Virus record (IMG/VR): IMGVR_UViG_3300033148_006102
Span: 1 to 64,000 of that record
Source: a virus
DNA length: 64,000 bases
Reading direction: 5' to 3' (one strand)
Under the pieces are notes generated by a model, which saw nothing but the letters and a program-made list of their open reading frames with translations, did no database searches and was not told the DNA's origin. A program made the position numbers and the translations under genes. Shown here piece after piece: positions 1-64,000 of the stretch (its first letter is position 1; each line of letters begins with the position of its first letter).

Positions 1-1
1 G

Positions 2-106
2 AGTGAAGCTGCAGGTAATATACTGATGGTCGCGACGTTTTCTTTGCAGCGGATCTTGGAAGTGTGCATGTTGAAGGACGTGGAAAACCCTTTCGAAATC
101 CGCTAG
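2..106 (+). CDS. Tail assembly chaperone (G-like), 3' end
   Basis: Open from the window edge to a TAG; the start lies outside. About 34 residues are visible, ending NPFEIR. It lies just before a tape-measure-type gene, the usual place for the chaperone that coats the tape measure during tail tube assembly. Its last codons AAC CCT TTC contain a canonical slippery heptamer nine bases before the stop, so a fraction of ribosomes should shift into the next reading frame. The role is inferred from position and the frameshift site, not from recognisable residues. Confidence 0.6.
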   Translation, partial: SEAAGNILMVATFSLQRILEVCMLKDVENPFEIR

Positions 107-447
107 CGTGGCATCGGAGCACGCTATATCAGCGCGGATTTTACTCCGATTACGCGACAGAAGTTGAAACAGCTGAGATGGTTTATGCTGAGCAGGTCGT
201 ATTGGCACATGAGCAGCGGGCCACTATGCTGGATCTTGTGAAAGCTTCAGCACAAATAGCCGCATCTGCACGGGATCCGAAGTTGGTACGACCATTGATC
301 AATAAGCTGTTTGATATGTTTGAGCCAGGCAAGGAAGAGCAACTGGCGAAGAAGAGTGCGCAGGAAGATAAGGAACTGAGAGAGCTTGCGCGTAGAACGT
401 TCAAGGTAAGTCTTGGTGGTTCAACCTCGGTACTGAAGGTAACGTAA
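64..447 (+). CDS. Tail assembly chaperone frameshift extension (GT-like)
   Basis: This ORF has only a GTG as in-frame start, overlaps the upstream gene by 43 bases, and can be reached by a -1 slip at the CCCTTTC heptamer. Most of it is therefore probably the T part of a G-T fusion rather than a free protein. It is largely helical and charged (LVKASAQIAASARD, then a lysine/glutamate-rich stretch). It ends one base before the tape measure start. In lambda the extension contacts the tail tube protein while the G part binds the tape measure; the same role is inferred here. Independent initiation at GTG is the alternative. Confidence 0.65.
   Translation: MHVEGRGKPFRNPLAWHRSTLYQRGFYSDYATEVETAEMVYAEQVVLAHEQRATMLDLVKASAQIAASARDPKLVRPLINKLFDMFEPGKEEQLAKKSAQEDKELRELARRTFKVSLGGSTSVLKVT
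88..94 (+). other. Programmed -1 frameshift site (C CCT TTC)
   Basis: In the upstream frame the codons read AAC CCT TTC, giving X XXY YYZ with X=C, Y=T, Z=C. After a -1 slip reading resumes as CCC TTT CGA in the frame of the 127-codon downstream ORF. The zero-frame stop follows nine bases later. This matches the lambda G/GT arrangement upstream of the tape measure gene. Confidence 0.65.
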
Positions 448-448
448 T

Positions 449-3166
449 ATGGAATACGCCGAATTTAGAGAGCAGGTCAATCGGTCGGTGGATAACGCAC
501 GCCGATTTGCTCTCGAGTCACAGATGATGGCGCGTTCACAGACGTCACTGGCCGCGGTGCCAATGACGTCTGGTTCATTGCCGATGGTTGCGCCTGCACA
601 GCCGTTTGTATCGCCGCAAATGGCGATGCAGATGCAGCAGTTCATGATGCAGCCACGTGATATGTTTGCTGGTATCGGTGGCGGACGTATGAATACGCTG
701 CAGATGCTTGGCGCGTGGGCTGGTATGGACGTACGTGCGCAAGGATTCTCGCAGGCAGAAATATCAGCATATGCTGGGGATATTCTCGGTTCCAATCTTC
801 GACAGGCTGGTTACACCGGCATTCGTCAGATGTTGACTCAAGGTCCCATGTTGGCCGGTGGCGCGACCATGATGATGGCCGGCGGACCTGTTGGTGTTGG
901 GATCGGCGCAGGCCTTATGGCAGGTGGATTGGCTATGCCAGGGTTTATGCGTTGGAGCGGCTTAGACTACTTACTATCACAAGAATCATTGGCTCAAGGG
1001 ATGCATCAAGCTATCCGTGATCGTACGGCTGGTGTACAGGGCGACTATGGTTTTGGTGATGGTAGTGTGTTGATGCGAACAGTAGCCAGCGTTCGGCAAG
1101 CGGCGACAAGCGATGAAGTGCAGCGGTTTATTCGTGGCCGTCAAGGTGGTTTCTTCGGGATCGATGCTGAAGAATTCGGCAGATTGCAGCGGGCGGCAAC
1201 CTATACGATGTCGGATATCGACATTGACAAGATGGTACAAGGAGGCGGCAAGGCGGTTGTCGAGGGCATGGAGGCCATGCTGAATGCCGCAAACAATCTG
1301 AACGTCTCATTTGAAGAGATTGAGCGTATTGCGCAACAGATAGGTCAGATCGGTGGTCCCGCGCGCTTTGAACGTATTACGCAGGCCGCACGACTGCTAC
1401 GCGCACAAACAGGTTTGATGCGTTCTGTATCAACTGAGCTCTTTGCTGAAGGGGTAGGTATTGGGCGTACGACCGGTTTCGGTGGGGAAGAGACTGGTAT
1501 GGCGATGATGACTATGGCCGCACAAGTCAAGCGTCAATACGATCAAGGTCTAATCGGCATGAACCAGATGTTCGCCTTTGGCGGCCGCAATGAATCAGAA
1601 GCGGCAGCGGCCACAGCTCGAGCAATGATGCAGGCGAATGTTGCAGGTGCGCAGTCTCCGCTGGGCAGACTGTTGCTATTGAATCAAGCAAATGGAATGG
1701 GCGCCGGCGGCACCATGCTGCAACAGATGGCAGGCGGAGCCGGAGTATTAGCACGTGATCCGTATGCGATGGTACTGGCGCAAATGGATGAATCCGCATT
1801 GCGTTTGGCTGGACCGACAATGGCGTTTGACATCATGAATATGATGGAAACAATGCCGAGTCCGTTTATGGATGAACGCGCACAACGAGCTCGCTTTGGT
1901 ATGTACGCCACGCGTTTCGGCCTAGCACCTGACTTGCGGCGAGCGGGTATCATGTATGAAAACTTGCAACGTACGCGTTCGCATGTGGCTGAATTGTTGC
2001 CGAATGCGTCTGCAGAGCAAGTACGTCGGGTATCGCGTATAGCTGCAGCAACGCCGGAAGCTATGGGTTTGAGCGGGGCTAGGTTGACTCGCTTCGCCGA
2101 TTTGGTCACACAAGGTATGGATCCGGCAGTTGCTATGTTTGCGACAGATCCGTTTACGCCGTCTGGTATGCGCAGCGAGAGTGTACAGGGAATGGCCGGT
2201 TTTAAGGCGCGATTTGCTAAATCAGCGTGGATAGCGGGTGTTAGCCAAAACGGTCTTTCGGCATATATACCGGAGTCGGGTGAATGGACAAGTGTGGCAG
2301 GCGGAAGAGCGATCGGTTTGCCAGGGCTTTTTGGATTAAAAGGGGAGGCGTGGTACGAGAAGCTCGGCTCAGGGTTTAATCCTTTTGATCCAGGGGCCAT
2401 GATGGTATGGGAAGGCGGCTTCGAGGATATTTTGACTACGCCCGAACTTCAGCAGATGTTCGCAGAAGAAGCAATGAAGTTTAACGTGAGGGCACGAACG
2501 GCGGAAGGTGGTTATGAGACTGATACATTTGTAGGCCCAGGTGGCGGTGCGATAGAAAGCGCGGAAAATCTGCTGTACTATCTGAAACGCGGGAAAGTGG
2601 AGATGAATTTGGGTGGGTCTGGTTCACGCGATGAAGTGACGATGAAGATTCTTGGTCGCGTAAATGCCCGCCTGAAGCGTAGCGCCATGATGGAAGGGAT
2701 GGCGCAAGGCGTATCGGACATCGAAGGCAAGTTTGGTACCTTTGGCACGAGAATCTTAAAAGAACGCTTTGGCTTGGATACACAGGGCGCCACGCTGGAA
2801 AACCTTATGAGCCAGCTGGGCGGCTCCCAGGTACAAACTGCGTTTATGGAGCAGCTTAATCGTGGCGCGTTCAGGCCTAGTACGCTCAATCAAATGCGTA
2901 TGGCGATGCAGGCGTTTGATAAAGAGTTGATGGAGTCCATGCAGGTTGATTCGAATGGCGATGGTAAGGTCTCCGATCGCGAGTTGACGACGTACTTGAA
3001 AGGTAATATTACCAGTGATGCTTCGCGCATGGCTATGTTCGCAGGAATGGCATCGGTAGTGAATCGCGAGGCAGAGTTAGCACAACAACGTGTGGGTTTG
3101 AATGTCGATAAGATTGCTAACTGGCAGGACCCGGTAACGAAGCGAATAGCAGTAACCGTGCAATAA
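449..3166 (+). CDS. Tape measure protein with EF-hand loop
   Basis: 905 residues, placed directly after the frameshifted chaperone pair, as tape measure proteins are. The N-terminal ~80 residues are methionine/glutamine-rich. A glycine/methionine-rich hydrophobic segment follows at roughly residues 130-160. The rest is mainly helical with many GMG/AGG turns. Near the C-terminus, D834-S-N836-G-D838-G-K-V-S-D-R-E845 is a complete 12-residue EF-hand calcium loop, unusual in a tape measure. By the usual rule of about 1.5 angstrom per residue the tail would be roughly 135 nm. Function is inferred from order, size and composition; no peptidase domain was recognised. Confidence 0.65.
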   Translation: MEYAEFREQVNRSVDNARRFALESQMMARSQTSLAAVPMTSGSLPMVAPAQPFVSPQMAMQMQQFMMQPRDMFAGIGGGRMNTLQMLGAWAGMDVRAQGFSQAEISAYAGDILGSNLRQAGYTGIRQMLTQGPMLAGGATMMMAGGPVGVGIGAGLMAGGLAMPGFMRWSGLDYLLSQESLAQGMHQAIRDRTAGVQGDYGFGDGSVLMRTVASVRQAATSDEVQRFIRGRQGGFFGIDAEEFGRLQRAATYTMSDIDIDKMVQGGGKAVVEGMEAMLNAANNLNVSFEEIERIAQQIGQIGGPARFERITQAARLLRAQTGLMRSVSTELFAEGVGIGRTTGFGGEETGMAMMTMAAQVKRQYDQGLIGMNQMFAFGGRNESEAAAATARAMMQANVAGAQSPLGRLLLLNQANGMGAGGTMLQQMAGGAGVLARDPYAMVLAQMDESALRLAGPTMAFDIMNMMETMPSPFMDERAQRARFGMYATRFGLAPDLRRAGIMYENLQRTRSHVAELLPNASAEQVRRVSRIAAATPEAMGLSGARLTRFADLVTQGMDPAVAMFATDPFTPSGMRSESVQGMAGFKARFAKSAWIAGVSQNGLSAYIPESGEWTSVAGGRAIGLPGLFGLKGEAWYEKLGSGFNPFDPGAMMVWEGGFEDILTTPELQQMFAEEAMKFNVRARTAEGGYETDTFVGPGGGAIESAENLLYYLKRGKVEMNLGGSGSRDEVTMKILGRVNARLKRSAMMEGMAQGVSDIEGKFGTFGTRILKERFGLDTQGATLENLMSQLGGSQVQTAFMEQLNRGAFRPSTLNQMRMAMQAFDKELMESMQVDSNGDGKVSDRELTTYLKGNITSDASRMAMFAGMASVVNREAELAQQRVGLNVDKIANWQDPVTKRIAVTVQ

Positions 3167-3175
3167 GGATAAGGC

Positions 3176-3742
3176 ATGGAATCACCAATACTTGACGGCT
3201 TTCACAGATTTTATCAAGCATATGAGCAGGGTTTGGCAGATCCAGCTAGCGCAGATCTATCCGCATTTTCGGAGCCTGATCCATTGCACGCGCTTACGTC
3301 AGAATCGGTGAACACACGTTACGCGGAAGTTTCGGAAGCGGATGCACGTATTGAAGAGGTCACTCCATTGGCACGCGGCGCCTTCATTGACTTTTGGAGT
3401 GTGTCCAATGCGCAGGCGTTGTTTCAGAACAGGCTGGCGCGTATGGGCATGGCGCGAGAATACGTACCGAGTTACGTGACTCTGGAGCGTGAGATCTTTA
3501 CAACGCTTAACCCAGACCTTAACGCAATTGCTTCACGATTAGCTGGTATTTACAGCCGGAGCTCGGCTAGCTTACAAGAGTTGGCTGCGGCCGCGGCGCT
3601 TGCACTGGTGTCGACGGAAAGCGATCACGTTCCGAACGACTTGCGCGCGCCGACTGGTGTGGAGTTTGATACACCCAGTGCATCACGTTTACGCGCTTTC
3701 AAATTTTACATTAGCGATCTGCTTGGTCTGACGGTAATCTGA
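3176..3742 (+). CDS. Hypothetical protein downstream of tape measure
   Basis: 188 residues, start nine bases after the tape measure stop, preceded by AAGGATAAGG. The protein is soluble and mixed alpha/beta; a hydrophobic alanine-rich helix (LAAAAALALV) lies near residue 140. No family recognised. Its place between the tape measure and two membrane-anchored proteins suggests a tail role or a morphogenesis factor, but nothing in the sequence decides it. Confidence 0.5.
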   Translation: MESPILDGFHRFYQAYEQGLADPASADLSAFSEPDPLHALTSESVNTRYAEVSEADARIEEVTPLARGAFIDFWSVSNAQALFQNRLARMGMAREYVPSYVTLEREIFTTLNPDLNAIASRLAGIYSRSSASLQELAAAAALALVSTESDHVPNDLRAPTGVEFDTPSASRLRAFKFYISDLLGLTVI

Positions 3743-3769
3743 TCCCTCCTTGTGAGAATGGAGGGTCCA

Positions 3770-4162
3770 ATGAAATTATTGTCAGTGCTTTTTGTCGCAC
3801 TTCTAGCTGTGGGCTGCGGAGCCACACAGGAAACCAAAGATCTTAGTCACGAAATTCTTTCACCTGGCGGTTACGTCGATCAGCGCATGGCGGTCGACGA
3901 CAAGATCATTACAACGTACCGGGATTTGCTCGAGGCCAATAAAGAGAGCGTGCCAACACTGAAGTTGGCGGACGGCCGAGAAGTACCAACGCAAGATGTG
4001 ATCGACGCGCTCGATACTATCTTGACGACAACCCCGGCAATTCTTGAGGGCACGCATGCTGTTGACGCGTATACCCAGGCGGGAACGAACGTCGGGGATC
4101 TCGCGAAGGATATCATGGGTGATATCGACATTCTGTCCTCTGTGGGGAGCCTATTCAAATAG
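3770..4162 (+). CDS. Probable lipoprotein
   Basis: 130 residues. The ATG with GGAGGG four bases upstream was chosen over an earlier GTG because it gives a clean signal peptide: MKLL, a hydrophobic core, then A-V-G-C with Cys16 as the likely lipidated residue. The mature part is soluble and helical, ending GDIDILSSVGSLF. The next gene encodes a membrane protein and starts eight bases later, so the pair may act together at the envelope. Possibilities are an outer spanin, a superinfection-exclusion lipoprotein or an assembly factor; the sequence does not choose between them. Confidence 0.6.
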   Translation: MKLLSVLFVALLAVGCGATQETKDLSHEILSPGGYVDQRMAVDDKIITTYRDLLEANKESVPTLKLADGREVPTQDVIDALDTILTTTPAILEGTHAVDAYTQAGTNVGDLAKDIMGDIDILSSVGSLFK

Positions 4163-4170
4163 GAGAGACC

Positions 4171-4653
4171 ATGACATTGCTTACGTTCGATTGGGGCACC
4201 TTTGCAATAGGTGCTGTGCCGGCCGTTGTGGCTTTGGTCGGTGCCGTCATCGCCATTATTAAAGCCATTAAAGGTGGGAAGAAGTGGTATCAAGCCACAC
4301 TCGATGAGAAGGACAAGTTCATCGAGATTTACAAGCAGATCAGTGCTGCGATCAAGTCGGCGAAGAAAGCCAGTGACAGTGGTCAGGTGGCGCATAAACT
4401 GTTGTTGGAAAATGTGGACGAGAAGATTCTTGGCAAGCTCGACACTGAAACCAAGAAACAGCTGGATATTGCTGCCGCGCCCATTCAGGATATTGTGAAT
4501 GAAGAGTTGGCCAAGAATGGCGTGCAGGATGACGATAAGCTGAAGGTATTGGTGAATGCAGTCAACAGCGGCGCATCGGCGAACGAAGCGTGGAAGAAGT
4601 GGGTTGAGGTAGGCGGTACTGTCGCGACTACTGCTGTTAAAGTAGCCCTTTAA
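4171..4653 (+). CDS. Small membrane protein with helical tail
   Basis: 160 residues, good ribosome site (AGGAGAGACC). One transmembrane segment at about residues 10-30 (AIGAVPAVVALVGAVIAII) is followed by a lysine-rich KAIKGGKK, predicting a cytoplasmic C-terminus. The remainder is a long, charged helical region. It immediately follows a lipoprotein gene. A membrane protein with a helical domain next to a lipoprotein resembles a spanin pair in layout, but the topology predicted from the positive charges would be wrong for an inner spanin, so this is only a suggestion. Confidence 0.55.
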   Translation: MTLLTFDWGTFAIGAVPAVVALVGAVIAIIKAIKGGKKWYQATLDEKDKFIEIYKQISAAIKSAKKASDSGQVAHKLLLENVDEKILGKLDTETKKQLDIAAAPIQDIVNEELAKNGVQDDDKLKVLVNAVNSGASANEAWKKWVEVGGTVATTAVKVAL

Positions 4654-4676
4654 TTGGGACTATGTCAAAATACCAG
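4654..4676 (+). promoter_or_regulatory. 23-bp dyad element, copy 1
   Basis: Arms TTGGGA and TACCAG flank an 11-bp core with TATGTCAAAA. It starts at the TAA of the preceding gene and lies 56 bases before the next start. Four other copies of the same length and pattern lie at gene heads elsewhere in the window. Could be a phage promoter, an operator or an RNA hairpin site. Confidence 0.5.
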
Positions 4677-4705
4677 AAACGCGCTCTTGCATGGGGCGCG
4701 TTTCT
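4675..4705 (+). terminator. 10-bp hairpin, terminator or leader structure
   Basis: AGAAACGCGC pairs perfectly with GCGCGTTTCT around an 11-base loop. No long T-tract follows (TTCG), so it may be a weak terminator for the upstream membrane protein or a structured 5' leader for the next gene. It overlaps the end of the 23-bp dyad element. Confidence 0.45.
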
Positions 4706-4732
4706 TCGTATCATCTTTCGCGGAGCTGCGAC

Positions 4733-5290
4733 ATGCCAGAAAACATTGATCCGCAATATCTTGCGTTCGTACAGGAACGTTTTGTAGCCCTTGAGAGCAC
4801 ATGGGAACTGCTGTGTGCTCACAAGATCATACCAACTGAAAAGGGCGCACGGTTGGAGCGATGTAAGCTGGCATCATCGATAGCGTACCGACAGTTGGTG
4901 GAAACAGCGGAAGCGGTAGAACTTGAACCGCTTTGGGTAGATCCCGGTTCGATCGAAGAACAGGATGGTACGCTGGTATTGAAGCCAGGTATCCTCGATC
5001 GACCGGAAGGGCGATGGCTACTTGAAGTTGGTAATGCACGATTGGGTATTTGGTTTGCATACCAGCGCAGAGCATTTGATCACGAAAATCTTCAGAAGAT
5101 TACGCTAATCGGATTGCACTTTGCGCAGAAGGCGTTGGAAGTACCGACGTCTGTGTTACAGATCGTGCAGAAGGTGATGGGATACACAGACCAAGCTGAG
5201 CTCAAGGGCGGTACGGCTATGCGAGGATACTACTATCTTGAAGAGAACCAGAACGCAAACGCATTGAGGATCAGAGTCCAAGGATCATGA
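4733..5290 (+). CDS. Hypothetical virion-region protein
   Basis: 185 residues. The ATG preceded by GGAG seven bases away was chosen over an earlier ATG that falls inside the loop of a stable hairpin. Sequence is soluble, with a helical N-terminus and an aromatic middle (RWLLEVGNARLGIWFAYQ). It overlaps the next gene by four bases (ATGA). No family recognised; it belongs to a run of four overlapping genes before the tail proteins. Confidence 0.55.
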   Translation: MPENIDPQYLAFVQERFVALESTWELLCAHKIIPTEKGARLERCKLASSIAYRQLVETAEAVELEPLWVDPGSIEEQDGTLVLKPGILDRPEGRWLLEVGNARLGIWFAYQRRAFDHENLQKITLIGLHFAQKALEVPTSVLQIVQKVMGYTDQAELKGGTAMRGYYYLEENQNANALRIRVQGS

Positions 5291-5577
5291 AAAGACAGCG
5301 CGTTAAAATTTACGCAAGCAGTACCAAGGGCAGTCCGTACGTACCGGCTGTCCGATATGGAATCCAGACCGACAAAGGTGGTGTAGCTATTGTCGTGAAT
5401 GAACGCGACGACAGCTTCTTCTTGTACGAGGTGGACCGTAAAGAGGGTATGGTACACTCCGTGAGATTGACACCGGAGGTCATTACTGCTTTACTAACAG
5501 GCACTGGTGAAAAACCACAGCCTGTTACAGTTCCGATTCAGGAACTGAACTTGCCAGCGTTTCCGTGGGAGCAATGA
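5287..5577 (+). CDS. Hypothetical protein, small beta-rich
   Basis: 96 residues, start overlapping the previous stop as ATGA. Alternating beta-strand pattern with many charged residues (VKIYASSTKG, IVVNERDDSFFLYEV). No family recognised. Translationally coupled on both sides, so expression is tied to its neighbours. Confidence 0.5.
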   Translation: MKRQRVKIYASSTKGSPYVPAVRYGIQTDKGGVAIVVNERDDSFFLYEVDRKEGMVHSVRLTPEVITALLTGTGEKPQPVTVPIQELNLPAFPWEQ

Positions 5578-6188
5578 TGGAGAAGGAATTAGCTGACTTT
5601 GTAGAAAAGCGTATAGCCGCAACTGTAATGGGCAACGGCACAGTACGTATGGAGCAGCTATTGCAGTTGCATGACCATTTACCTCGCGGTTATGGCATCA
5701 TGCGGCCGGTGGCGTTTGGAGATTATCCGCACCAAGAACAGCAGATGCCCCTGATTCATTGTTGTGAGTTTTACTACACCACAGGTGTTCATGACGAGCT
5801 CGAAGCGCACATTTGGTACAGCGACGAGTATCGTGACGGATTCCATCGTGTGATGCGGATATGGTTACCGCAGTGGATACGAAATGGCCGTTCGACACTG
5901 GGTGCGCTCATGCCGTACATGAACATGGAATTGGAAATGATGCAGCCGCGTCCTTTCATTGAAATGTTTCAGAACGGTTTGGATGAGTATACGCGCATGT
6001 ATGGTAATGACGCCGTTGCTATGCAGGTTGTGGCGAAGCATTGGCAAAACAAGTATACGGAAGACGAATTGGAGTCATTCCGCGATTCTTCAAGAAACCC
6101 ACCTTCGCTGATATGGTCGGTTAAAGCGGGTTTGGATACGCTGGCGAAGGCGGCACAGGCCCCACCCAAGGAGACTCAGAATGAATGA
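5574..6188 (+). CDS. Hypothetical protein
   Basis: 204 residues. The ATG overlapping the upstream TGA was preferred to an earlier GTG. Rich in aromatic residues and methionine (HCCEFYYTTGVH, FHRVMRIWLPQW). No recognised domain. It overlaps the next start by eight bases. Likely part of the tail or head-tail joining block by position only. Confidence 0.5.
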   Translation: MMEKELADFVEKRIAATVMGNGTVRMEQLLQLHDHLPRGYGIMRPVAFGDYPHQEQQMPLIHCCEFYYTTGVHDELEAHIWYSDEYRDGFHRVMRIWLPQWIRNGRSTLGALMPYMNMELEMMQPRPFIEMFQNGLDEYTRMYGNDAVAMQVVAKHWQNKYTEDELESFRDSSRNPPSLIWSVKAGLDTLAKAAQAPPKETQNE

Positions 6189-6816
6189 GATTATCGATCC
6201 CGATACCTCGCTGAAGATATATGTTCTGCCAGAAGATTTCGAGCCCGGTAAGCAGGATTTATCGCAAGACATGGTGATTGGCACGCTGTTTACGCAGGTA
6301 TCATTGAAAGGGCCGCAACGCACGTATGGGAATCATTACGTTCTGCGCTGCACGCCCGAAAACACGGAGCAAGTGATTGGGCGCGCATCGTTTGCACCGT
6401 GGCTCAAGGAGCGCAAGAAAGTCGCCATCTTCATGATGAACGATGATTTGGCGATGTATGGCTACCTTGTAGCGACTCCGATGATGGGCGAGCAGGCCAC
6501 AACCTTCGGCGCCTACGATGTCCACAACATCATGTTGTTTACGGAACATGAAAAGGAAGAGGCCGAGAATGCTGCGAAGCGAGCTGCGCCTCCGACAATT
6601 CAGCCTGGTACCGGTCAGCCGGTTATCAAGGAACCGGCAGCAACAGTGGCGGAGGAAACGGACGATCGCAAGAAGGCCTTGAAGCTGTCGTCGCTGACCA
6701 AGCTCAAGGCTATGGCGTTTGACATGAAGATCCAGATCCCCGCGGACATCAGTAAGGATGACCTGATCGACCGCATCATCGAGGTCGAGAAAGAGGACGC
6801 TGTTAAGGCTTCATAA
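6181..6816 (+). CDS. Hypothetical protein with C-terminal SAP/Rho-N-like helix pair
   Basis: 211 residues. The N-terminal ~125 residues form a mixed fold without a known signature. A proline/alanine linker follows, then about 35 C-terminal residues (SSLTKLKAMAFDM ... ISKDDLIDRIIEVE) look like a SAP or Rho-N-type helix-extended-helix, which in known families binds DNA or RNA. The last gene of an overlapping run; the next gene is preceded by a possible promoter. Confidence 0.5.
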   Translation: MNEIIDPDTSLKIYVLPEDFEPGKQDLSQDMVIGTLFTQVSLKGPQRTYGNHYVLRCTPENTEQVIGRASFAPWLKERKKVAIFMMNDDLAMYGYLVATPMMGEQATTFGAYDVHNIMLFTEHEKEEAENAAKRAAPPTIQPGTGQPVIKEPAATVAEETDDRKKALKLSSLTKLKAMAFDMKIQIPADISKDDLIDRIIEVEKEDAVKAS

Positions 6817-6841
6817 CCTGTCCGCGCGCCAGTGACGTATC

Positions 6842-6857
6842 TATACTGGTAGTATGG
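6842..6857 (+). promoter_or_regulatory. Possible promoter with near-leaderless start
   Basis: TATACT is followed by GGTAGT and then directly by the ATG of the next gene. No Shine-Dalgarno sequence is visible. If TATACT acts as a -10 box, transcription would begin at or next to the start codon. No good -35 box. The GGTAGT resembles the leader motif seen in four other intergenic regions. Confidence 0.35.
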
Positions 6858-7657
6858 CAGGGCAGACCACATTAGGGCGCATTGCGCAGTTGAAAGAAGC
6901 CGGAGCCGCAAATGACCAGCGGTTGGGTGGTCTAGGTATTTATGACCTTCCATGGTTTCGCTTTCGCCGCTTTACAGATAAGGTCGCCGAGCTCGAAGGG
7001 CCAGCTGTTATAGTCGCATACCGGCCAGCACAAACAGAGGATCCAACACAGCTCGCAGAAGTACATGAGCTTACGCGAGACCAAATCGTGTGTGTCTTTG
7101 ACGCGTTTGTGGTAATGGGTTTCCAACGTTCAGACACAGAAAATACGGAGATCCGTCATACTTTTGGTGCGTCAAAGATCATGGCGATGAACAGAATGCC
7201 ACGATCTTATAGCTTCACGTTTCAAGTGGAATTATCCGATAACCAGCCCAATTTACGGGGTACTGTTGAGAATAACCAATTTGGCTATCCAGCTCACGGT
7301 GTGAAGGCGTGGATGCACGCGTACGATAAGTACTTTCGTGCAGCACGTTTGGGAGCGGCGCGTAATGAAGATAAGCTGGTGTTAGCAGTTTACATTCGTG
7401 ACCGCATTATTCATGGTGCCTTTGTATCGACTACTGTAACTGTCGGTGCTGATCAGCCACAAATGGGCATATGTAGCGGACTGCTGCATGTGACTTCGGA
7501 TACACGTAATTTGCGCGGTGCTCAACCTGGAGCAAGTCTGGGTACGCCTCCGTTACCGTGGTCAAGTCGTGAGCTTCGGCTCGCTTGGCGTGAGGCCACA
7601 GAGGAGGCGCGAGAAATTGCGAATGACGTGCGTCGAGCGTTGCACGGAATAAGATAA
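6854..7657 (+). CDS. Probable tail or baseplate protein
   Basis: 267 residues, ATG without a clear ribosome site. Beta-rich with a long central part (YSFTFQVELSDNQ, LVLAVYIRDRIIHGAFVSTTVTV) and an arginine-rich helical C-terminus. It overlaps the next gene by one base, and that in turn overlaps the large hub-like protein, so the three form a unit. The strand-rich middle resembles tail-tube-derived baseplate folds, but I did not recognise a family. Confidence 0.5.
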   Translation: MAGQTTLGRIAQLKEAGAANDQRLGGLGIYDLPWFRFRRFTDKVAELEGPAVIVAYRPAQTEDPTQLAEVHELTRDQIVCVFDAFVVMGFQRSDTENTEIRHTFGASKIMAMNRMPRSYSFTFQVELSDNQPNLRGTVENNQFGYPAHGVKAWMHAYDKYFRAARLGAARNEDKLVLAVYIRDRIIHGAFVSTTVTVGADQPQMGICSGLLHVTSDTRNLRGAQPGASLGTPPLPWSSRELRLAWREATEEAREIANDVRRALHGIR

Positions 7658-8463
7658 TGGCGAATGCGAATTCCATCGGCGGTAGTCGTCGGCAGCTACT
7701 GCAGCTGGCTGGCCTTCCACGTCGGCGTGACCTTTTCAAAGACAGTATCACGATCACGAACCAAGTGGATCAGATGGTGGCGACATTCTCGTTGTATGAC
7801 GACGAGGATTTGTTAAACCCTATTTTGGAGTTCGATAACATCATTGTCGGAGAGATCCAGATTACCGAGGTTGAGCGGGTTCAGAAGGTGCCTTTATTTC
7901 GCCGACAGAGTCAACTGTATGCATACGGTCGAGATGTGCGCGCTATTTCATTGAATGGCGTGGCTATAGATGCAGAGGATCTACCGGAAGAAGATGGAAC
8001 AGGGACGCGCAACCAAATAACGATGATTGAGCTGGCACATTGGAAATATTTTCGAACACCGAAATTAGCACAACAGAAGCGTACGCTCTTCTTGTCGGTT
8101 GCGGGGATGACGTTCAGCGTTGGAGCGATTGAACTAGGCCGCGGTAGTACTGCAGATGCGCCGACCATTGATGTCGTTCAATGGCGGTTCTTGATTTTGA
8201 ATGATTTGTCGAACTATGAACGACTGCTTTCGGTAGTAAGTTCGACGAACGCGGTTGATCCGCTCAGCACCTTGGACAGAGATGCTGGACTAGCTGCGCG
8301 AAACAGACGACGTACGCAGGGCGGCGGTGGCGTATCTGTGCTGGTAGAGAAAGTAAATGGGCCGCCAGTAGGACGACGTCGCTGGGAACACGCAGTATCG
8401 CAAGAAGGTCTAATAGAAGTGTTGCCGCAATTAGCAGAGGGTACGGAGGATGAGGCAGCGTGA
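7657..8463 (+). CDS. Probable baseplate/tail protein
   Basis: 268 residues. The ATG shares its A with the last base of the upstream TAA, and the 3' end overlaps the next gene by four bases. Strand-rich N-terminal half (DSITITNQVDQMVATFSLYD, FDNIIVGEIQITEVE). A low-complexity arginine/glycine turn near residue 215 precedes a short acidic tail. Similar size and position to its upstream neighbour suggest a matched pair that joins the tail to the hub. Family not recognised. Confidence 0.5.
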   Translation: MANANSIGGSRRQLLQLAGLPRRRDLFKDSITITNQVDQMVATFSLYDDEDLLNPILEFDNIIVGEIQITEVERVQKVPLFRRQSQLYAYGRDVRAISLNGVAIDAEDLPEEDGTGTRNQITMIELAHWKYFRTPKLAQQKRTLFLSVAGMTFSVGAIELGRGSTADAPTIDVVQWRFLILNDLSNYERLLSVVSSTNAVDPLSTLDRDAGLAARNRRRTQGGGGVSVLVEKVNGPPVGRRRWEHAVSQEGLIEVLPQLAEGTEDEAA

Positions 8464-11400
8464 TAGAACAGACTGATCTTGCTCATTATGACGTCGTGGC
8501 ATTCTTTGACGGTATCCAGTTACCGTTGGTGTCAGTGGTTATCAATCAGGCGATGCGGCAGACCACTGCAGAGTTGAACGTTGAGCCAAATGATCTGCTG
8601 GAATTTCTCAAGCCTCGGTCAAGGGTGTCCGTATTTGTTCGTGATCCGCACAAGGATTTGAGCGAGATTCGTGAAGTTGTTGACAACCAGAATGAGTTGC
8701 CACGCAATATTTCACAGGAAGAGCTGTTCAAGCACGCCTTTTACTTGTACTGGGAAGGTGAGTATGCCGGGTTTTCGGAGTCCGAAGAGGCAAGCGTGCG
8801 TACTACGACGCTGCATTGCGTCCCGGTAATGTCGCATTTAGATTCAACTGCGTTACAGATGACGGCCACCGGCAGTTTTGTCAGTTATCCGTTATTGAAT
8901 GGTTCACTTTTCATTGACCCTGTTGTGGATACGTTTGGCCAGGCAGATTACTTGGGCATGATTGCTTCACGTGTGTTTCAGCAAGTGAAGGAAGAGGCCG
9001 AAGAAGACATTGATGGGCCGTTTTTCAATTATGCTCTGCGCTCAGTCTTGTTTCTATCCTATGTAAGCACACGCCACGCTGACCTGTACATGCGTCTGAA
9101 ACGGACGCGGTTCTTTGAGCGTGTGCTTGCGTTACCTGATCGTTTGATGGCCACAGTCTTGCCACGACTTGTGGCGCGTACCGCCTTTGAACAGAACATG
9201 ACCAATATGGTTAGCAGTAACGGTACGGTAGGCGATGCGCTGGACGTGCTGTTAGGCTTTGGGCAGTATTCACGATGTGATATTGTGCCGCACGTGGTAC
9301 GGCCGGTAGACACAACATCATCGGGGACGCTCGCAACGGATGCGGCATTATCGGATAAGGAAGTACCAGCATACAATCGCGAAGGCTACGTGTACGGTAC
9401 AATTGGGTTATTCCCCTCGTTGTACTACGCGTTGCCACCACGATGTAACTGGCTCTTTCCAGATCATATTCAGGAATTACAGTCATCGCGTAATCTTTTG
9501 ACAGAGCCTACGCGGCTGGGTTTGACAGATCCAAATGTGACATCCTTCGGCCTGGATGGCATGATCCATGTAGCTCCGCCAAGTCTGTCTAAGTATTTGC
9601 TTGAAACATACGAAGCGTTGCCAAAGCGTACGGTCGCAGAAAGCCGGTTTAATAGCGCATCCATATCAGCGCAGAACTCACCAGACGTACTGGATAACGA
9701 GGACATAGGTACTCTCAAGTCAACGCCGCTGGTATGGTACACCCGCGATACGCGCGCACAAATACTAGATAGTAGTGACCCAACAGCCGACATCTACAAG
9801 GGCGTACAAGATGGCACGACGCCATCGTTACTTGCCAGCATGCAGCCGATAGAGTTGCTCAAGGGTATCGTGTACAAATCAGAAACAGGAACGTTTGAAT
9901 CACTCGCGGCCGCATTATTGGCAAAAGATGAAACGGCGATTGGCGCGATTAAGAAGGCGTTGGTGACAGGTGATTTCTTTGTTAACACCGGTAAGAAGGA
10001 AAACATCTACTACGTCAACTTCATGCAGCATATCGCGCAGTATCGATTGTTGATGGCACAATTGAGCCGTGGCTTGACGGTATCAGGACCATTTAATCCC
10101 GACCCGCAGGTCGGTCTCCCGATGGTAGTGTTACGTGATTCGCGGGCTTACATTGGGTTGTTGGTGGGCAAGGCCGATAGCATTAATGCAACGGGTGGGG
10201 CGAGTACGGTATACACGCTTGAGCATGTACGGTTAGTGCCGAATCTGGAGGTAAGTGAGTCTTTGATTGACAGCGTGGTCAATCATGAACGAGATGTGCG
10301 TGACGTACGTCGTCGCCTAAATCAAGTCGATAAACAGCTAGAGTTCTTCAGCAAGCAGACGCCGAAAGCGATTGCCACAAAGCATCCGAATTTCTTCTCG
10401 CGTACCATGAATATGGCCAGTAGGAAGGACTCGGATAACAGTAAAATCGGCGGCGCGGCTTACTGGGACAGTCACGGTAGTACCAATTACCCGAAGAACT
10501 ACTTACCACGGTCAACTAGCGGTTTGGAGGCGATTGGTCGTGCAGTTGTGCCAGGACTAACACAGCTTCAGTCATTTCAATTCAATGCGGTTGAACGAGA
10601 TCTGTCGTTTGATGATCTTTTCCAACGTTGGGCAGACGAAGCGGATGGTGTGGAAGTTACTGAGAACGCACAAGCAGCTTTCCGGGAAGCAGTATCAGAG
10701 ATACTGACAGCATCAGTGAACGGCGATGATTCATACGAAGCCGCACAAGATCGTAAAGAACTACGCCGTGCTTTGGACGCAATGGACGCAGCTGAAACGA
10801 TTGTGGATCGTTTACATGATGCAGCGGTAGCGTGGCAGGCGGCGTACGATCAGAATATGCCAGAAGATACGCGACCAAATATCAACGCAGATGATATAGC
10901 TGGAGATCCGTGGTCTGAGCGACGAGAAGGTTTCCTCGAGGCACGGCCGGGATTGGAAACTTTCTATGATATTGATCAGTTTCGATCGCATCCGGTTAAA
11001 CGAGCCTACCCAGAATTATCGACCTTTTCTGTTGATACGCTCCTGGCGTTGTCACAGGATCAAAAGTATGCAATTACTACTGCTGCTTACCGGCCGTGGA
11101 TCTGGTCATCGCGCGTCATGTACAGCATTGCGAACATGATTGTGGCCTATCTGGATAACATTTTGCGGATCTGTGCTGCGCTTTACACGTCGTTGCAGGA
11201 AGCGTTAAATGCAGAGAAAGCAAAAATTGAGCGTCAAGTACCGAAGTTGGCGGAAGATGCCCGGACAGATCAAATATTGAGTCCATCTGTATCCGTGTCC
11301 AACATCATTCCGCCGGTGCTGCCATCGGCACGGCCCGATTATTTGGATCCGCGCACAGCAGATATTTTGTATCGGAAGTACTTTGGTCGGATCGGTAACG

Positions 11401-12026
11401 AAAAGAGCACATATGCCGAGATACTGGGCGACGAACTGCTGCGGATCGGGGACATTTTGAAAGAAGGCGATCCGATTGAGCTGCGTTTGCATGCCGGAGC
11501 CAATCTACTGCGTTTACTGAGCAGAGTACGTGACAACTATTTTGAAAAGCGCGAAAAGAGTGGGGAATCAACAGCAGAGTTTGTCTACAACTTTGTGCAT
11601 CGCGACTACATCTACGGGCGGGACTTGGGTCATGTGTTCCCAGGTATGGGTATCCGGTATTATCCATTTCCACAGCAAGATGAGGAAGATCTAGGCATCC
11701 TAGAAATACGGAAGGAACCGCTGGAAACAGATGATACGACTCAGGACGATAGTGGCGGCGCCTTCTCAGTTATCCCACAAGTGGTGCTGCCGCGATTCAC
11801 GCATACTGAAGAGGACACAACGCTCGAAGTAAGTAAGCAGGACTCTTTGGTGATCAGCCAGACTATTACGAAAGCGCGCTCTGTTTCCGATCGTGGACGG
11901 ATTGAGGAAGCGGAGAGAGAAGCAACAACTCTTGCGAAGATGACCAATGATAGTTATCTTCAGGACATAGCTCGTACAGTCTTCCACGAACAAGCCCGCT
12001 TGCCGGCCATTCGACGAGGTAGGTAA
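8460..12026 (+). CDS. Large baseplate hub-like protein
   Basis: 1188 residues, GTG start overlapping the previous stop. The first ~130 residues show the pattern of the phage gp27/late-control-D hub family: a target-like FDGIQLPLVS strand, a residue run on small strands (AELNVEPND), then VSVFVRD and a YWEGEYAGF strand followed by TTTLHC. Beyond this the protein is much longer than D or gp27 (about 350-400), with long helical segments and several strand-rich parts, so extra domains have been added. Probably the central hub or spike-bearing protein. Assignment is by fold pattern only. Confidence 0.5.
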   Translation: MIEQTDLAHYDVVAFFDGIQLPLVSVVINQAMRQTTAELNVEPNDLLEFLKPRSRVSVFVRDPHKDLSEIREVVDNQNELPRNISQEELFKHAFYLYWEGEYAGFSESEEASVRTTTLHCVPVMSHLDSTALQMTATGSFVSYPLLNGSLFIDPVVDTFGQADYLGMIASRVFQQVKEEAEEDIDGPFFNYALRSVLFLSYVSTRHADLYMRLKRTRFFERVLALPDRLMATVLPRLVARTAFEQNMTNMVSSNGTVGDALDVLLGFGQYSRCDIVPHVVRPVDTTSSGTLATDAALSDKEVPAYNREGYVYGTIGLFPSLYYALPPRCNWLFPDHIQELQSSRNLLTEPTRLGLTDPNVTSFGLDGMIHVAPPSLSKYLLETYEALPKRTVAESRFNSASISAQNSPDVLDNEDIGTLKSTPLVWYTRDTRAQILDSSDPTADIYKGVQDGTTPSLLASMQPIELLKGIVYKSETGTFESLAAALLAKDETAIGAIKKALVTGDFFVNTGKKENIYYVNFMQHIAQYRLLMAQLSRGLTVSGPFNPDPQVGLPMVVLRDSRAYIGLLVGKADSINATGGASTVYTLEHVRLVPNLEVSESLIDSVVNHERDVRDVRRRLNQVDKQLEFFSKQTPKAIATKHPNFFSRTMNMASRKDSDNSKIGGAAYWDSHGSTNYPKNYLPRSTSGLEAIGRAVVPGLTQLQSFQFNAVERDLSFDDLFQRWADEADGVEVTENAQAAFREAVSEILTASVNGDDSYEAAQDRKELRRALDAMDAAETIVDRLHDAAVAWQAAYDQNMPEDTRPNINADDIAGDPWSERREGFLEARPGLETFYDIDQFRSHPVKRAYPELSTFSVDTLLALSQDQKYAITTAAYRPWIWSSRVMYSIANMIVAYLDNILRICAALYTSLQEALNAEKAKIERQVPKLAEDARTDQILSPSVSVSNIIPPVLPSARPDYLDPRTADILYRKYFGRIGNEKSTYAEILGDELLRIGDILKEGDPIELRLHAGANLLRLLSRVRDNYFEKREKSGESTAEFVYNFVHRDYIYGRDLGHVFPGMGIRYYPFPQQDEEDLGILEIRKEPLETDDTTQDDSGGAFSVIPQVVLPRFTHTEEDTTLEVSKQDSLVISQTITKARSVSDRGRIEEAEREATTLAKMTNDSYLQDIARTVFHEQARLPAIRRGR

Positions 12027-12349
12027 TGAAACCAGTAGATATCGCGATCACTGCAATACGGCGTATGACCGAAATCATTTCGAACATCGGTTTCTCATTT
12101 GGTACATCGCCACGAGAGATACTGGTAGTAGGTACTGCTGAAGTCGATGGCAAGGAACGCGGTGTCATAGCCGAGCTTACGGCAGAAGGCCAGGCGCGTG
12201 TATTAGCTATTGCGATACATCCGGATATGAAGGTGGAGAAATTCGAGGTCGAATTCGCACGTATGGACGAAGTCGGTGCCGAAGCCACTGAGCAGATCCA
12301 ACAAGCCATCCAGTCAGAAGAAGGTACCGGAACACCATTTGATGGTTAA
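12026..12349 (+). CDS. Hypothetical small acidic protein
   Basis: 107 residues, start overlapping the previous stop (TAATG). A compact alpha/beta sequence with an acidic glutamine/glutamate-rich tail. No recognised family. Lies between the hub-like gene and the sigma factor. Confidence 0.5.
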   Translation: MKPVDIAITAIRRMTEIISNIGFSFGTSPREILVVGTAEVDGKERGVIAELTAEGQARVLAIAIHPDMKVEKFEVEFARMDEVGAEATEQIQQAIQSEEGTGTPFDG

Positions 12350-12360
12350 ACTGGTACGTG

Positions 12361-13047
12361 ATGAAGAACCTCAGTGACGAGCTTCTGGCGGTTCGTGCGA
12401 AGACCGATAACCAGGCCAAGAACGAACTGGTACGTCGTTTCGCGCCCACAGTGACGACGCGATCGAACATGTACCGTGGTGTAGCGGTTCCCCAGCCGGC
12501 TATCTACGGTGAAGGACTTCGTTTGGTTCAATATGCAGCGGAGACATTCAAACCCACCAAGGGCGCCAAGTTCTCGACTCACCTGGAGAACCATTTACGG
12601 CGGATGTCTCGATACGTAAATACGCATAAGAACATTGCCCGCATCCCACCAAGTAAGCAAATGCGTATGGGGTTGTTCCGGTCACGTGCAGCGGTATTGC
12701 GCTTGCGGTTAAGTCGAGAACCGGCGCCAGAAGAATTGTCGGAGGATCTAGGATGGTCCGTAAAAGACGTAGTGGACCTGATGAACTTGGAGCGGCGTGA
12801 GCTGGCTAGTTCAGATCTCGTCGGGGAAATGGATACTGCGCATTTTGATCGTATGCGGGAGACAGCTGCGTTCGTGCGTTTTGAGTTGCGGCCTGAAGAG
12901 AAGGTCGTGTTTGATTATCTCTACGGATGGCACGGTCGTATGCAAACGGACAATGTACAGCAGATTGCTATGCATTCTGGCGTGAGTACGGATAAGGTGT
13001 ATCGAACCATCCGCAAGATCAAGGATCTGACACAGAGGCATCTATGA
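12361..13047 (+). CDS. Phage RNA polymerase sigma factor (sigma-70 type)
   Basis: About 229 residues. Residues ~50-85 match sigma region 2: YGEGLRLVQYAAETFKP then KGAKFSTHLENHLRR, the counterpart of EG..GL..A...FDP..G..FSTYA..WIR. A region-3-like helical segment follows (APEELSEDLGWSVKDVVDLM). The C-terminus has a region-4 helix-turn-helix pattern (VQQIAMHSGVSTDKVYRTIRKI). It should redirect host RNA polymerase to phage promoters, probably late ones given its place among virion genes. ATG was taken rather than the GTG one codon earlier; neither has a strong ribosome site. Confidence 0.85.
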   Translation: MKNLSDELLAVRAKTDNQAKNELVRRFAPTVTTRSNMYRGVAVPQPAIYGEGLRLVQYAAETFKPTKGAKFSTHLENHLRRMSRYVNTHKNIARIPPSKQMRMGLFRSRAAVLRLRLSREPAPEELSEDLGWSVKDVVDLMNLERRELASSDLVGEMDTAHFDRMRETAAFVRFELRPEEKVVFDYLYGWHGRMQTDNVQQIAMHSGVSTDKVYRTIRKIKDLTQRHL

Positions 13048-13958
13048 TAACGGAAGCACAAGCACGCATGTTGGCGGAAGCCATACTGGATAAACTGGGT
13101 TCACGCTTCAGGCCGCAAGCTGAAGCTACGCAAGGTCCGCGCTCTGTTGTGGCACCTGCGGTTGAGAATCCAGTGCCCCGAGCAGGTAGATCTGGTATTG
13201 GAGCACGTGATGCTGGCGGCGGGACAACTGGTAAGCGCGAGACACAATCAGCGCCAGCGGAAGGATTAACAGCTCTGGCAGCGGAACTATTTGATGCCAA
13301 GTCGACAGGTATGGCAACTGTGCATAGTGGCGGTACCGGTGGATCTACGAAAGGAACAGTATCGCCGTTTGTACGTGATTCGGCTAAGGGCGGCGCGCGT
13401 ATGGGGTTGAACTCCACGCCAGCTTCTGTGCAAGCACCGAAGAAGCCAGGTATCGTTACAGCGGCGTATGTAGGTAGTCAGGTTGGGGAACTAAAAATGC
13501 GGCTGGGTACGAAGCCCAAGAAGCCAGTTGTGATCAAGTCGACCGAGAAGAAGGCCGACATGGGCAAGGAACACGAGCGACGTTATATCCTGAATGCACT
13601 GCCGCCGTCCGCGAAGAAGGGCTCGAAAATCAAACAAGGGATTATGGTAAAGTCCCAGAAAGGATACTCAAGGATTCGCGAACAGGACGGGAAGTACACG
13701 ATGACAGCCAAATACTTCCCGCTGCACCATGAGGCAGAGACAGAGATATCGAAGGAGATCTTCGATACCTTGTGGCCGAAAGTACAAGATCAGCAGATCA
13801 AGACGCGCTACAAGATTTCAACGCCGGATAAGAATGAATGGATTGTCGACGAGTTTGAGGACGGAAAAGTTATTGCAGAAGTGGAAATGCCACGGAAGAA
13901 CGGTAAAGTGTCTATTCCTGATGATTTCGATGTGAAGACGGCATACCCGTATAACTAG
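13044..13958 (+). CDS. CYTH / triphosphate-tunnel domain protein with disordered N-terminus
   Basis: 304 residues, overlapping the sigma gene by four bases. The first ~40 residues are helical and the next ~130 are Gly/Ala/Pro/Lys-rich and likely disordered. Residues ~176-285 follow the CYTH pattern: E176-H-E178-R-R180 opening strand, R210-I-R212, TAKY, E-x-E in HEAETEIS, KTRYKI, WIVDEF and the closing AEVE. Known CYTH enzymes act on nucleotide triphosphates or polyphosphate (adenylate cyclase IV, thiamine triphosphatase, RNA triphosphatase). The usual final Lys of ExExK is Arg here. Substrate unknown; coupling to the sigma factor is notable. Confidence 0.75.
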   Translation: MITEAQARMLAEAILDKLGSRFRPQAEATQGPRSVVAPAVENPVPRAGRSGIGARDAGGGTTGKRETQSAPAEGLTALAAELFDAKSTGMATVHSGGTGGSTKGTVSPFVRDSAKGGARMGLNSTPASVQAPKKPGIVTAAYVGSQVGELKMRLGTKPKKPVVIKSTEKKADMGKEHERRYILNALPPSAKKGSKIKQGIMVKSQKGYSRIREQDGKYTMTAKYFPLHHEAETEISKEIFDTLWPKVQDQQIKTRYKISTPDKNEWIVDEFEDGKVIAEVEMPRKNGKVSIPDDFDVKTAYPYN

Positions 13959-13968
13959 AGAGGGCTTG

Positions 13969-14211
13969 ATGACCGTGGCAAAGAAGGATACTCGGCGCAC
14001 AAAGAAGCGTCGGACTATCCGAATCCCTAAGTGGCTCACCAAGGAAGAAGTAGAGGCACTGCAGGCTGAAATCATACACAATCCGCATTTGACGGATGAA
14101 GAGGCGCTGCAACGTGTGCTGTTTAATACGACACGGTTGGAAGAAATATACGCAGAGCGCATACAACCGGAGTCGGAAGATGAAGACGAAGAAGAGCCAG
14201 AGGACGAATAA
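13969..14211 (+). CDS. Small basic-acidic protein
   Basis: 80 residues with GAGAGGG ahead of the ATG. The N-terminus is strongly basic (KKDTRRTKKRRTIRI), the middle helical, and the C-terminus almost all acidic (ESEDEDEEEPEDE). Such charge-split proteins can bind nucleic acid or act as small assembly partners. The stop overlaps the next ATG. No family recognised. Confidence 0.55.
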   Translation: MTVAKKDTRRTKKRRTIRIPKWLTKEEVEALQAEIIHNPHLTDEEALQRVLFNTTRLEEIYAERIQPESEDEDEEEPEDE

Positions 14212-16139
14212 TGGCTGGACTTCAATCAGGGTTGGTTTGTGGTGACTTGATCAGCTTGGCTATTCAGGCTTACCAAGCACTCAAAACTAATGAGCTCTTA
14301 CGTGAAGAACGGAATGCGATCTCGGCACAAGTGGCCGAGTTTGTGTTCGATTTAAATGCTGCGCTCTCCCCTGATGCCACCACTGATACGCTTGAGGCGA
14401 TAGGCGCAGAGTTCTATCAGCCTATTGTGGAGGTACTCAATGGCTTAGAAGAAGGCATTGCGCAAGCATACGGACAGAGTTTCGCCGAGTCTCTGCAAAC
14501 CGGTGCGATAGATCCGGCGCAGGGCAACGTTGATGCCGTTCAGGCATTCTTCTCTGCATCGTCAAGTACCGTGTTGGGCGATGCTATCACAGACGATCAA
14601 CTTTCTGATCCAGACGCCACATACAGGCCGAGTGCTATTCGTACAACCTTCCGCGAGCCAGCTGAAGAGGTCGAATGTGGTGATAGTGTGGTGCAGGGCG
14701 CATTCGCCAGCGTTGCCTCAGCCGCCACAGGACTCATAAATCGTGGCGCGAATATCGCACAGATCACAACTTCTTCGTTTGGTATGATTTCGCATGCCAT
14801 ACCGAAGGTGCTGTATGGCGCCGCGGCAATGAATGTGGAGCAGATCCTTTCGTTATTTGTGGATCGTGATGTGATTTTGGACAAGATCATACGCGCCGCT
14901 GATCGACTTGCCGAAAGTGTCGGATTCATTGAAGAAGAGCACTACTTCCCCAACTTGTTCTCCCGAGCTGGCAAGACGATTAAGATCCTGCGTCGAGCAG
15001 TGAGCGCGCTTGAGCGTGTTGAGTATTTCATGCTGGAGAATGGGGTCACTGACCTGAACAGCTATGAGCAGGCAATTGAGTACGTGGAAGATGCAGAGGA
15101 AGAACTGTGTAGGCTGGAGCTCTTGCCGGATCCAACTGGCTATACCTACATGATGAAGCTTCAGACACAGATCAATTTCTTGGCTATCCTCAAGCGCGGC
15201 CTTGAGAACAAACAGGACGTTCTATTGGGTTTGCAATCACTGTTGGTTGACTTCCGCGGCGATCTGGGTTCTAACGCACGATTTGATTCGCTATTCATCG
15301 GCTTGGTGACGCAAGTTAAGTGCCGGATTGACAAGCTGATAGGTCGGTTGCGTGCCGCCCAGAAAGCAAATCGGATTGAAACATATATCACACAGCAGGC
15401 GGCCGCGTGTATTGAGCTGCAGGTACTGATTCCGTTCATGGAATTGGTAAAGCAGCCGTTGTCGCAAAAACTGTCATTATTGGATGTAGATCCGATCGGC
15501 GAAGCTGTAGCAGATATCGAAGTTGCGGCAGCCAACCTGGATATTGATTCGCCGGATTACCAGGCATTGATCAATTCAATGGACTTGTTGATTACTCAGG
15601 CACGAGTATCGCTCACCCGTTATCAGGATCCTGCGCAGGTCCAGGCATTGGCGGAACAGGTCAAGAGTCAAGCAGAAGCGATGAAGGGCCAAGGACAGGA
15701 ATTCGAGCAAGCGGTGGCTGTAGCCTTGGTAACGCTCGCAGGGGTACGTGCTGTGTTGGATGCGGTACTTGGCGGCTTTGGTGATGATCCGGCCATTAGC
15801 AGTATTGTCGAGAATATTCGAACAGGTAACTGGGAGAAGCTTTTCAGCATCGATGCAGTCACGTCTTCATTGGAAGGTGAAGTAGCGAAGCTGATGTCGG
15901 CAGCTGTAGCGTGCTGCGAAGCATCTGGCCGGTCGCAGACTTCTCAGGGCGCAATCTTTGATTTGCTCGATATTTCGGAAGAATTAGCAGACGAAGCTCG
16001 CAGAGAGGCGCTATTCCACGATACAACTACAATGTTTGGTAGTAAGTCGCATAAGGCGACTATGAACTTCAGGATACCGCTGCTCAAGCAGCAGCTCGGT
16101 AGAGCCATAAATGCGGCTCGCGCGGACTGTTTCCAGTAG
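14211..16139 (+). CDS. Large helical virion-region protein
   Basis: 642 residues, start overlapping the previous stop. Almost wholly alpha-helical, with several cysteines (VECGDS, ELCRLELL, VKCRID, ACIELQ, VACCEAS). Long amphipathic helices such as LLRAAQKANRIETYITQQAAA suggest coiled coils. No signal peptide or catalytic motif seen. It lies in a chain of overlapping genes with structural character; a virion structural or internal protein is the best guess. Confidence 0.5.
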   Translation: MAGLQSGLVCGDLISLAIQAYQALKTNELLREERNAISAQVAEFVFDLNAALSPDATTDTLEAIGAEFYQPIVEVLNGLEEGIAQAYGQSFAESLQTGAIDPAQGNVDAVQAFFSASSSTVLGDAITDDQLSDPDATYRPSAIRTTFREPAEEVECGDSVVQGAFASVASAATGLINRGANIAQITTSSFGMISHAIPKVLYGAAAMNVEQILSLFVDRDVILDKIIRAADRLAESVGFIEEEHYFPNLFSRAGKTIKILRRAVSALERVEYFMLENGVTDLNSYEQAIEYVEDAEEELCRLELLPDPTGYTYMMKLQTQINFLAILKRGLENKQDVLLGLQSLLVDFRGDLGSNARFDSLFIGLVTQVKCRIDKLIGRLRAAQKANRIETYITQQAAACIELQVLIPFMELVKQPLSQKLSLLDVDPIGEAVADIEVAAANLDIDSPDYQALINSMDLLITQARVSLTRYQDPAQVQALAEQVKSQAEAMKGQGQEFEQAVAVALVTLAGVRAVLDAVLGGFGDDPAISSIVENIRTGNWEKLFSIDAVTSSLEGEVAKLMSAAVACCEASGRSQTSQGAIFDLLDISEELADEARREALFHDTTTMFGSKSHKATMNFRIPLLKQQLGRAINAARADCFQ

Positions 16140-16147
16140 GAGTTCTC

Positions 16148-16327
16148 ATGACACAAGCTGAAGTAGTAGGGAACTGGCTGGCAGATCAGTTCATCAAGCA
16201 GGGCATTTTGACCGAAGAATTAGCGCCATACTTCTTGGCCGGTGTGATTGATAAGACTGCATCGATGGATGTGATCGAGATTGCAGCACAATCACGCGAA
16301 GTGGATGTTAGAGTATCGGACAGCTAA
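16148..16327 (+). CDS. Small hypothetical protein (59 aa)
   Basis: A 59-residue ORF with AGGAG upstream of its ATG (in the TAGGAG of the previous stop). It fills the gap between two genes and overlaps the next one (TAATGG). Begins MTQAEVVGNWLADQF and is helical and acidic. Coupling on both sides and the ribosome site support it as real. No family recognised. Confidence 0.6.
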   Translation: MTQAEVVGNWLADQFIKQGILTEELAPYFLAGVIDKTASMDVIEIAAQSREVDVRVSDS

Positions 16328-16806
16328 TGGAAGATCTGCTACTACTTACACCGGACGCCACCGTGGATGATTCCGAGATTCGGGATCTTCCGGATGGCCT
16401 GGTGCAAGCGCATATCATTCGTAGCGTGTCGCCCAACCACAATACGCACATGACTTTGCTAATTGAGGGCATACAGAAGTTGGTGCAGGAAGTGTGGTTA
16501 GAGATTATCAGTGATCGAACACCGGACGGCAGCGGCTCAGGGATGTCAGCCGCAATGCAGTCAACGGCTGCTAATGCACAGTCAATTACTCAGTTGGCAC
16601 AGCAGTACACGGCAACCGTACAGGCCAATGTCATACGTAATCAAGGATTGCTTGGGCGGATACCAGCGGCAGAACAGCTGCGTTCGCTTCTTGTTCGTGA
16701 TGTTCAGTATGATGAAGTTCTGCGACAGTCAGTAATCAGTCTTGAATTGCAGTCGCGTGCGGGCATGACGGCTGTTATTACATACCAACCACCAAGGCGG
16801 CGTTGA
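16327..16806 (+). CDS. Hypothetical baseplate-region protein
   Basis: 159 residues, ATG overlapping the upstream TAA. Strand-rich ends (VQAHIIRSV, SVISLELQ, MTAVITYQPP) and a helical, glutamine/alanine-rich centre that may trimerise. The C-terminal strand pattern, with L-rich repeats ending in an arginine cluster, is common in tail accessory proteins. No family named with confidence. Confidence 0.45.
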   Translation: MEDLLLLTPDATVDDSEIRDLPDGLVQAHIIRSVSPNHNTHMTLLIEGIQKLVQEVWLEIISDRTPDGSGSGMSAAMQSTAANAQSITQLAQQYTATVQANVIRNQGLLGRIPAAEQLRSLLVRDVQYDEVLRQSVISLELQSRAGMTAVITYQPPRRR

Positions 16807-18047
16807 TGGGTATCAACAGGGAAATGTTTATACAAGGCTTCATGCGGAAGCTCGCCGATATCCAGACTTCACCTGAGAAGGCGAAGGGTTTGGGGCCGTC
16901 ATATGTGTCAACGGGGATGACCAGTGGTGCCAGTCGAATTTCGCCCTTCATGGATGGGCCGGCCGAAGGTAACGACCCGCAAGACGAACAGGATGAAATC
17001 GAAGCTGGTGGCGGTGATGAAGAGCATCGTCAAGATCTTGGGGATATGCAGGAATTCCAACACGCGTTGATGCGTGGTGAGATGCCGCCAGATCCTGAAA
17101 TGGATACGGCGATTGAGGCTATCGGTGTCCGAGATGCTATGCCGTTAGATACGAATGCGGTTCGTGGTGGACGAAATACAACGGATTATCGTCATCATAC
17201 GCCGGCGGAAGTTGCTCGGCTGTTAAGCGAGAAGATTGGACAGGAATACAAGGATCCTAACGTCAGCGCAATTGACGCTTTCTTCAATGAGAGAAAAGCG
17301 CGGAAGACGCAGAACCGCAATCTGTTGAATGGTCAATATAACCACGGTCACACTGGTGAGTATAAAACTGGTGGTGTGCCGAAGGATGAGCAACTAACAC
17401 TTCCGTCCGCGCCGCACTTGACTGGAACTGAAAACGACAAAGAGAGTGAACATTCAGCTGAAGGAGCGATCCAAAAGCTGTACGGGGATCTCGAAGCATA
17501 CTTTGGTCGTACCAAGAAAGCGGAGTTTGATAAGGAAGCACTCAAGGGATTGTTAGGCGCGCTTTCGGGTGGTGTGAAAGCTCTCGGAAGAGCGGGTCGT
17601 ACGGCAACTAGAGCGGCAACAAAGAGTTTCAGGGCGCCGGCTAAGTGGGCGCCGCGGCGTGCTGCACAGACACAGACGGTTAATACAGTGAAGCCTGGGA
17701 CCGGTGGTTTGTTTCATGGACCACAATTTACTACATCGGCGTCAACAGCTGCGCGACAAGCCTACACAAATCAATCTCGTGGCCAGCGTATGCGTGCAGT
17801 ACAACAGCAGCGGGTAGCACAAGGCAAGCGTCGCATGCCGAAGCGACCGCTCATGGGTCTGCAGCCAAAACAACCTGGAATGGGAACAGAGCTCGCCAGG
17901 CTAATGGGAGCGGAACAAGCTATTGGTGCTGGTGAGAATATTATTGGTGGCTTTACTGGGCAACAAGATCAGCAAGGCACCGCGATGGGACAAGGTTTGA
18001 GAGATCTCAACAGGTTCCGTTTTTATGGGAGGGCGTTGGGTAGATGA
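16806..18047 (+). CDS. Structural protein with N-terminal GF motif
   Basis: 413 residues, ATG overlapping the upstream TGA. It opens with REMFIQGFMRKLAD, a short motif shared with at least four other proteins in this window. The next ~150 residues are acidic and probably disordered. A basic, Arg/Gln-rich stretch follows residue 260 (SRGQRMRAVQQQRVAQGKR), suggestive of nucleic acid contact. Likely a virion or assembly protein. It overlaps the next gene by four bases. Confidence 0.5.
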   Translation: MGINREMFIQGFMRKLADIQTSPEKAKGLGPSYVSTGMTSGASRISPFMDGPAEGNDPQDEQDEIEAGGGDEEHRQDLGDMQEFQHALMRGEMPPDPEMDTAIEAIGVRDAMPLDTNAVRGGRNTTDYRHHTPAEVARLLSEKIGQEYKDPNVSAIDAFFNERKARKTQNRNLLNGQYNHGHTGEYKTGGVPKDEQLTLPSAPHLTGTENDKESEHSAEGAIQKLYGDLEAYFGRTKKAEFDKEALKGLLGALSGGVKALGRAGRTATRAATKSFRAPAKWAPRRAAQTQTVNTVKPGTGGLFHGPQFTTSASTAARQAYTNQSRGQRMRAVQQQRVAQGKRRMPKRPLMGLQPKQPGMGTELARLMGAEQAIGAGENIIGGFTGQQDQQGTAMGQGLRDLNRFRFYGRALGR

Positions 18048-18328
18048 CGCAAGGATTCCCAAAAGCTGAGCTCCTGTTGAAGATCGCCGAAGCGCCGCCA
18101 ATGTACTGGGTGGCAGATCAAGAGCAGCCACAGATCGATTTTCAGAAGTTCTTTCCGCGGCCTACGGAATGGGAAATGCTGCCGTTGACGAAGAAGATTC
18201 AGATACGGATGCAGCAGGACAATGTATCGCCGGAGGACGCACAGAAACTCACGTCATCGTACCGCAAGAAGGCACCGGAGATGTTGAAGGAACCGGTACC
18301 ACAGGAGATGCTCACGGGCTACCAATAA
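18044..18328 (+). CDS. Hypothetical small protein
   Basis: 94 residues, ATGA overlap with the previous gene. Contains MYWVADQEQPQIDFQKFFP and a basic helical C-terminus (DAQKLTSSYRKKAPEM). The N-terminus MTQGFPKAELLLKIAE is a loose version of the GF motif. Last gene of its run; a strong hairpin follows. Family unknown. Confidence 0.5.
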   Translation: MTQGFPKAELLLKIAEAPPMYWVADQEQPQIDFQKFFPRPTEWEMLPLTKKIQIRMQQDNVSPEDAQKLTSSYRKKAPEMLKEPVPQEMLTGYQ

Positions 18329-18375
18329 TCACAGGTTTTGTGGCATAAGACTGTGAGTATAGTTTTATTACGAAA

Positions 18376-18409
18376 ACGACCGCAAGTGATGGGCAATCCT
18401 TGCGGTCGT
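18376..18409. terminator. 11-bp perfect hairpin, probable terminator
   Basis: ACGACCGCAAG pairs with CTTGCGGTCGT around a 12-base loop. On the plus side it is followed by TACACG, not a T-tract. On the minus side it is followed by TTTTCG and AT-rich sequence. A terminator closing the upstream run is the simplest reading, possibly factor-dependent or acting mostly on antisense transcripts. Confidence 0.55.
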
Positions 18410-18448
18410 TACACGTTTGGTCCCGGCAGGACCTGCGCGAATGATTGT

Positions 18449-18562
18449 GGTAGTGGGATCGCGCAAGCGGATAGTACCCAAGATATGGTATGTCTGTCAA
18501 CACTAGATAAGATTTTTTGACAAATACAACTTATGTGTCCTTTTGCCTATACTGATTACGTG
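18449..18562 (+). promoter_or_regulatory. Candidate promoter region upstream of the 695-residue gene
   Basis: Holds a GGTAGTGG motif at the left end, an inverted repeat TGTCAA/TTGACA with a 16-bp spacer, and a TATACTGATTACGTGG stretch about 45 bases before the next ATG. TTGACA and TATACT are 25-26 bp apart, too far for host sigma-70. The rest of this 279-bp gap has only the hairpin described separately. Confidence 0.4.
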
Positions 18563-18607
18563 GCCACGTTGCGGTCAAGAGTGCATATTTTGTGATGCAA
18601 AACGCGT

Positions 18608-20695
18608 ATGACGCTTAAAAATCCTATGAGTGATTTCCCAATTGCCGACGCCCTGCTCAATAAAGAGGCAGAAGGAATGAGCGCGCTCTCTTTGGTGCGT
18701 GAAGATTTGGACGCACAGCAGTACATGCAGGCCGTTGAGAACCTTCGTCAGCGTGAATCTACAACGTTGCAGATGATGCAGCAGAGCGGCGCTGATCCGA
18801 CTATGGCTGGTGGGTATCAAGAGGAATTGGCGCGCACGCGACAGAATTACCTCACGGCTAAGGCGCTTTACGAAGCCAAGGCTATGGGGAAGGACAGTAC
18901 TGTTTCACTGAAAGACGTGAATGAACCTTCGCTAGCTGCATTGGTCAGAATGCCACCTCCCGGACTCGACACCGAGCCACAGAAGGAAGCTCCAATGACG
19001 GCCGCCCCAGGATCACCTGGCGAGGCGGCCAAAGCACAGGTAGACCAAGCGGTAGGTAGCGGAGGCGGTGATGCAGAGGGACCACCCGCTTCCGATTCTC
19101 CACCGGAGGCGTCTCACGAGGACATCGCCGCCTCTCCTTTTGCGCAAGCACTAAGCAGCCCGGACATGGGCGATGCAGATATGGCCTCAGAACCACCAGC
19201 TGAGGCACTACCACCTGAAGCTCCACCAGAAGAGATGCCGCCCGAGGGTATGACACCAGAGGAAGAACTGCCACCGGAGCAGCAATTGCTCGCCGGTAAA
19301 ATGGCAGAACTCGAATGGGATGCGGTTGATACCCTTCTCAAGAAGGTCGGTATGGTTGCGCCTACCGCACAGCTGTCGACGTTGAAGGATATGTGGCCAC
19401 AGCTCGGCCCGAATACGCGGCGCGGCGCGGCTGAGAATATCTTCAGTCAGTATCATCAGCAGGGCAGGCCTATTGAAGAGGTACCGCAAGCGCTGACTAA
19501 TTTTTTGACTCGTGTGAGTCCGATGCCACAGGCATTGTATCCCACGAAGCAGGGAGAAGATGAAATGTTCAATGGCGCACAGGCGATGCTGAAGCGTGCA
19601 AAGGATAAAATCCCTGGTGGTTTGGCTGACAAGAAAGATCCGAATTCTTTCTGTAAGCGGCAGATGCGCATGGGACGCAAAGTCGAAATGGAGCATACCG
19701 ATAGTCCTGCGGTAGCTGACGAAATTTCGCGCGACCATCTTACAGAGTTCCCAACTGATAAACTGCCAAAGGGCGAAGGTTATTATGACGAACTTGATGA
19801 GATGGAAGCGGAAATGAAAGACAAGATGAAAGGTAAAAAAGAAGCTCATGTGTTGTTGAAGCACGCGGCGAAACCTTCAGCAGGTCTTTCCAAGAAGCAG
19901 AAGTCTGACGTTGCGCGTAAAGCCCGAGCCGGCAAAGATATCGGCAAGAAGGGCAAAGGCTTTAAAGCTGTGGCAGAGAAGGCGCGTGCAAGTGGTGCGC
20001 GTGATCCTGATGCTGTTGCCGCGGCTGCGATGTGGAAGAACATCAAACGTGGGACTATAGAAGAATCCCAGATTGAGAAATTCGCGGAAGCGATGTGGGG
20101 CGAGATTTCACAGGATGATCTCGAAGCGCTATATGAGGCAGTGTTACCGGGGCAAGGAAAGACTGCGGCGGCAATCGTTTGGCCGAAAGTTGAGGCATAC
20201 CAGAAGCTCGCAAGTTCCCCAGAGCAGAAAGTTCCAAAGGACAGTGAGCCAAAGGATGGCAAGCAGCCCGCAAAGCCTGAGTCGTCAGCGCCCAAGGCTA
20301 ACTACAACAATAACCAATCCACCAATCCGTATTCCAAGCAGGATCACGGTACGAATTTGTTGCCAGCGAATGTACAGAAGCCCCAAGCTGGGCCGAAGAT
20401 TGATGAAACGCCAGTGTCGGATATCAACAAAAAGTGGGATGAGACCATCGGTGCTGCAGCTGAGGCTGTGAAGAAGGCGTACGCAGATAAGCGCGCGCAG
20501 GCTGGTACGATCGGTACGCAGGGCATGCCCACCTCGCCGGTGCAACCGCAGGGCGGAGGCGTAGGTAAAACTTTAACCTCGCTCGGATTGGGCCAGCCAG
20601 GCGGTCTGATGTTTGGTGCCAAGAACCGAGCAGGCAACATGAATGTTGGTTCAGGTATGCAAGGGATAAACGCAGCTAACTCGCCATCAGTCTAA
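18608..20695 (+). CDS. DUF5661-containing virion-associated protein
   Basis: 695 residues in four parts. A helical N-terminus of ~110 residues; a Pro/Glu/Ala-rich disordered linker (to ~235); then a folded middle with SFCKRQMRMGRKVEMEHT and EISRDHLTEFP, the DUF5661 pattern found in many phages. Next comes a lysine-rich segment GLSKKQKSDVARKARAGKDI and KGFKAVAEKAR ... AAAAMWKNIKR, a common phage module. The C-terminal ~200 residues are Ala/Pro/Gly-rich. Such proteins usually occur near head genes with unknown role; no catalysis is shown. A second ATG lies six codons in. Confidence 0.65.
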   Translation: MTLKNPMSDFPIADALLNKEAEGMSALSLVREDLDAQQYMQAVENLRQRESTTLQMMQQSGADPTMAGGYQEELARTRQNYLTAKALYEAKAMGKDSTVSLKDVNEPSLAALVRMPPPGLDTEPQKEAPMTAAPGSPGEAAKAQVDQAVGSGGGDAEGPPASDSPPEASHEDIAASPFAQALSSPDMGDADMASEPPAEALPPEAPPEEMPPEGMTPEEELPPEQQLLAGKMAELEWDAVDTLLKKVGMVAPTAQLSTLKDMWPQLGPNTRRGAAENIFSQYHQQGRPIEEVPQALTNFLTRVSPMPQALYPTKQGEDEMFNGAQAMLKRAKDKIPGGLADKKDPNSFCKRQMRMGRKVEMEHTDSPAVADEISRDHLTEFPTDKLPKGEGYYDELDEMEAEMKDKMKGKKEAHVLLKHAAKPSAGLSKKQKSDVARKARAGKDIGKKGKGFKAVAEKARASGARDPDAVAAAAMWKNIKRGTIEESQIEKFAEAMWGEISQDDLEALYEAVLPGQGKTAAAIVWPKVEAYQKLASSPEQKVPKDSEPKDGKQPAKPESSAPKANYNNNQSTNPYSKQDHGTNLLPANVQKPQAGPKIDETPVSDINKKWDETIGAAAEAVKKAYADKRAQAGTIGTQGMPTSPVQPQGGGVGKTLTSLGLGQPGGLMFGAKNRAGNMNVGSGMQGINAANSPSV

Positions 20696-20740
20696 CTACA
20701 TTGATAGGTGTGAGTTCAGCTTCTTTTGAGGGAGATACGA

Positions 20741-21448
20741 ATGGCAGGTATTACGAATACTTCTGATCTGGCGATTGCTTCGCGCGAAGATGTGCTGGCC
20801 ACGCAGATCATCAATGCGTACAACGGATTGTCTGCGGCAGATCAGACCATTTATGGCCCGATGCTTGAAGCCATCGGCATTGTTGTAGGCAACTATCCAA
20901 AGACAGCGTCTGCACCGCTGCGCAACTTGCAGGTCGGCATGCAACTGCTGCTTGCAAACGCGGATATTGGTGACACTGGTGCGTTTACATACGTAGCTGG
21001 TGGACTGATTGCGAATGGTGCGACAGTCGCAGACTTTACACTCGAGGCAGGCTTCGAGTATGTCCTTGCAATGGCTATTTCCGATGATAGCCCGAATCTC
21101 CTGGCCGCTGCCGACTTTGATGCGATCGGCGACCTGGATGGCCTCGGTAATCAGCTGTTGCTTACCAGCGTGAATGACTTCTCTGCAGCTCCAACTGCAG
21201 CCCTTGACGTGACCTTTGCGCCGACCAATAACGATGGTGCCGGTGTATTGGTATTCCGCAAGGGCGCAACCGACGTCACTGACTTGCTCGGTGGTACAAC
21301 GGTTGTGTTGACACAGTTGACGGGCGCAGGTGACACGTTGACGCTGGATAACGGTGCGGCTGCAAACTCCCTATCGTTGGTTCACGCCGACGGCGGTGGC
21401 ACCGGTAATGGCGGGTACATTCTTGCCCGCAGACCGCTCAGCATGTAA
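20741..21448 (+). CDS. Probable abundant virion protein
   Basis: 235 residues. ATG preceded by GAGGGAGA at ideal spacing; a strong intrinsic terminator follows, so it forms its own strongly expressed unit. Acidic, alanine/threonine/glycine-rich; the second half is beta-patterned with GATDVTDLLGGTTVVLTQL and GDTLTLDNGAAANSLSLVHA. This composition fits a head decoration, tail tube or fibre-like protein. No family named. A start 15 bases upstream (TTG) is possible but has no spacing to the ribosome site. Confidence 0.55.
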   Translation: MAGITNTSDLAIASREDVLATQIINAYNGLSAADQTIYGPMLEAIGIVVGNYPKTASAPLRNLQVGMQLLLANADIGDTGAFTYVAGGLIANGATVADFTLEAGFEYVLAMAISDDSPNLLAAADFDAIGDLDGLGNQLLLTSVNDFSAAPTAALDVTFAPTNNDGAGVLVFRKGATDVTDLLGGTTVVLTQLTGAGDTLTLDNGAAANSLSLVHADGGGTGNGGYILARRPLSM

Positions 21449-21474
21449 ATCGTGTTGAGATAACCATAATACAT

Positions 21475-21509
21475 GGCAAGCCTCTCGGAAGGGGCTTGCC
21501 TTTTCTTTT
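21475..21509 (+). terminator. Rho-independent terminator
   Basis: GGCAAGCC pairs with GGCTTGCC around a 10-base loop, followed by TTTTCTTTT. It ends the first virion block, 27 bases after the last stop. Confidence 0.85.
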
Positions 21510-21604
21510 GCCCTCAGATACGCTCCATTTGGAAGCTGCGTTATTACATCAACAGCCAGATATGTCATCCATCGGTTATATGGTGGAACGCGCGGCTTCC
21601 TTAC

Positions 21605-21638
21605 GGTAGTGGGAGAAGCTATGGATCAGCACAAGTAG
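21605..21638 (+). promoter_or_regulatory. GGTAGTGG leader with 5-codon ORF
   Basis: GGTAGTGGGAGA, then ATG GAT CAG CAC AAG TAG. The same GGTAGTGGGAGA-x(4)-CTATG-type leader precedes the gene after the divergent region near 43.3 kb. The 5-codon ORF stops eight bases before the next gene's TTG; a +1 shift at AAG-TAG would join it to that gene. Confidence 0.45.
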
Positions 21639-21645
21639 TGTCGAC

Positions 21646-22509
21646 TTGCCATATGACGATGGCTGGTTTTGGCACAAATGCAATCATCCGAAGACTTACG
21701 AAGATCTCGTAGAGGTCATCAAGGTAGTGAAGCTCAATGGCGATTTGCGCGCCATTCGCATGCTGGATCGCCACATTTACGCATTAGATGAACCGCCTAG
21801 CGATAACTACCCGGTTGTGCCCACGCACAAGAAGGCAGCCAAGCATACCAGCGCATATGATGACAAAAAGCATCGGCGATGTGCGCATCCAGATGTATGG
21901 GCACCAAGTTTATGTTGTAAACACTGTGCGAATTGGCCATCAACACCAAATGTAAATGAAGAAGGCGCGGATCTTAGGTTATGTTCCATTGACCAAATTA
22001 TACGTAGTGGGGCCACGAAGTGTGATAAACCGGAGTCGTTTGTTATGTGCGGATCCATATTCAAATCGCAGAGTGAGATGAAGCAGGAAGAAGTATGCGG
22101 CAAATGTGGCCGGTACCAGATGAATAGGATGGGTACTGCCTGGGTTTGCTCGTTCGATGGCGAACCTCATCACTTTCAAGATGTTTGTCCGCACGAAGAT
22201 GAATTTGTTCATGGTGATGCCACAAGTCGAACGGCTGGCGACGGATGTGAATGCAAAGAACTGAAGTCTGTGGGCTTAGACCCCAGCTTCATCCCGCTTA
22301 ATGCGACCAAGTTCGAGGAATGGTTTCAGTTGGTTGCTATGGCGAATATGGTCATAGAGCAGCTTGTGCGCGTCGACGACAAGTTGCTCAAGACTGCGCG
22401 CGAGATGCCAGGATTCAGCGCCAAGGCGATAGTGGAAGAGCGTCAGCGCCAGGCCATATTACGTATGTGGCAGCGATGGGGGCGGTGTGCGTTACCAGAT
22501 GGGCGTTGA
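21646..22509 (+). CDS. Cysteine-rich zinc-binding-like protein
   Basis: 287 residues from a TTG, the only start near the 5' end. There is no ribosome site at the TTG, but a good one precedes the adjacent 5-codon ORF, so re-initiation or a frame shift may be needed. Several Cys/His clusters: RRCAHPD ... LCCKHC, KCDKPE ... CG, VCGKCGRY, HHFQDVCPHE, CECKE. These look like two or more zinc ribbons or knuckles. The C-terminal ~80 residues are helical. Function unknown; first gene of the accessory block. Confidence 0.55.
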   Translation: MPYDDGWFWHKCNHPKTYEDLVEVIKVVKLNGDLRAIRMLDRHIYALDEPPSDNYPVVPTHKKAAKHTSAYDDKKHRRCAHPDVWAPSLCCKHCANWPSTPNVNEEGADLRLCSIDQIIRSGATKCDKPESFVMCGSIFKSQSEMKQEEVCGKCGRYQMNRMGTAWVCSFDGEPHHFQDVCPHEDEFVHGDATSRTAGDGCECKELKSVGLDPSFIPLNATKFEEWFQLVAMANMVIEQLVRVDDKLLKTAREMPGFSAKAIVEERQRQAILRMWQRWGRCALPDGR

Positions 22510-22690
22510 TTGGGGAGACGGGAAGTCGTACTCGGCGCGGATCGAGGCGGTTCTGAATGATGACTGTGATCATGACTGGGGACCGGCGGAAAAGGATGGT
22601 TATCGTTCCTGTAATAAGTGTGGCGATATTTCGCTCCATCCGGCCATAGTGGAGGCACATCGGGATAAAACGCGGAAGGAGACGATGTGA
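22499..22690 (+). CDS. Small zinc-ribbon-like protein
   Basis: 63 residues; a GTG 12 bases earlier is an alternative start. Contains DCDHDWGPAEKDGYRSCNKCG, a phage zinc-ribbon pattern in which an aspartate/His-rich strand precedes CxxC. Overlaps both neighbours. Role unknown. Confidence 0.5.
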   Translation: MGVDWGDGKSYSARIEAVLNDDCDHDWGPAEKDGYRSCNKCGDISLHPAIVEAHRDKTRKETM

Positions 22691-23097
22691 ACACATTGAA
22701 GAATAAATCAGATGTCCTTGAGCATGCTGTTGCAGTTCATGCCGGCAAGGCCAAGCGCCTGCCATTGAAGGCATGCTTGCCTGACGCGTACGCATACGTT
22801 CAGGAATTTCGCGACAAGGCCATCGCAGATATCCGCAAACACAAGATTGTGGATATACATATGGAAGAAGAGCTGATACAACAGTCGTATCACGAGCTGG
22901 GATTTCAGCATAAACACATTTGGCGCATGCATAACGAAGACTTAGGTATGTACGTGTGCGCTGTCTGCGGCATGCTGGGTACAGTAACGGAATGTCAGGA
23001 GGCATCCAAGCAGGATGAGTCTGACTACACCGAATGGGAAAAGAAGGTCCTCGAGGAAGAGTACAAGATCCACGAGGGCGCGGAGGAAGAACTATGA
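22687..23097 (+). CDS. Hypothetical protein with CxxC
   Basis: 136 residues from a GTG overlapping the previous stop. A helical N-terminus (VQEFRDKAIADIRKHK) precedes HKHIWRMHNEDLGMYVCAVC, a possible half zinc ribbon, and an acidic tail. ATGA overlap with the next gene. Family not recognised. Confidence 0.5.
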   Translation: MNTLKNKSDVLEHAVAVHAGKAKRLPLKACLPDAYAYVQEFRDKAIADIRKHKIVDIHMEEELIQQSYHELGFQHKHIWRMHNEDLGMYVCAVCGMLGTVTECQEASKQDESDYTEWEKKVLEEEYKIHEGAEEEL

Positions 23098-23306
23098 GCG
23101 AAGTAGCATACAAGCGTGTTGTTGAAGAGATGCGGGAATATTTGGAGCGTCAAAACAGCAATACGGATAAATGGATGCAACAGGAAAAGCCAGGTAGTGT
23201 TGCGTATGCCATGTTGGAAGCGCGATACGAAGGTTTTCAGTTAGCGCTAATGCATCTGCATTTTATCACCGAGATATACGTGACGTTTGGAGAACAAGGA
23301 AAGTAG
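23094..23306 (+). CDS. Small helical hypothetical protein
   Basis: 70 residues, ATG overlapping the previous TGA. Helical, with VVEEMREYLERQNSNTDKW and EARYEGFQLALMHLHF. The same general form is found in many small phage proteins. No function recognised. Confidence 0.5.
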   Translation: MSEVAYKRVVEEMREYLERQNSNTDKWMQQEKPGSVAYAMLEARYEGFQLALMHLHFITEIYVTFGEQGK

Positions 23307-23498
23307 TTGAAGAAATTGAAAGAGTCGCCTTTCCGCCAGATCGTGGTCAGTATGCGCAGAGAGCTGGAGATCACGATTGAGGCGATAGATCAGGCAATGA
23401 AAGAGTATGGTCCAAACAACATAGATGTTATCAAGAAACAAGTATACCAGCAGTCGTTGGACATGCTGGATAAGTACATCGACAAGTACCTACCATGA
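23307..23498 (+). CDS. Small helical hypothetical protein (TTG start)
   Basis: 63 residues starting at TTG immediately after the previous stop, with AAGGAAAG upstream. Basic N-terminus, two amphipathic helices. Overlaps the next gene by four bases. No family recognised. Confidence 0.5.
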   Translation: MKKLKESPFRQIVVSMRRELEITIEAIDQAMKEYGPNNIDVIKKQVYQQSLDMLDKYIDKYLP

Positions 23499-23902
23499 AG
23501 CCTATATTTCAGACATCGTACGGGAAGGGTCAGGGCAATTGTCTGGGTGCGTGCGTCGCATCCATCCTTGAACTCGATGAAATTCCCGAATATCGCAATA
23601 CCTCGTGTCAGCTGGCGGATCTCCATAATTGGCTATTGGAACGCGGCATACATCTGCTACGGATCGATAAGTCGTTGAATCCGGAAGGTGATGGAGATCC
23701 GCATCCTGAGATTGAATGGCCCATTATGTCCGCGATTTCGAATGGCTACTGGATTGCTTCAGGAATATCGCCCCGCGGTATCCTGCATGCCGTAGTCATG
23801 AAGGGCACAGATATGGTGCATGATCCACATCCAGAAGGTGGCGGGATCGCAAGCATAACCAGCATGGAAATATTGATTCCAAACGAAGGGAAAATGCAAT
23901 GA
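23495..23902 (+). CDS. C39-like cysteine peptidase family protein
   Basis: 135 residues. GKGQGNC16LGAC near the N-terminus and GILH98AVV ... VHD110PHPEGGG near the C-terminus give the Cys-His-Asp layout of papain-like/C39-type enzymes. The GNC..AC...L plus WI..G.SPRG.LHAVV...HDPHP signature is widespread in phage genomes, without tested activity that I can cite. No signal peptide, so it would act in the host cytoplasm. A protease or amidase that alters a host protein is inferred. Confidence 0.7.
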   Translation: MKPIFQTSYGKGQGNCLGACVASILELDEIPEYRNTSCQLADLHNWLLERGIHLLRIDKSLNPEGDGDPHPEIEWPIMSAISNGYWIASGISPRGILHAVVMKGTDMVHDPHPEGGGIASITSMEILIPNEGKMQ

Positions 23903-24312
23903 CGACGAAAGAACCGCGCGATTTGAGCGGCATAAACGGCACATCCATTGTTGGTCAAGGTGAGGGCGAAGAGCCTCAGGTAACCATGCCGTTTAGGGAA
24001 TTCAAGCGGCTGATGGACGAGCGCAACAAATATGAGGTAGATTACCGCGAGAATCGACTGGGTAATAATCACTACAGCCAGGACATCAATCGGCTGAATT
24101 GTCGCGTGACGTATTTGGCGGAGTCGCGGCGTAACATCTGTGCAGGCATGGTTATCGCGATCGCGCTTGCCGCGCTCTTGCTTGGTCTCTTAGTAGGCCA
24201 GTGCACGGCGCCAACGCCCGACATTCCGGTGAAGATAACAATTCAGAAGGATGTGCCGGCGAATGCGGTGGTTGAGCCAGTGGACATACCTGTGAAGGAT
24301 GCTAAGGAATGA
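23899..24312 (+). CDS. Single-pass membrane protein
   Basis: 137 residues. A charged helical region of about 75 residues precedes one transmembrane segment (AGMVIAIALAALLLGLLVG) and a ~40-residue Pro/Val-rich tail. Charged RRN just before the helix favours N-in orientation, leaving the tail outside. ATGA overlap with the next gene, also a membrane protein. Function unknown. Confidence 0.55.
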   Translation: MTTKEPRDLSGINGTSIVGQGEGEEPQVTMPFREFKRLMDERNKYEVDYRENRLGNNHYSQDINRLNCRVTYLAESRRNICAGMVIAIALAALLLGLLVGQCTAPTPDIPVKITIQKDVPANAVVEPVDIPVKDAKE

Positions 24313-24593
24313 AACTGGGGCGATTTAAGTTTCGACTGGGTTTATCTTGGCAGGACATGTGGGTTGGCGTGTATTGGGATACATCAATTCCTGCATTGTT
24401 AATTTGCTTGCTGCCGTGTGTTGTGCTGAAAATCGAGGATACGCGTAGGCGGGAAAAGCGGCTGCGTAAAATCCGAGAGCAAGCCAAAATAGGTGCGTAT
24501 CTTGGTCAATTTGTGGCAAAAGCATTTGTGAATGATACCGAGAAACTTGTACAGAAACTCAAGGATAGGGAAGAGAATGAGGAGATTGAGTAA
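24309..24593 (+). CDS. Small phage membrane protein
   Basis: 94 residues. LGLSWQDMWVGVYWDTSIPALLICLLPC is typical of a small phage protein family with a hydrophobic hairpin or single span, followed by a very basic helical tail (RREKRLRKIREQ) that should face the cytoplasm. Overlaps both neighbours. Role unknown. Confidence 0.6.
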   Translation: MKLGRFKFRLGLSWQDMWVGVYWDTSIPALLICLLPCVVLKIEDTRRREKRLRKIREQAKIGAYLGQFVAKAFVNDTEKLVQKLKDREENEEIE

Positions 24594-24670
24594 TGGGTAA
24601 GTACATAACTCAACGATTCTTCTATAGGAAATGCAAAGTACCAGAGTTAGAAGATGGGGTTATTGACTGA
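24593..24670 (+). CDS. Micro-ORF (25 aa)
   Basis: A 25-codon ORF starting in a TAATG overlap and ending in a TGATG overlap with the methylase gene, so it sits exactly between two coupled genes. Sequence begins MGKYITQRFFYRKC and is basic. Without it there would be a 76-base gap; its role may be only to couple translation. Confidence 0.45.
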   Translation: MGKYITQRFFYRKCKVPELEDGVID

Positions 24671-25158
24671 TGCCAGGGTACACGCAACCAGCGAAGACAA
24701 CTGAATGGGAAACACCGCCTTCGGTGATGCGCTGGGTGCGCGAGCATTACAATCCTCAGCTGGACGTATGCGCCAAGAAGGGTAACGCACAGTGTGATCG
24801 GTACTTTAATCGTACGACCAATGGGCTGAAACAGCATTGGGGTGTTCAGGATTGTTGGATGAATCCGCCGTACGGCCAATCGCTCAAGAACTGGGTGCGG
24901 AAGGCATACGACGAGTCCGTATCAGGATCCACTGTGATTTGTCTGTTGCCTGTGCGCACAGATGCGCAATGGTGGCACGACTACGTGATGCCGTATGGTG
25001 AGGTATTCTTCATCCGTGGCCGGCTACGGTTTGGCGGCGCTGAGCACAATGCGCCATTCCCGTCAGCGATCGTGGTGTTTTACCCGCAGCACATCCACAG
25101 CCACTATAAGCCGCGTGAGCGCTTTCACAGCATTAGTTTGAAGAAGGCAAAGAAATGA
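24670..25158 (+). CDS. Phage DNA N6-adenine methyltransferase (Dam-type)
   Basis: 162 residues. TTEWETPPSVMRWVREHY followed by LDVCAKKGNAQCDRYF, then N65-P-P-Y68 in CWMNPPYGQSLKNWV, the catalytic motif IV of adenine-N6 methyltransferases. The C-terminal RGRLRFGGAEHNAPFPSAIVVF strand completes the phage Dam family (DUF/PF05869-type) pattern. It probably methylates adenine in phage DNA, which could protect against restriction or mark replication state. Overlaps both neighbours. Confidence 0.85.
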   Translation: MPGYTQPAKTTEWETPPSVMRWVREHYNPQLDVCAKKGNAQCDRYFNRTTNGLKQHWGVQDCWMNPPYGQSLKNWVRKAYDESVSGSTVICLLPVRTDAQWWHDYVMPYGEVFFIRGRLRFGGAEHNAPFPSAIVVFYPQHIHSHYKPRERFHSISLKKAKK

Positions 25159-25343
25159 AGAAGATTTGGTGGTTCATCAAGTGTGCCCTGGGATTTGGCA
25201 CTATCGACGATGGCTCGATCTGTTGGTTCAGCGCGAAATTCTGGGACGTTCACGATTACCACTGGGAGAAGGGCGGTGATGGCCAGCCCTCGCATTTTTA
25301 CACATACGTTTGTCCGGAATGCGACAAACATTTCATGATATAG
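25155..25343 (+). CDS. Small aromatic protein with CxxC
   Basis: 62 residues, ATGA overlap with the methylase. Rich in Trp/Phe/Tyr/His, ending YVCPECDKHFMI. Possibly a single zinc knuckle using the CPEC and nearby His. This family is common beside small phage genes and has no known role. Confidence 0.55.
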   Translation: MKKIWWFIKCALGFGTIDDGSICWFSAKFWDVHDYHWEKGGDGQPSHFYTYVCPECDKHFMI

Positions 25344-25358
25344 GAGAAAGGAATGAGC

Positions 25359-25361
25359 TGA
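25359..25361 (+). other. In-frame TGA at codon 3
   Basis: AGGAGAAAGGA-ATG AGC TGA, then AAC GAA GCA TAT CCA, open and in frame into the following gene. The ATG has one of the best ribosome sites in the area. Replacing the TGA by a sense codon would add 15 residues to the gene's N-terminus, with protein-like composition (NEAYPDTWNELRL). Confidence 0.6.
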
Positions 25362-25397
25362 AACGAAGCATATCCAGATACATGGAATGAATTACGT

Positions 25398-25853
25398 TTG
25401 ATGATGTCACCAACCGGTGAGATCCATTGCATACATGATTCGGCACAACAGCCAGGTGTTGATGATCTACCAACATTTGCTCGTCTGATGGCGAGAGTGG
25501 CTGCAGGTGATGCTGGTGACGGTGTAAAAGCCATTGCATATGAGCGCAGACGTCAAATGACCATCAAAGGATTTGATGCTGAGCACGACGATAGTCACGA
25601 AGAGAATGAGTTGGCGCATGCCGTGGGTTCGTCAGAACTGTGCTTGCCGGTAAATACCGAGTCAGCGTACGCAGGTTACATGGAAGTATGGCCTAATGAC
25701 TGGGACGATAAGGGTTACATGGAAGTATGGCCTAATGACTGGGACGATAAGTGGAAGCCTGAGCATAAGGCAAATCGTACACGGCAGCTTGTGATCGCAG
25801 GTGCGTTGATTGCGGCCGAAATCGACAGGATCAATCGCGGATTGAAAGAATGA
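25398..25853 (+). CDS. Conserved phage protein with tandem duplication
   Basis: 151 residues from the first usable start (TTG/ATG) after the codon-3 TGA. AIAYERRRQMTIKGF, HDDSHEENELAHAVG, a WPNDWDDKW block and RQLVIAGALIAAEIDRI form a well-known but uncharacterised phage family. The WPNDWD block is present twice because of a perfect 39-bp tandem repeat; relatives normally have one. The repeat is recent, and with the early stop suggests the gene may be drifting. Overlaps the next start. Confidence 0.65.
   Translation: MMMSPTGEIHCIHDSAQQPGVDDLPTFARLMARVAAGDAGDGVKAIAYERRRQMTIKGFDAEHDDSHEENELAHAVGSSELCLPVNTESAYAGYMEVWPNDWDDKGYMEVWPNDWDDKWKPEHKANRTRQLVIAGALIAAEIDRINRGLKE
25674..25751 (+). repeat. 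Perfect 39-bp tandem duplication
   Basis: Two adjacent identical 39-base units, each encoding GYMEVWPNDWDDK, in frame. The absence of any synonymous change suggests very recent slippage or an assembly artefact. Confidence 0.9.
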
Positions 25854-26164
25854 AGATAGTAGCACCTTCGCACTTTGTTCAAGAAGCCGGCGAATTGACG
25901 CCGAAAGTGCTGGACGACATCTGGGCGGCCTTCGCGCACGTCTACGCGCCGCCCTGGGTAGTATACAGCGACATATCGTATTCAAAGACGCAGTCGATCA
26001 TGGAACTGGTCTCGACGTCTCTCAAGCTGCCGATAGCTACGCACGTGCAATCCACGGCGTCAAGGACACAGGAAGAGGCTGAGACAGAAGTCGCCATGAT
26101 CCGTAATTTCCGCGCAATCGAAATGGCATGTAACTGGGCACCATCCATGGTGATGGAGATCTAG
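25850..26164 (+). CDS. Hypothetical protein ending at a suspicious TAG
   Basis: 104 residues, ATGA overlap with the previous gene. The middle YAPPWVVYSDISYSKTQSIMELVSTSL is unremarkable. The frame stays open for another 15 codons beyond the TAG and codes RLRKRVKELEDEQEK, a coiled-coil-like tail, ending at TGA inside the next gene. The TAG may therefore be a nonsense mutation or a readthrough site. No family recognised. Confidence 0.5.
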   Translation: MKIVAPSHFVQEAGELTPKVLDDIWAAFAHVYAPPWVVYSDISYSKTQSIMELVSTSLKLPIATHVQSTASRTQEEAETEVAMIRNFRAIEMACNWAPSMVMEI

Positions 26165-26195
26165 CGGTTGCGGAAGCGCGTAAAGGAATTGGAAG

Positions 26196-26399
26196 ATGAG
26201 CAAGAGAAGTGAGTGGCTGGCGCGGCGGAGAGGCCGGTGGGTTAAGGCACTGATGTGTCGTGGTGTCCAGTATCCCACAGAGGTTATCGACGGTGTCAGG
26301 TATTACCGTGTAGGCGACAAACTCTTTAACGCACGAGATGTGTTGGAGAGTGATTCAATTCTGGAGGGTGAGGATGTACACGAAGGAACAGATAGCTGA
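26196..26399 (+). CDS. Small basic hypothetical protein
   Basis: 67 residues, GGAAG ahead of the ATG. Basic N-terminus (KRSEWLARRRGRWVKALM), then VIDGVRYYRVGDKLFNARDV, a small beta-type fold. Overlaps the next gene by 26 bases. Family unknown. Confidence 0.5.
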   Translation: MSKRSEWLARRRGRWVKALMCRGVQYPTEVIDGVRYYRVGDKLFNARDVLESDSILEGEDVHEGTDS

Positions 26400-26547
26400 A
26401 ATCGTTGAAAACGAAGGCCTGGGTTATACCTTCACGCACTACCTCGATCCCAAGCAGATTGAGGACGAGGAATTGCGCGAACTGGGTATCCAGGCACAAA
26501 CTGCACTCCGTAAGATCGAATCGATCTTGGAAGAGTTCATGCCCTGA
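26374..26547 (+). CDS. Small acidic helical protein
   Basis: 57 residues from an ATG preceded by GGAGGGTGAGG; an earlier in-frame ATG has no site. Acidic and helical (ELRELGIQAQTALRKIESIL). Role unknown. Confidence 0.55.
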   Translation: MYTKEQIAEIVENEGLGYTFTHYLDPKQIEDEELRELGIQAQTALRKIESILEEFMP

Positions 26548-26557
26548 AGGGAGAAAG

Positions 26558-26941
26558 ATGAAGAAAGGTAAATGGGTTGCGGCGCTCCTCGCCGTACTGT
26601 GGATAGTCGTGGCCATAGGTGGTGTATTGAGTGGCGCGATGCTGTGTGGTTGCGACGAGGAATCAACCAAGAAGCAGACTTACCACCGGCGTACCGTCGT
26701 GCTGTTCACGCCACCGAAGGCGGATCGCGAGACCATACTGGCACAGCAGGCGTTGGCGATGGAGCTCGCGGCCCTGGAGCTGTTCCCGTTGGACGACAAC
26801 GACGCGCAGGAGAACGAGGCCTTCGTGGTGTTGACGCAGTGCTTCTATGGGCGGTACATCGACGAATTTGACAAGAAGTTCGACGCGGTCCTCGAGCGAT
26901 ACAAGGACCGATGTCATTTTCAGGTGAAGGAAGGAGATTAG
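26558..26941 (+). CDS. Probable lipoprotein / membrane-anchored protein
   Basis: 127 residues, ribosome site GGGAGAAAG. MKKGKW, hydrophobic core to ~residue 28, then L29-C30-G31-C32, consistent with a lipobox with Cys32 modified. The mature part is acidic and helical. Its third-codon positions are markedly GC-rich compared with neighbours, hinting at a different origin. Role unknown; possible cell-envelope or exclusion function. Confidence 0.55.
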   Translation: MKKGKWVAALLAVLWIVVAIGGVLSGAMLCGCDEESTKKQTYHRRTVVLFTPPKADRETILAQQALAMELAALELFPLDDNDAQENEAFVVLTQCFYGRYIDEFDKKFDAVLERYKDRCHFQVKEGD

Positions 26942-27208
26942 GTGCAAGCAACAGCAGAACGTAAAGACGCCTGGATGGCGGTAAACATATCGAACCCGGA
27001 CGAGAGCAAGAGGAAGCAGACCTTGTGTCCGCAGGGTGCGCAAATCATGTATGTCATAGATCCCAACGGCGAAGGCGCGGGTAAGTACAAGCGTCGGATC
27101 GTCGCGTATCGTGTCACCATGCCGCGCGCAATGATTTGGCCATGGCACGATGGCACGCTCAAGATATACGTCCAATGGGGGCGATTGGGAATGGTGGAAG
27201 GTGGATAG
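26942..27208 (+). CDS. Hypothetical protein (GTG start)
   Basis: 88 residues starting at GTG directly after the previous stop, with AAGGAGA upstream. Strand-rich C-terminus (KYKRRIVAYRVTMP, LKIYVQWG). No family recognised. Confidence 0.5.
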   Translation: MQATAERKDAWMAVNISNPDESKRKQTLCPQGAQIMYVIDPNGEGAGKYKRRIVAYRVTMPRAMIWPWHDGTLKIYVQWGRLGMVEGG

Positions 27209-27210
27209 CC

Positions 27211-27750
27211 TTGTCGACATCTAAGATTACACGACCAGATATTGGTGAAATATGGGAGCACGTGACGCTAACGAAGGTGGCCTTAAATGATGCTCAGTTA
27301 TTTGCTGGGGTAAAAGCGTTGCTTGCATACATCAAGGAACTGGAAAAAGAGCGACAAGATATCGCCAAAATTAAGCGAGATCACAAAAAGGAATTACGTG
27401 CGCGACAGGCACGTATAACAGACTACATCTACAGCAATGCGGTCTATGAAGCGCAAGTTATGGCGTTAACACAAGCATTGATTGCAGCGCGACGTGAACG
27501 AAGACCAAATATAAAAGAGCTGGAGGATGCCACGCAAGAAGAGATCAACGCGTTGCCGCTAGATGTACTACATATAGGCAACCGTGCACGTGGTGTGCTT
27601 GATCGTGAACGTGTGCGTTCGGTAGGTGAGCTTTATGAGCGAAATAATTGGCGTGGTGCACATGGTCTCGGAACCAAGTTGTTTCGTGAAATAATATCAG
27701 CGATGGTTGAATTTGAGACCCGGACGCGAAAAGATGAACCACTCGCCTAA
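27211..27750 (+). CDS. RNA polymerase alpha-CTD-like helix-hairpin-helix protein
   Basis: 179 residues from a TTG preceded by GGAAGGTGG; a longer form using an upstream ATG is possible. Residues ~15-100 form a charged coiled coil. From ~112, LPLDVLHIGNRARGVLDRERVRSVGELY ... GLGTKLFREIISAM (two parts) matches the alpha-CTD pattern I..L.LTVRSANCL...I..VGDL...NLGKKSLTEI. The arginine equivalent to DNA-contacting R265 and the LG.K turn are kept. It could bind promoter UP elements or compete with host alpha. Overlaps the next gene by 17 bases. Confidence 0.65.
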   Translation: MSTSKITRPDIGEIWEHVTLTKVALNDAQLFAGVKALLAYIKELEKERQDIAKIKRDHKKELRARQARITDYIYSNAVYEAQVMALTQALIAARRERRPNIKELEDATQEEINALPLDVLHIGNRARGVLDRERVRSVGELYERNNWRGAHGLGTKLFREIISAMVEFETRTRKDEPLA

Positions 27751-28639
27751 GCTGTCCGTTCTCAGCTTCGGCGGAGGCCAGGATTCGACAGTTATATTGA
27801 TCAAGCTGATTCAGGATGCGTGGTTTCGCGAAAAGTACGCACCTGAGGATCTGCTGGTCATAATCAGTGATACAGGCGATGAACACCAAGAAACGTATGA
27901 TCACGTCGACCAGATGCTGCGTAGAGCAAGAGAACGCGGCGTCGAGACTGCCTGGCTCCGCCCAGCAATGGGATTTCACTCAGAAAAGTGGCAAAGCCTT
28001 CGTGGATTTTATCGACGAACGAATACGATCGGCTCGAAGGCTTTCCCAAAAACCTGTACGGACAAGCTGAAGCTGGTGCCAATTTACCGATATCTCTCCG
28101 AATACGTGGCCGCGAAGTATTCGCCGCCGTCGACAGGGAAAAGATACAGAGGTAAACAGCCGTTAGTTGACTTTGCCGCGGCATTCGGTAAGATTCGCGT
28201 CATGCTGGGAATAGCTGCGGGAGAAGAGTCCCGCGTGGCCGATGAAGACAAGCTGCCGAAGTGGATGCAGTTGTCTATCGAACGCAGCTACCCATTGATC
28301 GATGTAGGATGGGATCGATCAGACTGCATTGCGTTCATGCAGGGCAACGTGTTTGGCGTACCAATCCCATCCAACTGTATGCTGTGTCCATACATGAATC
28401 TAGCGGAGCTCTTGTGGCTGTACCGCTTCCATCCAAAAGACTACGACGAATGGGTGGAGCTCGAGGCCAACAAGATCGCGGCAAACAAACACAAGGGAGA
28501 CAAGAATCTCGGTGTCTGGGGTAAAAAATTATTACCCGAGGTGCTGCGTGAGGCTATTGAGAAACACGGTCACATGACCGATGAGGAATTGTGGGATTAT
28601 AAGATGACCCATGGTCACAATGTCCGCTCAAAGTATTAG
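27734..28639 (+). CDS. PP-loop ATPase of the PAPS reductase / DndC-like family
   Basis: 301 residues, ATG inside the end of the previous gene. S11-F-G-G-G-Q-D-S18 is the PP-loop that adenylates substrates. Later NCMLCPYMNLAELLWLY gives a CxxC, and GIAAGEESR a second conserved block. Phage members are annotated as PAPS reductase-like, but the family also includes DndC-type and tRNA thiolation or deazaguanine enzymes. No sulfurtransferase partner (IscS) is visible. A nucleic acid or nucleotide modification role is inferred. Confidence 0.75.
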   Translation: MNHSPKLSVLSFGGGQDSTVILIKLIQDAWFREKYAPEDLLVIISDTGDEHQETYDHVDQMLRRARERGVETAWLRPAMGFHSEKWQSLRGFYRRTNTIGSKAFPKTCTDKLKLVPIYRYLSEYVAAKYSPPSTGKRYRGKQPLVDFAAAFGKIRVMLGIAAGEESRVADEDKLPKWMQLSIERSYPLIDVGWDRSDCIAFMQGNVFGVPIPSNCMLCPYMNLAELLWLYRFHPKDYDEWVELEANKIAANKHKGDKNLGVWGKKLLPEVLREAIEKHGHMTDEELWDYKMTHGHNVRSKY

Positions 28640-28647
28640 GAGACGCT

Positions 28648-29229
28648 ATGCCTGACGGAAAGCGAACACCGATAGAGTTATCCAAGCCGCCGAAGTGGCT
28701 ACCAGATGGCAGTGTTGAGTTAACGATGTCAGCGGCAGAAGAATTCAAGATGCGGCTACAGATGGACGAGCAGCTGACACAGGCCGGCGTGGACGCAGGT
28801 GTGCTCGAGCGCGGCCCACCTGTGGTTTGTAGTGGTCCTATTCATGCTGATCGTAAGCCATTGTTTGACCGGGATGCCTTAGATCCTCGGGTTAACGAGA
28901 CGCTCGTAGAGAAATCAGATATTGTTGTTTGTGTGAAGGTGCTTCCGACAGGTCAACCGAATGCAAATGGGGATGTCTTTGTTATGAAGGACAAAGAAGA
29001 CGTTATCGCGACGTACGAATACTTTGATGTGGTTGCACAGCCGCAGAAGCCGCACCGTAAAACACGCGACTATCTCATAAAGAAATCTGACGGCTTTGTG
29101 CTTGGTCAGATTGTTTTCCATGCGCCGTGGCGTCAGCACGTGTTGATACTAGAGCCGCATACAATATGGTCGAAGGGCTGTATGGAGGACGTGAACGTCT
29201 TCCTGGCCCAATTAAAGGAGAAGAAATGA
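28648..29229 (+). CDS. Hypothetical protein with NGDVF motif
   Basis: 193 residues, TAGGAGACG before the ATG. Helical N-terminus, then VVCVKVLPTGQPNANGDVFV followed by a strand-rich C-terminus (FVLGQIVFHAPWRQHVLIL). The QPNxNGDxFV segment is found again in the protein at 35.6-36.2 kb, suggesting a shared small domain. Family not recognised. Confidence 0.5.
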   Translation: MPDGKRTPIELSKPPKWLPDGSVELTMSAAEEFKMRLQMDEQLTQAGVDAGVLERGPPVVCSGPIHADRKPLFDRDALDPRVNETLVEKSDIVVCVKVLPTGQPNANGDVFVMKDKEDVIATYEYFDVVAQPQKPHRKTRDYLIKKSDGFVLGQIVFHAPWRQHVLILEPHTIWSKGCMEDVNVFLAQLKEKK

Positions 29230-29495
29230 ATTTTGGCGAAGCTATTGCGGCCCTGAAGGCGGGCAAGCGCGTGTGTCGTGGTCCAGGTTGGAACGGCAAG
29301 GGTATGTGGCTTGTCTACGTGCCTGGCTCAACAATTACGGTTGAGGAAGGTCGACCGTTGGCCGTGGGCATCCCGGTAGGCACGGTTGTTGAATTTCAGC
29401 CTTATATCGTCATGAAGACGGCGCAGGACACGATGGTGCCATGGCTCGCGTCTCAGAGCGATGTACTCGGTGAGGATTGGGAAATCGTTGAGTAA
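29226..29495 (+). CDS. Tad2-like anti-Thoeris protein (DUF2829)
   Basis: 89 residues, ribosome site AAAGGAGAAG. MNFGEAIAALKAGKRVCR, GWNGKGMWLVY, PYIVMKTAQDTMVPW and ASQSDVLGEDW are the full DUF2829 signature. DUF2829 is the Tad2 family: in tested phages these small proteins assemble and bind the cyclic ADP-ribose-type signals made by the Thoeris defence system, blocking cell suicide. Whether this copy binds such a ligand is untested. A divergent relative is encoded near 61.4 kb. Confidence 0.85.
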   Translation: MNFGEAIAALKAGKRVCRGPGWNGKGMWLVYVPGSTITVEEGRPLAVGIPVGTVVEFQPYIVMKTAQDTMVPWLASQSDVLGEDWEIVE

Positions 29496-29601
29496 CGAAG
29501 TAATAGCTGACCTGATTGTGGCCGCATGGCTTATCGCCGGTGTGATCACAATTAGCGTCATGTTTGGTCAATTGATTTGGTCCATGAAAGGAACACAGTG
29601 A
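29488..29601 (+). CDS. Micro-membrane protein (37 aa)
   Basis: TTG start overlapping the end of the DUF2829 gene and ending in a TGATG overlap with the next gene. Nearly all of it is one transmembrane helix (LIVAAWLIAGVITISVMFG). Coupling on both sides supports it. May be a small membrane regulator; no family named. Confidence 0.5.
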   Translation: MSNEVIADLIVAAWLIAGVITISVMFGQLIWSMKGTQ

Positions 29602-30224
29602 TGGTTAAGCCAAGAACCAAACAAGAACGGATGGTGCTTGTCTTCTATAAGGAAGCACAAGAAAAAGTGGTTGAGTTAGTGGCTTTTATGCGTGAGCAGC
29701 TTGTGGGCCGCAAGGTGGTACTCACCAAGATGGAGCCTAAATACCACACTACTGATACATATCGGCGCAAAATAACGGTTGATGGGTTTCCAGTATTTAT
29801 TGCGGCATCGAAGACGCAGTACATGCTACGTGGAGAAACTCCGCGCTGGTGGATACGCATTAAAAGTAAGGTTAATACTTGGACAGAACGTAAATATGCG
29901 TACTACCAGATAGGTAAGACAACAAACCTAGCTGCGGCGGTTAAAACCATGTGCAGGCGTATCCTGCGTTGGCAGCAAGAATCACGTGATTTGCATGAGG
30001 CTAAGGTCGCGCGCAAATTACGTGAAGTACAAACAAAGAAGGTGTTCAAGAAATACGCGCGCTTCGGTAAAGGCCGCAAGAACGTGGCGTGTTTGGTTGA
30101 GGGCGTAGATAACGTGGATCTGCATGACTGGAATGATCGATATGAGATTGAGTTCAAAACGGATAGCCTCGACACAATGGCGGAGCTACTCGCGAAGCTC
30201 AGGAAAGCGAAGATCATAAAATGA
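29601..30224 (+). CDS. Basic hypothetical protein
   Basis: 207 residues, ATG overlapping the preceding TGA. Very basic, with strand-rich middle (RKITVDGFPVFIAASKTQYML, WWIRIKSK) and a lysine/arginine-rich helix; could bind nucleic acid. ATGA overlap with the next gene. Family unknown. Confidence 0.5.
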   Translation: MVKPRTKQERMVLVFYKEAQEKVVELVAFMREQLVGRKVVLTKMEPKYHTTDTYRRKITVDGFPVFIAASKTQYMLRGETPRWWIRIKSKVNTWTERKYAYYQIGKTTNLAAAVKTMCRRILRWQQESRDLHEAKVARKLREVQTKKVFKKYARFGKGRKNVACLVEGVDNVDLHDWNDRYEIEFKTDSLDTMAELLAKLRKAKIIK

Positions 30225-30823
30225 CAGACGATAATATAGATATGTTTGGGCCGTTTGCCGGAAGCAAAATGGACATGCTTATGCGGCATATGGCTTTAAT
30301 GGCCGTATGGAAGCTGTTTCAGGTTGAGCAGATGATGAAGGAGTCGCAGGTCGATTCGCGGCACGGTCCGATGGAATCAGATAAGGATAGTTTTGGTGCC
30401 TTCATGTATTGGATGCATCGCGTAATGCGCGAGGCGCTCGATGATGAAGGCATTAAATACGCTGAATCCGCAACGGAACAGACAATAACTGTGTCTGAGA
30501 CAGCATGGGAGAAGCTACATCTGCAGGCGGATATGGCTACCTGGGTTAATAGCATAATCCCAGATACCAATCTGCCCATGAAGCTGAAGGAAGAGGTTCA
30601 AGAGCTTCTCGAAGCTATGCAGCATCCGAAGATACGGCATTCTGAGGTGGACAACACATCGGAGATGGAAGACGAGCTGGCAGATGTGCTGCTAGTGCTA
30701 ATGGTGATCGCGCATCGATGCCATGTAGATCTTCTGCAGGTCGGCGTCAACAAACTCGAGGTGAATAGAAAACGCAAGTGGGAAAAGCAGCCAGGTGGTA
30801 CTTACCACCATGTGGAGGATTAA
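30221..30823 (+). CDS. MazG-like nucleotide pyrophosphohydrolase-domain protein
   Basis: 200 residues. The C-terminal ~110 carry the all-alpha NTP pyrophosphatase pattern: KLKEEVQELLEA (ExxE) and MEDELADVLLVL (ExxD), then NKLEVNRKRKW. Such enzymes hydrolyse NTPs or dNTPs to monophosphates; phage versions may clean nucleotide pools or blunt starvation alarmones. The methionine-rich N-terminal ~90 residues are not part of the family and have no known match. GTG of the next gene follows immediately. Confidence 0.75.
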   Translation: MTDDNIDMFGPFAGSKMDMLMRHMALMAVWKLFQVEQMMKESQVDSRHGPMESDKDSFGAFMYWMHRVMREALDDEGIKYAESATEQTITVSETAWEKLHLQADMATWVNSIIPDTNLPMKLKEEVQELLEAMQHPKIRHSEVDNTSEMEDELADVLLVLMVIAHRCHVDLLQVGVNKLEVNRKRKWEKQPGGTYHHVED

Positions 30824-32227
30824 GTGTTCGAGCAAATAGGTTTCTTTGAGGGAGCTGGATTCGCGGCGGCCCTCGCGTTAGGCGGTATCCTGCTCACGAG
30901 TTGGGCGAAGGTAAAGGACTTCTTCAGCCGTCTGTACAGTCGCATCGTGGTAACCGTCATTATTGACTGGCCGGTCTACACCGCTGTCCAGGCATACCTC
31001 AATCGGAACTACAAGCGATCGCGCTTCGGTATCAAGTTCTACGAGGGCTTCCATGCCTTTGTACGGCCGAAGCGCCGATGGGAGATGGTTGCGTACGAGC
31101 GCATCGGGAAGAGTTCGCGCCTCTTCAGGCGTGGTTGGTGCTTCCTGTGGGCGAAGTACGGCAATGACGACAATAACAGCCGTGATACGTTGGCCGTTAG
31201 TTTCTTTCGCGGCATGCTCAACCCTGAGAAGCTTGTGGCGGATGCCGTGACGTATTGGAATGACGTAACGCGTGGTACTGGCGGCAACCGGTCCACGCGT
31301 TATTGCGTTTACCGTGTCTTTGGCAAGGGTGGGCGCCTGCGGGGTGTCGCGTCCAGTGATGATTCAGATTCTGATAGCGCGGGCGCCGGCGCAGTACGTG
31401 TACAGAGTGCGCGTGCCAGTTTCATGGACGAGATCTACGAGCACAACCTCATTGGTTGGGAACCGGACGACATTGGGCCGGACGTAACAATAGGATCTGC
31501 TGTAGAGAAGATGGCGCTGCATGAGGACGCGCTGGAGGCCGTGGAAGAGGTCAAGCGGTGGCTGGAGAGCGAGAAGTGGTATATTGAGCGCAGCATCCCA
31601 TGGAAGCGCGGATGGCTGCTACACGGGGTACCGGGAACAGGTAAGACGAGCCTTGTGCGCTCAATTGCCGAGGACCTGGACATACCGATCTATGTCTACG
31701 ATCTCGCGTCCCTGTCCAATCAGGAAATGACCGAATCGTGGATGACAATGCTCGAACATACACCGGTCATTGCATTGTTGGAAGATATTGATAATGTGTT
31801 CTATGAACGCAAGAACACCACAGGCGAGATGGGCGGAGGCTTGACCTTCGATTGCCTGCTTAACTGCATTGACGGTGTTGAGCGTTCGGATGGGCTCTTT
31901 GTGGTAGTCACAACCAATCGTTTGGAAGGCTTGGACAAGGCGCTAGGCATACCGTCTGATGACGGCAGTGGTGTATCCACAAGGCCAGGCCGCATTGATC
32001 GAGCCATCGCGATGCTTCCTCTGAGCGAGGACGGCCGGCGTAAGTTGGCGAAGCGCATTCTGAGGGATTGGCCGGAGAAGATCGAAGAATTGGTAGCTTC
32101 GTGCGAAGGCAACACAGGCGCGGAATTCCAGGAACGATGTGCGCGCTGGGCCTTGGCGAAGCATTGGGATGATAAGGAAGACGATGAAGCCAGAAGTGTT
32201 TTGGAACATGAACATGCGCGGTGCTGA
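30824..32227 (+). CDS. BCS1-like AAA ATPase, membrane-anchored
   Basis: 467 residues, GTG start directly after the previous stop. A hydrophobic segment near residues 9-30 (AGFAAALALGGILLTSW) precedes a BCS1-type middle region. G268-V-P-G-T-G-K-T275 is the Walker A motif, LLEDID (to D323) Walker B, then VVTTNRLEGLDKAL sensor 1 and RPGRIDRAI arginine finger region. Mitochondrial BCS1 moves folded protein through a membrane; bacterial and phage relatives have no settled function. Membrane remodelling or protein translocation during infection is inferred. Confidence 0.8.
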   Translation: MFEQIGFFEGAGFAAALALGGILLTSWAKVKDFFSRLYSRIVVTVIIDWPVYTAVQAYLNRNYKRSRFGIKFYEGFHAFVRPKRRWEMVAYERIGKSSRLFRRGWCFLWAKYGNDDNNSRDTLAVSFFRGMLNPEKLVADAVTYWNDVTRGTGGNRSTRYCVYRVFGKGGRLRGVASSDDSDSDSAGAGAVRVQSARASFMDEIYEHNLIGWEPDDIGPDVTIGSAVEKMALHEDALEAVEEVKRWLESEKWYIERSIPWKRGWLLHGVPGTGKTSLVRSIAEDLDIPIYVYDLASLSNQEMTESWMTMLEHTPVIALLEDIDNVFYERKNTTGEMGGGLTFDCLLNCIDGVERSDGLFVVVTTNRLEGLDKALGIPSDDGSGVSTRPGRIDRAIAMLPLSEDGRRKLAKRILRDWPEKIEELVASCEGNTGAEFQERCARWALAKHWDDKEDDEARSVLEHEHARC

Positions 32228-32585
32228 TCCTGAACTGAGGGACACGCATCAGAAGTGGGATGAAGCCATGTTGAAGGCTGAAACTGCCTTCATCGAACAA
32301 GTAATAGGTGCGTACCGCGAGCTCGGCAATGGTGACTTCATGCTGGTATCGTTGGCACGCAACCTGCGCTCACGCCTACGTAATGAAGTAATAGATTGCG
32401 CGTACCACGCGCGGATGCAGGCGAAGACGCTCAAATCAAGCGCGAAGAAGATCTGTCGTAACTGTGATCTGTTGCGGTACGTACCAGATTCAATGAGTCA
32501 CAGCAAATCATCAGGCTGTGAGGTTATGGGGAATCGCGAGCCCGATATGGAGGCTTGCGATGAATTTGTGGAGAAAGAAGGGTAA
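32184..32585 (+). CDS. Hypothetical protein, Cys-containing
   Basis: 133 residues; ATG after AAGGAAG lies inside the end of the AAA gene, overlapping 44 bases. Helical, with KKICRNCDLLRYVPDSMSHS and a later C, forming a probable zinc site (CxxC ... C ... C). One-base overlap with the next gene (TAATG). Role unknown. Confidence 0.5.
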   Translation: MKPEVFWNMNMRGADPELRDTHQKWDEAMLKAETAFIEQVIGAYRELGNGDFMLVSLARNLRSRLRNEVIDCAYHARMQAKTLKSSAKKICRNCDLLRYVPDSMSHSKSSGCEVMGNREPDMEACDEFVEKEG

Positions 32586-32983
32586 TGACACAGTTAGACG
32601 TAGCTAAGGCGCTTCAAAAAGGGGCAGAAGATGCGCTGGAAGGGGAAATGCGGAAAGTTCCGGAGACCTTAGAAGCAGTTAAAAAAGCCGACGATGTAAT
32701 TGCGCGGCAACAAGCGAAGAAGAAGGAAGCAGATGCGACTAACCCGTCGCATTACAAGGATGTCGGCATTGACGCGCTGACAGTGATGGCCCTGAACAAT
32801 CAGGACTATGACTTCTGTCTTGGCAATGTGTTGAAGTACGCGATGCGCGCCCAGCACAAGAACGGGACAGAGGATTTGCGTAAAGCTCGCTGGTATCTCA
32901 CATACATGATCGGCCGTTCGTATGGTATGAGCGTGGAGGATGCGATCGCGAATTGCCGGTTGCCCTACCCAGGAGATAAATGA
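32585..32983 (+). CDS. DUF3310 (nucleotide-kinase-like) protein
   Basis: 132 residues. The last ~75 residues match DUF3310: NPSHYKDVGIDAL, FCLGNVLKYAMRAQHKNG and EDLRKARWYL. The family was named from a phage nucleotide kinase-like protein, but it lacks a P-loop and its reaction is not established. The first ~50 residues form a lysine/glutamate-rich helix not typical of the family. ATGA overlap with the next gene. Confidence 0.75.
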   Translation: MTQLDVAKALQKGAEDALEGEMRKVPETLEAVKKADDVIARQQAKKKEADATNPSHYKDVGIDALTVMALNNQDYDFCLGNVLKYAMRAQHKNGTEDLRKARWYLTYMIGRSYGMSVEDAIANCRLPYPGDK

Positions 32984-33294
32984 TGCTGAAAAAAGGCGCA
33001 TTTTATTCTCCAAGGGATGTTGATGACAGCTATGACGTCAATTCATGGCGTTGGATGTACGGTACTGATCGAGATGTGCGCGTACATATAGAACAAAACG
33101 CATTGGACTATGCAAAGCACATGGCTCGAAGGGCAGCGGCCGCAGAAGCGCGGCTTAACAGTATTTTGATGCGGGTTGTGGGCACGATAGCTGGTGAGGA
33201 AACACGAGCATTGCATCACATCAGGGACATGTGCATGGATTCGTTGTACCCAGAAAGGAAAAGAGCACGTGAGAGAAGACAAAGAAGCGCCTGA
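32980..33294 (+). CDS. Hypothetical protein
   Basis: 104 residues; two adjacent ATGs, the first overlapping the previous stop. Aromatic N-terminus (FYSPRDVDDSYDVNSWRWMYG) and arginine-rich helical C-terminus. No family recognised. Overlaps the next start by 26 bases. Confidence 0.5.
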   Translation: MMLKKGAFYSPRDVDDSYDVNSWRWMYGTDRDVRVHIEQNALDYAKHMARRAAAAEARLNSILMRVVGTIAGEETRALHHIRDMCMDSLYPERKRARERRQRSA

Positions 33295-33475
33295 AGAGAT
33301 CATTCAACAGATCAAGAAACAGGCAGGTAAAGCAGCAACTGCGCTCAATCAAGGCACATGGGAAGAGGTCTACGATGAGTCGATGAAGCTGTATGACATC
33401 ACAAAACATCTCGTCGAACGTGTCGCGGAAGAGCGGGACGCTGAAGAGGATGAGTTAGAAGAGGATGAAGATTGA
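33269..33475 (+). CDS. Small acidic helical protein
   Basis: 68 residues from a GTG with AGAAAGGAAAAG upstream. Helical with a strongly acidic tail (ERDAEEDELEEDED). Overlaps the next gene (TGATG). Role unknown; could be a nucleic-acid mimic by charge, but it is small and nothing else supports that. Confidence 0.5.
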   Translation: MREDKEAPEEIIQQIKKQAGKAATALNQGTWEEVYDESMKLYDITKHLVERVAEERDAEEDELEEDED

Positions 33476-33678
33476 TGGCACGAGTTCATTGCGAAGTGGA
33501 ATACACGCAGCAACTGAATGAAGACACTGAACGCATGCAGGACTGCGTGGTCGTGACATGCACCAAGTGTGGCGATTCCCAGATGAGCTGGGGCCACGGC
33601 GACGCAAGCGTACGACGCTGTTTGGCGCTGTTGTCAGAGGAATGCGTCGAGAACAATTTCTATGTAGTTGATGAATAA
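33475..33678 (+). CDS. Small CxxC protein
   Basis: 67 residues, ATG overlapping the previous TGA. VVVTCTKCGDSQMSWGHGDASVRRC looks like a zinc knuckle common in phage small proteins (C..CG...WG......C). Ends inside the next gene. Function unknown. Confidence 0.55.
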   Translation: MARVHCEVEYTQQLNEDTERMQDCVVVTCTKCGDSQMSWGHGDASVRRCLALLSEECVENNFYVVDE

Positions 33679-34168
33679 GCAGAAGGAAACGGATATGGCG
33701 GTAAACGCGGATCGTGCGATTGATAGGCTGGTCAATAAAGAGCGAAAATTCGCGAAAGCGCTCTCGGAGCCAGAATCGGTAGAAGTCTCGCTTCATTTGT
33801 TTCGTAAATGGCTAGAGTTTCGCCATATCGAAAAAGAAGAGGCGCATGAGCTATTCGCCAATCGTCTCAAGGGATTTCGCGGCGCACCAGCGGCGTACAT
33901 GAAATTGCAGCATGAATTGGATCAAGTATCTGGCAGTCATCTGCTTGACCATGCGCGAGCATTCAGGACAGCTGATAAGGCAGTTGTACTTGTGTCGCAG
34001 CCATATACCGACCCAGGTACCGCTGAGCGCGAAGCTATCGAAGAATACTGTCAAGAGCATGGTATGCGTGTGCGCTTCTGCTCACCAAGCGAATCATGGC
34101 ATTATCCAGAGCACACAACGCTTGTTGAATTTTGGAAAGCGGAAGAATATCCGCAGTCAGAGAAGTAA
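33671..34168 (+). CDS. Conserved phage protein of unknown function
   Basis: 165 residues, ATG eight bases before the upstream stop. Helical N-terminal half; second half has KAVVLVSQPYTDP, REAIEEYCQEHGMRVRFCSPSESWHYPEHTTLVEF (in parts), a mixed alpha/beta domain typical of uncharacterised phage proteins with a terminal SW.YP motif. No catalytic residues identified. Confidence 0.5.
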   Translation: MNKQKETDMAVNADRAIDRLVNKERKFAKALSEPESVEVSLHLFRKWLEFRHIEKEEAHELFANRLKGFRGAPAAYMKLQHELDQVSGSHLLDHARAFRTADKAVVLVSQPYTDPGTAEREAIEEYCQEHGMRVRFCSPSESWHYPEHTTLVEFWKAEEYPQSEK

Positions 34169-34170
34169 GC

Positions 34171-34440
34171 ATGCCACGAGAAGGTCAGTATAAATTAGAT
34201 GAGATCGGCGCCGTTCTCGAAGACGAAGACGGCGTGCGCGAGGTCTGGCATGATGGACAATGGGTCAAGTGGTACCGAAATTCGGACCATAAAAACATCG
34301 TGGAATTAAAACACGAAATGAAGGAACTGAAGGCTGTTGTGTATGACCTTGTATGCGCAACAATTGTTCAGCATCCGTCACATTCGGTTGCCAAAAATCT
34401 CAAGGGATACTATCTCAAACACAAAGCAACGAAAGGATAA
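34171..34440 (+). CDS. Small hypothetical protein
   Basis: 89 residues. Beta-type start (YKLDEIGAVLEDEDGVREVWHDGQWVKWY) resembling small WYRN-type phage domains, then a basic helix. Immediately precedes thyX, separated by one base. Role unknown. Confidence 0.5.
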   Translation: MPREGQYKLDEIGAVLEDEDGVREVWHDGQWVKWYRNSDHKNIVELKHEMKELKAVVYDLVCATIVQHPSHSVAKNLKGYYLKHKATKG

Positions 34441-34441
34441 A

Positions 34442-35221
34442 ATGGATACGCTTATTGTAGTTGAGCCGCATTTCGAGCTCATTACACCACGGGAAGATCT
34501 TGGGCGCATGCTGAAACTGCTCGAGGCTGCCGGCCGGACTTGCTACAAGTCTGAGGCAATGATAAAGGAAGACTCGGCCGGCAAGTTCATTCAAGGTATT
34601 GTCAAGCGCGGTCATGAGTCCGTGATCGAGCACTGTGTTATCACAGGGCGTTTTGTGGGCGATAGGACCATGTCGCATCAGCTGGTGCGGCATAGGATCG
34701 CGGCCTATTCACAGGAATCTCAGCGATATTGTGATTATGGCAAAGTCTCAGCCATGCAGATCGTGGCGCCACCGGATACTAGGTTGCCGCCAGGAATATA
34801 CGAACGGGACGAGAACAAGCTTATCCGCTTTACCAAACGTACTGGTGAAGGCCCATTCAGGCTGCAGGCCTACATGGCAGAGGATAATTGGTCTATTGCG
34901 GAAATGGCAATAGCCAAAGCTTTTCTTGGTATCAACTTCGATGCTTACTGGACATATCAGTGGTTGCGCAATCACGGCCTCAAGCCAGAGGACGCGCGGT
35001 TGGTGCTTCCAGGTGGATCCAAGACCGAAGTGGTGACTACCTTCAATTTGCGGATGTGGCGGCACGTGTTTGAGGAACGCGCGCTCAATCCACATGCGCA
35101 GTGGCAAATCAAGAAGATCATGCGCCAAGCATTGGAGATCTTCGGGGAAGAGTTGCCAGAATTGTACGGTGACCAGTTGGAACGCTTGAAGGAACAAGTG
35201 GCAAATGAACAAAGCAGTTGA
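34442..35221 (+). CDS. thyX: Flavin-dependent thymidylate synthase ThyX
   Basis: 259 residues. R83-H-R85-I-A-A-Y-S90-Q-E-S93-Q-R95 is the ThyX signature (RHRxxSxNExSxR), with Q92 region slightly altered by the family's usual variation. The N-terminal CGRTCYKS-type segment is GRTCYKSEAM, and HESVIEHCVITGRF is also typical. ThyX makes dTMP from dUMP with FAD, NADPH and methylene-tetrahydrofolate, so it supplies thymidine for phage DNA. The last 17 bases overlap the next gene. Confidence 0.93.
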   Translation: MDTLIVVEPHFELITPREDLGRMLKLLEAAGRTCYKSEAMIKEDSAGKFIQGIVKRGHESVIEHCVITGRFVGDRTMSHQLVRHRIAAYSQESQRYCDYGKVSAMQIVAPPDTRLPPGIYERDENKLIRFTKRTGEGPFRLQAYMAEDNWSIAEMAIAKAFLGINFDAYWTYQWLRNHGLKPEDARLVLPGGSKTEVVTTFNLRMWRHVFEERALNPHAQWQIKKIMRQALEIFGEELPELYGDQLERLKEQVANEQSS

Positions 35222-35606
35222 TTGTGAAGGGACGGAGTTGCGGCCAGGTGATCTGGTCGCCTCAGCCCCTACGGATGAACAAATCCATTGTGCACGCGTC
35301 GAGGCCATCCTTGAGGAGGAATGGTTGGAATTGAAGCACATGAAGACCGGTGAGAAGTATCAGATGCTAGCGCACGGCACATTGCTCATGAAGAGTAAGA
35401 CGATGACCTACAAGTCGCGCAAACGGCGTCGACGCAAGCCTGATCATCACCGGCGTGCACAGGAACGTCGGCAAAATCATTATCCACCGAAGCCTACAGC
35501 TTCTGAGGATTACAATCCTCAGGCGTACCATAGTGATATGCGTGAGCCGCCGGAACCTGAATATCAATCTGATAACCCGCAGTGCTACCACAGCGACGAA
35601 AGGTGA
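35205..35606 (+). CDS. Hypothetical protein with His/Pro-rich repeats
   Basis: 133 residues. The first ~60 look like a small beta barrel (GDLVASAPTDEQIHCARVEAIL). The second half is basic, then low complexity, with a degenerate repeat around NPQAYHSDMREPPEP and NPQCYHSDER. Possibly disordered. Ends overlapping the next ATG. Confidence 0.5.
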   Translation: MNKAVDCEGTELRPGDLVASAPTDEQIHCARVEAILEEEWLELKHMKTGEKYQMLAHGTLLMKSKTMTYKSRKRRRRKPDHHRRAQERRQNHYPPKPTASEDYNPQAYHSDMREPPEPEYQSDNPQCYHSDER

Positions 35607-36199
35607 TGATGAACGCAGCGATATTCGGTGGGATGGCTTCTCACTACACCGATCTGATCAAGCGATTGATCAAGATTGGTTTCAATAAATCAGACGCCAC
35701 ATACTACGCGAACAATTTTGTGCAGACAGTCATGCAAACTAGCGCGCCAAGTGTACCGGCGTGTCAGTTGGACGAGCATCCGATGGCGACATGCATCAAG
35801 CAGTTTTTGGCGTTGCCGGTGCTTGAGCAATGGGAGGTAGTGAAACGGCTGGATCCGCGATACTCCGATCGTTACCGCGGCTATTCGCGTGAATGGTTGT
35901 TTGTGAATCTTGTCCAAAATCTACTGAGACAGCATATTGACCTGAAAACTATCTACATGACTGTGGAATGGTATGCTACAGGTCGCATAGCGGCATACGA
36001 AACATTTGAACGACAACAGCAACAAGGAGAAGTACCTGATGGGGATGATGATAGGAGCGATCCAGCCAGTGGGCTCAGCGATCCCGACAGTGTCGAATGC
36101 ACTTATGTTAAGCATGTCATTCATTCAGACCAGCCCAATAAGAACGGAGACATTTTCGTTCACGAGTCGGCCGATAAAGACGCCGGCGATAGTGACTGA
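35606..36199 (+). CDS. Hypothetical protein with NGDIF motif
   Basis: 197 residues, ATG overlapping the previous TGA. Helical N-terminal 130 residues. The C-terminal part includes HVIHSDQPNKNGDIFVHES, matching QPNANGDVFV in the protein encoded near 28.9 kb. This shared segment supports this frame even where a second ORF overlaps it. No family recognised. Confidence 0.55.
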   Translation: MMNAAIFGGMASHYTDLIKRLIKIGFNKSDATYYANNFVQTVMQTSAPSVPACQLDEHPMATCIKQFLALPVLEQWEVVKRLDPRYSDRYRGYSREWLFVNLVQNLLRQHIDLKTIYMTVEWYATGRIAAYETFERQQQQGEVPDGDDDRSDPASGLSDPDSVECTYVKHVIHSDQPNKNGDIFVHESADKDAGDSD

Positions 36200-36260
36200 G
36201 GTGTCGAATATCGCGGACGAATCCGTGCTTGCGAAATTGGGAGTACCGACGTATGCCTGA
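36039..36260 (+). CDS. Candidate overlapping small gene
   Basis: 73-codon ORF in another frame, beginning inside the previous gene. AAGGAG lies five to ten bases before its ATG, and it ends exactly across the next gene's start, closing what would otherwise be a 53-base gap. Sequence has a mildly hydrophobic N-terminus (MGMMIGAIQPVGSAIP). It may be a real overprinted gene or chance. Confidence 0.35.
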   Translation: MGMMIGAIQPVGSAIPTVSNALMLSMSFIQTSPIRTETFSFTSRPIKTPAIVTEVSNIADESVLAKLGVPTYA

Positions 36261-36753
36261 AGCAAAACGACATGCTCCGATGTGTTTAACAGATGAAGAG
36301 TGGGAACTCTCGGCGGAAGAGTTGTGGAAGCTCAATGACGAATTATTGGCGGCGGCTGATAGATTTATGGCAGCAGGCGGTAATAGGCAATTCAGCCCAG
36401 AATCTGGGAAGGCAGGTTCATTGAGACTCCGTGCTAGTCTTGTGCGTAGGCTTGCGCGAGTAAAAGAGTCGACGGCACCACAACGTGCATTGGCTACTGA
36501 GCTACATGAGCTGTTCTGTTACAACAATCACACCGATATGAGCGGTGGGTGTTACGAGGAAATTGATTACCGAGACAGCAAGAGACCAATGGAACTTGCG
36601 CATTATATTATGTGGTCAGGTAACACACATGCCGACTGGTTGAAGAAAGCGAAAGCGCTCGAAGAGACATCGGCGCTGTCGTATGGCGAGCTAATCGGCG
36701 CCACGCAATCCATGATTCCGCACTTCAAGTTTCCAGATAGTTTGAGGCGATGA
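36253..36753 (+). CDS. Conserved phage protein of unknown function
   Basis: 166 residues. Helical; includes ELHELFCYNNHTDMSGGCYEE, a motif common in uncharacterised phage proteins, and a C-terminal HADWLKKAKAL. A zinc or metal site from C/H/D residues is possible. The stop overlaps an ATG that begins the frame-broken gene downstream. Confidence 0.5.
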   Translation: MPEAKRHAPMCLTDEEWELSAEELWKLNDELLAAADRFMAAGGNRQFSPESGKAGSLRLRASLVRRLARVKESTAPQRALATELHELFCYNNHTDMSGGCYEEIDYRDSKRPMELAHYIMWSGNTHADWLKKAKALEETSALSYGELIGATQSMIPHFKFPDSLRR

Positions 36754-36769
36754 CGGAACAAAACGATTT

Positions 36770-37144
36770 TTGTCGAATGATGAATTAGCTGCATCCACAT
36801 CGATAAAGACATCCATTTCGCTATTAGCGGATATTGCTCCGTCATTAAAAGAGCTGATGAGCATGGATTTGGATGCGCTCGATGACGACAAAGACGCGAA
36901 AACAGAATGGGTAATACATGCTTATACGCTATCTCGGGCGCTTAAAGAATCAGCGGAGATGTATTTGAATGCCTGTGATGCGCTGCGTGAACGCGTACTT
37001 ACGGCATTAAGCGAAGAGGCAGTGGGTAATTTGGATAAATTGGCGCATAGCGTGTTTCACGATAACATGACGGTTTACTATAAAAGGGAATTCAGATGTA
37101 CGCGTGATGCATTGAATGAGGACAAGACAGATGATCAGTCGTGA
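36770..37144 (+). CDS. Hypothetical acidic helical protein, 5' frame break
   Basis: 124 residues from a TTG without ribosome site. Twenty bases upstream an ATG overlapping the previous TGA reads MTEQNDF and then leaves frame; one more T in the run of five T would give MTEQNDFLSNDELAAS, joining both frames. So this is either a sequence indel, a mutated gene, or -1 slippage on the T-run. Helical and acidic, no family recognised. Confidence 0.5.
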   Translation: MSNDELAASTSIKTSISLLADIAPSLKELMSMDLDALDDDKDAKTEWVIHAYTLSRALKESAEMYLNACDALRERVLTALSEEAVGNLDKLAHSVFHDNMTVYYKREFRCTRDALNEDKTDDQS

Positions 37145-37448
37145 TGGCCTAACCGGTAGATGGTGGACGCTTGGACCAGAAACACCATGGCTGCCACACC
37201 CAGATGAGTGGGTAAATGTCCGTGGGAACCATACTGTGTACTCGTGGATGTTTTATCATCCTGGCTCAGAGAAATGGGAGCCAGTATTTTCGTTGCGCGA
37301 AGCTCGTGATCTAGCGAAGCATGGCTATGTACTGGTATGCTTTACGGAGCACGACGAAGTGAATCGGTATATTGAGGACCAGCGTCGACAGGAAGCGGCG
37401 AAGTGCGGTCAAGACTTCGGGCCGGACAAATGGCGGCCAAATTATTAG
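37131..37448 (+). CDS. Hypothetical protein, Trp-rich
   Basis: 105 residues, ATG inside the end of the previous gene. WWTLGPETPWLPHPDEWVNV and VYSWMFYHPGSEKWEPVFSL show a tryptophan-rich beta domain. Similar proteins occur scattered in phages with no known role. Confidence 0.5.
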   Translation: MISRDGLTGRWWTLGPETPWLPHPDEWVNVRGNHTVYSWMFYHPGSEKWEPVFSLREARDLAKHGYVLVCFTEHDEVNRYIEDQRRQEAAKCGQDFGPDKWRPNY

Positions 37449-37451
37449 AAT

Positions 37452-37474
37452 CTGGGATTATGGCAAAATCACAG
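37452..37474 (+). promoter_or_regulatory. 23-bp dyad element, copy 2
   Basis: Arms CTGGGA and TCACAG around TTATGGCAAAA. The ATG of the next gene falls inside the element, so if that start is right the element is partly coding. Followed by AGGAACG, as in the copy near 61.3 kb. Confidence 0.45.
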
Positions 37475-38182
37475 GAACGCGCATTGGTGCCAGGTAAGCT
37501 AGCGGATTCGGATCTTAGTCCGAATCTATTACGCGAACTGGCGCCATTGCTCAAAGATAGAATAACGCAGCCAGATAACGCTCACGATGCGCGTGCGTTG
37601 AAGCATGCGTTCGAGCTGGTTATGCCGCGGATGATCGAAGCGGCAAAGATGCTGGGGTTGACAGGTGTTGAGGCATTGATGCGCGCTACGGACGAGGTCC
37701 TGGCTGATAAAGGTCCGCGGCAAGAGTTGTATGATGCGTGGATAGCCTGCGCAGGTGATTTGGATCCTGACGAGCAGCTTAAACAAAATGCCCGTATTGC
37801 GGCGCATAATGCTCCGATTGATAAACTGGCGCCGTTGGCACATAAAGCTGTGATAAACGCCATGATGGAGCTGCGTGGCGAGTTCAGTGCACGCAAACTA
37901 TCGATTGACAAGTACCAGTTGGGTACTGAGGCATATGATGTGTTGCGGTCTCGTGAGGACTATGGCGTAAAGGGTCATTCGGACGGTAGCCTTACCTTCG
38001 AGCACATATTTATTCAATTGATGGATGACTTCCCGTTCCGCGGGATTCGTGCACTCAATCATGAAAAACAGCTGGCGATAACTTTGGAAATCGGCGGCGA
38101 ATTTGTAGTTACGTCGGGTGAGTCTCCGCCGCGATTCAAGCGGCCGGATGCGCCTACAACAGTAGAGGCAAAGGTGAGGTAA
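37460..38182 (+). CDS. Hypothetical protein
   Basis: 240 residues. The ATG lies within the 23-bp dyad element; a TTG/GTG pair 24-27 bases later, with AGGAACG upstream, is an alternative. Helical N-terminal ~170 residues (DARALKHAFELVMPRMIEAAK), strand-rich end (LAITLEIGGEFVVTSG). No family recognised. Confidence 0.5.
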   Translation: MAKSQERALVPGKLADSDLSPNLLRELAPLLKDRITQPDNAHDARALKHAFELVMPRMIEAAKMLGLTGVEALMRATDEVLADKGPRQELYDAWIACAGDLDPDEQLKQNARIAAHNAPIDKLAPLAHKAVINAMMELRGEFSARKLSIDKYQLGTEAYDVLRSREDYGVKGHSDGSLTFEHIFIQLMDDFPFRGIRALNHEKQLAITLEIGGEFVVTSGESPPRFKRPDAPTTVEAKVR

Positions 38183-38518
38183 ATGGCTAAGAAACTTCGA
38201 CGGCGCGGCAAAAAGAAGATGCCACATCTGTGGAAGGACATGTTGGAAGTCCTGCAGGATATTCAATGGAGCGGTAGCGTGATTTCAGTGCCGACAGGCG
38301 GATCGCTATCGCAAACATGCCCCTCCTGTGGAGCTGTCGAAGTCCGCGGCCATTATCCGGACTGTAAGATCCAATATTTTATACAGATATTGGAATTGCT
38401 GACGTCCGAGAAGATGAACAAGGTATACGAGGTGTTCCGTGACAACCTGACTGAGATCATGGAGCCGCCAACGTCCGAGGAAATGTTCAACCTGTTGTTG
38501 GACCGGGAAAGGTCATAA
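38183..38518 (+). CDS. Small protein with CPSC
   Basis: 111 residues, starting directly after the previous stop. Basic N-terminus (KKLRRRGKKKMPHLWKD), then TCPSCGAVEVRGHYPDCK, a probable CxxC-H-C zinc finger, and a helical acidic tail. May bind nucleic acid. TAATG overlap with next gene. Confidence 0.5.
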   Translation: MAKKLRRRGKKKMPHLWKDMLEVLQDIQWSGSVISVPTGGSLSQTCPSCGAVEVRGHYPDCKIQYFIQILELLTSEKMNKVYEVFRDNLTEIMEPPTSEEMFNLLLDRERS

Positions 38519-38931
38519 TGAACGGTTTTGACATATTTGATTGTGGGCCAACTAAAAAGAAACCTAAATGCGAAGAGTGTCCAGAAGAGGCCGCGTGCGA
38601 GTTAACGCCACCACGGTTGTTTATGGAACAACTGATTGAGATCTTGGAAGAATCCGAGATGTTTGAGGAAGTAATCAAGCCTGTGCCGCTAGGTATGCCA
38701 CTACTGCTGGATAGCTACGACAAGGTAGCGGAAGCATATGACATGGCAGCGGATGCGTTTGATCTGACAGCACAGTACATTCGGGAGTATCCGAAGAACG
38801 ATGCTCTGGCACATTTTATCGCCGCGCAATTTACAGAAGCATTGGGCAGAATAATTATACGGCTACGGACACTCAGGCGTATTCGGGAAAAAATGAATCA
38901 ACCGGATCCACCTGATCCGCGGTTGAATTGA
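38518..38931 (+). CDS. Hypothetical helical protein
   Basis: 137 residues, with a cysteine cluster near the start (FDCGPTKKKPKCEECPEEAAC) that could hold a metal. The rest is two or three long helices. No family recognised. Confidence 0.5.
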   Translation: MNGFDIFDCGPTKKKPKCEECPEEAACELTPPRLFMEQLIEILEESEMFEEVIKPVPLGMPLLLDSYDKVAEAYDMAADAFDLTAQYIREYPKNDALAHFIAAQFTEALGRIIIRLRTLRRIREKMNQPDPPDPRLN

Positions 38932-38938
38932 GGAAGCG

Positions 38939-39142
38939 ATGGCAGCGATTGACAAATTGCTGGACGCGATTGATGACTTGGCCAAGTACACACGCTGGCG
39001 CGGTACGCACGGCGATACGGCCACAATGGTGTTTCAGCTTCACCATCTTTCTCGCCACGTGCGACGTGAGTTGAGTGAGGAACGTGCGGTTGAGCACCCG
39101 GACAAACGAATAACCACAAAGGTACGAAAGGAAACTGATTGA
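38939..39142 (+). CDS. Small helical protein
   Basis: 67 residues with GAGGAAGCG before the ATG. IDKLLDAIDDLAKYTRW then a histidine/arginine-rich helix. Overlaps the next TTG by four bases. Family unknown. Confidence 0.45.
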   Translation: MAAIDKLLDAIDDLAKYTRWRGTHGDTATMVFQLHHLSRHVRRELSEERAVEHPDKRITTKVRKETD

Positions 39143-39345
39143 AGCACATCAATGACCGGGAACCTAATTTTTGTGATGAAGATGGTGCCTTTCATCTAGT
39201 ACGTTGCTTCGCGTGTAGTACTACGCCACGCGGCCGCGAGAACTGGAAGCTAGCCGTTTCGTCGGGGCGCTGTTGCCACTGCGGGTGGACGGAAGAACAG
39301 GCAAAACAAGATGCCCAAGAACGACTCAAGTCAGCCACCAGATAA
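39139..39345 (+). CDS. Small zinc-binding-like protein (TTG start)
   Basis: 68 residues from TTG overlapping the previous TGA. LVRCFACSTTPRGRENWK ... GRCCHCGWTEEQA gives two CxxC pairs, a typical zinc ribbon. Overlaps the next gene, another CxxC protein, by 35 bases. Confidence 0.55.
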   Translation: MKHINDREPNFCDEDGAFHLVRCFACSTTPRGRENWKLAVSSGRCCHCGWTEEQAKQDAQERLKSATR

Positions 39346-39508
39346 ATACGTCGACACGGAGCCAAGTAACAATCGTTGTTACCATTGTGGCCGCGAAACG
39401 ACATTTTCATTTAGGCTTGGCCAATACTACTGTGATCGTTGCGGCATGCCCACAATTTCCAGTTGTGACGGCGCCGAGCGCATGGGTCAGTTGAAAGATG
39501 AGGAGTAA
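39311..39508 (+). CDS. Small zinc-ribbon protein
   Basis: 65 residues. NRCYHCGRETTFSFRLGQYYCDRCG is a four-cysteine ribbon. Second in a row of such proteins, suggesting related function such as binding nucleic acid or host complexes. Overlaps both neighbours. Confidence 0.55.
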   Translation: MPKNDSSQPPDKYVDTEPSNNRCYHCGRETTFSFRLGQYYCDRCGMPTISSCDGAERMGQLKDEE

Positions 39509-40137
39509 TGTACAACAACACAGTATCCAAACGACCGACACATATCATTTGTGGCGTACCGCTTATCCAGAAGGCAATGGAAGATACAGGTGTGCCATCA
39601 GAGAATTGGGCGTACCCGACAGAGCATCGTCTCGGGGATCCTGTGCACGATGATTACTACGCGGAGATCTGGACCAATGGCATGGATTGGCAGGTGGTTT
39701 ACTGGTTGCTTGAGCAGCGCAATCTGGATAACCCGGTCGCGATTCCGTTGATCACCTTTGACGACTACAAGGACCGCGAGGCCTTTCCGGACTTCGATGA
39801 GTTCTTGATTGCACTTATATGGGAGCGCCGGCGTTCATCGCGCAAGGATGACAACAATTGGGGAATATACTGGGATTCGGTATGGCCGTTCTTTCAGATT
39901 CAGCTCGATAGGACGCAGCACACGAATGCAACAAAGCCTGGTGAGCCGTTTTGGGTAGGCGCGAAGTTTGAGCACGCCGGCGGCCGATCAGAGTTCTATG
40001 TGCATCGTACTGTGGCTGAAATGGCTGTGGTATATCGTGCTGCACAGGATGAAGCGGTCAAGCGCCATAAACAGAAGTATCCAGACGAAATGGATATGAA
40101 AGCGGAGACCGAATTTCCTAAGACACGCATGCCATAG
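39508..40137 (+). CDS. Hypothetical protein, last of the accessory run
   Basis: 209 residues. Begins with a strand (THIICGVPLIQKAM), rich in Trp and acidic residues, with WAYPTEHRLGDPVHDDYYAEIW and NWGIYWDSVWPFF. No family recognised. A bidirectional terminator follows. Confidence 0.5.
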   Translation: MYNNTVSKRPTHIICGVPLIQKAMEDTGVPSENWAYPTEHRLGDPVHDDYYAEIWTNGMDWQVVYWLLEQRNLDNPVAIPLITFDDYKDREAFPDFDEFLIALIWERRRSSRKDDNNWGIYWDSVWPFFQIQLDRTQHTNATKPGEPFWVGAKFEHAGGRSEFYVHRTVAEMAVVYRAAQDEAVKRHKQKYPDEMDMKAETEFPKTRMP

Positions 40138-40156
40138 GATCTGAGGTAAAAGAAAT

Positions 40157-40181
40157 AGGGGCACATGCCCCTTTTCTTTTT
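40157..40181. terminator. Bidirectional intrinsic terminator
   Basis: AGGGGC-ACAT-GCCCCT hairpin, followed by TTTCTTTTT on the plus strand and by ATTTCTTTTACC on the minus strand. It separates two convergent operons. The flanks carry a direct repeat ATCTGAGG on both sides. Confidence 0.85.
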
Positions 40182-40389
40182 ATCTGAGGATCGACGGGCG
40201 GCGCCGAATTAGCGCAACCGCGTGATCTGTAGTTCTAGGCAGAAACATCGATGTAACAACAGCGTGGCTGCCAAAGAGCGCCGCCCAGAGCCATTGATGC
40301 ATGGCAATACAGTACAGGGCAACACCAGTTGTTACAGGCAGGCTGAACAACAGGCCTAGACACAGGCTTATCAGCAACATGCGGCGCAT
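40180..40389 (-). CDS. Small membrane protein
   Basis: 69 residues, AAAGGAAAC before ATG. Two hydrophobic segments (LLISLCLGLLFSLPVTTGVAL and LWAALFGSHAVVTSMFL, both in parts) with a basic C-terminus. Last gene of the reversed operon; the stop lies in the terminator's T-tract. Function unknown. Confidence 0.55.
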   Translation of the reverse strand: MRRMLLISLCLGLLFSLPVTTGVALYCIAMHQWLWAALFGSHAVVTSMFLPRTTDHAVALIRRRPSILR

Positions 40390-40404
40390 GGTTGTTTCCT
40401 TTCT

Positions 40405-40578
40405 TTATTCGTATGTGCCGACGCAATCAGCGTCAGACGACTGGGTAGTTTGTGCTAGTATTGTGCGCATCAGGGGTTCCAGTTCGAAATCCGCGTCGCG
40501 CAGGTCTTTCAGCTCCTCGTTGTCGTAAACCTCGACAACTTCTGTTTCTTGTTCGACTTGTGTGAGGTAAACGAACAT
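40405..40578 (-). CDS. Small acidic protein (57 aa)
   Basis: 57-residue ORF that starts on the base after the upstream gene's stop and ends 15 bases before the next start, filling the gap. Acidic and helical: MFVYLTQVEQETEVVEVYD then KDLRDADFELEPLM. No clear ribosome site, so probably coupled. No family recognised. Confidence 0.5.
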   Translation of the reverse strand: MFVYLTQVEQETEVVEVYDNEELKDLRDADFELEPLMRTILAQTTQSSDADCVGTYE

Positions 40579-40827
40579 TTAGAGGCGATACCATTCTTCG
40601 CAAAACGGTAGGCCGATGACGGTCAGTCCGTCTTCGTTTTCGGCGACTTTGAGTACGCCGTAGTTGGTGTACTTCCAGTGGCTGCATTCGCTGTAGATCC
40701 AGGCAATACCTTCTTCGGCTGCGCTGGCGTCAGCTTTGGTGGCAAGTTTGACGTCGTCATCTGGTAGATTTGTAAAACAGATCACGAACAGCGCCGCGAT
40801 AAGCATAATGAATAGAACGAGTCTCAT
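40579..40827 (-). CDS. Secreted or membrane-anchored small protein
   Basis: 82 residues, GGAGAG ahead of the ATG. MRLVLFIMLIAALFVICF is a signal peptide or anchor, followed by an acidic, cysteine-containing domain (GIAWIYSECSHWKYTNYG ... GLPFCEEW). Two cysteines could form a disulfide outside the membrane. Function unknown. Confidence 0.55.
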   Translation of the reverse strand: MRLVLFIMLIAALFVICFTNLPDDDVKLATKADASAAEEGIAWIYSECSHWKYTNYGVLKVAENEDGLTVIGLPFCEEWYRL

Positions 40828-40869
40828 GGTCTCTCCTTGAGTAGAGGGTTGAGAAATATGGTTGTTCTT

Positions 40870-40907
40870 CAGTGGCTTATGCCACGAAATAGGCTATTTT
40901 TGGCAGT
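40870..40907. promoter_or_regulatory. Diverged TTATGCCA dyad segment
   Basis: The 80-base gap between two reversed genes holds GGCTTATGCCACGAAATAGG and, 15 bases on, TTTTTGGCA, related to the core of the 23-bp dyad elements. It may be an internal operator or promoter of the reversed operon. Confidence 0.35.
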
Positions 40908-41267
40908 TTATGAGACATACCACGTTGCTTGGGGATGGAGCAGCGCCCACCCAAGTAATACATTGCAGGCGTGACCAGCGTTGCCGCGGGTTGCTGCCCA
41001 GTAGTCTTCGTCTTTATCTATCCCGAGTTCACGTACCATACGTTCAAGTTCAGGTACGGTATCCGTAGCATGACGTCCATGCAGATTACGGAGACTGAAT
41101 CCGAGATCCCGCCAGATGGTCGAGTAGTTGTACGTGATACATATGTCGGCCGCACAGCTGTCAATAGGATTGCAGTTGAGGTCGGCCATCAAGATACTGC
41201 CTTCGCGGTGAGGTGGTACTGAGACTGCGCGGCCGTCTGGGTTTTCGAGTCGTACAGTGAAGCTCAT
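40908..41267 (-). CDS. Conserved phage protein of unknown function
   Basis: 119 residues. CITYNYSTIWRDLGFSLRNL, TVPELERMVRELGI and YWAATRGNAGHACNVLLGWAL then HPQATWYV form a family very common in phages of many hosts, without known role. Start chosen at ATG in the ATGA overlap with the upstream gene. Confidence 0.65.
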   Translation of the reverse strand: MSFTVRLENPDGRAVSVPPHREGSILMADLNCNPIDSCAADICITYNYSTIWRDLGFSLRNLHGRHATDTVPELERMVRELGIDKDEDYWAATRGNAGHACNVLLGWALLHPQATWYVS

Positions 41268-41461
41268 TTGACACCATCTTCTAAGCCGAATTTGTACGCC
41301 ATACGAATGAGTTTGCAGCTGAACCACGAGTCGGCAGACGGAACGACTCCAACTTTCTTACCATTTCGATAAACGTTATGGCGTTGAATCGGCGCATCAC
41401 ATGTTGGTGAGTATGGTTCCTCTTCAAAACGTATTTCGAATTTGGGTGGCGTATCAGCCAT
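41264..41461 (-). CDS. Small hypothetical protein
   Basis: 65 residues, AGAAAGGAAGCT before the ATG. PPKFEIRFEEEPYSPT and RHNVYRNGKKVGVVPSADSW suggest a small beta domain. Coupled to the gene that follows by ATGA. Confidence 0.55.
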   Translation of the reverse strand: MADTPPKFEIRFEEEPYSPTCDAPIQRHNVYRNGKKVGVVPSADSWFSCKLIRMAYKFGLEDGVK

Positions 41462-41471
41462 AGCTTCCTTT

Positions 41472-41723
41472 CTATTCAGCCCACTCACCGTGCAGGTGCG
41501 CACTCAGTTGCTTTCGGTCGAAGCATTTACGTTCAAAATAAATGCCTTGGATGAAACCAATGGTATGCATGGTGGCTGAGATATCGTTTTTCTTGGCAGA
41601 TTTCAGAGCGACCTAGCAGAGAGCGTATGCCATCGTGTGCGATGGACTTACCAATCGTTGGCCGCTGTACCGCATATAACGATGGATCAAATCAATGATT
41701 TTGTCTTGTGTGAGAGCAGGCAT
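41472..41723 (-). pseudogene. Small gene interrupted by in-frame TAG
   Basis: An ATG with AGAAAGGAATT upstream opens a frame of 36 codons (MPALTQDKIIDLIHRYM ...) to a TAG, then 46 open codons in the same frame (VALKSAKKNDISATMHTIGF ... HGEWAE) to a second TAG. The second part has no good start of its own, and the two together fit exactly between the neighbours. An amber mutation or readthrough is likelier than two genes. Combined length would be about 82-83 residues. Family unknown. Confidence 0.5.
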
Positions 41724-41732
41724 AATTCCTTT

Positions 41733-42284
41733 CTAGAATAATTCGGCCATGCGTTCATCAAAGAACCCATCAGGCCAATCACTCGTAAAGTCGCCTTCGT
41801 CATTGATTTCCAAAGTGACGTTTTCGCCATCTTTGGTTATGTATATGACTGTGACATCTTTGGGTGTGATGCACGGTGTGTCTTTATCTTCGTGATGTTC
41901 GCGGATGCGACGCAGAATGCGAAGCATGAGGTGCTCGCTGTGCGTCTCCACGAAGATAGTGTTACCGAGTTTGTGCGACTCAATTAATAAATCGCCAAGT
42001 TCGACCTGGACCTTTGGGTGCAGGCCGGTCTCTGGATACTCGATTCCGATGATGTCGTTTTCGTTGCCCAGTAGCGCATTTACTACGGGTTCGATCATTG
42101 TCCAACCGAAACCACCGATAATGAGATTGGACATCATCCATGTACGACCAGCATTGTATTTGGTAGGTCGTCGGTAGTTGAGGTTGCGCCGTGCGTCAAT
42201 GTATGTGCATTTGCGAGGGTCGCACAACCCTTTAAGGAGTGAGGATTTACCTACGCCGGTAAATCCAAAGATGAGAGTGATCAT
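41733..42284 (-). CDS. OLD/AAA15 (DUF3696)-type P-loop ATPase
   Basis: 183 residues; ATG preceded by GGAGG was chosen over an ATG five codons earlier. LIFGFTGVGKSS is the Walker A motif; IIGIEYPETGLHPKVQVEL is Walker B plus the LHP.aq signature; VETHSEHLMLRILRRI is the H-loop. This is the AAA15/OLD ATPase pattern, but without the TOPRIM nuclease domain of OLD or GajA and shorter than most. A free ATPase domain could interfere with, or derive from, a defence protein. Coupled to the upstream gene by ATGA. Confidence 0.75.
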   Translation of the reverse strand: MITLIFGFTGVGKSSLLKGLCDPRKCTYIDARRNLNYRRPTKYNAGRTWMMSNLIIGGFGWTMIEPVVNALLGNENDIIGIEYPETGLHPKVQVELGDLLIESHKLGNTIFVETHSEHLMLRILRRIREHHEDKDTPCITPKDVTVIYITKDGENVTLEINDEGDFTSDWPDGFFDERMAELF

Positions 42285-42829
42285 TCGTCCTCCGTACAAT
42301 TGGTGGCAATAGCTTCACCACCGATGGTCACTTCATTTGGCAGCGGATCTGTATAGATTTGTGCTTCCATCCCACAGTTGTGACAGCGCAAAATTCGATA
42401 CAGGCCGCCATGCGCCTTGTTCGTATGGGTAACGTACACAAGTCGGTGGCCGCGGTACTTCATCGTTGTTCTTGCGTCGTGCTCCATCAATTTCATGCGA
42501 TTCCAGTCGGATGTTAATTTCGCTGGAACGCGCGCACGATCGTGTAGCAGTGAAAGGTATGCTTTGTACGCTAGCTGCAGGTCATCCGGTGCGTAGTACT
42601 CGCCGTTGAACAAGCGCAAGCCACCATCGTCCGTATGACAAGAGCATACAGCCCACCAGCCACGCGCGTCTTCAGGTGCGGCGCAGTCATCTAGATGTTC
42701 CGCAGTGATTTGTGCGAGGCTGATTGTTTCATATGGAACATGAGGGTCCAGCGGATGTACTGCGGTCTCCGCGATTATGTTTCGGTCCTCTAGCTTCGTT
42801 AGAATGAAGAGGCCGTTAATATCCATCAT
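42281..42829 (-). CDS. Hypothetical protein with Cys-rich C-terminus
   Basis: 182 residues, two ATGs adjacent at the start. Aromatic middle (WWAVCSCHTDD, YYAPDDLQLAYKAYL) and near the end YRILRCHNCGMEAQIY, a CxxC with later Cys, possibly a zinc ribbon. Function unknown. Coupled on both sides. Confidence 0.5.
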   Translation of the reverse strand: MMDINGLFILTKLEDRNIIAETAVHPLDPHVPYETISLAQITAEHLDDCAAPEDARGWWAVCSCHTDDGGLRLFNGEYYAPDDLQLAYKAYLSLLHDRARVPAKLTSDWNRMKLMEHDARTTMKYRGHRLVYVTHTNKAHGGLYRILRCHNCGMEAQIYTDPLPNEVTIGGEAIATNCTEDE

Positions 42830-43053
42830 GTAAACATCTCCTTTTGATGGGGCGGCTCAGCTGGGAATTCGAGCGCGCCATACGCGTCGTCGGTAATTCC
42901 GCAAAGCCGCCATTGTTTGTCTTGAAGGCGGAACCAATAGATGCGTTCGAGTTGAATGCCTATGGTCCCGCCCAGTTCCAGGTAGGTCGAAACCTTATGC
43001 TCAGAGCATAGGGTTTTGATCAATGTGTTCACCGATCGCGCGCTGGTACGCAA
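42826..43053 (-). CDS. Small hypothetical protein (TTG start)
   Basis: 75 residues from a TTG preceded by a perfect AGGAGG at eight bases; a GTG seven codons later is the alternative. This overlaps the membrane-protein gene by 53 bases. VSTYLELGGTIGIQLERIYWF is strand-like. Family unknown. Confidence 0.5.
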   Translation of the reverse strand: MRTSARSVNTLIKTLCSEHKVSTYLELGGTIGIQLERIYWFRLQDKQWRLCGITDDAYGALEFPAEPPHQKEMFT

Positions 43054-43219
43054 CGATCACGCCTCCTAAGATGAAGTTGAGTGTTATGCTGGCACTGAGC
43101 AACATCCCGGCGAACAGTGATGTTTTGTAGCCCCAAACACTTAACAACAGTACGCCGATGAATACAAAGATCAGAAAGCCAATCCAGGCTTTCTTGCCCT
43201 CAAGAGTTCTAGCAGGCAT
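43001..43219 (-). CDS. Two-span membrane protein
   Basis: 72 residues with AAAGGAGG before the ATG. A short basic N-terminus, then two hydrophobic helices (IGFLIFVFIGVLLLSVWGY and AGMLLSASITLNFILGGVIV). First gene of the reversed operon. Could be a membrane effector or holin-like protein by size; nothing specific is shown. Confidence 0.55.
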   Translation of the reverse strand: MPARTLEGKKAWIGFLIFVFIGVLLLSVWGYKTSLFAGMLLSASITLNFILGGVIVAYQRAIGEHIDQNPML

Positions 43220-43251
43220 GTTGCCTCCTTTCTAATGTTCTCTTCACTCTC

Positions 43252-43289
43252 TTATGCCATGAAAAGCTGGTATTTTGGCATAATCCCAG
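43252..43289. promoter_or_regulatory. Divergent control region; dyad element copy 3 (minus) and TTATGCCA inverted repeat
   Basis: Read on the minus strand, the right part is CTGGGATTATGCCAAAATAC followed by CAG, one of the five 23-bp dyad elements. On the plus strand the left part starts CTTATGCCATGAAAAGC. The two TTATGCCA cores face each other as TTATGCCA/TGGCATAA with 16 bp between. It lies between two divergent operons. Confidence 0.55.
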
Positions 43290-43341
43290 TTGGCAAAACC
43301 GCACCACCAAGTTATTCTGCTTGGCCGTTGTAAATCCTATT

Positions 43342-43354
43342 GGTAGTGGGAGAT
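43342..43354 (+). promoter_or_regulatory. GGTAGTGGGAGA leader motif
   Basis: GGTAGTGGGAGATAACTATG leads into the next gene's ATG. The same leader, with minor changes, precedes the 5-codon ORF at 21.6 kb. The GGGAGA serves as a ribosome site; the upstream GGTAGT may be a transcription or RNA-binding signal. Confidence 0.45.
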
Positions 43355-43358
43355 AACT

Positions 43359-43829
43359 ATGACTGATATGACGTTTATGTGGCAGGACGCAGAGGCTTGC
43401 CAGCACGCGTCGCGTGCGTTGGACAAGCTACGTTGGCGCTTTAACTCGGACATCGAGACTTCGCCAGATTTCGATGGCGAGGATGAGGAAGGGCTGCAGC
43501 AGGTTCGCTGGGCGTTGCAATCGCTTCGGGGTATCATGTGTTTGGAGATCCCGGATGAGAGCGACCACGCAGCTGGACCGATCTGGAAGACTTTGCTCGA
43601 GATGATGCGGGATCGCTTCGCTGAGAAGTTCAAGAATCACACGACTAACGAAGTTCTGACGTCATGGGAGAAAGCGTGGGAGAAATTCTGCGCACAGCTC
43701 TATCAATTCCCGGAAGAACCGTTTCGCCTCACATCTGATGAACAGGCTCTTGTGTATCCTATACTGTTGGAGTGGCTTGATCGTTTGATTGCCGAACAAC
43801 AAGATCTCCAAATGAAGATGTACGCATGA
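43359..43829 (+). CDS. Hypothetical helical protein
   Basis: 156 residues. All-helical and acidic; WQDAEACQHASRALDKLRWRF and LTSWEKAWEKFCAQLYQF. First gene after the divergent control region, overlapped by four bases with the next. No family recognised. Confidence 0.5.
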   Translation: MTDMTFMWQDAEACQHASRALDKLRWRFNSDIETSPDFDGEDEEGLQQVRWALQSLRGIMCLEIPDESDHAAGPIWKTLLEMMRDRFAEKFKNHTTNEVLTSWEKAWEKFCAQLYQFPEEPFRLTSDEQALVYPILLEWLDRLIAEQQDLQMKMYA

Positions 43830-44044
43830 GAGACCCGTGTACCGACCCCGTCCCAGGTGATACGCTTTCGCGCGAATCACATAGCGGTGTGCGTACAACC
43901 TGGCGAACGGTGGTGGAGGTAGACGGGGATACCCTTACATATGTATCCAACAACTTCCAAGGCAAGGTCCGGAAGTGTAAGAAACTCACTTGGTACGACT
44001 GGGCCAAGCGAGCCAAAGTTGTTACGCGTGGTGAAGAGCTATAA
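43826..44044 (+). CDS. Small conserved phage protein
   Basis: 72 residues, ATGA overlap. DPCTDPVPGDTLSR, RTVVEVDGDTLTYV and LTWYDWAKRAKVV form a family present in many phages (RDPRTDP.PGD...W..WA..A.V). No function known. Its stop overlaps an ATG in another frame that reads 22 codons only. Confidence 0.6.
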   Translation: MRDPCTDPVPGDTLSRESHSGVRTTWRTVVEVDGDTLTYVSNNFQGKVRKCKKLTWYDWAKRAKVVTRGEEL

Positions 44045-44054
44045 TGCTAGCGAG

Positions 44055-46256
44055 ATGTTGCCACCGCATTTACAGAAGATTGCTGTACCGATCAGTCAAC
44101 GACTTCCGACATTAAGCGCGGCAAGTCAAAAGCGCTTGATGCAAGCCGGCGACGTCCCGTTTCAGCCCGTTACTCCAGAAACTACTCAGCAGGGAACCTT
44201 CCCAGGTTTTTTGCATGGTATGCGCGAAGGTATGCGTCAACAGGAGATGCCGCCAATCGTACAGCGTCTGCAGGATTCCATAAAGAAGCATTGGGATATG
44301 TACCAGCAGACGGGTAACGCGCATCATTTTGAAACAGCTAAGCAGTACGAAAACATGCTTCGATCACAGGCCGGTGCGATGGAACGAATCGCACGGGTGA
44401 TGGCCGGACCGCCAGGTGATCGGTACGAAGCGCACTGGATGCAGTACGATTCCATTAGGAAGCGGAAGAAGCGCGAGAAAAAGGAACGGGTAAAAGAAGG
44501 CGATTGGTTTCGCTACCTTGGTGAGCCAGTAGGTCTTCGCATGAAGACTGCGACGTATATTTATCCTGGCGACGAGGTGATTGTCACGGCTGTGAAGCAG
44601 GACAGTGGCGCACCGCTGTATGAATTGATGGCAGCCAAAAACGGCAAGATTGCAGCACCACAACGGATAGATACGTTGGAATCCGTGCCTAACAAAGAAG
44701 CCAAGTACGACGGCCGGCGCGGTCCGAAGATGAAGGCGCTCAAGAAGGGGCGTCGTTCATTGGATCCGGAAGAGCGCAAATTGGTGATGGACCGCGGCGC
44801 GGTATGGCAAAATGGCCCAGGTCACGAAATGTCGCCAGCTGTTTGGAAGTCAGTGGTTGATGGTAAAACATGGTACGTCTGCAACACACATAGAGCTATG
44901 AATGTATCACCTACGCTCAAGGGTGCGATTCGCAACTATGATTTCATCAAGACAACAGCTGGATTGAAGGAAGCTGGGTTTAGTCGCAAGATGCTGGGCA
45001 ACTTGGCGACCAGTATTCTTTTAGGTGGGCCAGCGGCATTGGGCGCACTGGGTACAGGTGCAGCAACAGCAGGTCTTGGTTCCGCCATGCCATTTGTTGG
45101 TGGTATCGCAGGTGGCACGCTCGGCCGCGCAATATTTGGTGATAAAGCCAACAAGATCATGCAGTGGGCGCATGCGCCGACGTTGAAGGATATCAAGAAA
45201 AAGCTCAAGAAGCAGGCTCCGCATTTGTCTCCAGAAGAGCAATTATCCTTGGCAAAACAGCATCATGCATATTTGGAGGCCATGCGAAAGGGCAAGACCG
45301 CCGCAGAAGAAAAGAAGGATAGTAAGCCATTAGCGCCGATGCGTGATATAGGCTTGGGTGTAGCCGGTGCTGGCGGCGGATTTTACGGATTGGATAGATT
45401 ATCTAGCGCCATTCTTCGTTCGGCGGGAGAAGGTGACCCAGAGCAGATGTCACCACATGATTTCATGCGACGCTACTACGGTCCTGACTACGAAGACGAC
45501 GTACGTGCAGCTCGTGCATATACGGAAGAAGGAAAGATGCCGAGCGGCGTCACGGAAATGGACTGGGATAGATTTGATCGTGAAGTACCAGTATATCGAT
45601 CATCGCCAGAAGCCATGCAGGCTATCGCCAGTGCGCCGGTACATGGACTTCGTGCGCGTACGCCATTAACCGGTGAAGATATCGTCCTTATGCGTAAGGG
45701 TTATGGGGAAAGTTCGCCGGAGTACAACACCACACTCGGAGAAGAATTGACGCATGCCGGGCAAAAAACGACGTTGCCTGGTCGTTTGGCCGAGTTCTTC
45801 CAGAATGCGATTACTGGCGGAGGGGATTTCAGCGATTATTATAATCGTTCGGAAGAACTGGGACCACGTTACGCGCATGCACGTCGTATGTATGAAATGC
45901 ACACTGGAAACGATGTGCGGTCACCTGAAGATGCCATGAAGGCCGTTCACTGGTATGCTAGTCAGCTTGAGAAGAATGAAGCTGGTGAGGAATTGCCGAG
46001 CACGTTTGAAATACGTGGTGATGAAGATCGTTGGATGCCGCGGCAGGATGCAAGAGGCGCATGGGAATGGGATGAAGATCATGCACATCCGTTTAACCAC
46101 CAAGATCTACCAACACCTACGGAGCGTGCTGAAGAAATGGCACAAGCGATGCCGGGGCTCATTTCGTACGAAGTCCCGCCTCACATGCAGGACATGCTGC
46201 CACCAGGAGCACTTACTGAAGATATGTTCGCGTCCGGTCCGGCGCATATGGTGTAG
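44055..46256 (+). CDS. Large internal or membrane-interacting virion protein
   Basis: About 733 residues; an earlier GTG pair inside the previous gene is an alternative start. Layout: helical N-terminus with FPGFLHGMREGMRQQ; a very basic stretch SIRKRKKREKKERVK followed by a small KOW/SH3-like GDWFRYLGEPVGLRMK domain; a hydrophobic glycine/alanine-rich segment near residues 315-350 (AALGALGTGAATAGLGSAMP); a second hydrophobic patch; then an acidic helical C-terminal third. The pattern fits a protein ejected into or through the host membrane. No enzymatic motif is secure. Confidence 0.5.
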   Translation: MLPPHLQKIAVPISQRLPTLSAASQKRLMQAGDVPFQPVTPETTQQGTFPGFLHGMREGMRQQEMPPIVQRLQDSIKKHWDMYQQTGNAHHFETAKQYENMLRSQAGAMERIARVMAGPPGDRYEAHWMQYDSIRKRKKREKKERVKEGDWFRYLGEPVGLRMKTATYIYPGDEVIVTAVKQDSGAPLYELMAAKNGKIAAPQRIDTLESVPNKEAKYDGRRGPKMKALKKGRRSLDPEERKLVMDRGAVWQNGPGHEMSPAVWKSVVDGKTWYVCNTHRAMNVSPTLKGAIRNYDFIKTTAGLKEAGFSRKMLGNLATSILLGGPAALGALGTGAATAGLGSAMPFVGGIAGGTLGRAIFGDKANKIMQWAHAPTLKDIKKKLKKQAPHLSPEEQLSLAKQHHAYLEAMRKGKTAAEEKKDSKPLAPMRDIGLGVAGAGGGFYGLDRLSSAILRSAGEGDPEQMSPHDFMRRYYGPDYEDDVRAARAYTEEGKMPSGVTEMDWDRFDREVPVYRSSPEAMQAIASAPVHGLRARTPLTGEDIVLMRKGYGESSPEYNTTLGEELTHAGQKTTLPGRLAEFFQNAITGGGDFSDYYNRSEELGPRYAHARRMYEMHTGNDVRSPEDAMKAVHWYASQLEKNEAGEELPSTFEIRGDEDRWMPRQDARGAWEWDEDHAHPFNHQDLPTPTERAEEMAQAMPGLISYEVPPHMQDMLPPGALTEDMFASGPAHMV

Positions 46257-46258
46257 CT

Positions 46259-46462
46259 ATGCGATATCCGCCACATTTGATTTGGCTGAAGGAAGCAAAC
46301 GACCTAGTCGCGCAGAAATTCGAGCTTGGGCCGGATGCCCTAAAAGATAAGCAGACGCCAAAGCGCATTCTCAAGCGCGATACTCATTACACTGGTGATA
46401 ACTTGCGCGGCGACAGTGCTGGACCGCCTCATATCCAGTCGACGCCCAGCGCAAGTTTGTGA
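46259..46462 (+). CDS. Small hypothetical protein
   Basis: 67 residues, two bases after the previous stop, no clear ribosome site. Basic, His/Pro-containing. Likely coupled to the preceding large protein. Family unknown. Confidence 0.45.
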   Translation: MRYPPHLIWLKEANDLVAQKFELGPDALKDKQTPKRILKRDTHYTGDNLRGDSAGPPHIQSTPSASL

Positions 46463-46507
46463 CTATGCTGATAGAGGACAAATGACCTGTTTTGACCAGG
46501 AGTAGCA

Positions 46508-47233
46508 ATGTACGCCAACCCATACTTCATTCAGGGTTTTGTTGATCGTCTTACGCAATTTGCTGAGCATGAGAAAACAGCGCGTGGCCCAGTAGGTGAG
46601 GGCGGCAAGTTCATGCAGATGCTTGGCGATATCATGAAGTTTGGGCCAGGGGGCGCAGTAAATGCATTAACCGCACCACTCTCAATTCCAATGAATTTGT
46701 TGACATCGGCTGCTGGATCAAGGAGCGACCTGTCCAAATATCTCGGCGATGAGAGCAAAGGGCGTGGACTCATGCATCTTCTGCTCGGCCGCGGGTCTGG
46801 ACGTGCAACAGAGCGTGCAGCACAAGAGCTTCGTGATGTCACATCGCCCGAGGAACTGGGGGCGTTACAACAGGCAGTCGGTAAGTCATCAGCGCCAGGA
46901 CGCGTAGGCGGCGCAACAGATAAGATTCTACACGCGTTACAAACGCTTCAAGCAGCAGGCTCAGGCAACGTGGTCGGATTGGCCATGAATCCATTGCGTG
47001 CATTGATATCGGCTAACAAGCCGCGCGAGCGTTTGATGGAAGGTTTGGGTGGTGATAGGCCTGGATTCTTCCGCAGGTGGTTTGATCCGGCTGGCGGACG
47101 TGCCAAAGGTCTTGGTGCGATGATTGCAGAACAGTCACCGGAATTTGCAGAAATGTTGCGTAGTCGTATGGAAGCGCAGAAGCAAACAGATGCAGGCAGC
47201 GCATTGAGAGGCATGGTGCCGGCACCGGCGTAA
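46508..47233 (+). CDS. GF-motif protein A
   Basis: 241 residues with CAGGAGTAGCA before the ATG. Begins YANPYFIQGFVDRLTQFAE, the motif shared with other proteins here. Then a glycine/proline-rich helical part and RRWFDPAGGRAKGLGAMIAEQS. Probably a virion or scaffold-associated protein. Followed directly by a second protein of the same type. Confidence 0.5.
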   Translation: MYANPYFIQGFVDRLTQFAEHEKTARGPVGEGGKFMQMLGDIMKFGPGGAVNALTAPLSIPMNLLTSAAGSRSDLSKYLGDESKGRGLMHLLLGRGSGRATERAAQELRDVTSPEELGALQQAVGKSSAPGRVGGATDKILHALQTLQAAGSGNVVGLAMNPLRALISANKPRERLMEGLGGDRPGFFRRWFDPAGGRAKGLGAMIAEQSPEFAEMLRSRMEAQKQTDAGSALRGMVPAPA

Positions 47234-47245
47234 TCGAGGAGTAGC

Positions 47246-47785
47246 ATGTACTATAACATCTATTTTGCGAAGGGCTTCATGGACAAGCTTGCGGCGCTTG
47301 CGCCGGACGAGAAGATTGCGTCTGCGGCAATGGCCCAGCTCGAGGAATTCGAAAAGCTCGCAAAGATGACGCCGTTTGGTCGTACAGCATTGACCGCGGG
47401 CCTTGGTGCGTTGGGCGGCATTGGTGGTCTGGGCGGCATCTGGGGCTCAATGGGACCATCTGCTGAAGAATCACAGATCCAACGGCTGCAGAACCAACTT
47501 GGCAATGTGCAGCAGAAGTACCAAGGACTTGAGCAAACTTCTGGTGCGCAGCAGCAGGCTCTTGCGCCATTACTGCAGAACATGTCACACGAAGATTACA
47601 TGAAGTTCATGGCGTCACAGGGTCATAAAGATCCATTTGCCGCGGAGGCAGGCGATGTTCCGGATTGGTTGGAACCTGAACTGACTCGACGTAAACAACA
47701 ATTCATGCAGGCAGGCTTGCATCAGGCGCTGCAACCAACGCCGGCGCCGGTGCCGACAGCGGCACCACCAGTAGCCGGAAAGTAG
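47246..47785 (+). CDS. GF-motif protein B
   Basis: 179 residues, GAGGAGTAGC before the ATG. Begins YYNIYFAKGFMDKLAALAPD, close to its neighbour. A hydrophobic glycine-rich helix (LTAGLGALGGIGGLGGIWG) follows at about residues 50-68, then a coiled coil and a proline-rich tail. Possibly membrane-active or an internal virion protein. Confidence 0.5.
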   Translation: MYYNIYFAKGFMDKLAALAPDEKIASAAMAQLEEFEKLAKMTPFGRTALTAGLGALGGIGGLGGIWGSMGPSAEESQIQRLQNQLGNVQQKYQGLEQTSGAQQQALAPLLQNMSHEDYMKFMASQGHKDPFAAEAGDVPDWLEPELTRRKQQFMQAGLHQALQPTPAPVPTAAPPVAGK

Positions 47786-47789
47786 GCTT

Positions 47790-47812
47790 CTGGGACTATG
47801 CCAAAATCCCAG
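47790..47812 (+). promoter_or_regulatory. 23-bp dyad element, copy 4
   Basis: The most symmetric copy: arms CTGGGA and TCCCAG are perfect inverted repeats around CTATGCCAAAA. It lies just after one gene block and 60 bases ahead of the next start. Confidence 0.55.
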
Positions 47813-47871
47813 TTATCGGGGGTTTCTACCAGTTGAGGTCTTCGATAGCCCCTGGACAAAGGGGGAGTGTA

Positions 47872-48156
47872 ATGTTTGGAGCAATCTATAACTGGTTATT
47901 CGGCGCAAATGTCGGCGCAAAATTCGTTTACAACCGAGAGCGGAACTTTGGCGCGGCCAATGGCTATTACATGATTGGGCCGGTCAATCGTTTGGAAATC
48001 ACAGTGGACGGCAAAAAGGTCACCGTTAAAAAGGTAGGCAAGGAGGTTTTGCTGTTCACGGGAGCTGAGCTCAAGAAAGCACGCGATCGGGCGCGCAAGA
48101 ATCTTGAAGACATCCCAGTGGGGTGGAAGAATTACGTATCTAAAGGAAATTCATAA
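47872..48156 (+). CDS. Small hypothetical protein
   Basis: 94 residues with GGGGGAG before the ATG, headed by a dyad element. Beta-rich N-terminal half (RLEITVDGKKVTVKKVGKEV), then a basic helix. It may be the first gene of the tail-fibre transcription unit. Family unknown. Confidence 0.5.
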   Translation: MFGAIYNWLFGANVGAKFVYNRERNFGAANGYYMIGPVNRLEITVDGKKVTVKKVGKEVLLFTGAELKKARDRARKNLEDIPVGWKNYVSKGNS

Positions 48157-48434
48157 TGCCGTCTAATCTTGTAGGACCGGGAAAGCGGTACAGTGAAAAG
48201 GCATGGGGTCAAGCCAAGGATCTCGCCGAGAAGTCATATGACGAACCAGGTCCCGGTGCGTCAGATGCGGAGAAGGCGAAATTCTACGGTACGGTTAACA
48301 AGATCACCAAGAACATTCAGCACGCGCATGGCCGCAAGGGACGCTCCGCCAAGAAGCACAAGAAAGACATCAATAAAGAGGCTTTCTGGCGTGGTTTCAT
48401 GGATCGGCTTGCGCGGTTAGATGACGAAGGATAG
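48156..48434 (+). CDS. Small basic protein with C-terminal GF motif
   Basis: 92 residues overlapping the previous stop. Basic (HGRKGRSAKKHKKDI) and ends NKEAFWRGFMDRLARLDDEG, the same motif that opens other proteins here, but at the C-terminus. May bind DNA, or dock to the same partner as the other GF-motif proteins. Confidence 0.5.
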   Translation: MPSNLVGPGKRYSEKAWGQAKDLAEKSYDEPGPGASDAEKAKFYGTVNKITKNIQHAHGRKGRSAKKHKKDINKEAFWRGFMDRLARLDDEG

Positions 48435-48439
48435 GGCTT

Positions 48440-49522
48440 ATGGCTCGCGAGCGCATCTATGGTCTTGAAGGCTTCCGGGACCGGGCAGTCACTGGCATCA
48501 AGTTGTTCAATATGATCGTTGAGCAGCTCGAGCCGGATGTACGTATTCAGCTATTTGAGGCGTTGATTGAGGAACATCTGGCTGTAGGGCAATCTACGGA
48601 CGCCGTAGTTCAGATCCAACAAGATCCTCGTCAAGTTGAGAATGCGCTTGAATTCACAGAGGCATTTCTGGTCGCGCGCCAGGCATCATTACCGAGTGGC
48701 TTGGCAGTCAAGCAGCCCGCGCGGGTCGGCACCACCGCGGATATTGGTGCTACGTACGCGCCAACAGGTGGTTTGACACAGCGCGGATATTTCACCAGTG
48801 CGCCAACAACGGTGGACGGGATTCTGCTGGAAGATAACGACCGTATTTTGGTCAAGGACCAGATAAATGCGGACGAGAACGGAATTTACTACGCAGTTGA
48901 CGCAGCCGCCGGTGAATGGGACCGCGCAACGGACTTTGATCAAGATGAAGATGCGCGACCTAACTCATACCTGTGGTGCGAAGAAGGTGCCACGTGGGAA
49001 GACACCAGCTGGGTGCTGACGACGGATCGGCCGATTGTGGTCGGCGGTCTCAGCGGTACAGATCAAACATGGATACAGTTTGGTGGTGCAGGTGCGCTTG
49101 TTGCCGGCGATGGCATCAGTATCTTTGGCACAGTCATCTCTGTGCAACTAGACGGAGATTCAGCACAGGTATCGCCGGCAGGACTGAAGACGGCCGTACC
49201 CGTGTTGACGGATAAAGCACGGGCGTGTTTAACGACCACAACGGACGGCCAGCCAGCCTTTTCAGGAGGCATAACATCGACACCAGCTGGAAACAGTTAT
49301 CCCGCGGTGTTTGTAAACGGAATACAGTACAGGGTGGCATTAGACGACAGCGAACGTACTACCGCGCCTTGTTACTTCAGCGGAGATGGTGGCGCAACTG
49401 CGCGAGCCATTGCAGATATTGTTGCAGGAGATCGCCTGTACTGGAACGGTAGCCAAGTTATGCCGCCATTTCAGTTGGCGCCTACGGATACCATTATCCT
49501 AGCGTACGTAGATCACGTCTAG
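48440..49522 (+). CDS. Tail fibre / adhesin protein
   Basis: 360 residues. Helical N-terminal ~90 residues, likely the attachment part. From ~95, the phage fibre repeat pattern: ATYAPTGGLTQRGYFTSAPTT, LLEDNDRILVKDQINADENG, WDRATDFDQDEDARP. The C-terminal ~75 residues (NGIQYRVAL, CYFSGDGGATARAIADI, GDRLYWNGSQVMPPFQL) recur in the next protein. Probably a receptor-binding or tail-fibre subunit. Confidence 0.7.
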   Translation: MARERIYGLEGFRDRAVTGIKLFNMIVEQLEPDVRIQLFEALIEEHLAVGQSTDAVVQIQQDPRQVENALEFTEAFLVARQASLPSGLAVKQPARVGTTADIGATYAPTGGLTQRGYFTSAPTTVDGILLEDNDRILVKDQINADENGIYYAVDAAAGEWDRATDFDQDEDARPNSYLWCEEGATWEDTSWVLTTDRPIVVGGLSGTDQTWIQFGGAGALVAGDGISIFGTVISVQLDGDSAQVSPAGLKTAVPVLTDKARACLTTTTDGQPAFSGGITSTPAGNSYPAVFVNGIQYRVALDDSERTTAPCYFSGDGGATARAIADIVAGDRLYWNGSQVMPPFQLAPTDTIILAYVDHV

Positions 49523-49537
49523 GTAAGGAGTTATGAC

Positions 49538-50887
49538 ATGGGTGACGGCAAACAACTGTTTATTGATAGTGTTGAGAATGACAAACTGGCACCGAATGCG
49601 GTAGCTGGCAGTGCGTCAGGCGCGTCAGGAGACAATGTCATTGAGGCGGCATCGATAGATACTGCCGATTTGGCTTTAGATGCTGTGGATAACACGATCC
49701 TCGACCTCGCCGGAACCTATGATTTTGGTGGCGGTGGTGGTGATGTTCAAGTTGCTGATACGCCAGCTGGCCCAAGTAGTGCTACGAACAAGAACTACGT
49801 TGACGGCGTCGCGCAAGGCCTCAAGATCAAAGAATCCGTTGTGGCAGCGACAACTGGTCCGCTCACCTTAGCCACGGACTTTGAAAACGGCGATACGCTC
49901 GACACATCTGTAACGTTAACGACAGGCGATCGCATCCTGATTAAGGATCAGGCGTCCGGCGTTGAGAACGGTATCTATGTCGTACAGGCTTCTGGTGCAC
50001 CGGTGCGTGCGGCAGATCTACCCGCAGCAGATAACGCACGAAGCATCTTCGTCTTTATTGAAGAGGGCACGGTCAACGCTGATACTGGTTGGGTATGTAC
50101 CAACGATGCAGGCAGCGATGTCGTCGGCACAGACGCACTAGCTTTCACGCAGTTTACTGGTGCAGGTACATACACAGGTGGTAACGGTATCGACGTCTCC
50201 GGCACAACGATCAGTGCGGATCTCGCAGCGCCAGGCGCCGGAACAGGTGGTTTGGAATTTGTCGGCATTGAGATGGCAGTAGATGCTGGTAACGGTATCG
50301 AATTGACTGCTGGGGGTGTCGCAGTTGAGCCATATAGCGGCGCAGACACGAGCGTTGCTCCGTTGACAGTGGATGGCGACGGCGCCGGTGTCGATACAGA
50401 CGATGTTACGATTGAGCATGCGGCAGGCGTCCTTAATGTGAAGGCAGATGGTATTGGCGCCACGGAATTGGATGAAACCGATACATATGACTTCACAGGT
50501 GGCAGTGTTGACGTAGCTACACAAGCAGCCGGAAACAATTCTACGAAGGCTGCGTCGACGGCATACGTCCAAGGCGAGGTTGCCCAAGCAACAGCTGGTG
50601 ACAAAGAGCTCACACCAGCGGTCACAGCAGGCAATTACTCCACAACTGGCATCACCATTTCAGCTACGCCTAAAGGCTATGTTGGCGTGGCAATAAATGG
50701 TGAGTGGTATACCGTTGGTAATGGCGTTCGCACGAAAGACTGCTATTTCAGTAACGATGGTGGAGCAACGGCAAGAGCTATTTCCGCGATTGTGTCTGGC
50801 GATACGTTGTATTGGAATGGCCCACAGGTGACGCCGCCGTTTGAACTCGCAGCGACTGACCGCGTCGACTTGCACTACGAAGTCTAG
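49538..50887 (+). CDS. Tail fibre / adhesin protein
   Basis: 449 residues. Contains the same KDQ fibre motif (TTGDRILIKDQASGVENGIYVV), a module YSGADTSVAPLTVDGDGAGV ... EHAAGVLNVKADGIGATEL that recurs in the large fibre downstream, and the C-terminal CYFSNDGGATARAI / LYWNGPQVTPPFEL domain of the upstream fibre. The three genes have exchanged modules. Receptor binding is inferred. Confidence 0.7.
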   Translation: MGDGKQLFIDSVENDKLAPNAVAGSASGASGDNVIEAASIDTADLALDAVDNTILDLAGTYDFGGGGGDVQVADTPAGPSSATNKNYVDGVAQGLKIKESVVAATTGPLTLATDFENGDTLDTSVTLTTGDRILIKDQASGVENGIYVVQASGAPVRAADLPAADNARSIFVFIEEGTVNADTGWVCTNDAGSDVVGTDALAFTQFTGAGTYTGGNGIDVSGTTISADLAAPGAGTGGLEFVGIEMAVDAGNGIELTAGGVAVEPYSGADTSVAPLTVDGDGAGVDTDDVTIEHAAGVLNVKADGIGATELDETDTYDFTGGSVDVATQAAGNNSTKAASTAYVQGEVAQATAGDKELTPAVTAGNYSTTGITISATPKGYVGVAINGEWYTVGNGVRTKDCYFSNDGGATARAISAIVSGDTLYWNGPQVTPPFELAATDRVDLHYEV

Positions 50888-50907
50888 ATAATTGAGAGTT
50901 AGGCCTT

Positions 50908-53900
50908 ATGGGACACGTCAAACAGACGGCCGTCAACAAGGTTGGCACGCCTACATACGAATCGTTGGAAGCGTTCTTGAATTTCTTCGCATCTTCAAGC
51001 GCGTATACCGGTGGCGTGTGCACGGATGGCGGTAGCGGTACATTGAATGTGACGGGCGGCTCGGCCATATTCAAAACCACGGACGACATAAATGCCGTAG
51101 TAGAATGGGCGGACTTTCTCGGCGAAATCGGAATGGCGTTGGTCGATAATTCGGTCAACTATATCTACGCAGATTATAACGCTGGTTCACCAGCGGTTGC
51201 TTCTACGACAAGCCCAACTATTTTTGCCGATAGTACCGTTGCGCTATTTGCCGCCGTATTCCGTAAAGGCACCGACCTGCACATCATGAATACGCCAGGT
51301 CAGTACGCAGATTTCATTCGTCAGAACAACATTAAGTTCTGGGAAATGTTCGGACCTCACCGTGTTAGCGGTATCTTGATCAGTGAAACTGGTACGCGAA
51401 ACATTGCTCTTTCAGCTGGCGCATACTACGTGGCAAATGTGCGGTTGGATTTCTCTTCGTACGATACTAGCGGTGCAGATGATTTCTCATATTGGTACAA
51501 CGATGGTTCGTGGCAAGAAGTCACGGCGCAATCGCAGATCGATAATACACAGTACAACGATTACGGTGTAGGTCTGGATTCATTGACTCCCAATCGTTAC
51601 GGCGTGCACTGGGTATTTTCTGATTGGGACGGCGACCATATTCAAGTTGTATATGGTATAGGCGATTATACGCTGGCGAAAGCCGAGGCTGCTACGATCC
51701 CAGCCAATTTGCCGCCGATTGTCGCACAGTATGGCTTTGTGGTCGGCAAGATCATTATTCAAGAAGGTGCGTCTACTTTTATCGCAGCTGAGAGTCCTTT
51801 CGCTGTACAGTTTTCAGCTTCTGGTGCTACCAGCCACCTGGACTTAATAGACCTACAGGGCGGTACCACTGATCAGTATTATCATTTGACTGCAACAGAC
51901 TATGCGAACCGGCCGACCTGGGTAAAAGCAACCACAAGGCTGGTCCATGTATCGCAAGGCGGCAATGATGGCACGGCCACCGGTATGCCATGGCTACCAT
52001 ATTTGACTTTGAGCGCAGCTATCTCAGCATTTGGTGATGATACTGTCTATGTTTTACACGGAACCATTACAGAAACAGCTGTCGTTGATATTAGTGACAG
52101 GAAGAACATCGCGATTATTGGTGATGGGAACAAAGCGACAAATCTTCTCAACTCCACCACAACGCAGACATTGGAGTACACGCCCACTGCCGCCGGCGGC
52201 GAGGTCGCTCTCATTGGCTTTAAGATACGAAATACTAATGATGATGCTGCAAGCCAGGCGCTGAAGCTTGGGCCGATTGGAGCATCAGGCACGATCGATG
52301 GTCTATGGGTTCAGGATGTCCATTGTGCAGCGCGTGGTGGTTCAGCTGGTATAGCGCAAATCACCACGGATAACGCAGCGGGTGTATGGAGCGAGCATTT
52401 CATTGATGGCTTGACGATTGAGTGGCTGCAGGCGCCTACATCACCATCAACATCGTATGGTATTGATTTACAGACAAACTTGAATGCCGCTAATGTTATC
52501 AAGGTCAGTAATACTAGATTCTTGAACATTGGCTGGGGTGCTGGCGGAGTAAACGATGTCGCCGGTATGATCTTCCCGACAACAGGTGCTACGTCGGCAC
52601 AGTTCGAGATTGATGGTGTTCGCGCTCGCGGTATCGACATAGCGACGACCGCGGCTAAGTACATCCTTCATGGTGTAAACGTTAATTCACGCGTACGTGT
52701 CTGGGATGCGGATGTCGATGTATATTTGGGTGATGATTTGGCTGGCGCATTCTACGGCATGAATTTTGTTGAGGCATTTAATTGCCGCATGCGCGCGGAG
52801 CGTGATTACGGAGAGCATACAGCATTAGCAGCTAATATCGGCATGCGCTTGCTGGAGCAATCAGATGGTAACCATTCGTATATGGAACTGACTGCAAAGC
52901 CAGCCACTGCATTTGATTTTGATGAGATGACGGCCGCGCTAGTATTGGAAACTGGATTCACGAATCACAGTCGGAATACAGGTATTCTGCAGATTAGTGG
53001 TGGTGCCGGCGCAACTATTACCGTAAATGCCAACCAAGATGTCGCAGCAGTAATTGTTAGTACGTCAGGTGCTATTACAGCAGCTACTGCCGGACATGTC
53101 TCAGCCACGATAAAATTCACTCGCATTGCTGGCGTCGGGACAACAGATTTCCAAGATTTTGATGCCTGTCGTATGGTCGGTTTTGGCGGCTATAGTCGAA
53201 TAGGCTTCATCGATGCCGCACTTGAGTTGCTTACAAGCACCAGCACTACGCTTACAGATTGTGCTGCACTGGGGTTGGTGAAGGATTCATTGCTAGGCGC
53301 AGTATACGAGCTGTATGCAGGTTTACTCCAATATATAGATGCCGGTTCACCAGCTACGTTAACTGGATCTGCCATTATGCCGCGGTACAGGTCTGGTGCA
53401 TCAGGTACTCAGGATGTCTATACACAATCAAACGCTGTAACTGTCGCGCGATTTACGAAATCTGCAGATTCGAATATCAGCGTTAAAAACACCGAAGGCC
53501 AGCCGGTCATAGGTATTACGGAAGTTGTAGCTGGAACAGGCTGTGCTGGCGGCGGTAGTGATGGTTCTATCACCGTCAATGTTGGCGGCGGCGATGGCAT
53601 AAACGCTAATGCGAATGATGTTTCAGTGGATCCGTATAGTGGCGGTGATACTTCTGTGGCGCCAGCGTTTGTTGATGCAAACGGCGCAGGTGTGGATACA
53701 GATGATTCGACATTGACACATGCTGCGGGTGTACTCCAGGTTAAAGATGACGGTATAGGTCCTACACAACTAGCAGATACTGCGGTAGTAGCTGATTCAT
53801 ATACCAACGCTGATATTACAGTTGATGCTCAAGGACGGATTACAGCCGCCGCTGATGGTTCTGGCGGAGGAACACCGTGGGCTGAAGCCACGACGTTCCA

Positions 53901-55467
53901 TTGCCATGTTTCTGAGGGTGGAGATGATGGTACGGCTGACGGCAGTCCAGAGAAGCCATATCTGACATTGAGCGGCGCGCTTTCGGCAAATGGAAGCGAT
54001 ACAGCATATTATCTGCATGGAACGATAACGGAAACATCAACAGTTGCGCTGGCCGCATATACGAATATTGCAGTCATTGGTGAGGGTGAAGAAGTAACGC
54101 TGCTTACGAAGTCAACCACTGGTGTTACGCTTACATACATTCCGACAGCATCAACAAAGCGCAATGTGGTCATTAGGGATCTCACAATTGAGAATACTTA
54201 CGACGGCACAGGTAGTGAAGCTTATCACATCGGGCCTGGTTCCAGTGGTGATATGAACGGTTTCGTGATGCGTAATGTGCGCGGCCGCGCCCGTGGTAGT
54301 TTTCTTATCGAAATCGAGAACCAAGGTGGAACTGATTGGTCGGACTGCACACTTGAAAACTTGTCAATTGAGTGGGGCGCAGAGCCAACGTCGCCAGGTG
54401 CGACGACTGTCGGTTTCGAGATGAACGCGTTCGATGCTGGTGATGGCGAAGTTTTCATCAATGGTATGCGCTTCATAAACTTCGGTTATCCAGCAGCACA
54501 TTCGGTGAAGATCGTTGGCGTTCGTGGCCCGACGGCGGCAGGCGACATTCCTATTACCATTGCGCATGTGGAAGGCCGCGGTCTGATTTCATATTCAGAT
54601 GAAGACACGGCTGTGTTATCGGCGAGTAACTTCTCACCTTCGTCTGTATCCACGATGATAATTCGTGATGCGAACATTCAGATTGACATGGGTTCTGATA
54701 ACACATCGAATAATTACGGTGTGTACTGTCTTGAGATCTATGATAGTTTTGTAGAACTTGCTAGAACGTTTTCGGCTAATCCAAGCAGCGCGGATACAGT
54801 AGCTATTTATCGTCCAACGAAGCGTTCTGCGCATAATACTGGACAAACCATAATCACTGTGTCAGCAACATTAACAGCGTTTGATGATTCGCAGTCTGGG
54901 ATCGAATTGCAAGCTGGCGCAGATAACTACTGTCCCACTGAAAATACTGGTATTCTCAAGCTAATCGCGTCGGGAAGCAGCACGACGATTACTTGTTCGG
55001 AGTCGGCGGATGTGGCAGGAGTTGCTGTGTTGGGCGGATCGCGGCTCACGGTAGGAAAGATAACGGGTATTGTGGAGTTGGACCAGAGTGGCTCGTCCAA
55101 TACTTTTGTTAATTTTGATGGTGTGCGCTTTGACTATCCGGCTGCTGGAGGCAGTGAACAATTTGTTATAGCTGACGTAAATGCGATACTACATGAAGTG
55201 GACGCAGCTTTGACGCTTACAACATGCGCTGGCATAGGGGTTATACATACAGACTTAGGCACCATATATCATTACGTACACCGTGGTGTGGCAGCTTATC
55301 ATGCGCCTGGTCCAGGTTCGTATACGGGTTATGCAGTCCGAGAGCGTTCATCAGGATTAGGTACAACATACTTGCGGACTCCCGCAAACGGCGGTATTCA
55401 GCGTTCGAACTTTACATCGTCGTATACCGGACTTTCAGTAGATAGAACGAATCAGAGCTACGTTTAA
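50908..55467 (+). CDS. Large tail fibre/tailspike with two beta-helix modules
   Basis: 1519 residues. After an N-terminal attachment region, residues ~345-600 and ~990-1260 are two related copies of a repeat-rich beta-helix: LVHVSQGGNDGTATG...YLTLSAAISAFG and CHVSEGGDDGTADG...YLTLSGALSANG, each followed by HGTITET and a solenoid of short strands. The YSGGDTSVAP linker module shared with the previous fibre lies between them. Such parallel beta-helices often bind or degrade surface polysaccharide. No catalytic pair was identified. Confidence 0.75.
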   Translation: MGHVKQTAVNKVGTPTYESLEAFLNFFASSSAYTGGVCTDGGSGTLNVTGGSAIFKTTDDINAVVEWADFLGEIGMALVDNSVNYIYADYNAGSPAVASTTSPTIFADSTVALFAAVFRKGTDLHIMNTPGQYADFIRQNNIKFWEMFGPHRVSGILISETGTRNIALSAGAYYVANVRLDFSSYDTSGADDFSYWYNDGSWQEVTAQSQIDNTQYNDYGVGLDSLTPNRYGVHWVFSDWDGDHIQVVYGIGDYTLAKAEAATIPANLPPIVAQYGFVVGKIIIQEGASTFIAAESPFAVQFSASGATSHLDLIDLQGGTTDQYYHLTATDYANRPTWVKATTRLVHVSQGGNDGTATGMPWLPYLTLSAAISAFGDDTVYVLHGTITETAVVDISDRKNIAIIGDGNKATNLLNSTTTQTLEYTPTAAGGEVALIGFKIRNTNDDAASQALKLGPIGASGTIDGLWVQDVHCAARGGSAGIAQITTDNAAGVWSEHFIDGLTIEWLQAPTSPSTSYGIDLQTNLNAANVIKVSNTRFLNIGWGAGGVNDVAGMIFPTTGATSAQFEIDGVRARGIDIATTAAKYILHGVNVNSRVRVWDADVDVYLGDDLAGAFYGMNFVEAFNCRMRAERDYGEHTALAANIGMRLLEQSDGNHSYMELTAKPATAFDFDEMTAALVLETGFTNHSRNTGILQISGGAGATITVNANQDVAAVIVSTSGAITAATAGHVSATIKFTRIAGVGTTDFQDFDACRMVGFGGYSRIGFIDAALELLTSTSTTLTDCAALGLVKDSLLGAVYELYAGLLQYIDAGSPATLTGSAIMPRYRSGASGTQDVYTQSNAVTVARFTKSADSNISVKNTEGQPVIGITEVVAGTGCAGGGSDGSITVNVGGGDGINANANDVSVDPYSGGDTSVAPAFVDANGAGVDTDDSTLTHAAGVLQVKDDGIGPTQLADTAVVADSYTNADITVDAQGRITAAADGSGGGTPWAEATTFHCHVSEGGDDGTADGSPEKPYLTLSGALSANGSDTAYYLHGTITETSTVALAAYTNIAVIGEGEEVTLLTKSTTGVTLTYIPTASTKRNVVIRDLTIENTYDGTGSEAYHIGPGSSGDMNGFVMRNVRGRARGSFLIEIENQGGTDWSDCTLENLSIEWGAEPTSPGATTVGFEMNAFDAGDGEVFINGMRFINFGYPAAHSVKIVGVRGPTAAGDIPITIAHVEGRGLISYSDEDTAVLSASNFSPSSVSTMIIRDANIQIDMGSDNTSNNYGVYCLEIYDSFVELARTFSANPSSADTVAIYRPTKRSAHNTGQTIITVSATLTAFDDSQSGIELQAGADNYCPTENTGILKLIASGSSTTITCSESADVAGVAVLGGSRLTVGKITGIVELDQSGSSNTFVNFDGVRFDYPAAGGSEQFVIADVNAILHEVDAALTLTTCAGIGVIHTDLGTIYHYVHRGVAAYHAPGPGSYTGYAVRERSSGLGTTYLRTPANGGIQRSNFTSSYTGLSVDRTNQSYV

Positions 55468-55476
55468 GGAGTGGCT

Positions 55477-56040
55477 GTGTACGAGAACGTTATTATTAGT
55501 CGTAACGACGATCGTGTTCTTTTGTCGAACTCGGAAGAGATGGCTGTGCTTGACGCAGCTGATTGGGTTATTGACGCGGATATGGCAGCGGTTTCAGATG
55601 AGAATGGTAAGCCGAACGTGCCGCGTAAGTACTGGAAGCTTCCGAATGTCGGCGAGACTGTCGTTACTGAAATGCCGCAAGAAGAGAAAGATGTGGTGGA
55701 TGCCGACGAGGTTGCCGCGTACAAACTACAGAAGAAGCGGGAACTCGCCGACGAATGTCACGCATACATTATCAATAAATGCCCTGCGCATAATCAGATC
55801 ACGTTGTTTGGGATGCACTCGATCGCGCATCGAGAAAACAAGAACAATCGTGCGGATTACATTCAAGCGTTTTGGAATTGGTTGGATGAAGTAATCGCAC
55901 ACAACCACGTGAAGCAAGCCGAGGTCGATGCTGCGGCAGATACGGCGGCAGTTGATGCGGTGGCCCAGGACTTCAGTACGTTTGACACAGACTGGGGTAC
56001 GGGTTGGTTTATCGCGGAAGCACGTGCTATTCCTGATTGA
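55477..56040 (+). CDS. Tail fibre accessory / assembly protein
   Basis: 187 residues; the GTG with AAGGAG at a proper distance was preferred to one six bases earlier. Strand-rich N-terminus, then KYWKLPNVGETVVTEMP and a long helical C-terminal half ending FIAEARAIPD. Placed right after the fibre, as fibre assembly or chaperone genes usually are. The second half resembles the helical C-terminal domain seen in several phage fibre accessory proteins. Confidence 0.5.
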   Translation: MYENVIISRNDDRVLLSNSEEMAVLDAADWVIDADMAAVSDENGKPNVPRKYWKLPNVGETVVTEMPQEEKDVVDADEVAAYKLQKKRELADECHAYIINKCPAHNQITLFGMHSIAHRENKNNRADYIQAFWNWLDEVIAHNHVKQAEVDAAADTAAVDAVAQDFSTFDTDWGTGWFIAEARAIPD

Positions 56041-56041
56041 T

Positions 56042-56064
56042 TTGGGATTATACTAGATTACCAC
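56042..56064 (+). promoter_or_regulatory. Partial dyad element, copy 5
   Basis: TTGGGATTATACTAGATTAC then CAC; the left arm and ATTAT are kept but the core and right arm have diverged. It begins one base after the stop of the fibre operon. Confidence 0.35.
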
Positions 56065-56068
56065 GTTT

Positions 56069-56089
56069 GGCTCGCTATACTAGCGGGCC
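56069..56089. other. Strong hairpin in a promoter region
   Basis: GGCTCGCTA pairs with TAGCGGGCC (one G-T pair) around a 3-base loop. There is no T-tract. It includes TATACT and lies between the partial dyad element and the next GGTAGTGG leader, so it may be a transcription or RNA control structure. Confidence 0.45.
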
Positions 56090-56101
56090 GTACTAATCTC
56101 T

Positions 56102-56109
56102 GGTAGTGG
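56102..56109 (+). promoter_or_regulatory. GGTAGTGG leader motif
   Basis: GGTAGTGGATTAGAAGAGAC precedes the ATG of the recombination cassette by 17 bases, as in the copies near 21.6 and 43.3 kb. Confidence 0.4.
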
Positions 56110-56126
56110 ATTAGAAGAGACACACG

Positions 56127-56579
56127 ATGAACGAACGTGAGCACTTACCGCCAGTGCGCAAGGGCTGTCGGTACGAAGGTAATCTTGGCAAGACCAAATT
56201 CTATCTGACGTTGAACTATTTCCCTGATGGGCGCCTCGGAGAGATGTTCGTAGACTTGGCTCGTGAAGGGGCTGAGCTCCGGACGATGTATCATCAGTTG
56301 TCAATGTTAGTTTCACGGCTGTTGCAGTATGGATTGCCAGCAGAGAATCTGGTCCGTTGGTGGAAGGGCGTACGTTCTGAAATCAGTGGATTCATGAATG
56401 GTTGTGGAATTGCGGAGCTCGATAACAAGTCATACAGCAGTCTGTTTGATATGTTTGCCGCAATCATAGAACATGAGGCAATCGGCGAAGATGCAAGAGA
56501 GGCTAACAGCGGAGGAGTTTCAGGTCAAATACGGACGTGTCCCGAAGAGGAAACTGAAGAGGCGGCTGAAGCAGCATGA
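56127..56579 (+). CDS. TSCPD-domain protein
   Basis: 150 residues. GKTKFYLTLNYFPDGRLGEMF, VDLAREGAELRTMYHQLSML and LQYGLPAENLVRWW match the TSCPD domain, usually found at the C-terminus of ribonucleotide reductases (adenosylcobalamin-dependent class). A stand-alone TSCPD is common in phages, with unknown activity. First gene of the recombination cassette; overlaps the RusA gene by 89 bases. Confidence 0.75.
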   Translation: MNEREHLPPVRKGCRYEGNLGKTKFYLTLNYFPDGRLGEMFVDLAREGAELRTMYHQLSMLVSRLLQYGLPAENLVRWWKGVRSEISGFMNGCGIAELDNKSYSSLFDMFAAIIEHEAIGEDAREANSGGVSGQIRTCPEEETEEAAEAA

Positions 56580-57015
56580 TCTTGAGGCTATGGCGACGGA
56601 TGGGCAAAGCGAAGCCATAGAAGTACGTATTCCCGGCAAGATCCCATCTTCCAATCATATTTACGCGACAGTTCAAGCGGGCCGGAAGACACGGCGTGTG
56701 TTGAACAAGAAGGGTAAGGCCTACAAGACATATGTGAAGGCCTTGGTCGCAGACGCATGTCGTAAAGCTGGTGGACTTCGTAAATCTAGATGGTATAAGT
56801 TTACCTTATTCACATACTTTTCGTTGATCACACAGAAGGACGAAGTACGTAAGCGCGACGTATCGGATTGCATCAAGTTAATTGAGGATGCGACAGCTGA
56901 GGCGTTGAGGATCGACGACAAGCATAACAAGCGTGTCGAAACTGAGAAGTTCAACAATGATGGCGAAGAGTATATTGTGGTCAAAGTGAGGGTTTACGAA
57001 CCGCTGGTGGAGTGA
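56491..57015 (+). CDS. rusA: RusA-family Holliday junction resolvase
   Basis: 174 residues. After a basic lead (MQERLTAEEFQVKYG...KRKLKRRLKQ), VRIPGKIPSSNHIYATV starts the RusA fold. KKGKAYKTYVKALVADACRK and KRDVSDCIKLIEDATAEALRID follow; the aspartates in RDVSD and the later IDDKHN are the expected metal-binding residues. It should cut four-way junctions or replication forks to free phage genomes for packaging. TGATG coupling to the next gene. Confidence 0.8.
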   Translation: MQERLTAEEFQVKYGRVPKRKLKRRLKQHDLEAMATDGQSEAIEVRIPGKIPSSNHIYATVQAGRKTRRVLNKKGKAYKTYVKALVADACRKAGGLRKSRWYKFTLFTYFSLITQKDEVRKRDVSDCIKLIEDATAEALRIDDKHNKRVETEKFNNDGEEYIVVKVRVYEPLVE

Positions 57016-57917
57016 TGGCGAAGTTTACGGCCAAGCAAGTCGAAGACGCACTCGAGGAATACCATTATCGTAAGAATCCCGCCTGGGGCATCATCTTCCA
57101 GATGGGCTTTCAGATTAAAGATGACTGGTACGGCCACCAGCGTGTGGTGGATGGGATTGCTTGGCGTCGCCAGGCACACAAGTTTACGATCGACATTATC
57201 GAGATCAAAGTTAACCGATCTGACTGGCTCGCTGAGCTCAAGAGTGAGAAGTGGAAGGATACTTTTGAGATCGGCCAGCGGTTCTGGTTTGCGGCACCGC
57301 GAGGCGTCATTAAAGAAGAAGAGCTCCCGGCCGGCTGTGGGTTGTATCACGTCAATCCGGATGCGTCGAAGGTGAAGGTGCGTATTGCGCGTAACGCCAA
57401 GTCATTCACCCAGCGAGAGATCAAGACGCACACGATCCTGCGCCTCTTCATGAAGTACCAATGGAAAGTTGACGAGATTATTGAAGAGCGCGTCCAGGAA
57501 TTGTTGGGCGATAGACAGGAAGAAGTCGCCGAGCGCATACGCAAGGAACATGAGAAGGATCGCAAGATCAAGAAGTTGGAGAAGCAGCTTGAGCGTAATC
57601 CGCTGATTAATCCGCACATGTACATTTCACTTGAAGAGCTCTCGAATGCGCTAGGCGTGTTTGTGTGGAAGGACAAGATCTCGGAAGAAGAGCGGCTCAA
57701 GCGGTTGCGAGAGAAGCTATTGAAGCAGCTGAAGGTCACATCCCGTATGATGGGTTACAGCGGTCGGCAACTGCGCTCATTGATTAAAGATATGGATGAG
57801 TTGGTGAAATTTGCGGACTTTCTGCAGGATCTACGGACTCAATCGAAAGATAAGGTCATGGAGCCAGAAGAACGTGAAGATGCTGACTGGGAAGATGAGG
57901 ATGAAGACGATGGGTAA
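57015..57917 (+). CDS. MmcB-like PD-(D/E)xK nuclease with helical tail
   Basis: 300 residues. The first ~130 residues follow the MmcB DNA-repair family: VVDGIAWRRQAHKFTIDIIE, IKVNRSDWLAELKSEKW, FWFAAPRGVIKEEELPAGCG. D..ExK in DGIAW / IIEIK is the probable nuclease site. The remaining ~170 residues are a long charged coiled coil (RIRKEHEKDRKIKKLEKQLE) not found in small family members. Likely a repair or recombination nuclease. The end overlaps the next gene. Confidence 0.7.
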   Translation: MAKFTAKQVEDALEEYHYRKNPAWGIIFQMGFQIKDDWYGHQRVVDGIAWRRQAHKFTIDIIEIKVNRSDWLAELKSEKWKDTFEIGQRFWFAAPRGVIKEEELPAGCGLYHVNPDASKVKVRIARNAKSFTQREIKTHTILRLFMKYQWKVDEIIEERVQELLGDRQEEVAERIRKEHEKDRKIKKLEKQLERNPLINPHMYISLEELSNALGVFVWKDKISEEERLKRLREKLLKQLKVTSRMMGYSGRQLRSLIKDMDELVKFADFLQDLRTQSKDKVMEPEEREDADWEDEDEDDG

Positions 57918-58215
57918 GCGGCGAATGTGCGAAGAGGAAGAAGATCGGCGTCGCCGGCCGAACGAGTTCTTCGATGATTGGGAGAAAGAGAAGGATTTCC
58001 GCGAGGAAATGAATCATGAGCGTGAACTCGAGAAGGAAATGGACGAGTTAGATCGAATAGAAGCGGAAGCCTGGGAAAAGGAAATGGAACTCGAGGCTGA
58101 GGAAGCTGAGCTGCTCCCAGACTGGGATTGCATGTCCTGCGGCTACGAGTTTTGTGATGAAGAGGGCACGGAGTACTGCCCGTATTGTGGGTCATGGGAT
58201 ATAAGGAGGTATTAG
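57910..58215 (+). CDS. Acidic coiled-coil zinc-ribbon protein
   Basis: 101 residues. A very charged helix (EKEKDFREEMNHERELEKEM) and a C-terminal zinc ribbon: WDCMSCGYEF then YCPYCGSWDI. Coupled to the nuclease gene upstream and the SNase gene directly downstream. May tether one of the nucleases to nucleic acid. Confidence 0.55.
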   Translation: MGKRRMCEEEEDRRRRPNEFFDDWEKEKDFREEMNHERELEKEMDELDRIEAEAWEKEMELEAEEAELLPDWDCMSCGYEFCDEEGTEYCPYCGSWDIRRY

Positions 58216-58620
58216 ATGGCGAATAGATACCCAGATTATAAATACAAAGCGAAGGTAGTACGTGTCGTTGATGGCGACACTATTGAGGTCATTATTGATC
58301 TCGGCTTTCGTTTGACGATTCAAGAGCAGATCCGCTTAGCCGACATTGATACGCCAGAACTGCGCCCGCGCAAGGGTACGAAAGCGCAAAGAGAGCAGGA
58401 AAAGCAGAAGGCACGCGAAGCACGCGACTACGTAATGATGAAGTTGGCTGATTACTATTACGGTTCATTTCCATCGACGGCCAAGGATCTGTACATCCGT
58501 GTCTATAAGGGTGATTCCTTTGGGCGTTGGATCGCAGACATATATCTGTCGGCAACGGCCACAAAATCACTTAATCAGATGCTTCTTGAAGAAGGACTGG
58601 CAAAGCCGTACAAGCGGTAG
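58216..58620 (+). CDS. SNase-like thermonuclease
   Basis: 134 residues. VVRVVDGDTIEVIIDLGFRL, IRLADIDTPELRP, then a helix with KAREARDYVM and GDSFGRWIADIYL match staphylococcal nuclease. The catalytic arginines and acidic residues (IRL, DTPE, FGR) are present. It lacks a signal peptide, so would act inside the cell, for instance on host DNA or RNA. Starts on the base after the previous stop. Confidence 0.85.
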   Translation: MANRYPDYKYKAKVVRVVDGDTIEVIIDLGFRLTIQEQIRLADIDTPELRPRKGTKAQREQEKQKAREARDYVMMKLADYYYGSFPSTAKDLYIRVYKGDSFGRWIADIYLSATATKSLNQMLLEEGLAKPYKR

Positions 58621-58740
58621 TAGACTGCCAGAAGCTTGGTCACAATCAATTTATACATATGCGGCGGTAGGCGTTTGGCTATCTTGACCAAGCCTATGCC
58701 GAAACGGCGTCTGCCGCCGCGCCAATTTGAAAGATTCCAA

Positions 58741-60768
58741 ATGTCATTAGACACATTAACTGCAATTGAGATCTTGGGGCCAGATGGTCCAATCGCAAAG
58801 TATCTCGACGATTACGAGATGCGTCCACAACAAGTGACGATGGCGCAAGCTGTGGAGAATGCGTTCATCAATGAGAGAAATCTGATTGCGGAGGCGGGAA
58901 CCGGAGTTGGTAAGTCATTTGCTTATCTGATACCAGCTATTCTGACTTCCCGTCGAACACGGCAACCAGTGGTAATATCAACTGGAACGATCGCGCTGCA
59001 GGAGCAGTTGCTACGAAAAGACATACCGTTTTTGCAGGAGGTTTTGAAGGATATCCCATTTACGGTGGCGTTGGCAAAAGGACGCTCGAACTATGTTTGT
59101 CCTCGGCGCCTAGCGAAGGCCGAATTTCAGCCGAAGGATAAGCGTATTCTTGATCGTATCCGCCACTGGGCGGCGCGCACTAAGGACGGTTCCCGGACGG
59201 ATCTGGATTTCAAGGTATATCCGTATCTATGGCAACAGGTATGCAGTGACCGGTATGACTGCAAAAAGAACCGGTGCAAAGGCTGCTTCTATTACTATAT
59301 GCGCTCAAGCCTGGCGAAGGCAAACATCGTGGTGGTCAACCACAGTTTGTTGTTGATCAACGCGATGCTGCCACCCAAGGCGCGTATCATTCCGAATACA
59401 AGTCGATTGATTCTGGATGAGGCTCACGAGCTTGAAGATATCGCAAGCACAGCGTTCGGAACGGAACTACGGCGTTCACAGATTGATTATCTGTTGAGCG
59501 ATATAGCACGTTTCATGCGTAATGACGCAGATGCCATGGGAGTCACTGGGCTCCTTAGTCCGCTGAATCACGCTGAAGAAGCTATGCACCCAGCGTATGC
59601 AGATTTGAAGGCTGCTATGGGCCGCGGTAAGTGGAGTTCGCGTGCCAAGCGCATTAAGATCCCTCTCGAGTCGCGCTCGGTGGACGCGCTTATTGGTGCA
59701 TTGGCACAACTTGGTAAGCTATTCGAATATAAGCATTCGGAAGCGATCGCCGAGTACGGGACTGAGGATGAGGCTGTGATCCGCATGGACTCGATTATCC
59801 AACGTTCTATGTCCTTTGCGCATCAGTTGGAGCAGTTTGCGAACGTGGAAGCACCGGATGCATATGTGTATTGGATTTCGCAGACTGGGGCGAAGACAGA
59901 CAACATTACGTTGAATATACGGCCGATCGAAGTGGCAAAGCTATTTGAAGAATACATCTTAGATCAGGCTAGCAGCGTAATCCTCACAAGCGCAACATTG
60001 GCGACGGACGCAGCGGATAGTCCTTGGCCGTTTGGTCATTTCCGGCAGCGGCTGGGATTCAGCATGGGCGGAGAAGATTTCTTCAATACCGGCAACAACT
60101 ATCCAGGTTCCACAGCAGCGGACGAGCTACAGGTGGATACGCCTTTCAATTATGCTGAGCAGGTTTCGCTGTACATTCCATACATAGCAGAGCCGAAGGC
60201 AGAGACGTATCTTGATGAGGTGACGGAAGAGGTTCTCGAAGCGATTAAAAAGTCGGCCGGTGGTGTGCTTGTATTATTTACGAGCTATCTGGCGCTGAAT
60301 ACGGTGTACAGTAATGTGGAAGATCGCTTTTATGCAGATGGCGTAAAAGACGTGGTATGCTTGAAGCAGGATTCCGGCGGAAATCGTGGAAAGTTGTTGG
60401 ATGCTTTTGTTCATGCGCCGCAGAAGGCTGTACTATTTGGTACGGAAAGTTTCTGGAAGGGTATCGACGTACCTGGCGACAGTTTGACGACTGTGGTCAT
60501 TACGAAGTTGCCGTTCCCAGTACCGACAGATCCGCTGCACGAAGCGCGGATGGAAGCAATTGAACGGCACGGCGGAGATCCGTTTGTGAGGTATTCGGAA
60601 CCGCATGCGCTTATCAAACTCAAGCAAGGCTTCGGACGCTTGATTCGTAGATCTACGGATAAAGGGCGAGTAGTAATATTGGATAGTCGTTTGTTGTCAC
60701 GGCGCAAAGGCTATGGGAAACGCTTCCTCGCAGCGTTACCACAGGTGCCGAGAGAAGATGACAATTGA
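58741..60768 (+). CDS. DinG/XPD-like superfamily 2 helicase with Fe-S cysteines
   Basis: 675 residues from ATG after GAAAGA; longer starts upstream have no site. A50-E-A-G-T-G-V-G-K58-S is Walker A; D226-E-A-H229 is the DEAH box. Cysteines at ~120, 168/174, 179 and 182 (NYVC, VCSDRYDCKKNRCKGC) can hold a 4Fe-4S cluster as in XPD and DinG. FGTESFWKGIDVPGDSL and GFGRLIRR are helicase motifs V and VI. A 5'-3' DNA helicase for repair or recombination, beside RusA and other nucleases. Confidence 0.85.
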   Translation: MSLDTLTAIEILGPDGPIAKYLDDYEMRPQQVTMAQAVENAFINERNLIAEAGTGVGKSFAYLIPAILTSRRTRQPVVISTGTIALQEQLLRKDIPFLQEVLKDIPFTVALAKGRSNYVCPRRLAKAEFQPKDKRILDRIRHWAARTKDGSRTDLDFKVYPYLWQQVCSDRYDCKKNRCKGCFYYYMRSSLAKANIVVVNHSLLLINAMLPPKARIIPNTSRLILDEAHELEDIASTAFGTELRRSQIDYLLSDIARFMRNDADAMGVTGLLSPLNHAEEAMHPAYADLKAAMGRGKWSSRAKRIKIPLESRSVDALIGALAQLGKLFEYKHSEAIAEYGTEDEAVIRMDSIIQRSMSFAHQLEQFANVEAPDAYVYWISQTGAKTDNITLNIRPIEVAKLFEEYILDQASSVILTSATLATDAADSPWPFGHFRQRLGFSMGGEDFFNTGNNYPGSTAADELQVDTPFNYAEQVSLYIPYIAEPKAETYLDEVTEEVLEAIKKSAGGVLVLFTSYLALNTVYSNVEDRFYADGVKDVVCLKQDSGGNRGKLLDAFVHAPQKAVLFGTESFWKGIDVPGDSLTTVVITKLPFPVPTDPLHEARMEAIERHGGDPFVRYSEPHALIKLKQGFGRLIRRSTDKGRVVILDSRLLSRRKGYGKRFLAALPQVPREDDN

Positions 60769-60789
60769 TTATTCCGGAAGGAGGAAATT

Positions 60790-61317
60790 GTGGGGCGAGG
60801 CATGCGGAAAGGAACGAGCAAGCGCCGCACACGAAAGAAAAGGAGAGCGATTCCGGAGCCGATACCGAAGCATGAAGGACCTGATTTATCTGAACCGATT
60901 CCAGGAGACGGAGATACAGGTGGGATCGATACTCACAACTTCATATTACTGAAAGGCGAATACACAGGTGAGCGGTTGACTCGAGTACCGCTATCGTACC
61001 TACGCTGGATGGCTGCATCCGGGCACGAACATGCAGATTACGCCGAAGCAGAAATGCAGAGGCGCGGTACTCGAAAAGCGACCATTCATTTAACCGCGCA
61101 CGCTATTGACCGAGCATCGTTGAAGTGTTTATCTGTGTGGATCGCAACGCGGCAAGAAAATGAAGGAATCTATTCTTGGTTGATGCGGATAGCTGAAGAA
61201 GCGTTGAAGAACGGGAAGCAGGACAGCCGCGATAAGGAAGTCTACCTGTACAAAGGTGTGCGATTTATCTTCGTGTTTGACGGCAAGTTACCTGTATTGA
61301 AGACGCTGGCCGACTAA
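60790..61317 (+). CDS. DUF3820-like protein with conserved phage C-terminus
   Basis: 175 residues from a GTG with GGAAGGAGG seven to ten bases upstream. Basic N-terminal ~30 residues, a disordered linker, then GEYTGERLTRVPLSYLRWMA, the DUF3820 motif also seen at the end of exodeoxyribonuclease X-type proteins. The C-terminal ~80 (IHLTAHAIDRASLKCLSVWI, GVRFIFVFDGKLPVLKTL) is another common phage domain. Function unknown; probably nucleic acid linked. Confidence 0.65.
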   Translation: MGRGMRKGTSKRRTRKKRRAIPEPIPKHEGPDLSEPIPGDGDTGGIDTHNFILLKGEYTGERLTRVPLSYLRWMAASGHEHADYAEAEMQRRGTRKATIHLTAHAIDRASLKCLSVWIATRQENEGIYSWLMRIAEEALKNGKQDSRDKEVYLYKGVRFIFVFDGKLPVLKTLAD

Positions 61318-61318
61318 T

Positions 61319-61341
61319 TTGGGATTATGGCATTATCACAG
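61319..61341 (+). promoter_or_regulatory. 23-bp dyad element, copy 6
   Basis: TTGGGATTATGGCATTATCA then CAG; followed by GGAGAACGA and the ATG of the second DUF2829-like gene eight bases after the element. Very close to copy 2. Confidence 0.5.
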
Positions 61342-61349
61342 GAGAACGA

Positions 61350-61631
61350 ATGGCAGAAGAAATTGCTGATGTCAAACCAGACGCCACTGAAGCCGATAAC
61401 ATTAAAGTGGAGTCGTTCGGCTGGGAGCAAGCTGTTGAGGTTTTACGTGGAGAGCGCCCAGTGCGGCGTACCTGCTGGGAATCGACAGAACAGATTAGCC
61501 GAATGGTCCAGGACGGTAAGTTGGCAGAAGGCACTATCCAGCTTCGGCGGCGCGATGCTACCGGTGCGTTGGATTACTACGTGCCGTCCGCGGATGATAT
61601 GCGGGCGGAAGACTGGGTAGAGGCTGTGTGA
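61350..61631 (+). CDS. Divergent Tad2-like (DUF2829) protein
   Basis: 93 residues, GGAG ahead of the ATG. FGWEQAVEVLRGERPVRRTC then W parallels F.EA...L..G..V.R..W in the family, and GALDYYVPSADDMRAEDWVE parallels the closing Y.PS..D..A.DW. The middle differs from the first DUF2829 protein. May target a different nucleotide signal. Headed by a dyad element, so it may be controlled differently from its relative. Confidence 0.65.
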   Translation: MAEEIADVKPDATEADNIKVESFGWEQAVEVLRGERPVRRTCWESTEQISRMVQDGKLAEGTIQLRRRDATGALDYYVPSADDMRAEDWVEAV

Positions 61632-61879
61632 TGCCGAAGTTTAGAAAGAAGCCTGAGACTGTGGAGGCGATATGTATGTTGAAAGACATACCTGTCTCCA
61701 CAGGTCGCGGGTTGATTCATGTTGCCGCCGGAGAGTGGTTAGTAACATACCCGGACGGTGAGCAAGGGATAGTGGATGATGTTACGTTTCGGCGGTTGTA
61801 CGATCCGGCAGATCGTAAGGCCGCGGAGTACCTTACGGGGATTATTTTGGATGGGCAAAGCAACAAAAATACTAAATGA
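61631..61879 (+). CDS. PGDYG-domain-like small phage protein
   Basis: 82 residues, ATG overlapping the previous TGA. MPKFRKKPETVEAI and AAGEWLVTYPDGEQGIVDDVTFRRLYDP match a small phage family (RKKPV.VEA...G.W...PDGE..V.....F...Y.P). Unknown role; often near nucleotide metabolism or regulatory genes. Overlaps the next gene by 29 bases. Confidence 0.65.
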   Translation: MPKFRKKPETVEAICMLKDIPVSTGRGLIHVAAGEWLVTYPDGEQGIVDDVTFRRLYDPADRKAAEYLTGIILDGQSNKNTK

Positions 61880-62165
61880 AGACAAGGCTCGACAGGCCTT
61901 GCGCGAGATCCTTGAGATTATTGGGGAATTCGCAGCTGAAGACGTAGATGGTGAGCTACTGGTCAACACCGGGTCTCGCCAGGTACCGATTGATATCGTC
62001 GATGCGAAGGCACATCTGTGTTTCAATGAGAAGCAGCAGATCGAACTGCATTACGCGCTATTTGAGCACCTTGGCTGGCTGGCACCGGAGATTGGTAACA
62101 TCAATGAATTGACTGTTGACAGATTCATTGAGCTAATGCGCCAAGACGGATGTTTTGATGGCTAA
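61851..62165 (+). CDS. Hypothetical acidic helical protein
   Basis: 104 residues, starting in the end of the previous gene. Helical: KARQALREILEIIGEFAAED and an acidic C-terminus. No family recognised. Last gene of the cassette before the structural genes resume. Confidence 0.5.
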   Translation: MGKATKILNEDKARQALREILEIIGEFAAEDVDGELLVNTGSRQVPIDIVDAKAHLCFNEKQQIELHYALFEHLGWLAPEIGNINELTVDRFIELMRQDGCFDG

Positions 62166-62186
62166 ACTGATGAGTGGAGGATCGGC

Positions 62187-62351
62187 GTGGTCCAGCTCGC
62201 TGGTGAATGGAATAAGCTTATGGCTCGACGTAAGCGCTCTAAGCCACCACGGGAATGGCCGGACGATGTCGTTTTCCTGCTATTATTGCAGTTAGCCCTT
62301 ATGGGCCTATTCGGATTGGTTTTATTGATCGTTCGTTGGTTTTATGGGTAG
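62187..62351 (+). CDS. Small membrane protein (54 aa)
   Basis: 54-residue ORF from GTG, with GGAGG six bases upstream. Basic N-terminus (LMARRKRSKPPREWPDD) then one transmembrane helix (VVFLLLLQLALMGLFGLVLL). N-in orientation expected. Its strong ribosome site and position in a gap support it. Size fits a holin or regulator, but it has only one helix. Overlaps the next gene. Confidence 0.6.
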   Translation: MVQLAGEWNKLMARRKRSKPPREWPDDVVFLLLLQLALMGLFGLVLLIVRWFYG

Positions 62352-62355
62352 GCTC

Positions 62356-62730
62356 ATGTACGAATTTCACGCGCTGAAAGCACTTCTGCCCAAGTTTGGC
62401 GTTGCGAATGCGGTCCCGGCTACTGGTGAGCGTCAAGGTTATACGATTGATGCATCAGACATGGAAGCGGACGAAGGCACGAACGAGCCGAGCATGCGGA
62501 CAGACGACTATATGCGTGATCCGTACATGACTCATGCGATGGAGCTACTGCAAACTGATGATCCATCAGATCCAGAAGTCCACGAATTAAGCAAAGTGTT
62601 GGCGCGACAATTCAACAAGGTACGACGTGCCGTACCTTCGTTGGATGATGTGTTTGATCGCCAGCGTACAATGAAGCCAGGCGGGGAGGTCCTCGATAAA
62701 GGAGATCTGCCGGTCGACGCCAATATGTAG
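62356..62730 (+). CDS. Hypothetical structural-region protein
   Basis: 124 residues; an ATG four codons earlier is possible. Begins MYEFHALKALLPKFG, faintly like the GF motif, then an acidic, probably disordered middle and a basic helical C-terminus. Role unknown; precedes a GF-motif protein and a baseplate gene. Confidence 0.5.
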   Translation: MYEFHALKALLPKFGVANAVPATGERQGYTIDASDMEADEGTNEPSMRTDDYMRDPYMTHAMELLQTDDPSDPEVHELSKVLARQFNKVRRAVPSLDDVFDRQRTMKPGGEVLDKGDLPVDANM

Positions 62731-62767
62731 CTACATTGGTATCAGTGGCTGCAGGAGGAAAGGTTAT

Positions 62768-63193
62768 ATGAACGCATATTTCATGCAGGGTTTGAGGAAC
62801 ACGCTGACGAAACATGCAGAAGAACTCCCAGAGGGTATCTGCGAACAGCTGCGCAAGTTAGGCATGATCGGTGATGACGAAGCCGAAGGTGCCATGGCTG
62901 AGGACGGCATGGGCGAAGGTGGAATGCCTATGGATACGTCTCCAGGCGCCCCAGATGGCGACGAAGGCGACGCACAGCAGATTCTGCAGTTGATTGAACA
63001 ACTGCCGGAAGAGGCGCGTGTCATGTTGCTTCAGCAGCTGATGGCGCAACTGCAATCAGCAGCACCGCCAGAAGCACCATCACCAGATGGCCTTGACTAT
63101 CTCAATGAGGATGAGGGCGAAGAGGGCGCAGGCGAAGAAGAGCCCAAAGAGCCCGCCGAAGAGAAAGAAAAGGCTGCGCACCTGTACACCTAA
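62768..63193 (+). CDS. GF-motif protein C
   Basis: 141 residues, AGGAGGAAAGG before the ATG. Opens NAYFMQGLRNTLTKHAEELP, the shared motif. The rest is methionine/glycine-rich, then helical (LLQQLMAQLQSA), then an acidic lysine/glutamate tail. Probably a virion or scaffold-type protein. Confidence 0.5.
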   Translation: MNAYFMQGLRNTLTKHAEELPEGICEQLRKLGMIGDDEAEGAMAEDGMGEGGMPMDTSPGAPDGDEGDAQQILQLIEQLPEEARVMLLQQLMAQLQSAAPPEAPSPDGLDYLNEDEGEEGAGEEEPKEPAEEKEKAAHLYT

Positions 63194-63203
63194 GGGGTAA
63201 CGC

Positions 63204-64000
63204 ATGGCGTTCACGTTACTGGCGGACCAGTTCAATCTGCCGGCTGAGGATTTTATCCGGACGATTGTGCAAGAGCGGTTCCCTACGCTTGATGTGCGTA
63301 AGGGTACGGCGCTATATCGTTTGGTGATTAAGCCGGCTGCATTGCTCATTGAGCCGTACAGGCGCATGCAGAATGTCTTGCGGCGTAACCAGACCATTCT
63401 CGCATTCGAAGATATGCTCGAGTACGAGTTGGATCAGTTGATGGCGAACTATTTTATAGATCGCCGCACATCCAGCACAGCCACAGGCATTGTACGTGTA
63501 TACGTTTCGGAAGCTGTGGAATTGGCTATTCCTCTTTCAGCACGTTTCTCAACCAATACAGGCTTGATCTTTCAGCCGTCATCACCTGTTGTAGCTACAG
63601 CGGCTGAACTGTTACTCAATGAATCTGGTGGATATTACTACGCGGATGTGCCAGTAATTGCGGAAGCACCTGGCGCGGATTACGTAATTGAATCAGGGAC
63701 GATTGTTAACTTCGAAGGCGTGAGCGCTGATTTCGTTGACAATCCTTCGGCTACTGCAGGCGGTCAGAACATTGAGTCAAACAGCGAACTTGTGGAGCGC
63801 AGTCGCGGCACGATTGCGACGCGCACACTTACATCCGAGAACGGCATTCGCGCCACGTTGCTCGATAACTTTGATTCGGTAACGGGCGTAGATGTTATCG
63901 GTTATCTGGATGCAGAGATGGAGCGGGATGTCATCCAAGCGGTGACCAGTTTCCGGGAACTGTTCGGCGTCCGGTTTGCGCGAAAAGTCAACGTATGGGT
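63204..64000 (+). CDS. Baseplate J-like protein (5' part)
   Basis: At least 265 residues, open to the window edge, AAGGGG before the ATG. Pattern of the baseplate J / gp6 family: FTLLADQFNLPAEDFIRTIV, LLNESGGYYYADVPVIAEAP, GADYVIESGTIVNFEGVSA and ESNSELVERSRGTI. These proteins form the wedge ring of contractile baseplates (or equivalents), anchoring fibres and sheath. The downstream end, not visible, should carry the trifurcation domain. Confidence 0.75.
   Translation, partial: MAFTLLADQFNLPAEDFIRTIVQERFPTLDVRKGTALYRLVIKPAALLIEPYRRMQNVLRRNQTILAFEDMLEYELDQLMANYFIDRRTSSTATGIVRVYVSEAVELAIPLSARFSTNTGLIFQPSSPVVATAAELLLNESGGYYYADVPVIAEAPGADYVIESGTIVNFEGVSADFVDNPSATAGGQNIESNSELVERSRGTIATRTLTSENGIRATLLDNFDSVTGVDVIGYLDAEMERDVIQAVTSFRELFGVRFARKVNVW

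What the first reader, a model, noticed from the sequence alone, without database searches (positions are those of the whole stretch)
13044..13958. CYTH-type domain fused to a disordered region, coupled to a phage sigma factor
The C-terminal 110 residues keep most CYTH tunnel positions, with Lys of ExExK changed to Arg. Genes of phage virion blocks rarely carry this fold. It could be an RNA 5'-triphosphatase, a nucleotide cyclase or phosphatase, or a ligand-binding variant acting with the sigma factor.
Basis: partly seen in the sequence, partly recalled or inferred. Interest (0 to 1): 0.65.

Follow-up and report, generated by a model that had tools for sequence, protein, structure and literature searches.

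The report
Phage baseplate-operon CYTH triphosphatase fusion
A large virus of bacteria carries, among its tail-building genes, a protein whose end is a shortened version of a well-known triphosphate-cleaving enzyme domain attached to a long floppy tail; the enzyme type is common in large phages, but this attachment and location look peculiar to this one virus.

Summary
ORF 13044-13958 (304 aa) ends in a genuine CYTH / triphosphate-tunnel domain (residues ~173-304), preceded by a short helix and ~140 low-complexity residues. Pfam and PHROGs miss it. The domain matches Nitrosomonas tripolyphosphatase NeuTTM by sequence (E 4e-5) and by predicted fold (pLDDT 88; Foldseek E 1e-8), and scores 69.8 bits against a profile built from other CYTHs (best of 3000 shuffles 10.8). 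All twelve charged positions conserved across 15 relatives are kept. Departures are ExExK->ExExR (seen in another phage), loss of the NeuTTM Tyr28 equivalent, and no C-terminal plug helix. Published signatures argue against a cyclase and for a triphosphatase. CYTH proteins are already known to be scattered across jumbo phages, so the fold is not novel. The neighbouring sigma gene belongs to a baseplate hub-sigma cassette conserved in dozens of large-phage loci, none of which has CYTH there. The CYTH gene is therefore a lineage-specific insertion or replacement in that operon, not a conserved sigma partner. What is unusual is the fusion to a disordered N-terminal half and the location. Best reading: a Mg2+-dependent triphosphatase, possibly tethered, perhaps with altered activity. 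Substrate and role are untested.

The parts
13044..13958 (+). 304-aa ORF: N-terminal helix, disordered linker, C-terminal CYTH domain
   Evidence: ORF; coding frame throughout; start overlaps sigma stop, ATGA
13053..13106 (+). predicted N-terminal helix (residues 4-21)
   Evidence: AF2 pLDDT 80-84 over residues 1-20
13116..13538 (+). Gly/Ala/Pro/Ser/Thr/Lys-rich linker, predicted disordered (residues 25-165)
   Evidence: pLDDT mostly below 50; composition; no match in phages
13560..13955 (+). CYTH / triphosphate tunnel domain (residues 173-304), lacking the C-terminal plug helix
13569..13583 (+). hallmark motif E-H-E-R-R (ExExK with Lys to Arg)
   Evidence: alignments; also EIERR in L052
13560..13562 (+). 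in-frame ATG aligned with the start codon of standalone phage CYTHs, AGAAGG 5 bases upstream; possible internal start or fusion relic
   Evidence: sequence, alignment; inference
12358..13047 (+). sigma-70-family sigma factor (229 aa)
   Evidence: Sigma70_r3 1.7e-7, phrog_351 3.2e-10, Arash gp10 1.4e-21
8460..12026 (+). baseplate hub-like protein (1188 aa)
   Evidence: profile of relatives' hub proteins E 1.6e-22; Arash member carries a phage lysozyme domain
12026..12349 (+). small ORF between hub and sigma (107 aa)
   Evidence: position; no detectable homology
13966..14211 (+). 81-aa Lys/Glu-rich ORF downstream of the CYTH gene
   Evidence: no homologue found
14211..16139 (+). 642-aa virion-block ORF; positional counterpart of the 675-745 aa protein after sigma in L015, L028, L070
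   Evidence: position only; no detectable sequence match
16327..16806 (+). weak gp25-like baseplate protein
   Evidence: hmmsearch E 0.0099, hhalign E 3e-4
63204..64000 (+). start of gp6/J-like baseplate wedge gene (continues to 65198 in the record)
   Evidence: E 2.4e-73; phrog_6 4.6e-25; Baseplate_J 2.7e-9

Best explanation
The protein is a phage CYTH triphosphatase. Shown: an eight-stranded CYTH fold (predicted) and all conserved charged tunnel residues. Inferred: it binds a triphosphate (inorganic tripolyphosphate, an NTP/dNTP, or another triphosphate-ended ligand) with Mg2+ between the acidic and basic walls of the tunnel and hydrolyses the terminal phosphate by two-metal catalysis, as characterised TTMs do. 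The domain was probably acquired as a complete standalone CYTH gene, a common accessory gene in large phages, and joined in frame to a disordered leader in the slot behind the sigma gene of the baseplate operon, so it is presumably made late in infection. The leader may tether the enzyme to another protein or to the virion. Loss of the NeuTTM Tyr28 equivalent, Lys->Arg and the missing plug helix may alter rate or specificity.
For: Sequence and fold match to NeuTTM. Invariant E14, E16, R48, R50, K61, E68, E70, K91, R93, D107, E117, E119 (domain numbering) across 15 phage and bacterial members. Triphosphatase signature (xRxR and ExE intact, no HF) by the rules in PMC8233210. ExExR also occurs in L052. 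Standalone phage CYTHs begin exactly where the domain's internal Met lies. CYTH is a common accessory gene in large phages and occurs elsewhere in the genomes of two phages with a related sigma (D69, G003). No CYTH in the hub/sigma block of any other fetched phage.
Against: No activity data. Tyr28, half of the catalytic dyad suggested for NeuTTM with Lys52 (PMC3440374), is Ile here. The hallmark Lys is Arg. The C-terminal plug helix is absent. Together these could mean weak catalysis or ligand binding only. No close relative was found to test selection on the residues. Tethering is not shown.
Confidence: 0.62

Rival explanations
1. A catalytically weak or dead CYTH domain used to bind a triphosphate ligand (nucleotide, polyphosphate or 5'-ppp RNA), acting as a sensor, scaffold or virion-protein module.
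For: Tyr28 equivalent lost, ExExR, no plug helix; fusion to a disordered leader inside the baseplate operon.
Against: All acidic metal ligands and basic phosphate ligands are intact, unusual for a dead enzyme; Lys->Arg is conservative and found in another phage member.
Confidence: 0.27
2. Class IV adenylate/nucleotide cyclase.
For: Member of the same superfamily; many CYTHs are annotated as cyclases.
Against: No HFxxxxExExK; the first Arg of xRxR and the second Glu of ExE are present, both lost in cyclases (PMC8233210); closest structure is NeuTTM, which has no significant cyclase activity.
Confidence: 0.03
3. RNA 5'-triphosphatase working with the phage sigma factor on phage or host transcripts.
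For: The gene starts within the sigma stop codon; TTM folds include RNA triphosphatases; some phage CYTH genes lie near RNA ligase or an RNA pyrophosphohydrolase.
Against: The sigma gene keeps its place in dozens of phage loci without CYTH, so they are not an evolved pair; the closest characterised enzyme prefers inorganic PPPi.
Confidence: 0.08

Closest known systems
NeuTTM (NE1496, PDB 2FBL/3TYP), inorganic tripolyphosphatase of the CYTH family
   Same: Best sequence and fold match; same strand order; same acidic and basic tunnel residues; short CYTH form
   Different: Lys8 -> Arg, Tyr28 -> Ile; no C-terminal helix; 172-residue N-terminal extension
Standalone CYTH proteins of huge/jumbo phages (LR756511; IMG/VR loci L003-L008; Phosso; Milchi; annotated 'inorganic triphosphatase' in Brevundimonas, Xanthomonas and Aeromonas phages)
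   Same: CYTH domain with the same tunnel residues, about 30% identity
   Different: They are standalone proteins of roughly 155-204 aa with a longer C-terminus and, where looked at, not in a baseplate operon; the window protein is fused
Larger phage proteins with a CYTH-like region (Ralstonia phages RSF1, 307 aa, and RSL2, 507 aa; ctijX18, 857 aa) in BFVD
   Same: CYTH-like fold as part of a longer phage protein
   Different: Their other regions and genomic setting could not be examined here
Hub-sigma virion cassette of Salmonella phage Arash / Vibrio phage D69 and relatives
   Same: Same hub homologue and sigma gene order
   Different: The slot after sigma holds an unrelated ~120-136 aa protein (or directly a ~489-745 aa protein), never CYTH

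Membership tests
CYTH / triphosphate tunnel metalloenzyme superfamily | Eight-stranded beta tunnel fold | tested here: met
   AF2 pLDDT 88 with eight main strands; Foldseek PDB hits all CYTH/TTM to rank 28
CYTH / triphosphate tunnel metalloenzyme superfamily | ExExK hallmark motif | tested here: inconclusive
   E-x-E kept, Lys is Arg; the same change in phage CYTH L052
CYTH / triphosphate tunnel metalloenzyme superfamily | Acidic and basic residues lining the tunnel | tested here: met
   All twelve conserved charged columns kept; side-chain placement in the model not measured
CYTH / triphosphate tunnel metalloenzyme superfamily | Passes Pfam PF01928 cut-off (a library criterion, not a structural one) | tested here: not met
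   No Pfam hit; only 6 of 15 members of the same alignment hit it while a NeuTTM fragment does, so this reflects model sensitivity to divergent phage forms
Class IV adenylate cyclase (CyaB) | HFxxxxExExK, loss of first Arg in xRxR, Ala in place of second Glu of ExE | tested here: not met
   KADMGKEHERR, SRIR, AEVEM (rules)
Thiamine triphosphatase | W/YxRxR motif | tested here: inconclusive
   YSRIR fits the W/Y pattern and is unique among the aligned phage members, but overall similarity is to NeuTTM
Inorganic triphosphatase (NeuTTM-like) | Tyr28/Lys52 dyad and PPPase activity | tested here: inconclusive
   Lys kept, Tyr28 is Ile; activity not testable here

The most novel reading that the evidence does not exclude
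A virion-associated triphosphatase: the N-terminal helix and disordered leader anchor the CYTH domain to the baseplate or package it for injection, so the phage carries a triphosphate-cleaving enzyme in its particle.
Probability: 0.1. Interest if true: 0.65.

Novelty: new variant of a known kind. Interest (0 to 1): 0.32.

Why it matters
It extends phage CYTH proteins to a disordered-leader fusion in a baseplate operon that family libraries miss, and makes it testable whether such enzymes are tethered to or carried in virions. It also shows that the nearby sigma factor belongs to a widespread hub-sigma cassette rather than being a partner of the CYTH protein.

Tried and rejected
Sigma-CYTH functional pair: rejected as a conserved pair, since the sigma-hub block occurs without CYTH in all other fetched loci. 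Homology of the CYTH ORF to the protein in the same slot of relatives (Arash gp11 etc.): none (hhalign probability 0.2). Close relatives in IMG/VR by the CYTH domain, sigma or hub alone: none. N-terminal half against phages: no match. Full-length single-sequence fold: poor, pLDDT 41, so the domain was refolded with an alignment. RSF1 and RSL2 records by remembered accession: not held. A hand-typed, roughly reversed control against PDB gave nothing but was not an exact reversal; one search is the proper control. An NCBIfam scan failed on a bad coordinate and was not repeated.

Full report
What is there. The window is bases 1-64000 of a 195,108-bp IMG/VR virus record. ORF 13044-13958 encodes 304 aa; its ATG overlaps the TGA of the sigma gene (ATGA). 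Codon statistics fit frame +1 along the ORF, including the Gly/Ala/Pro-rich part. A single-sequence AlphaFold2 run gave a confident helix for residues 4-21 and low confidence for most of the rest.

Is it a CYTH domain? Pfam and PHROGs give nothing convincing. phmmer against PDB gives only NeuTTM, 3TYP (3.7e-5) and 2FBL (6.2e-5). The only phage record found is a 595-kb uncultured phage, LR756511, with a standalone CYTH reading ENEKKF. Aligning it with the window (A1) raised the NeuTTM match to 4.9e-12 and fetched huge-phage CYTHs (more with the larger alignment). A profile built without the window scores the domain at 69.8 bits, against 10.8 for the best of 3000 shuffles and 10.2 for the exact reversal. 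With a 15-member alignment AlphaFold2 gives pLDDT 88.2 and pTM 0.77, with eight main strands and one helix. Foldseek finds NeuTTM first (E 1.4e-8, TM 0.68), then only CYTH/TTM structures down to rank 28.

Tunnel residues. In domain numbering (add 162 for the ORF), E14, E16, R48, R50, K61, E68, E70, K91, R93, D107, E117 and E119 are invariant in all 15 members. The hallmark ExExK is EHERR; another phage CYTH, L052, also has EIERR. Tyr28 of NeuTTM, proposed as a catalytic partner of Lys52 (PMC3440374), is Ile38 here, while the Lys52 equivalent (K61) is kept. The protein stops about where the last strand ends, without the C-terminal stretch (plug helix) of other members. By the sequence rules of PMC8233210 it lacks the three marks of class IV cyclases and has those of triphosphatases. 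It also has Tyr at the W/YxRxR position that marks thiamine triphosphatases, alone among the aligned members.

Context. The sigma gene is homologous to Arash gp10 and D69 gp11 (1.4e-21, 1.3e-19). The 1188-aa protein upstream matches the hub proteins that precede sigma in those phages (1.6e-22); the Arash member holds a phage lysozyme domain. A gp6/J-like baseplate gene lies at 63204-65198 and a weak gp25-like gene at 16327-16806. Hub and sigma lie close together in most of the fetched loci from large phages, but no other fetched locus has CYTH there. In Arash-like relatives the slot after sigma holds an unrelated ~120-136 aa protein; in L015, L028, L070 and L071 sigma is followed directly by a 489-745 aa protein. 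Two phages with a related sigma, D69 and G003, carry a standalone CYTH elsewhere in their genomes. So the CYTH gene is most simply an accessory gene inserted into, or replacing another in, the baseplate operon of this lineage. The domain's internal Met173 aligns with the start codon of standalone CYTHs, consistent with fusion of a whole gene or an internal start; this is inference.

What is known. [quoted passage not shown] One CYTH query finds 67 phage records, several annotated as inorganic triphosphatase. In a huge-phage lineage the gene sits next to terminase, a ferritin-like gene and, in L002, the portal, so CYTH near virion genes has precedent. BFVD holds longer phage proteins with a CYTH-like part.

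Mechanism and verdict. Shown by computation: fold, residues, gene order. Inferred: two-metal hydrolysis of a triphosphate as in NeuTTM/SaTTM, late expression from the baseplate operon, possible tethering by the leader. Activity, substrate and virion presence are untested. The finding is real, a new variant of a known phage protein kind, of modest interest.

Noticed in passing
window 8460-13047; loci L009, L010, L015-L038, L069-L099: A sigma-factor gene linked to the baseplate hub gene is conserved across dozens of loci from large (mostly 100-210 kb) phage contigs; its reason is unexplained.
   Followed up: partly
loci L072-L087, ORFs between hub and sigma (e.g. L072:8043-8468, L077:7675-7944): Unrelated small proteins share an N-terminal motif like FxDELxKIA (strict pattern in 12 of 310 plus-strand ORFs in the first 30 aa, against 1-2 further in and 0 of 375 on the minus strand). 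Similar starts in the window: 16803-18047 (FIQGFMRKLA) and 47246-47785 (FAKGFMDKLA).
   Followed up: partly
G000:C1:148905-149681 (outside the window; L059:7905-8681): A second sigma factor (phrog_351 3.7e-29; Sigma70 r2 and r4).
   Followed up: no
L002:1568-4141 (-): T4-like portal gene of huge phage LR756511 carries an intein-like insertion (Intein_splicing 3.7e-8, just under the Pfam cut-off).
   Followed up: no
L003-L008: Huge-phage cassette of terminase, ferritin-like gene and CYTH conserved across several contigs.
   Followed up: partly
window 63204-64000: The gp6/J-like baseplate gene lies about 50 kb from sigma here, whereas in many relatives it lies within a few kb of sigma.
   Followed up: no
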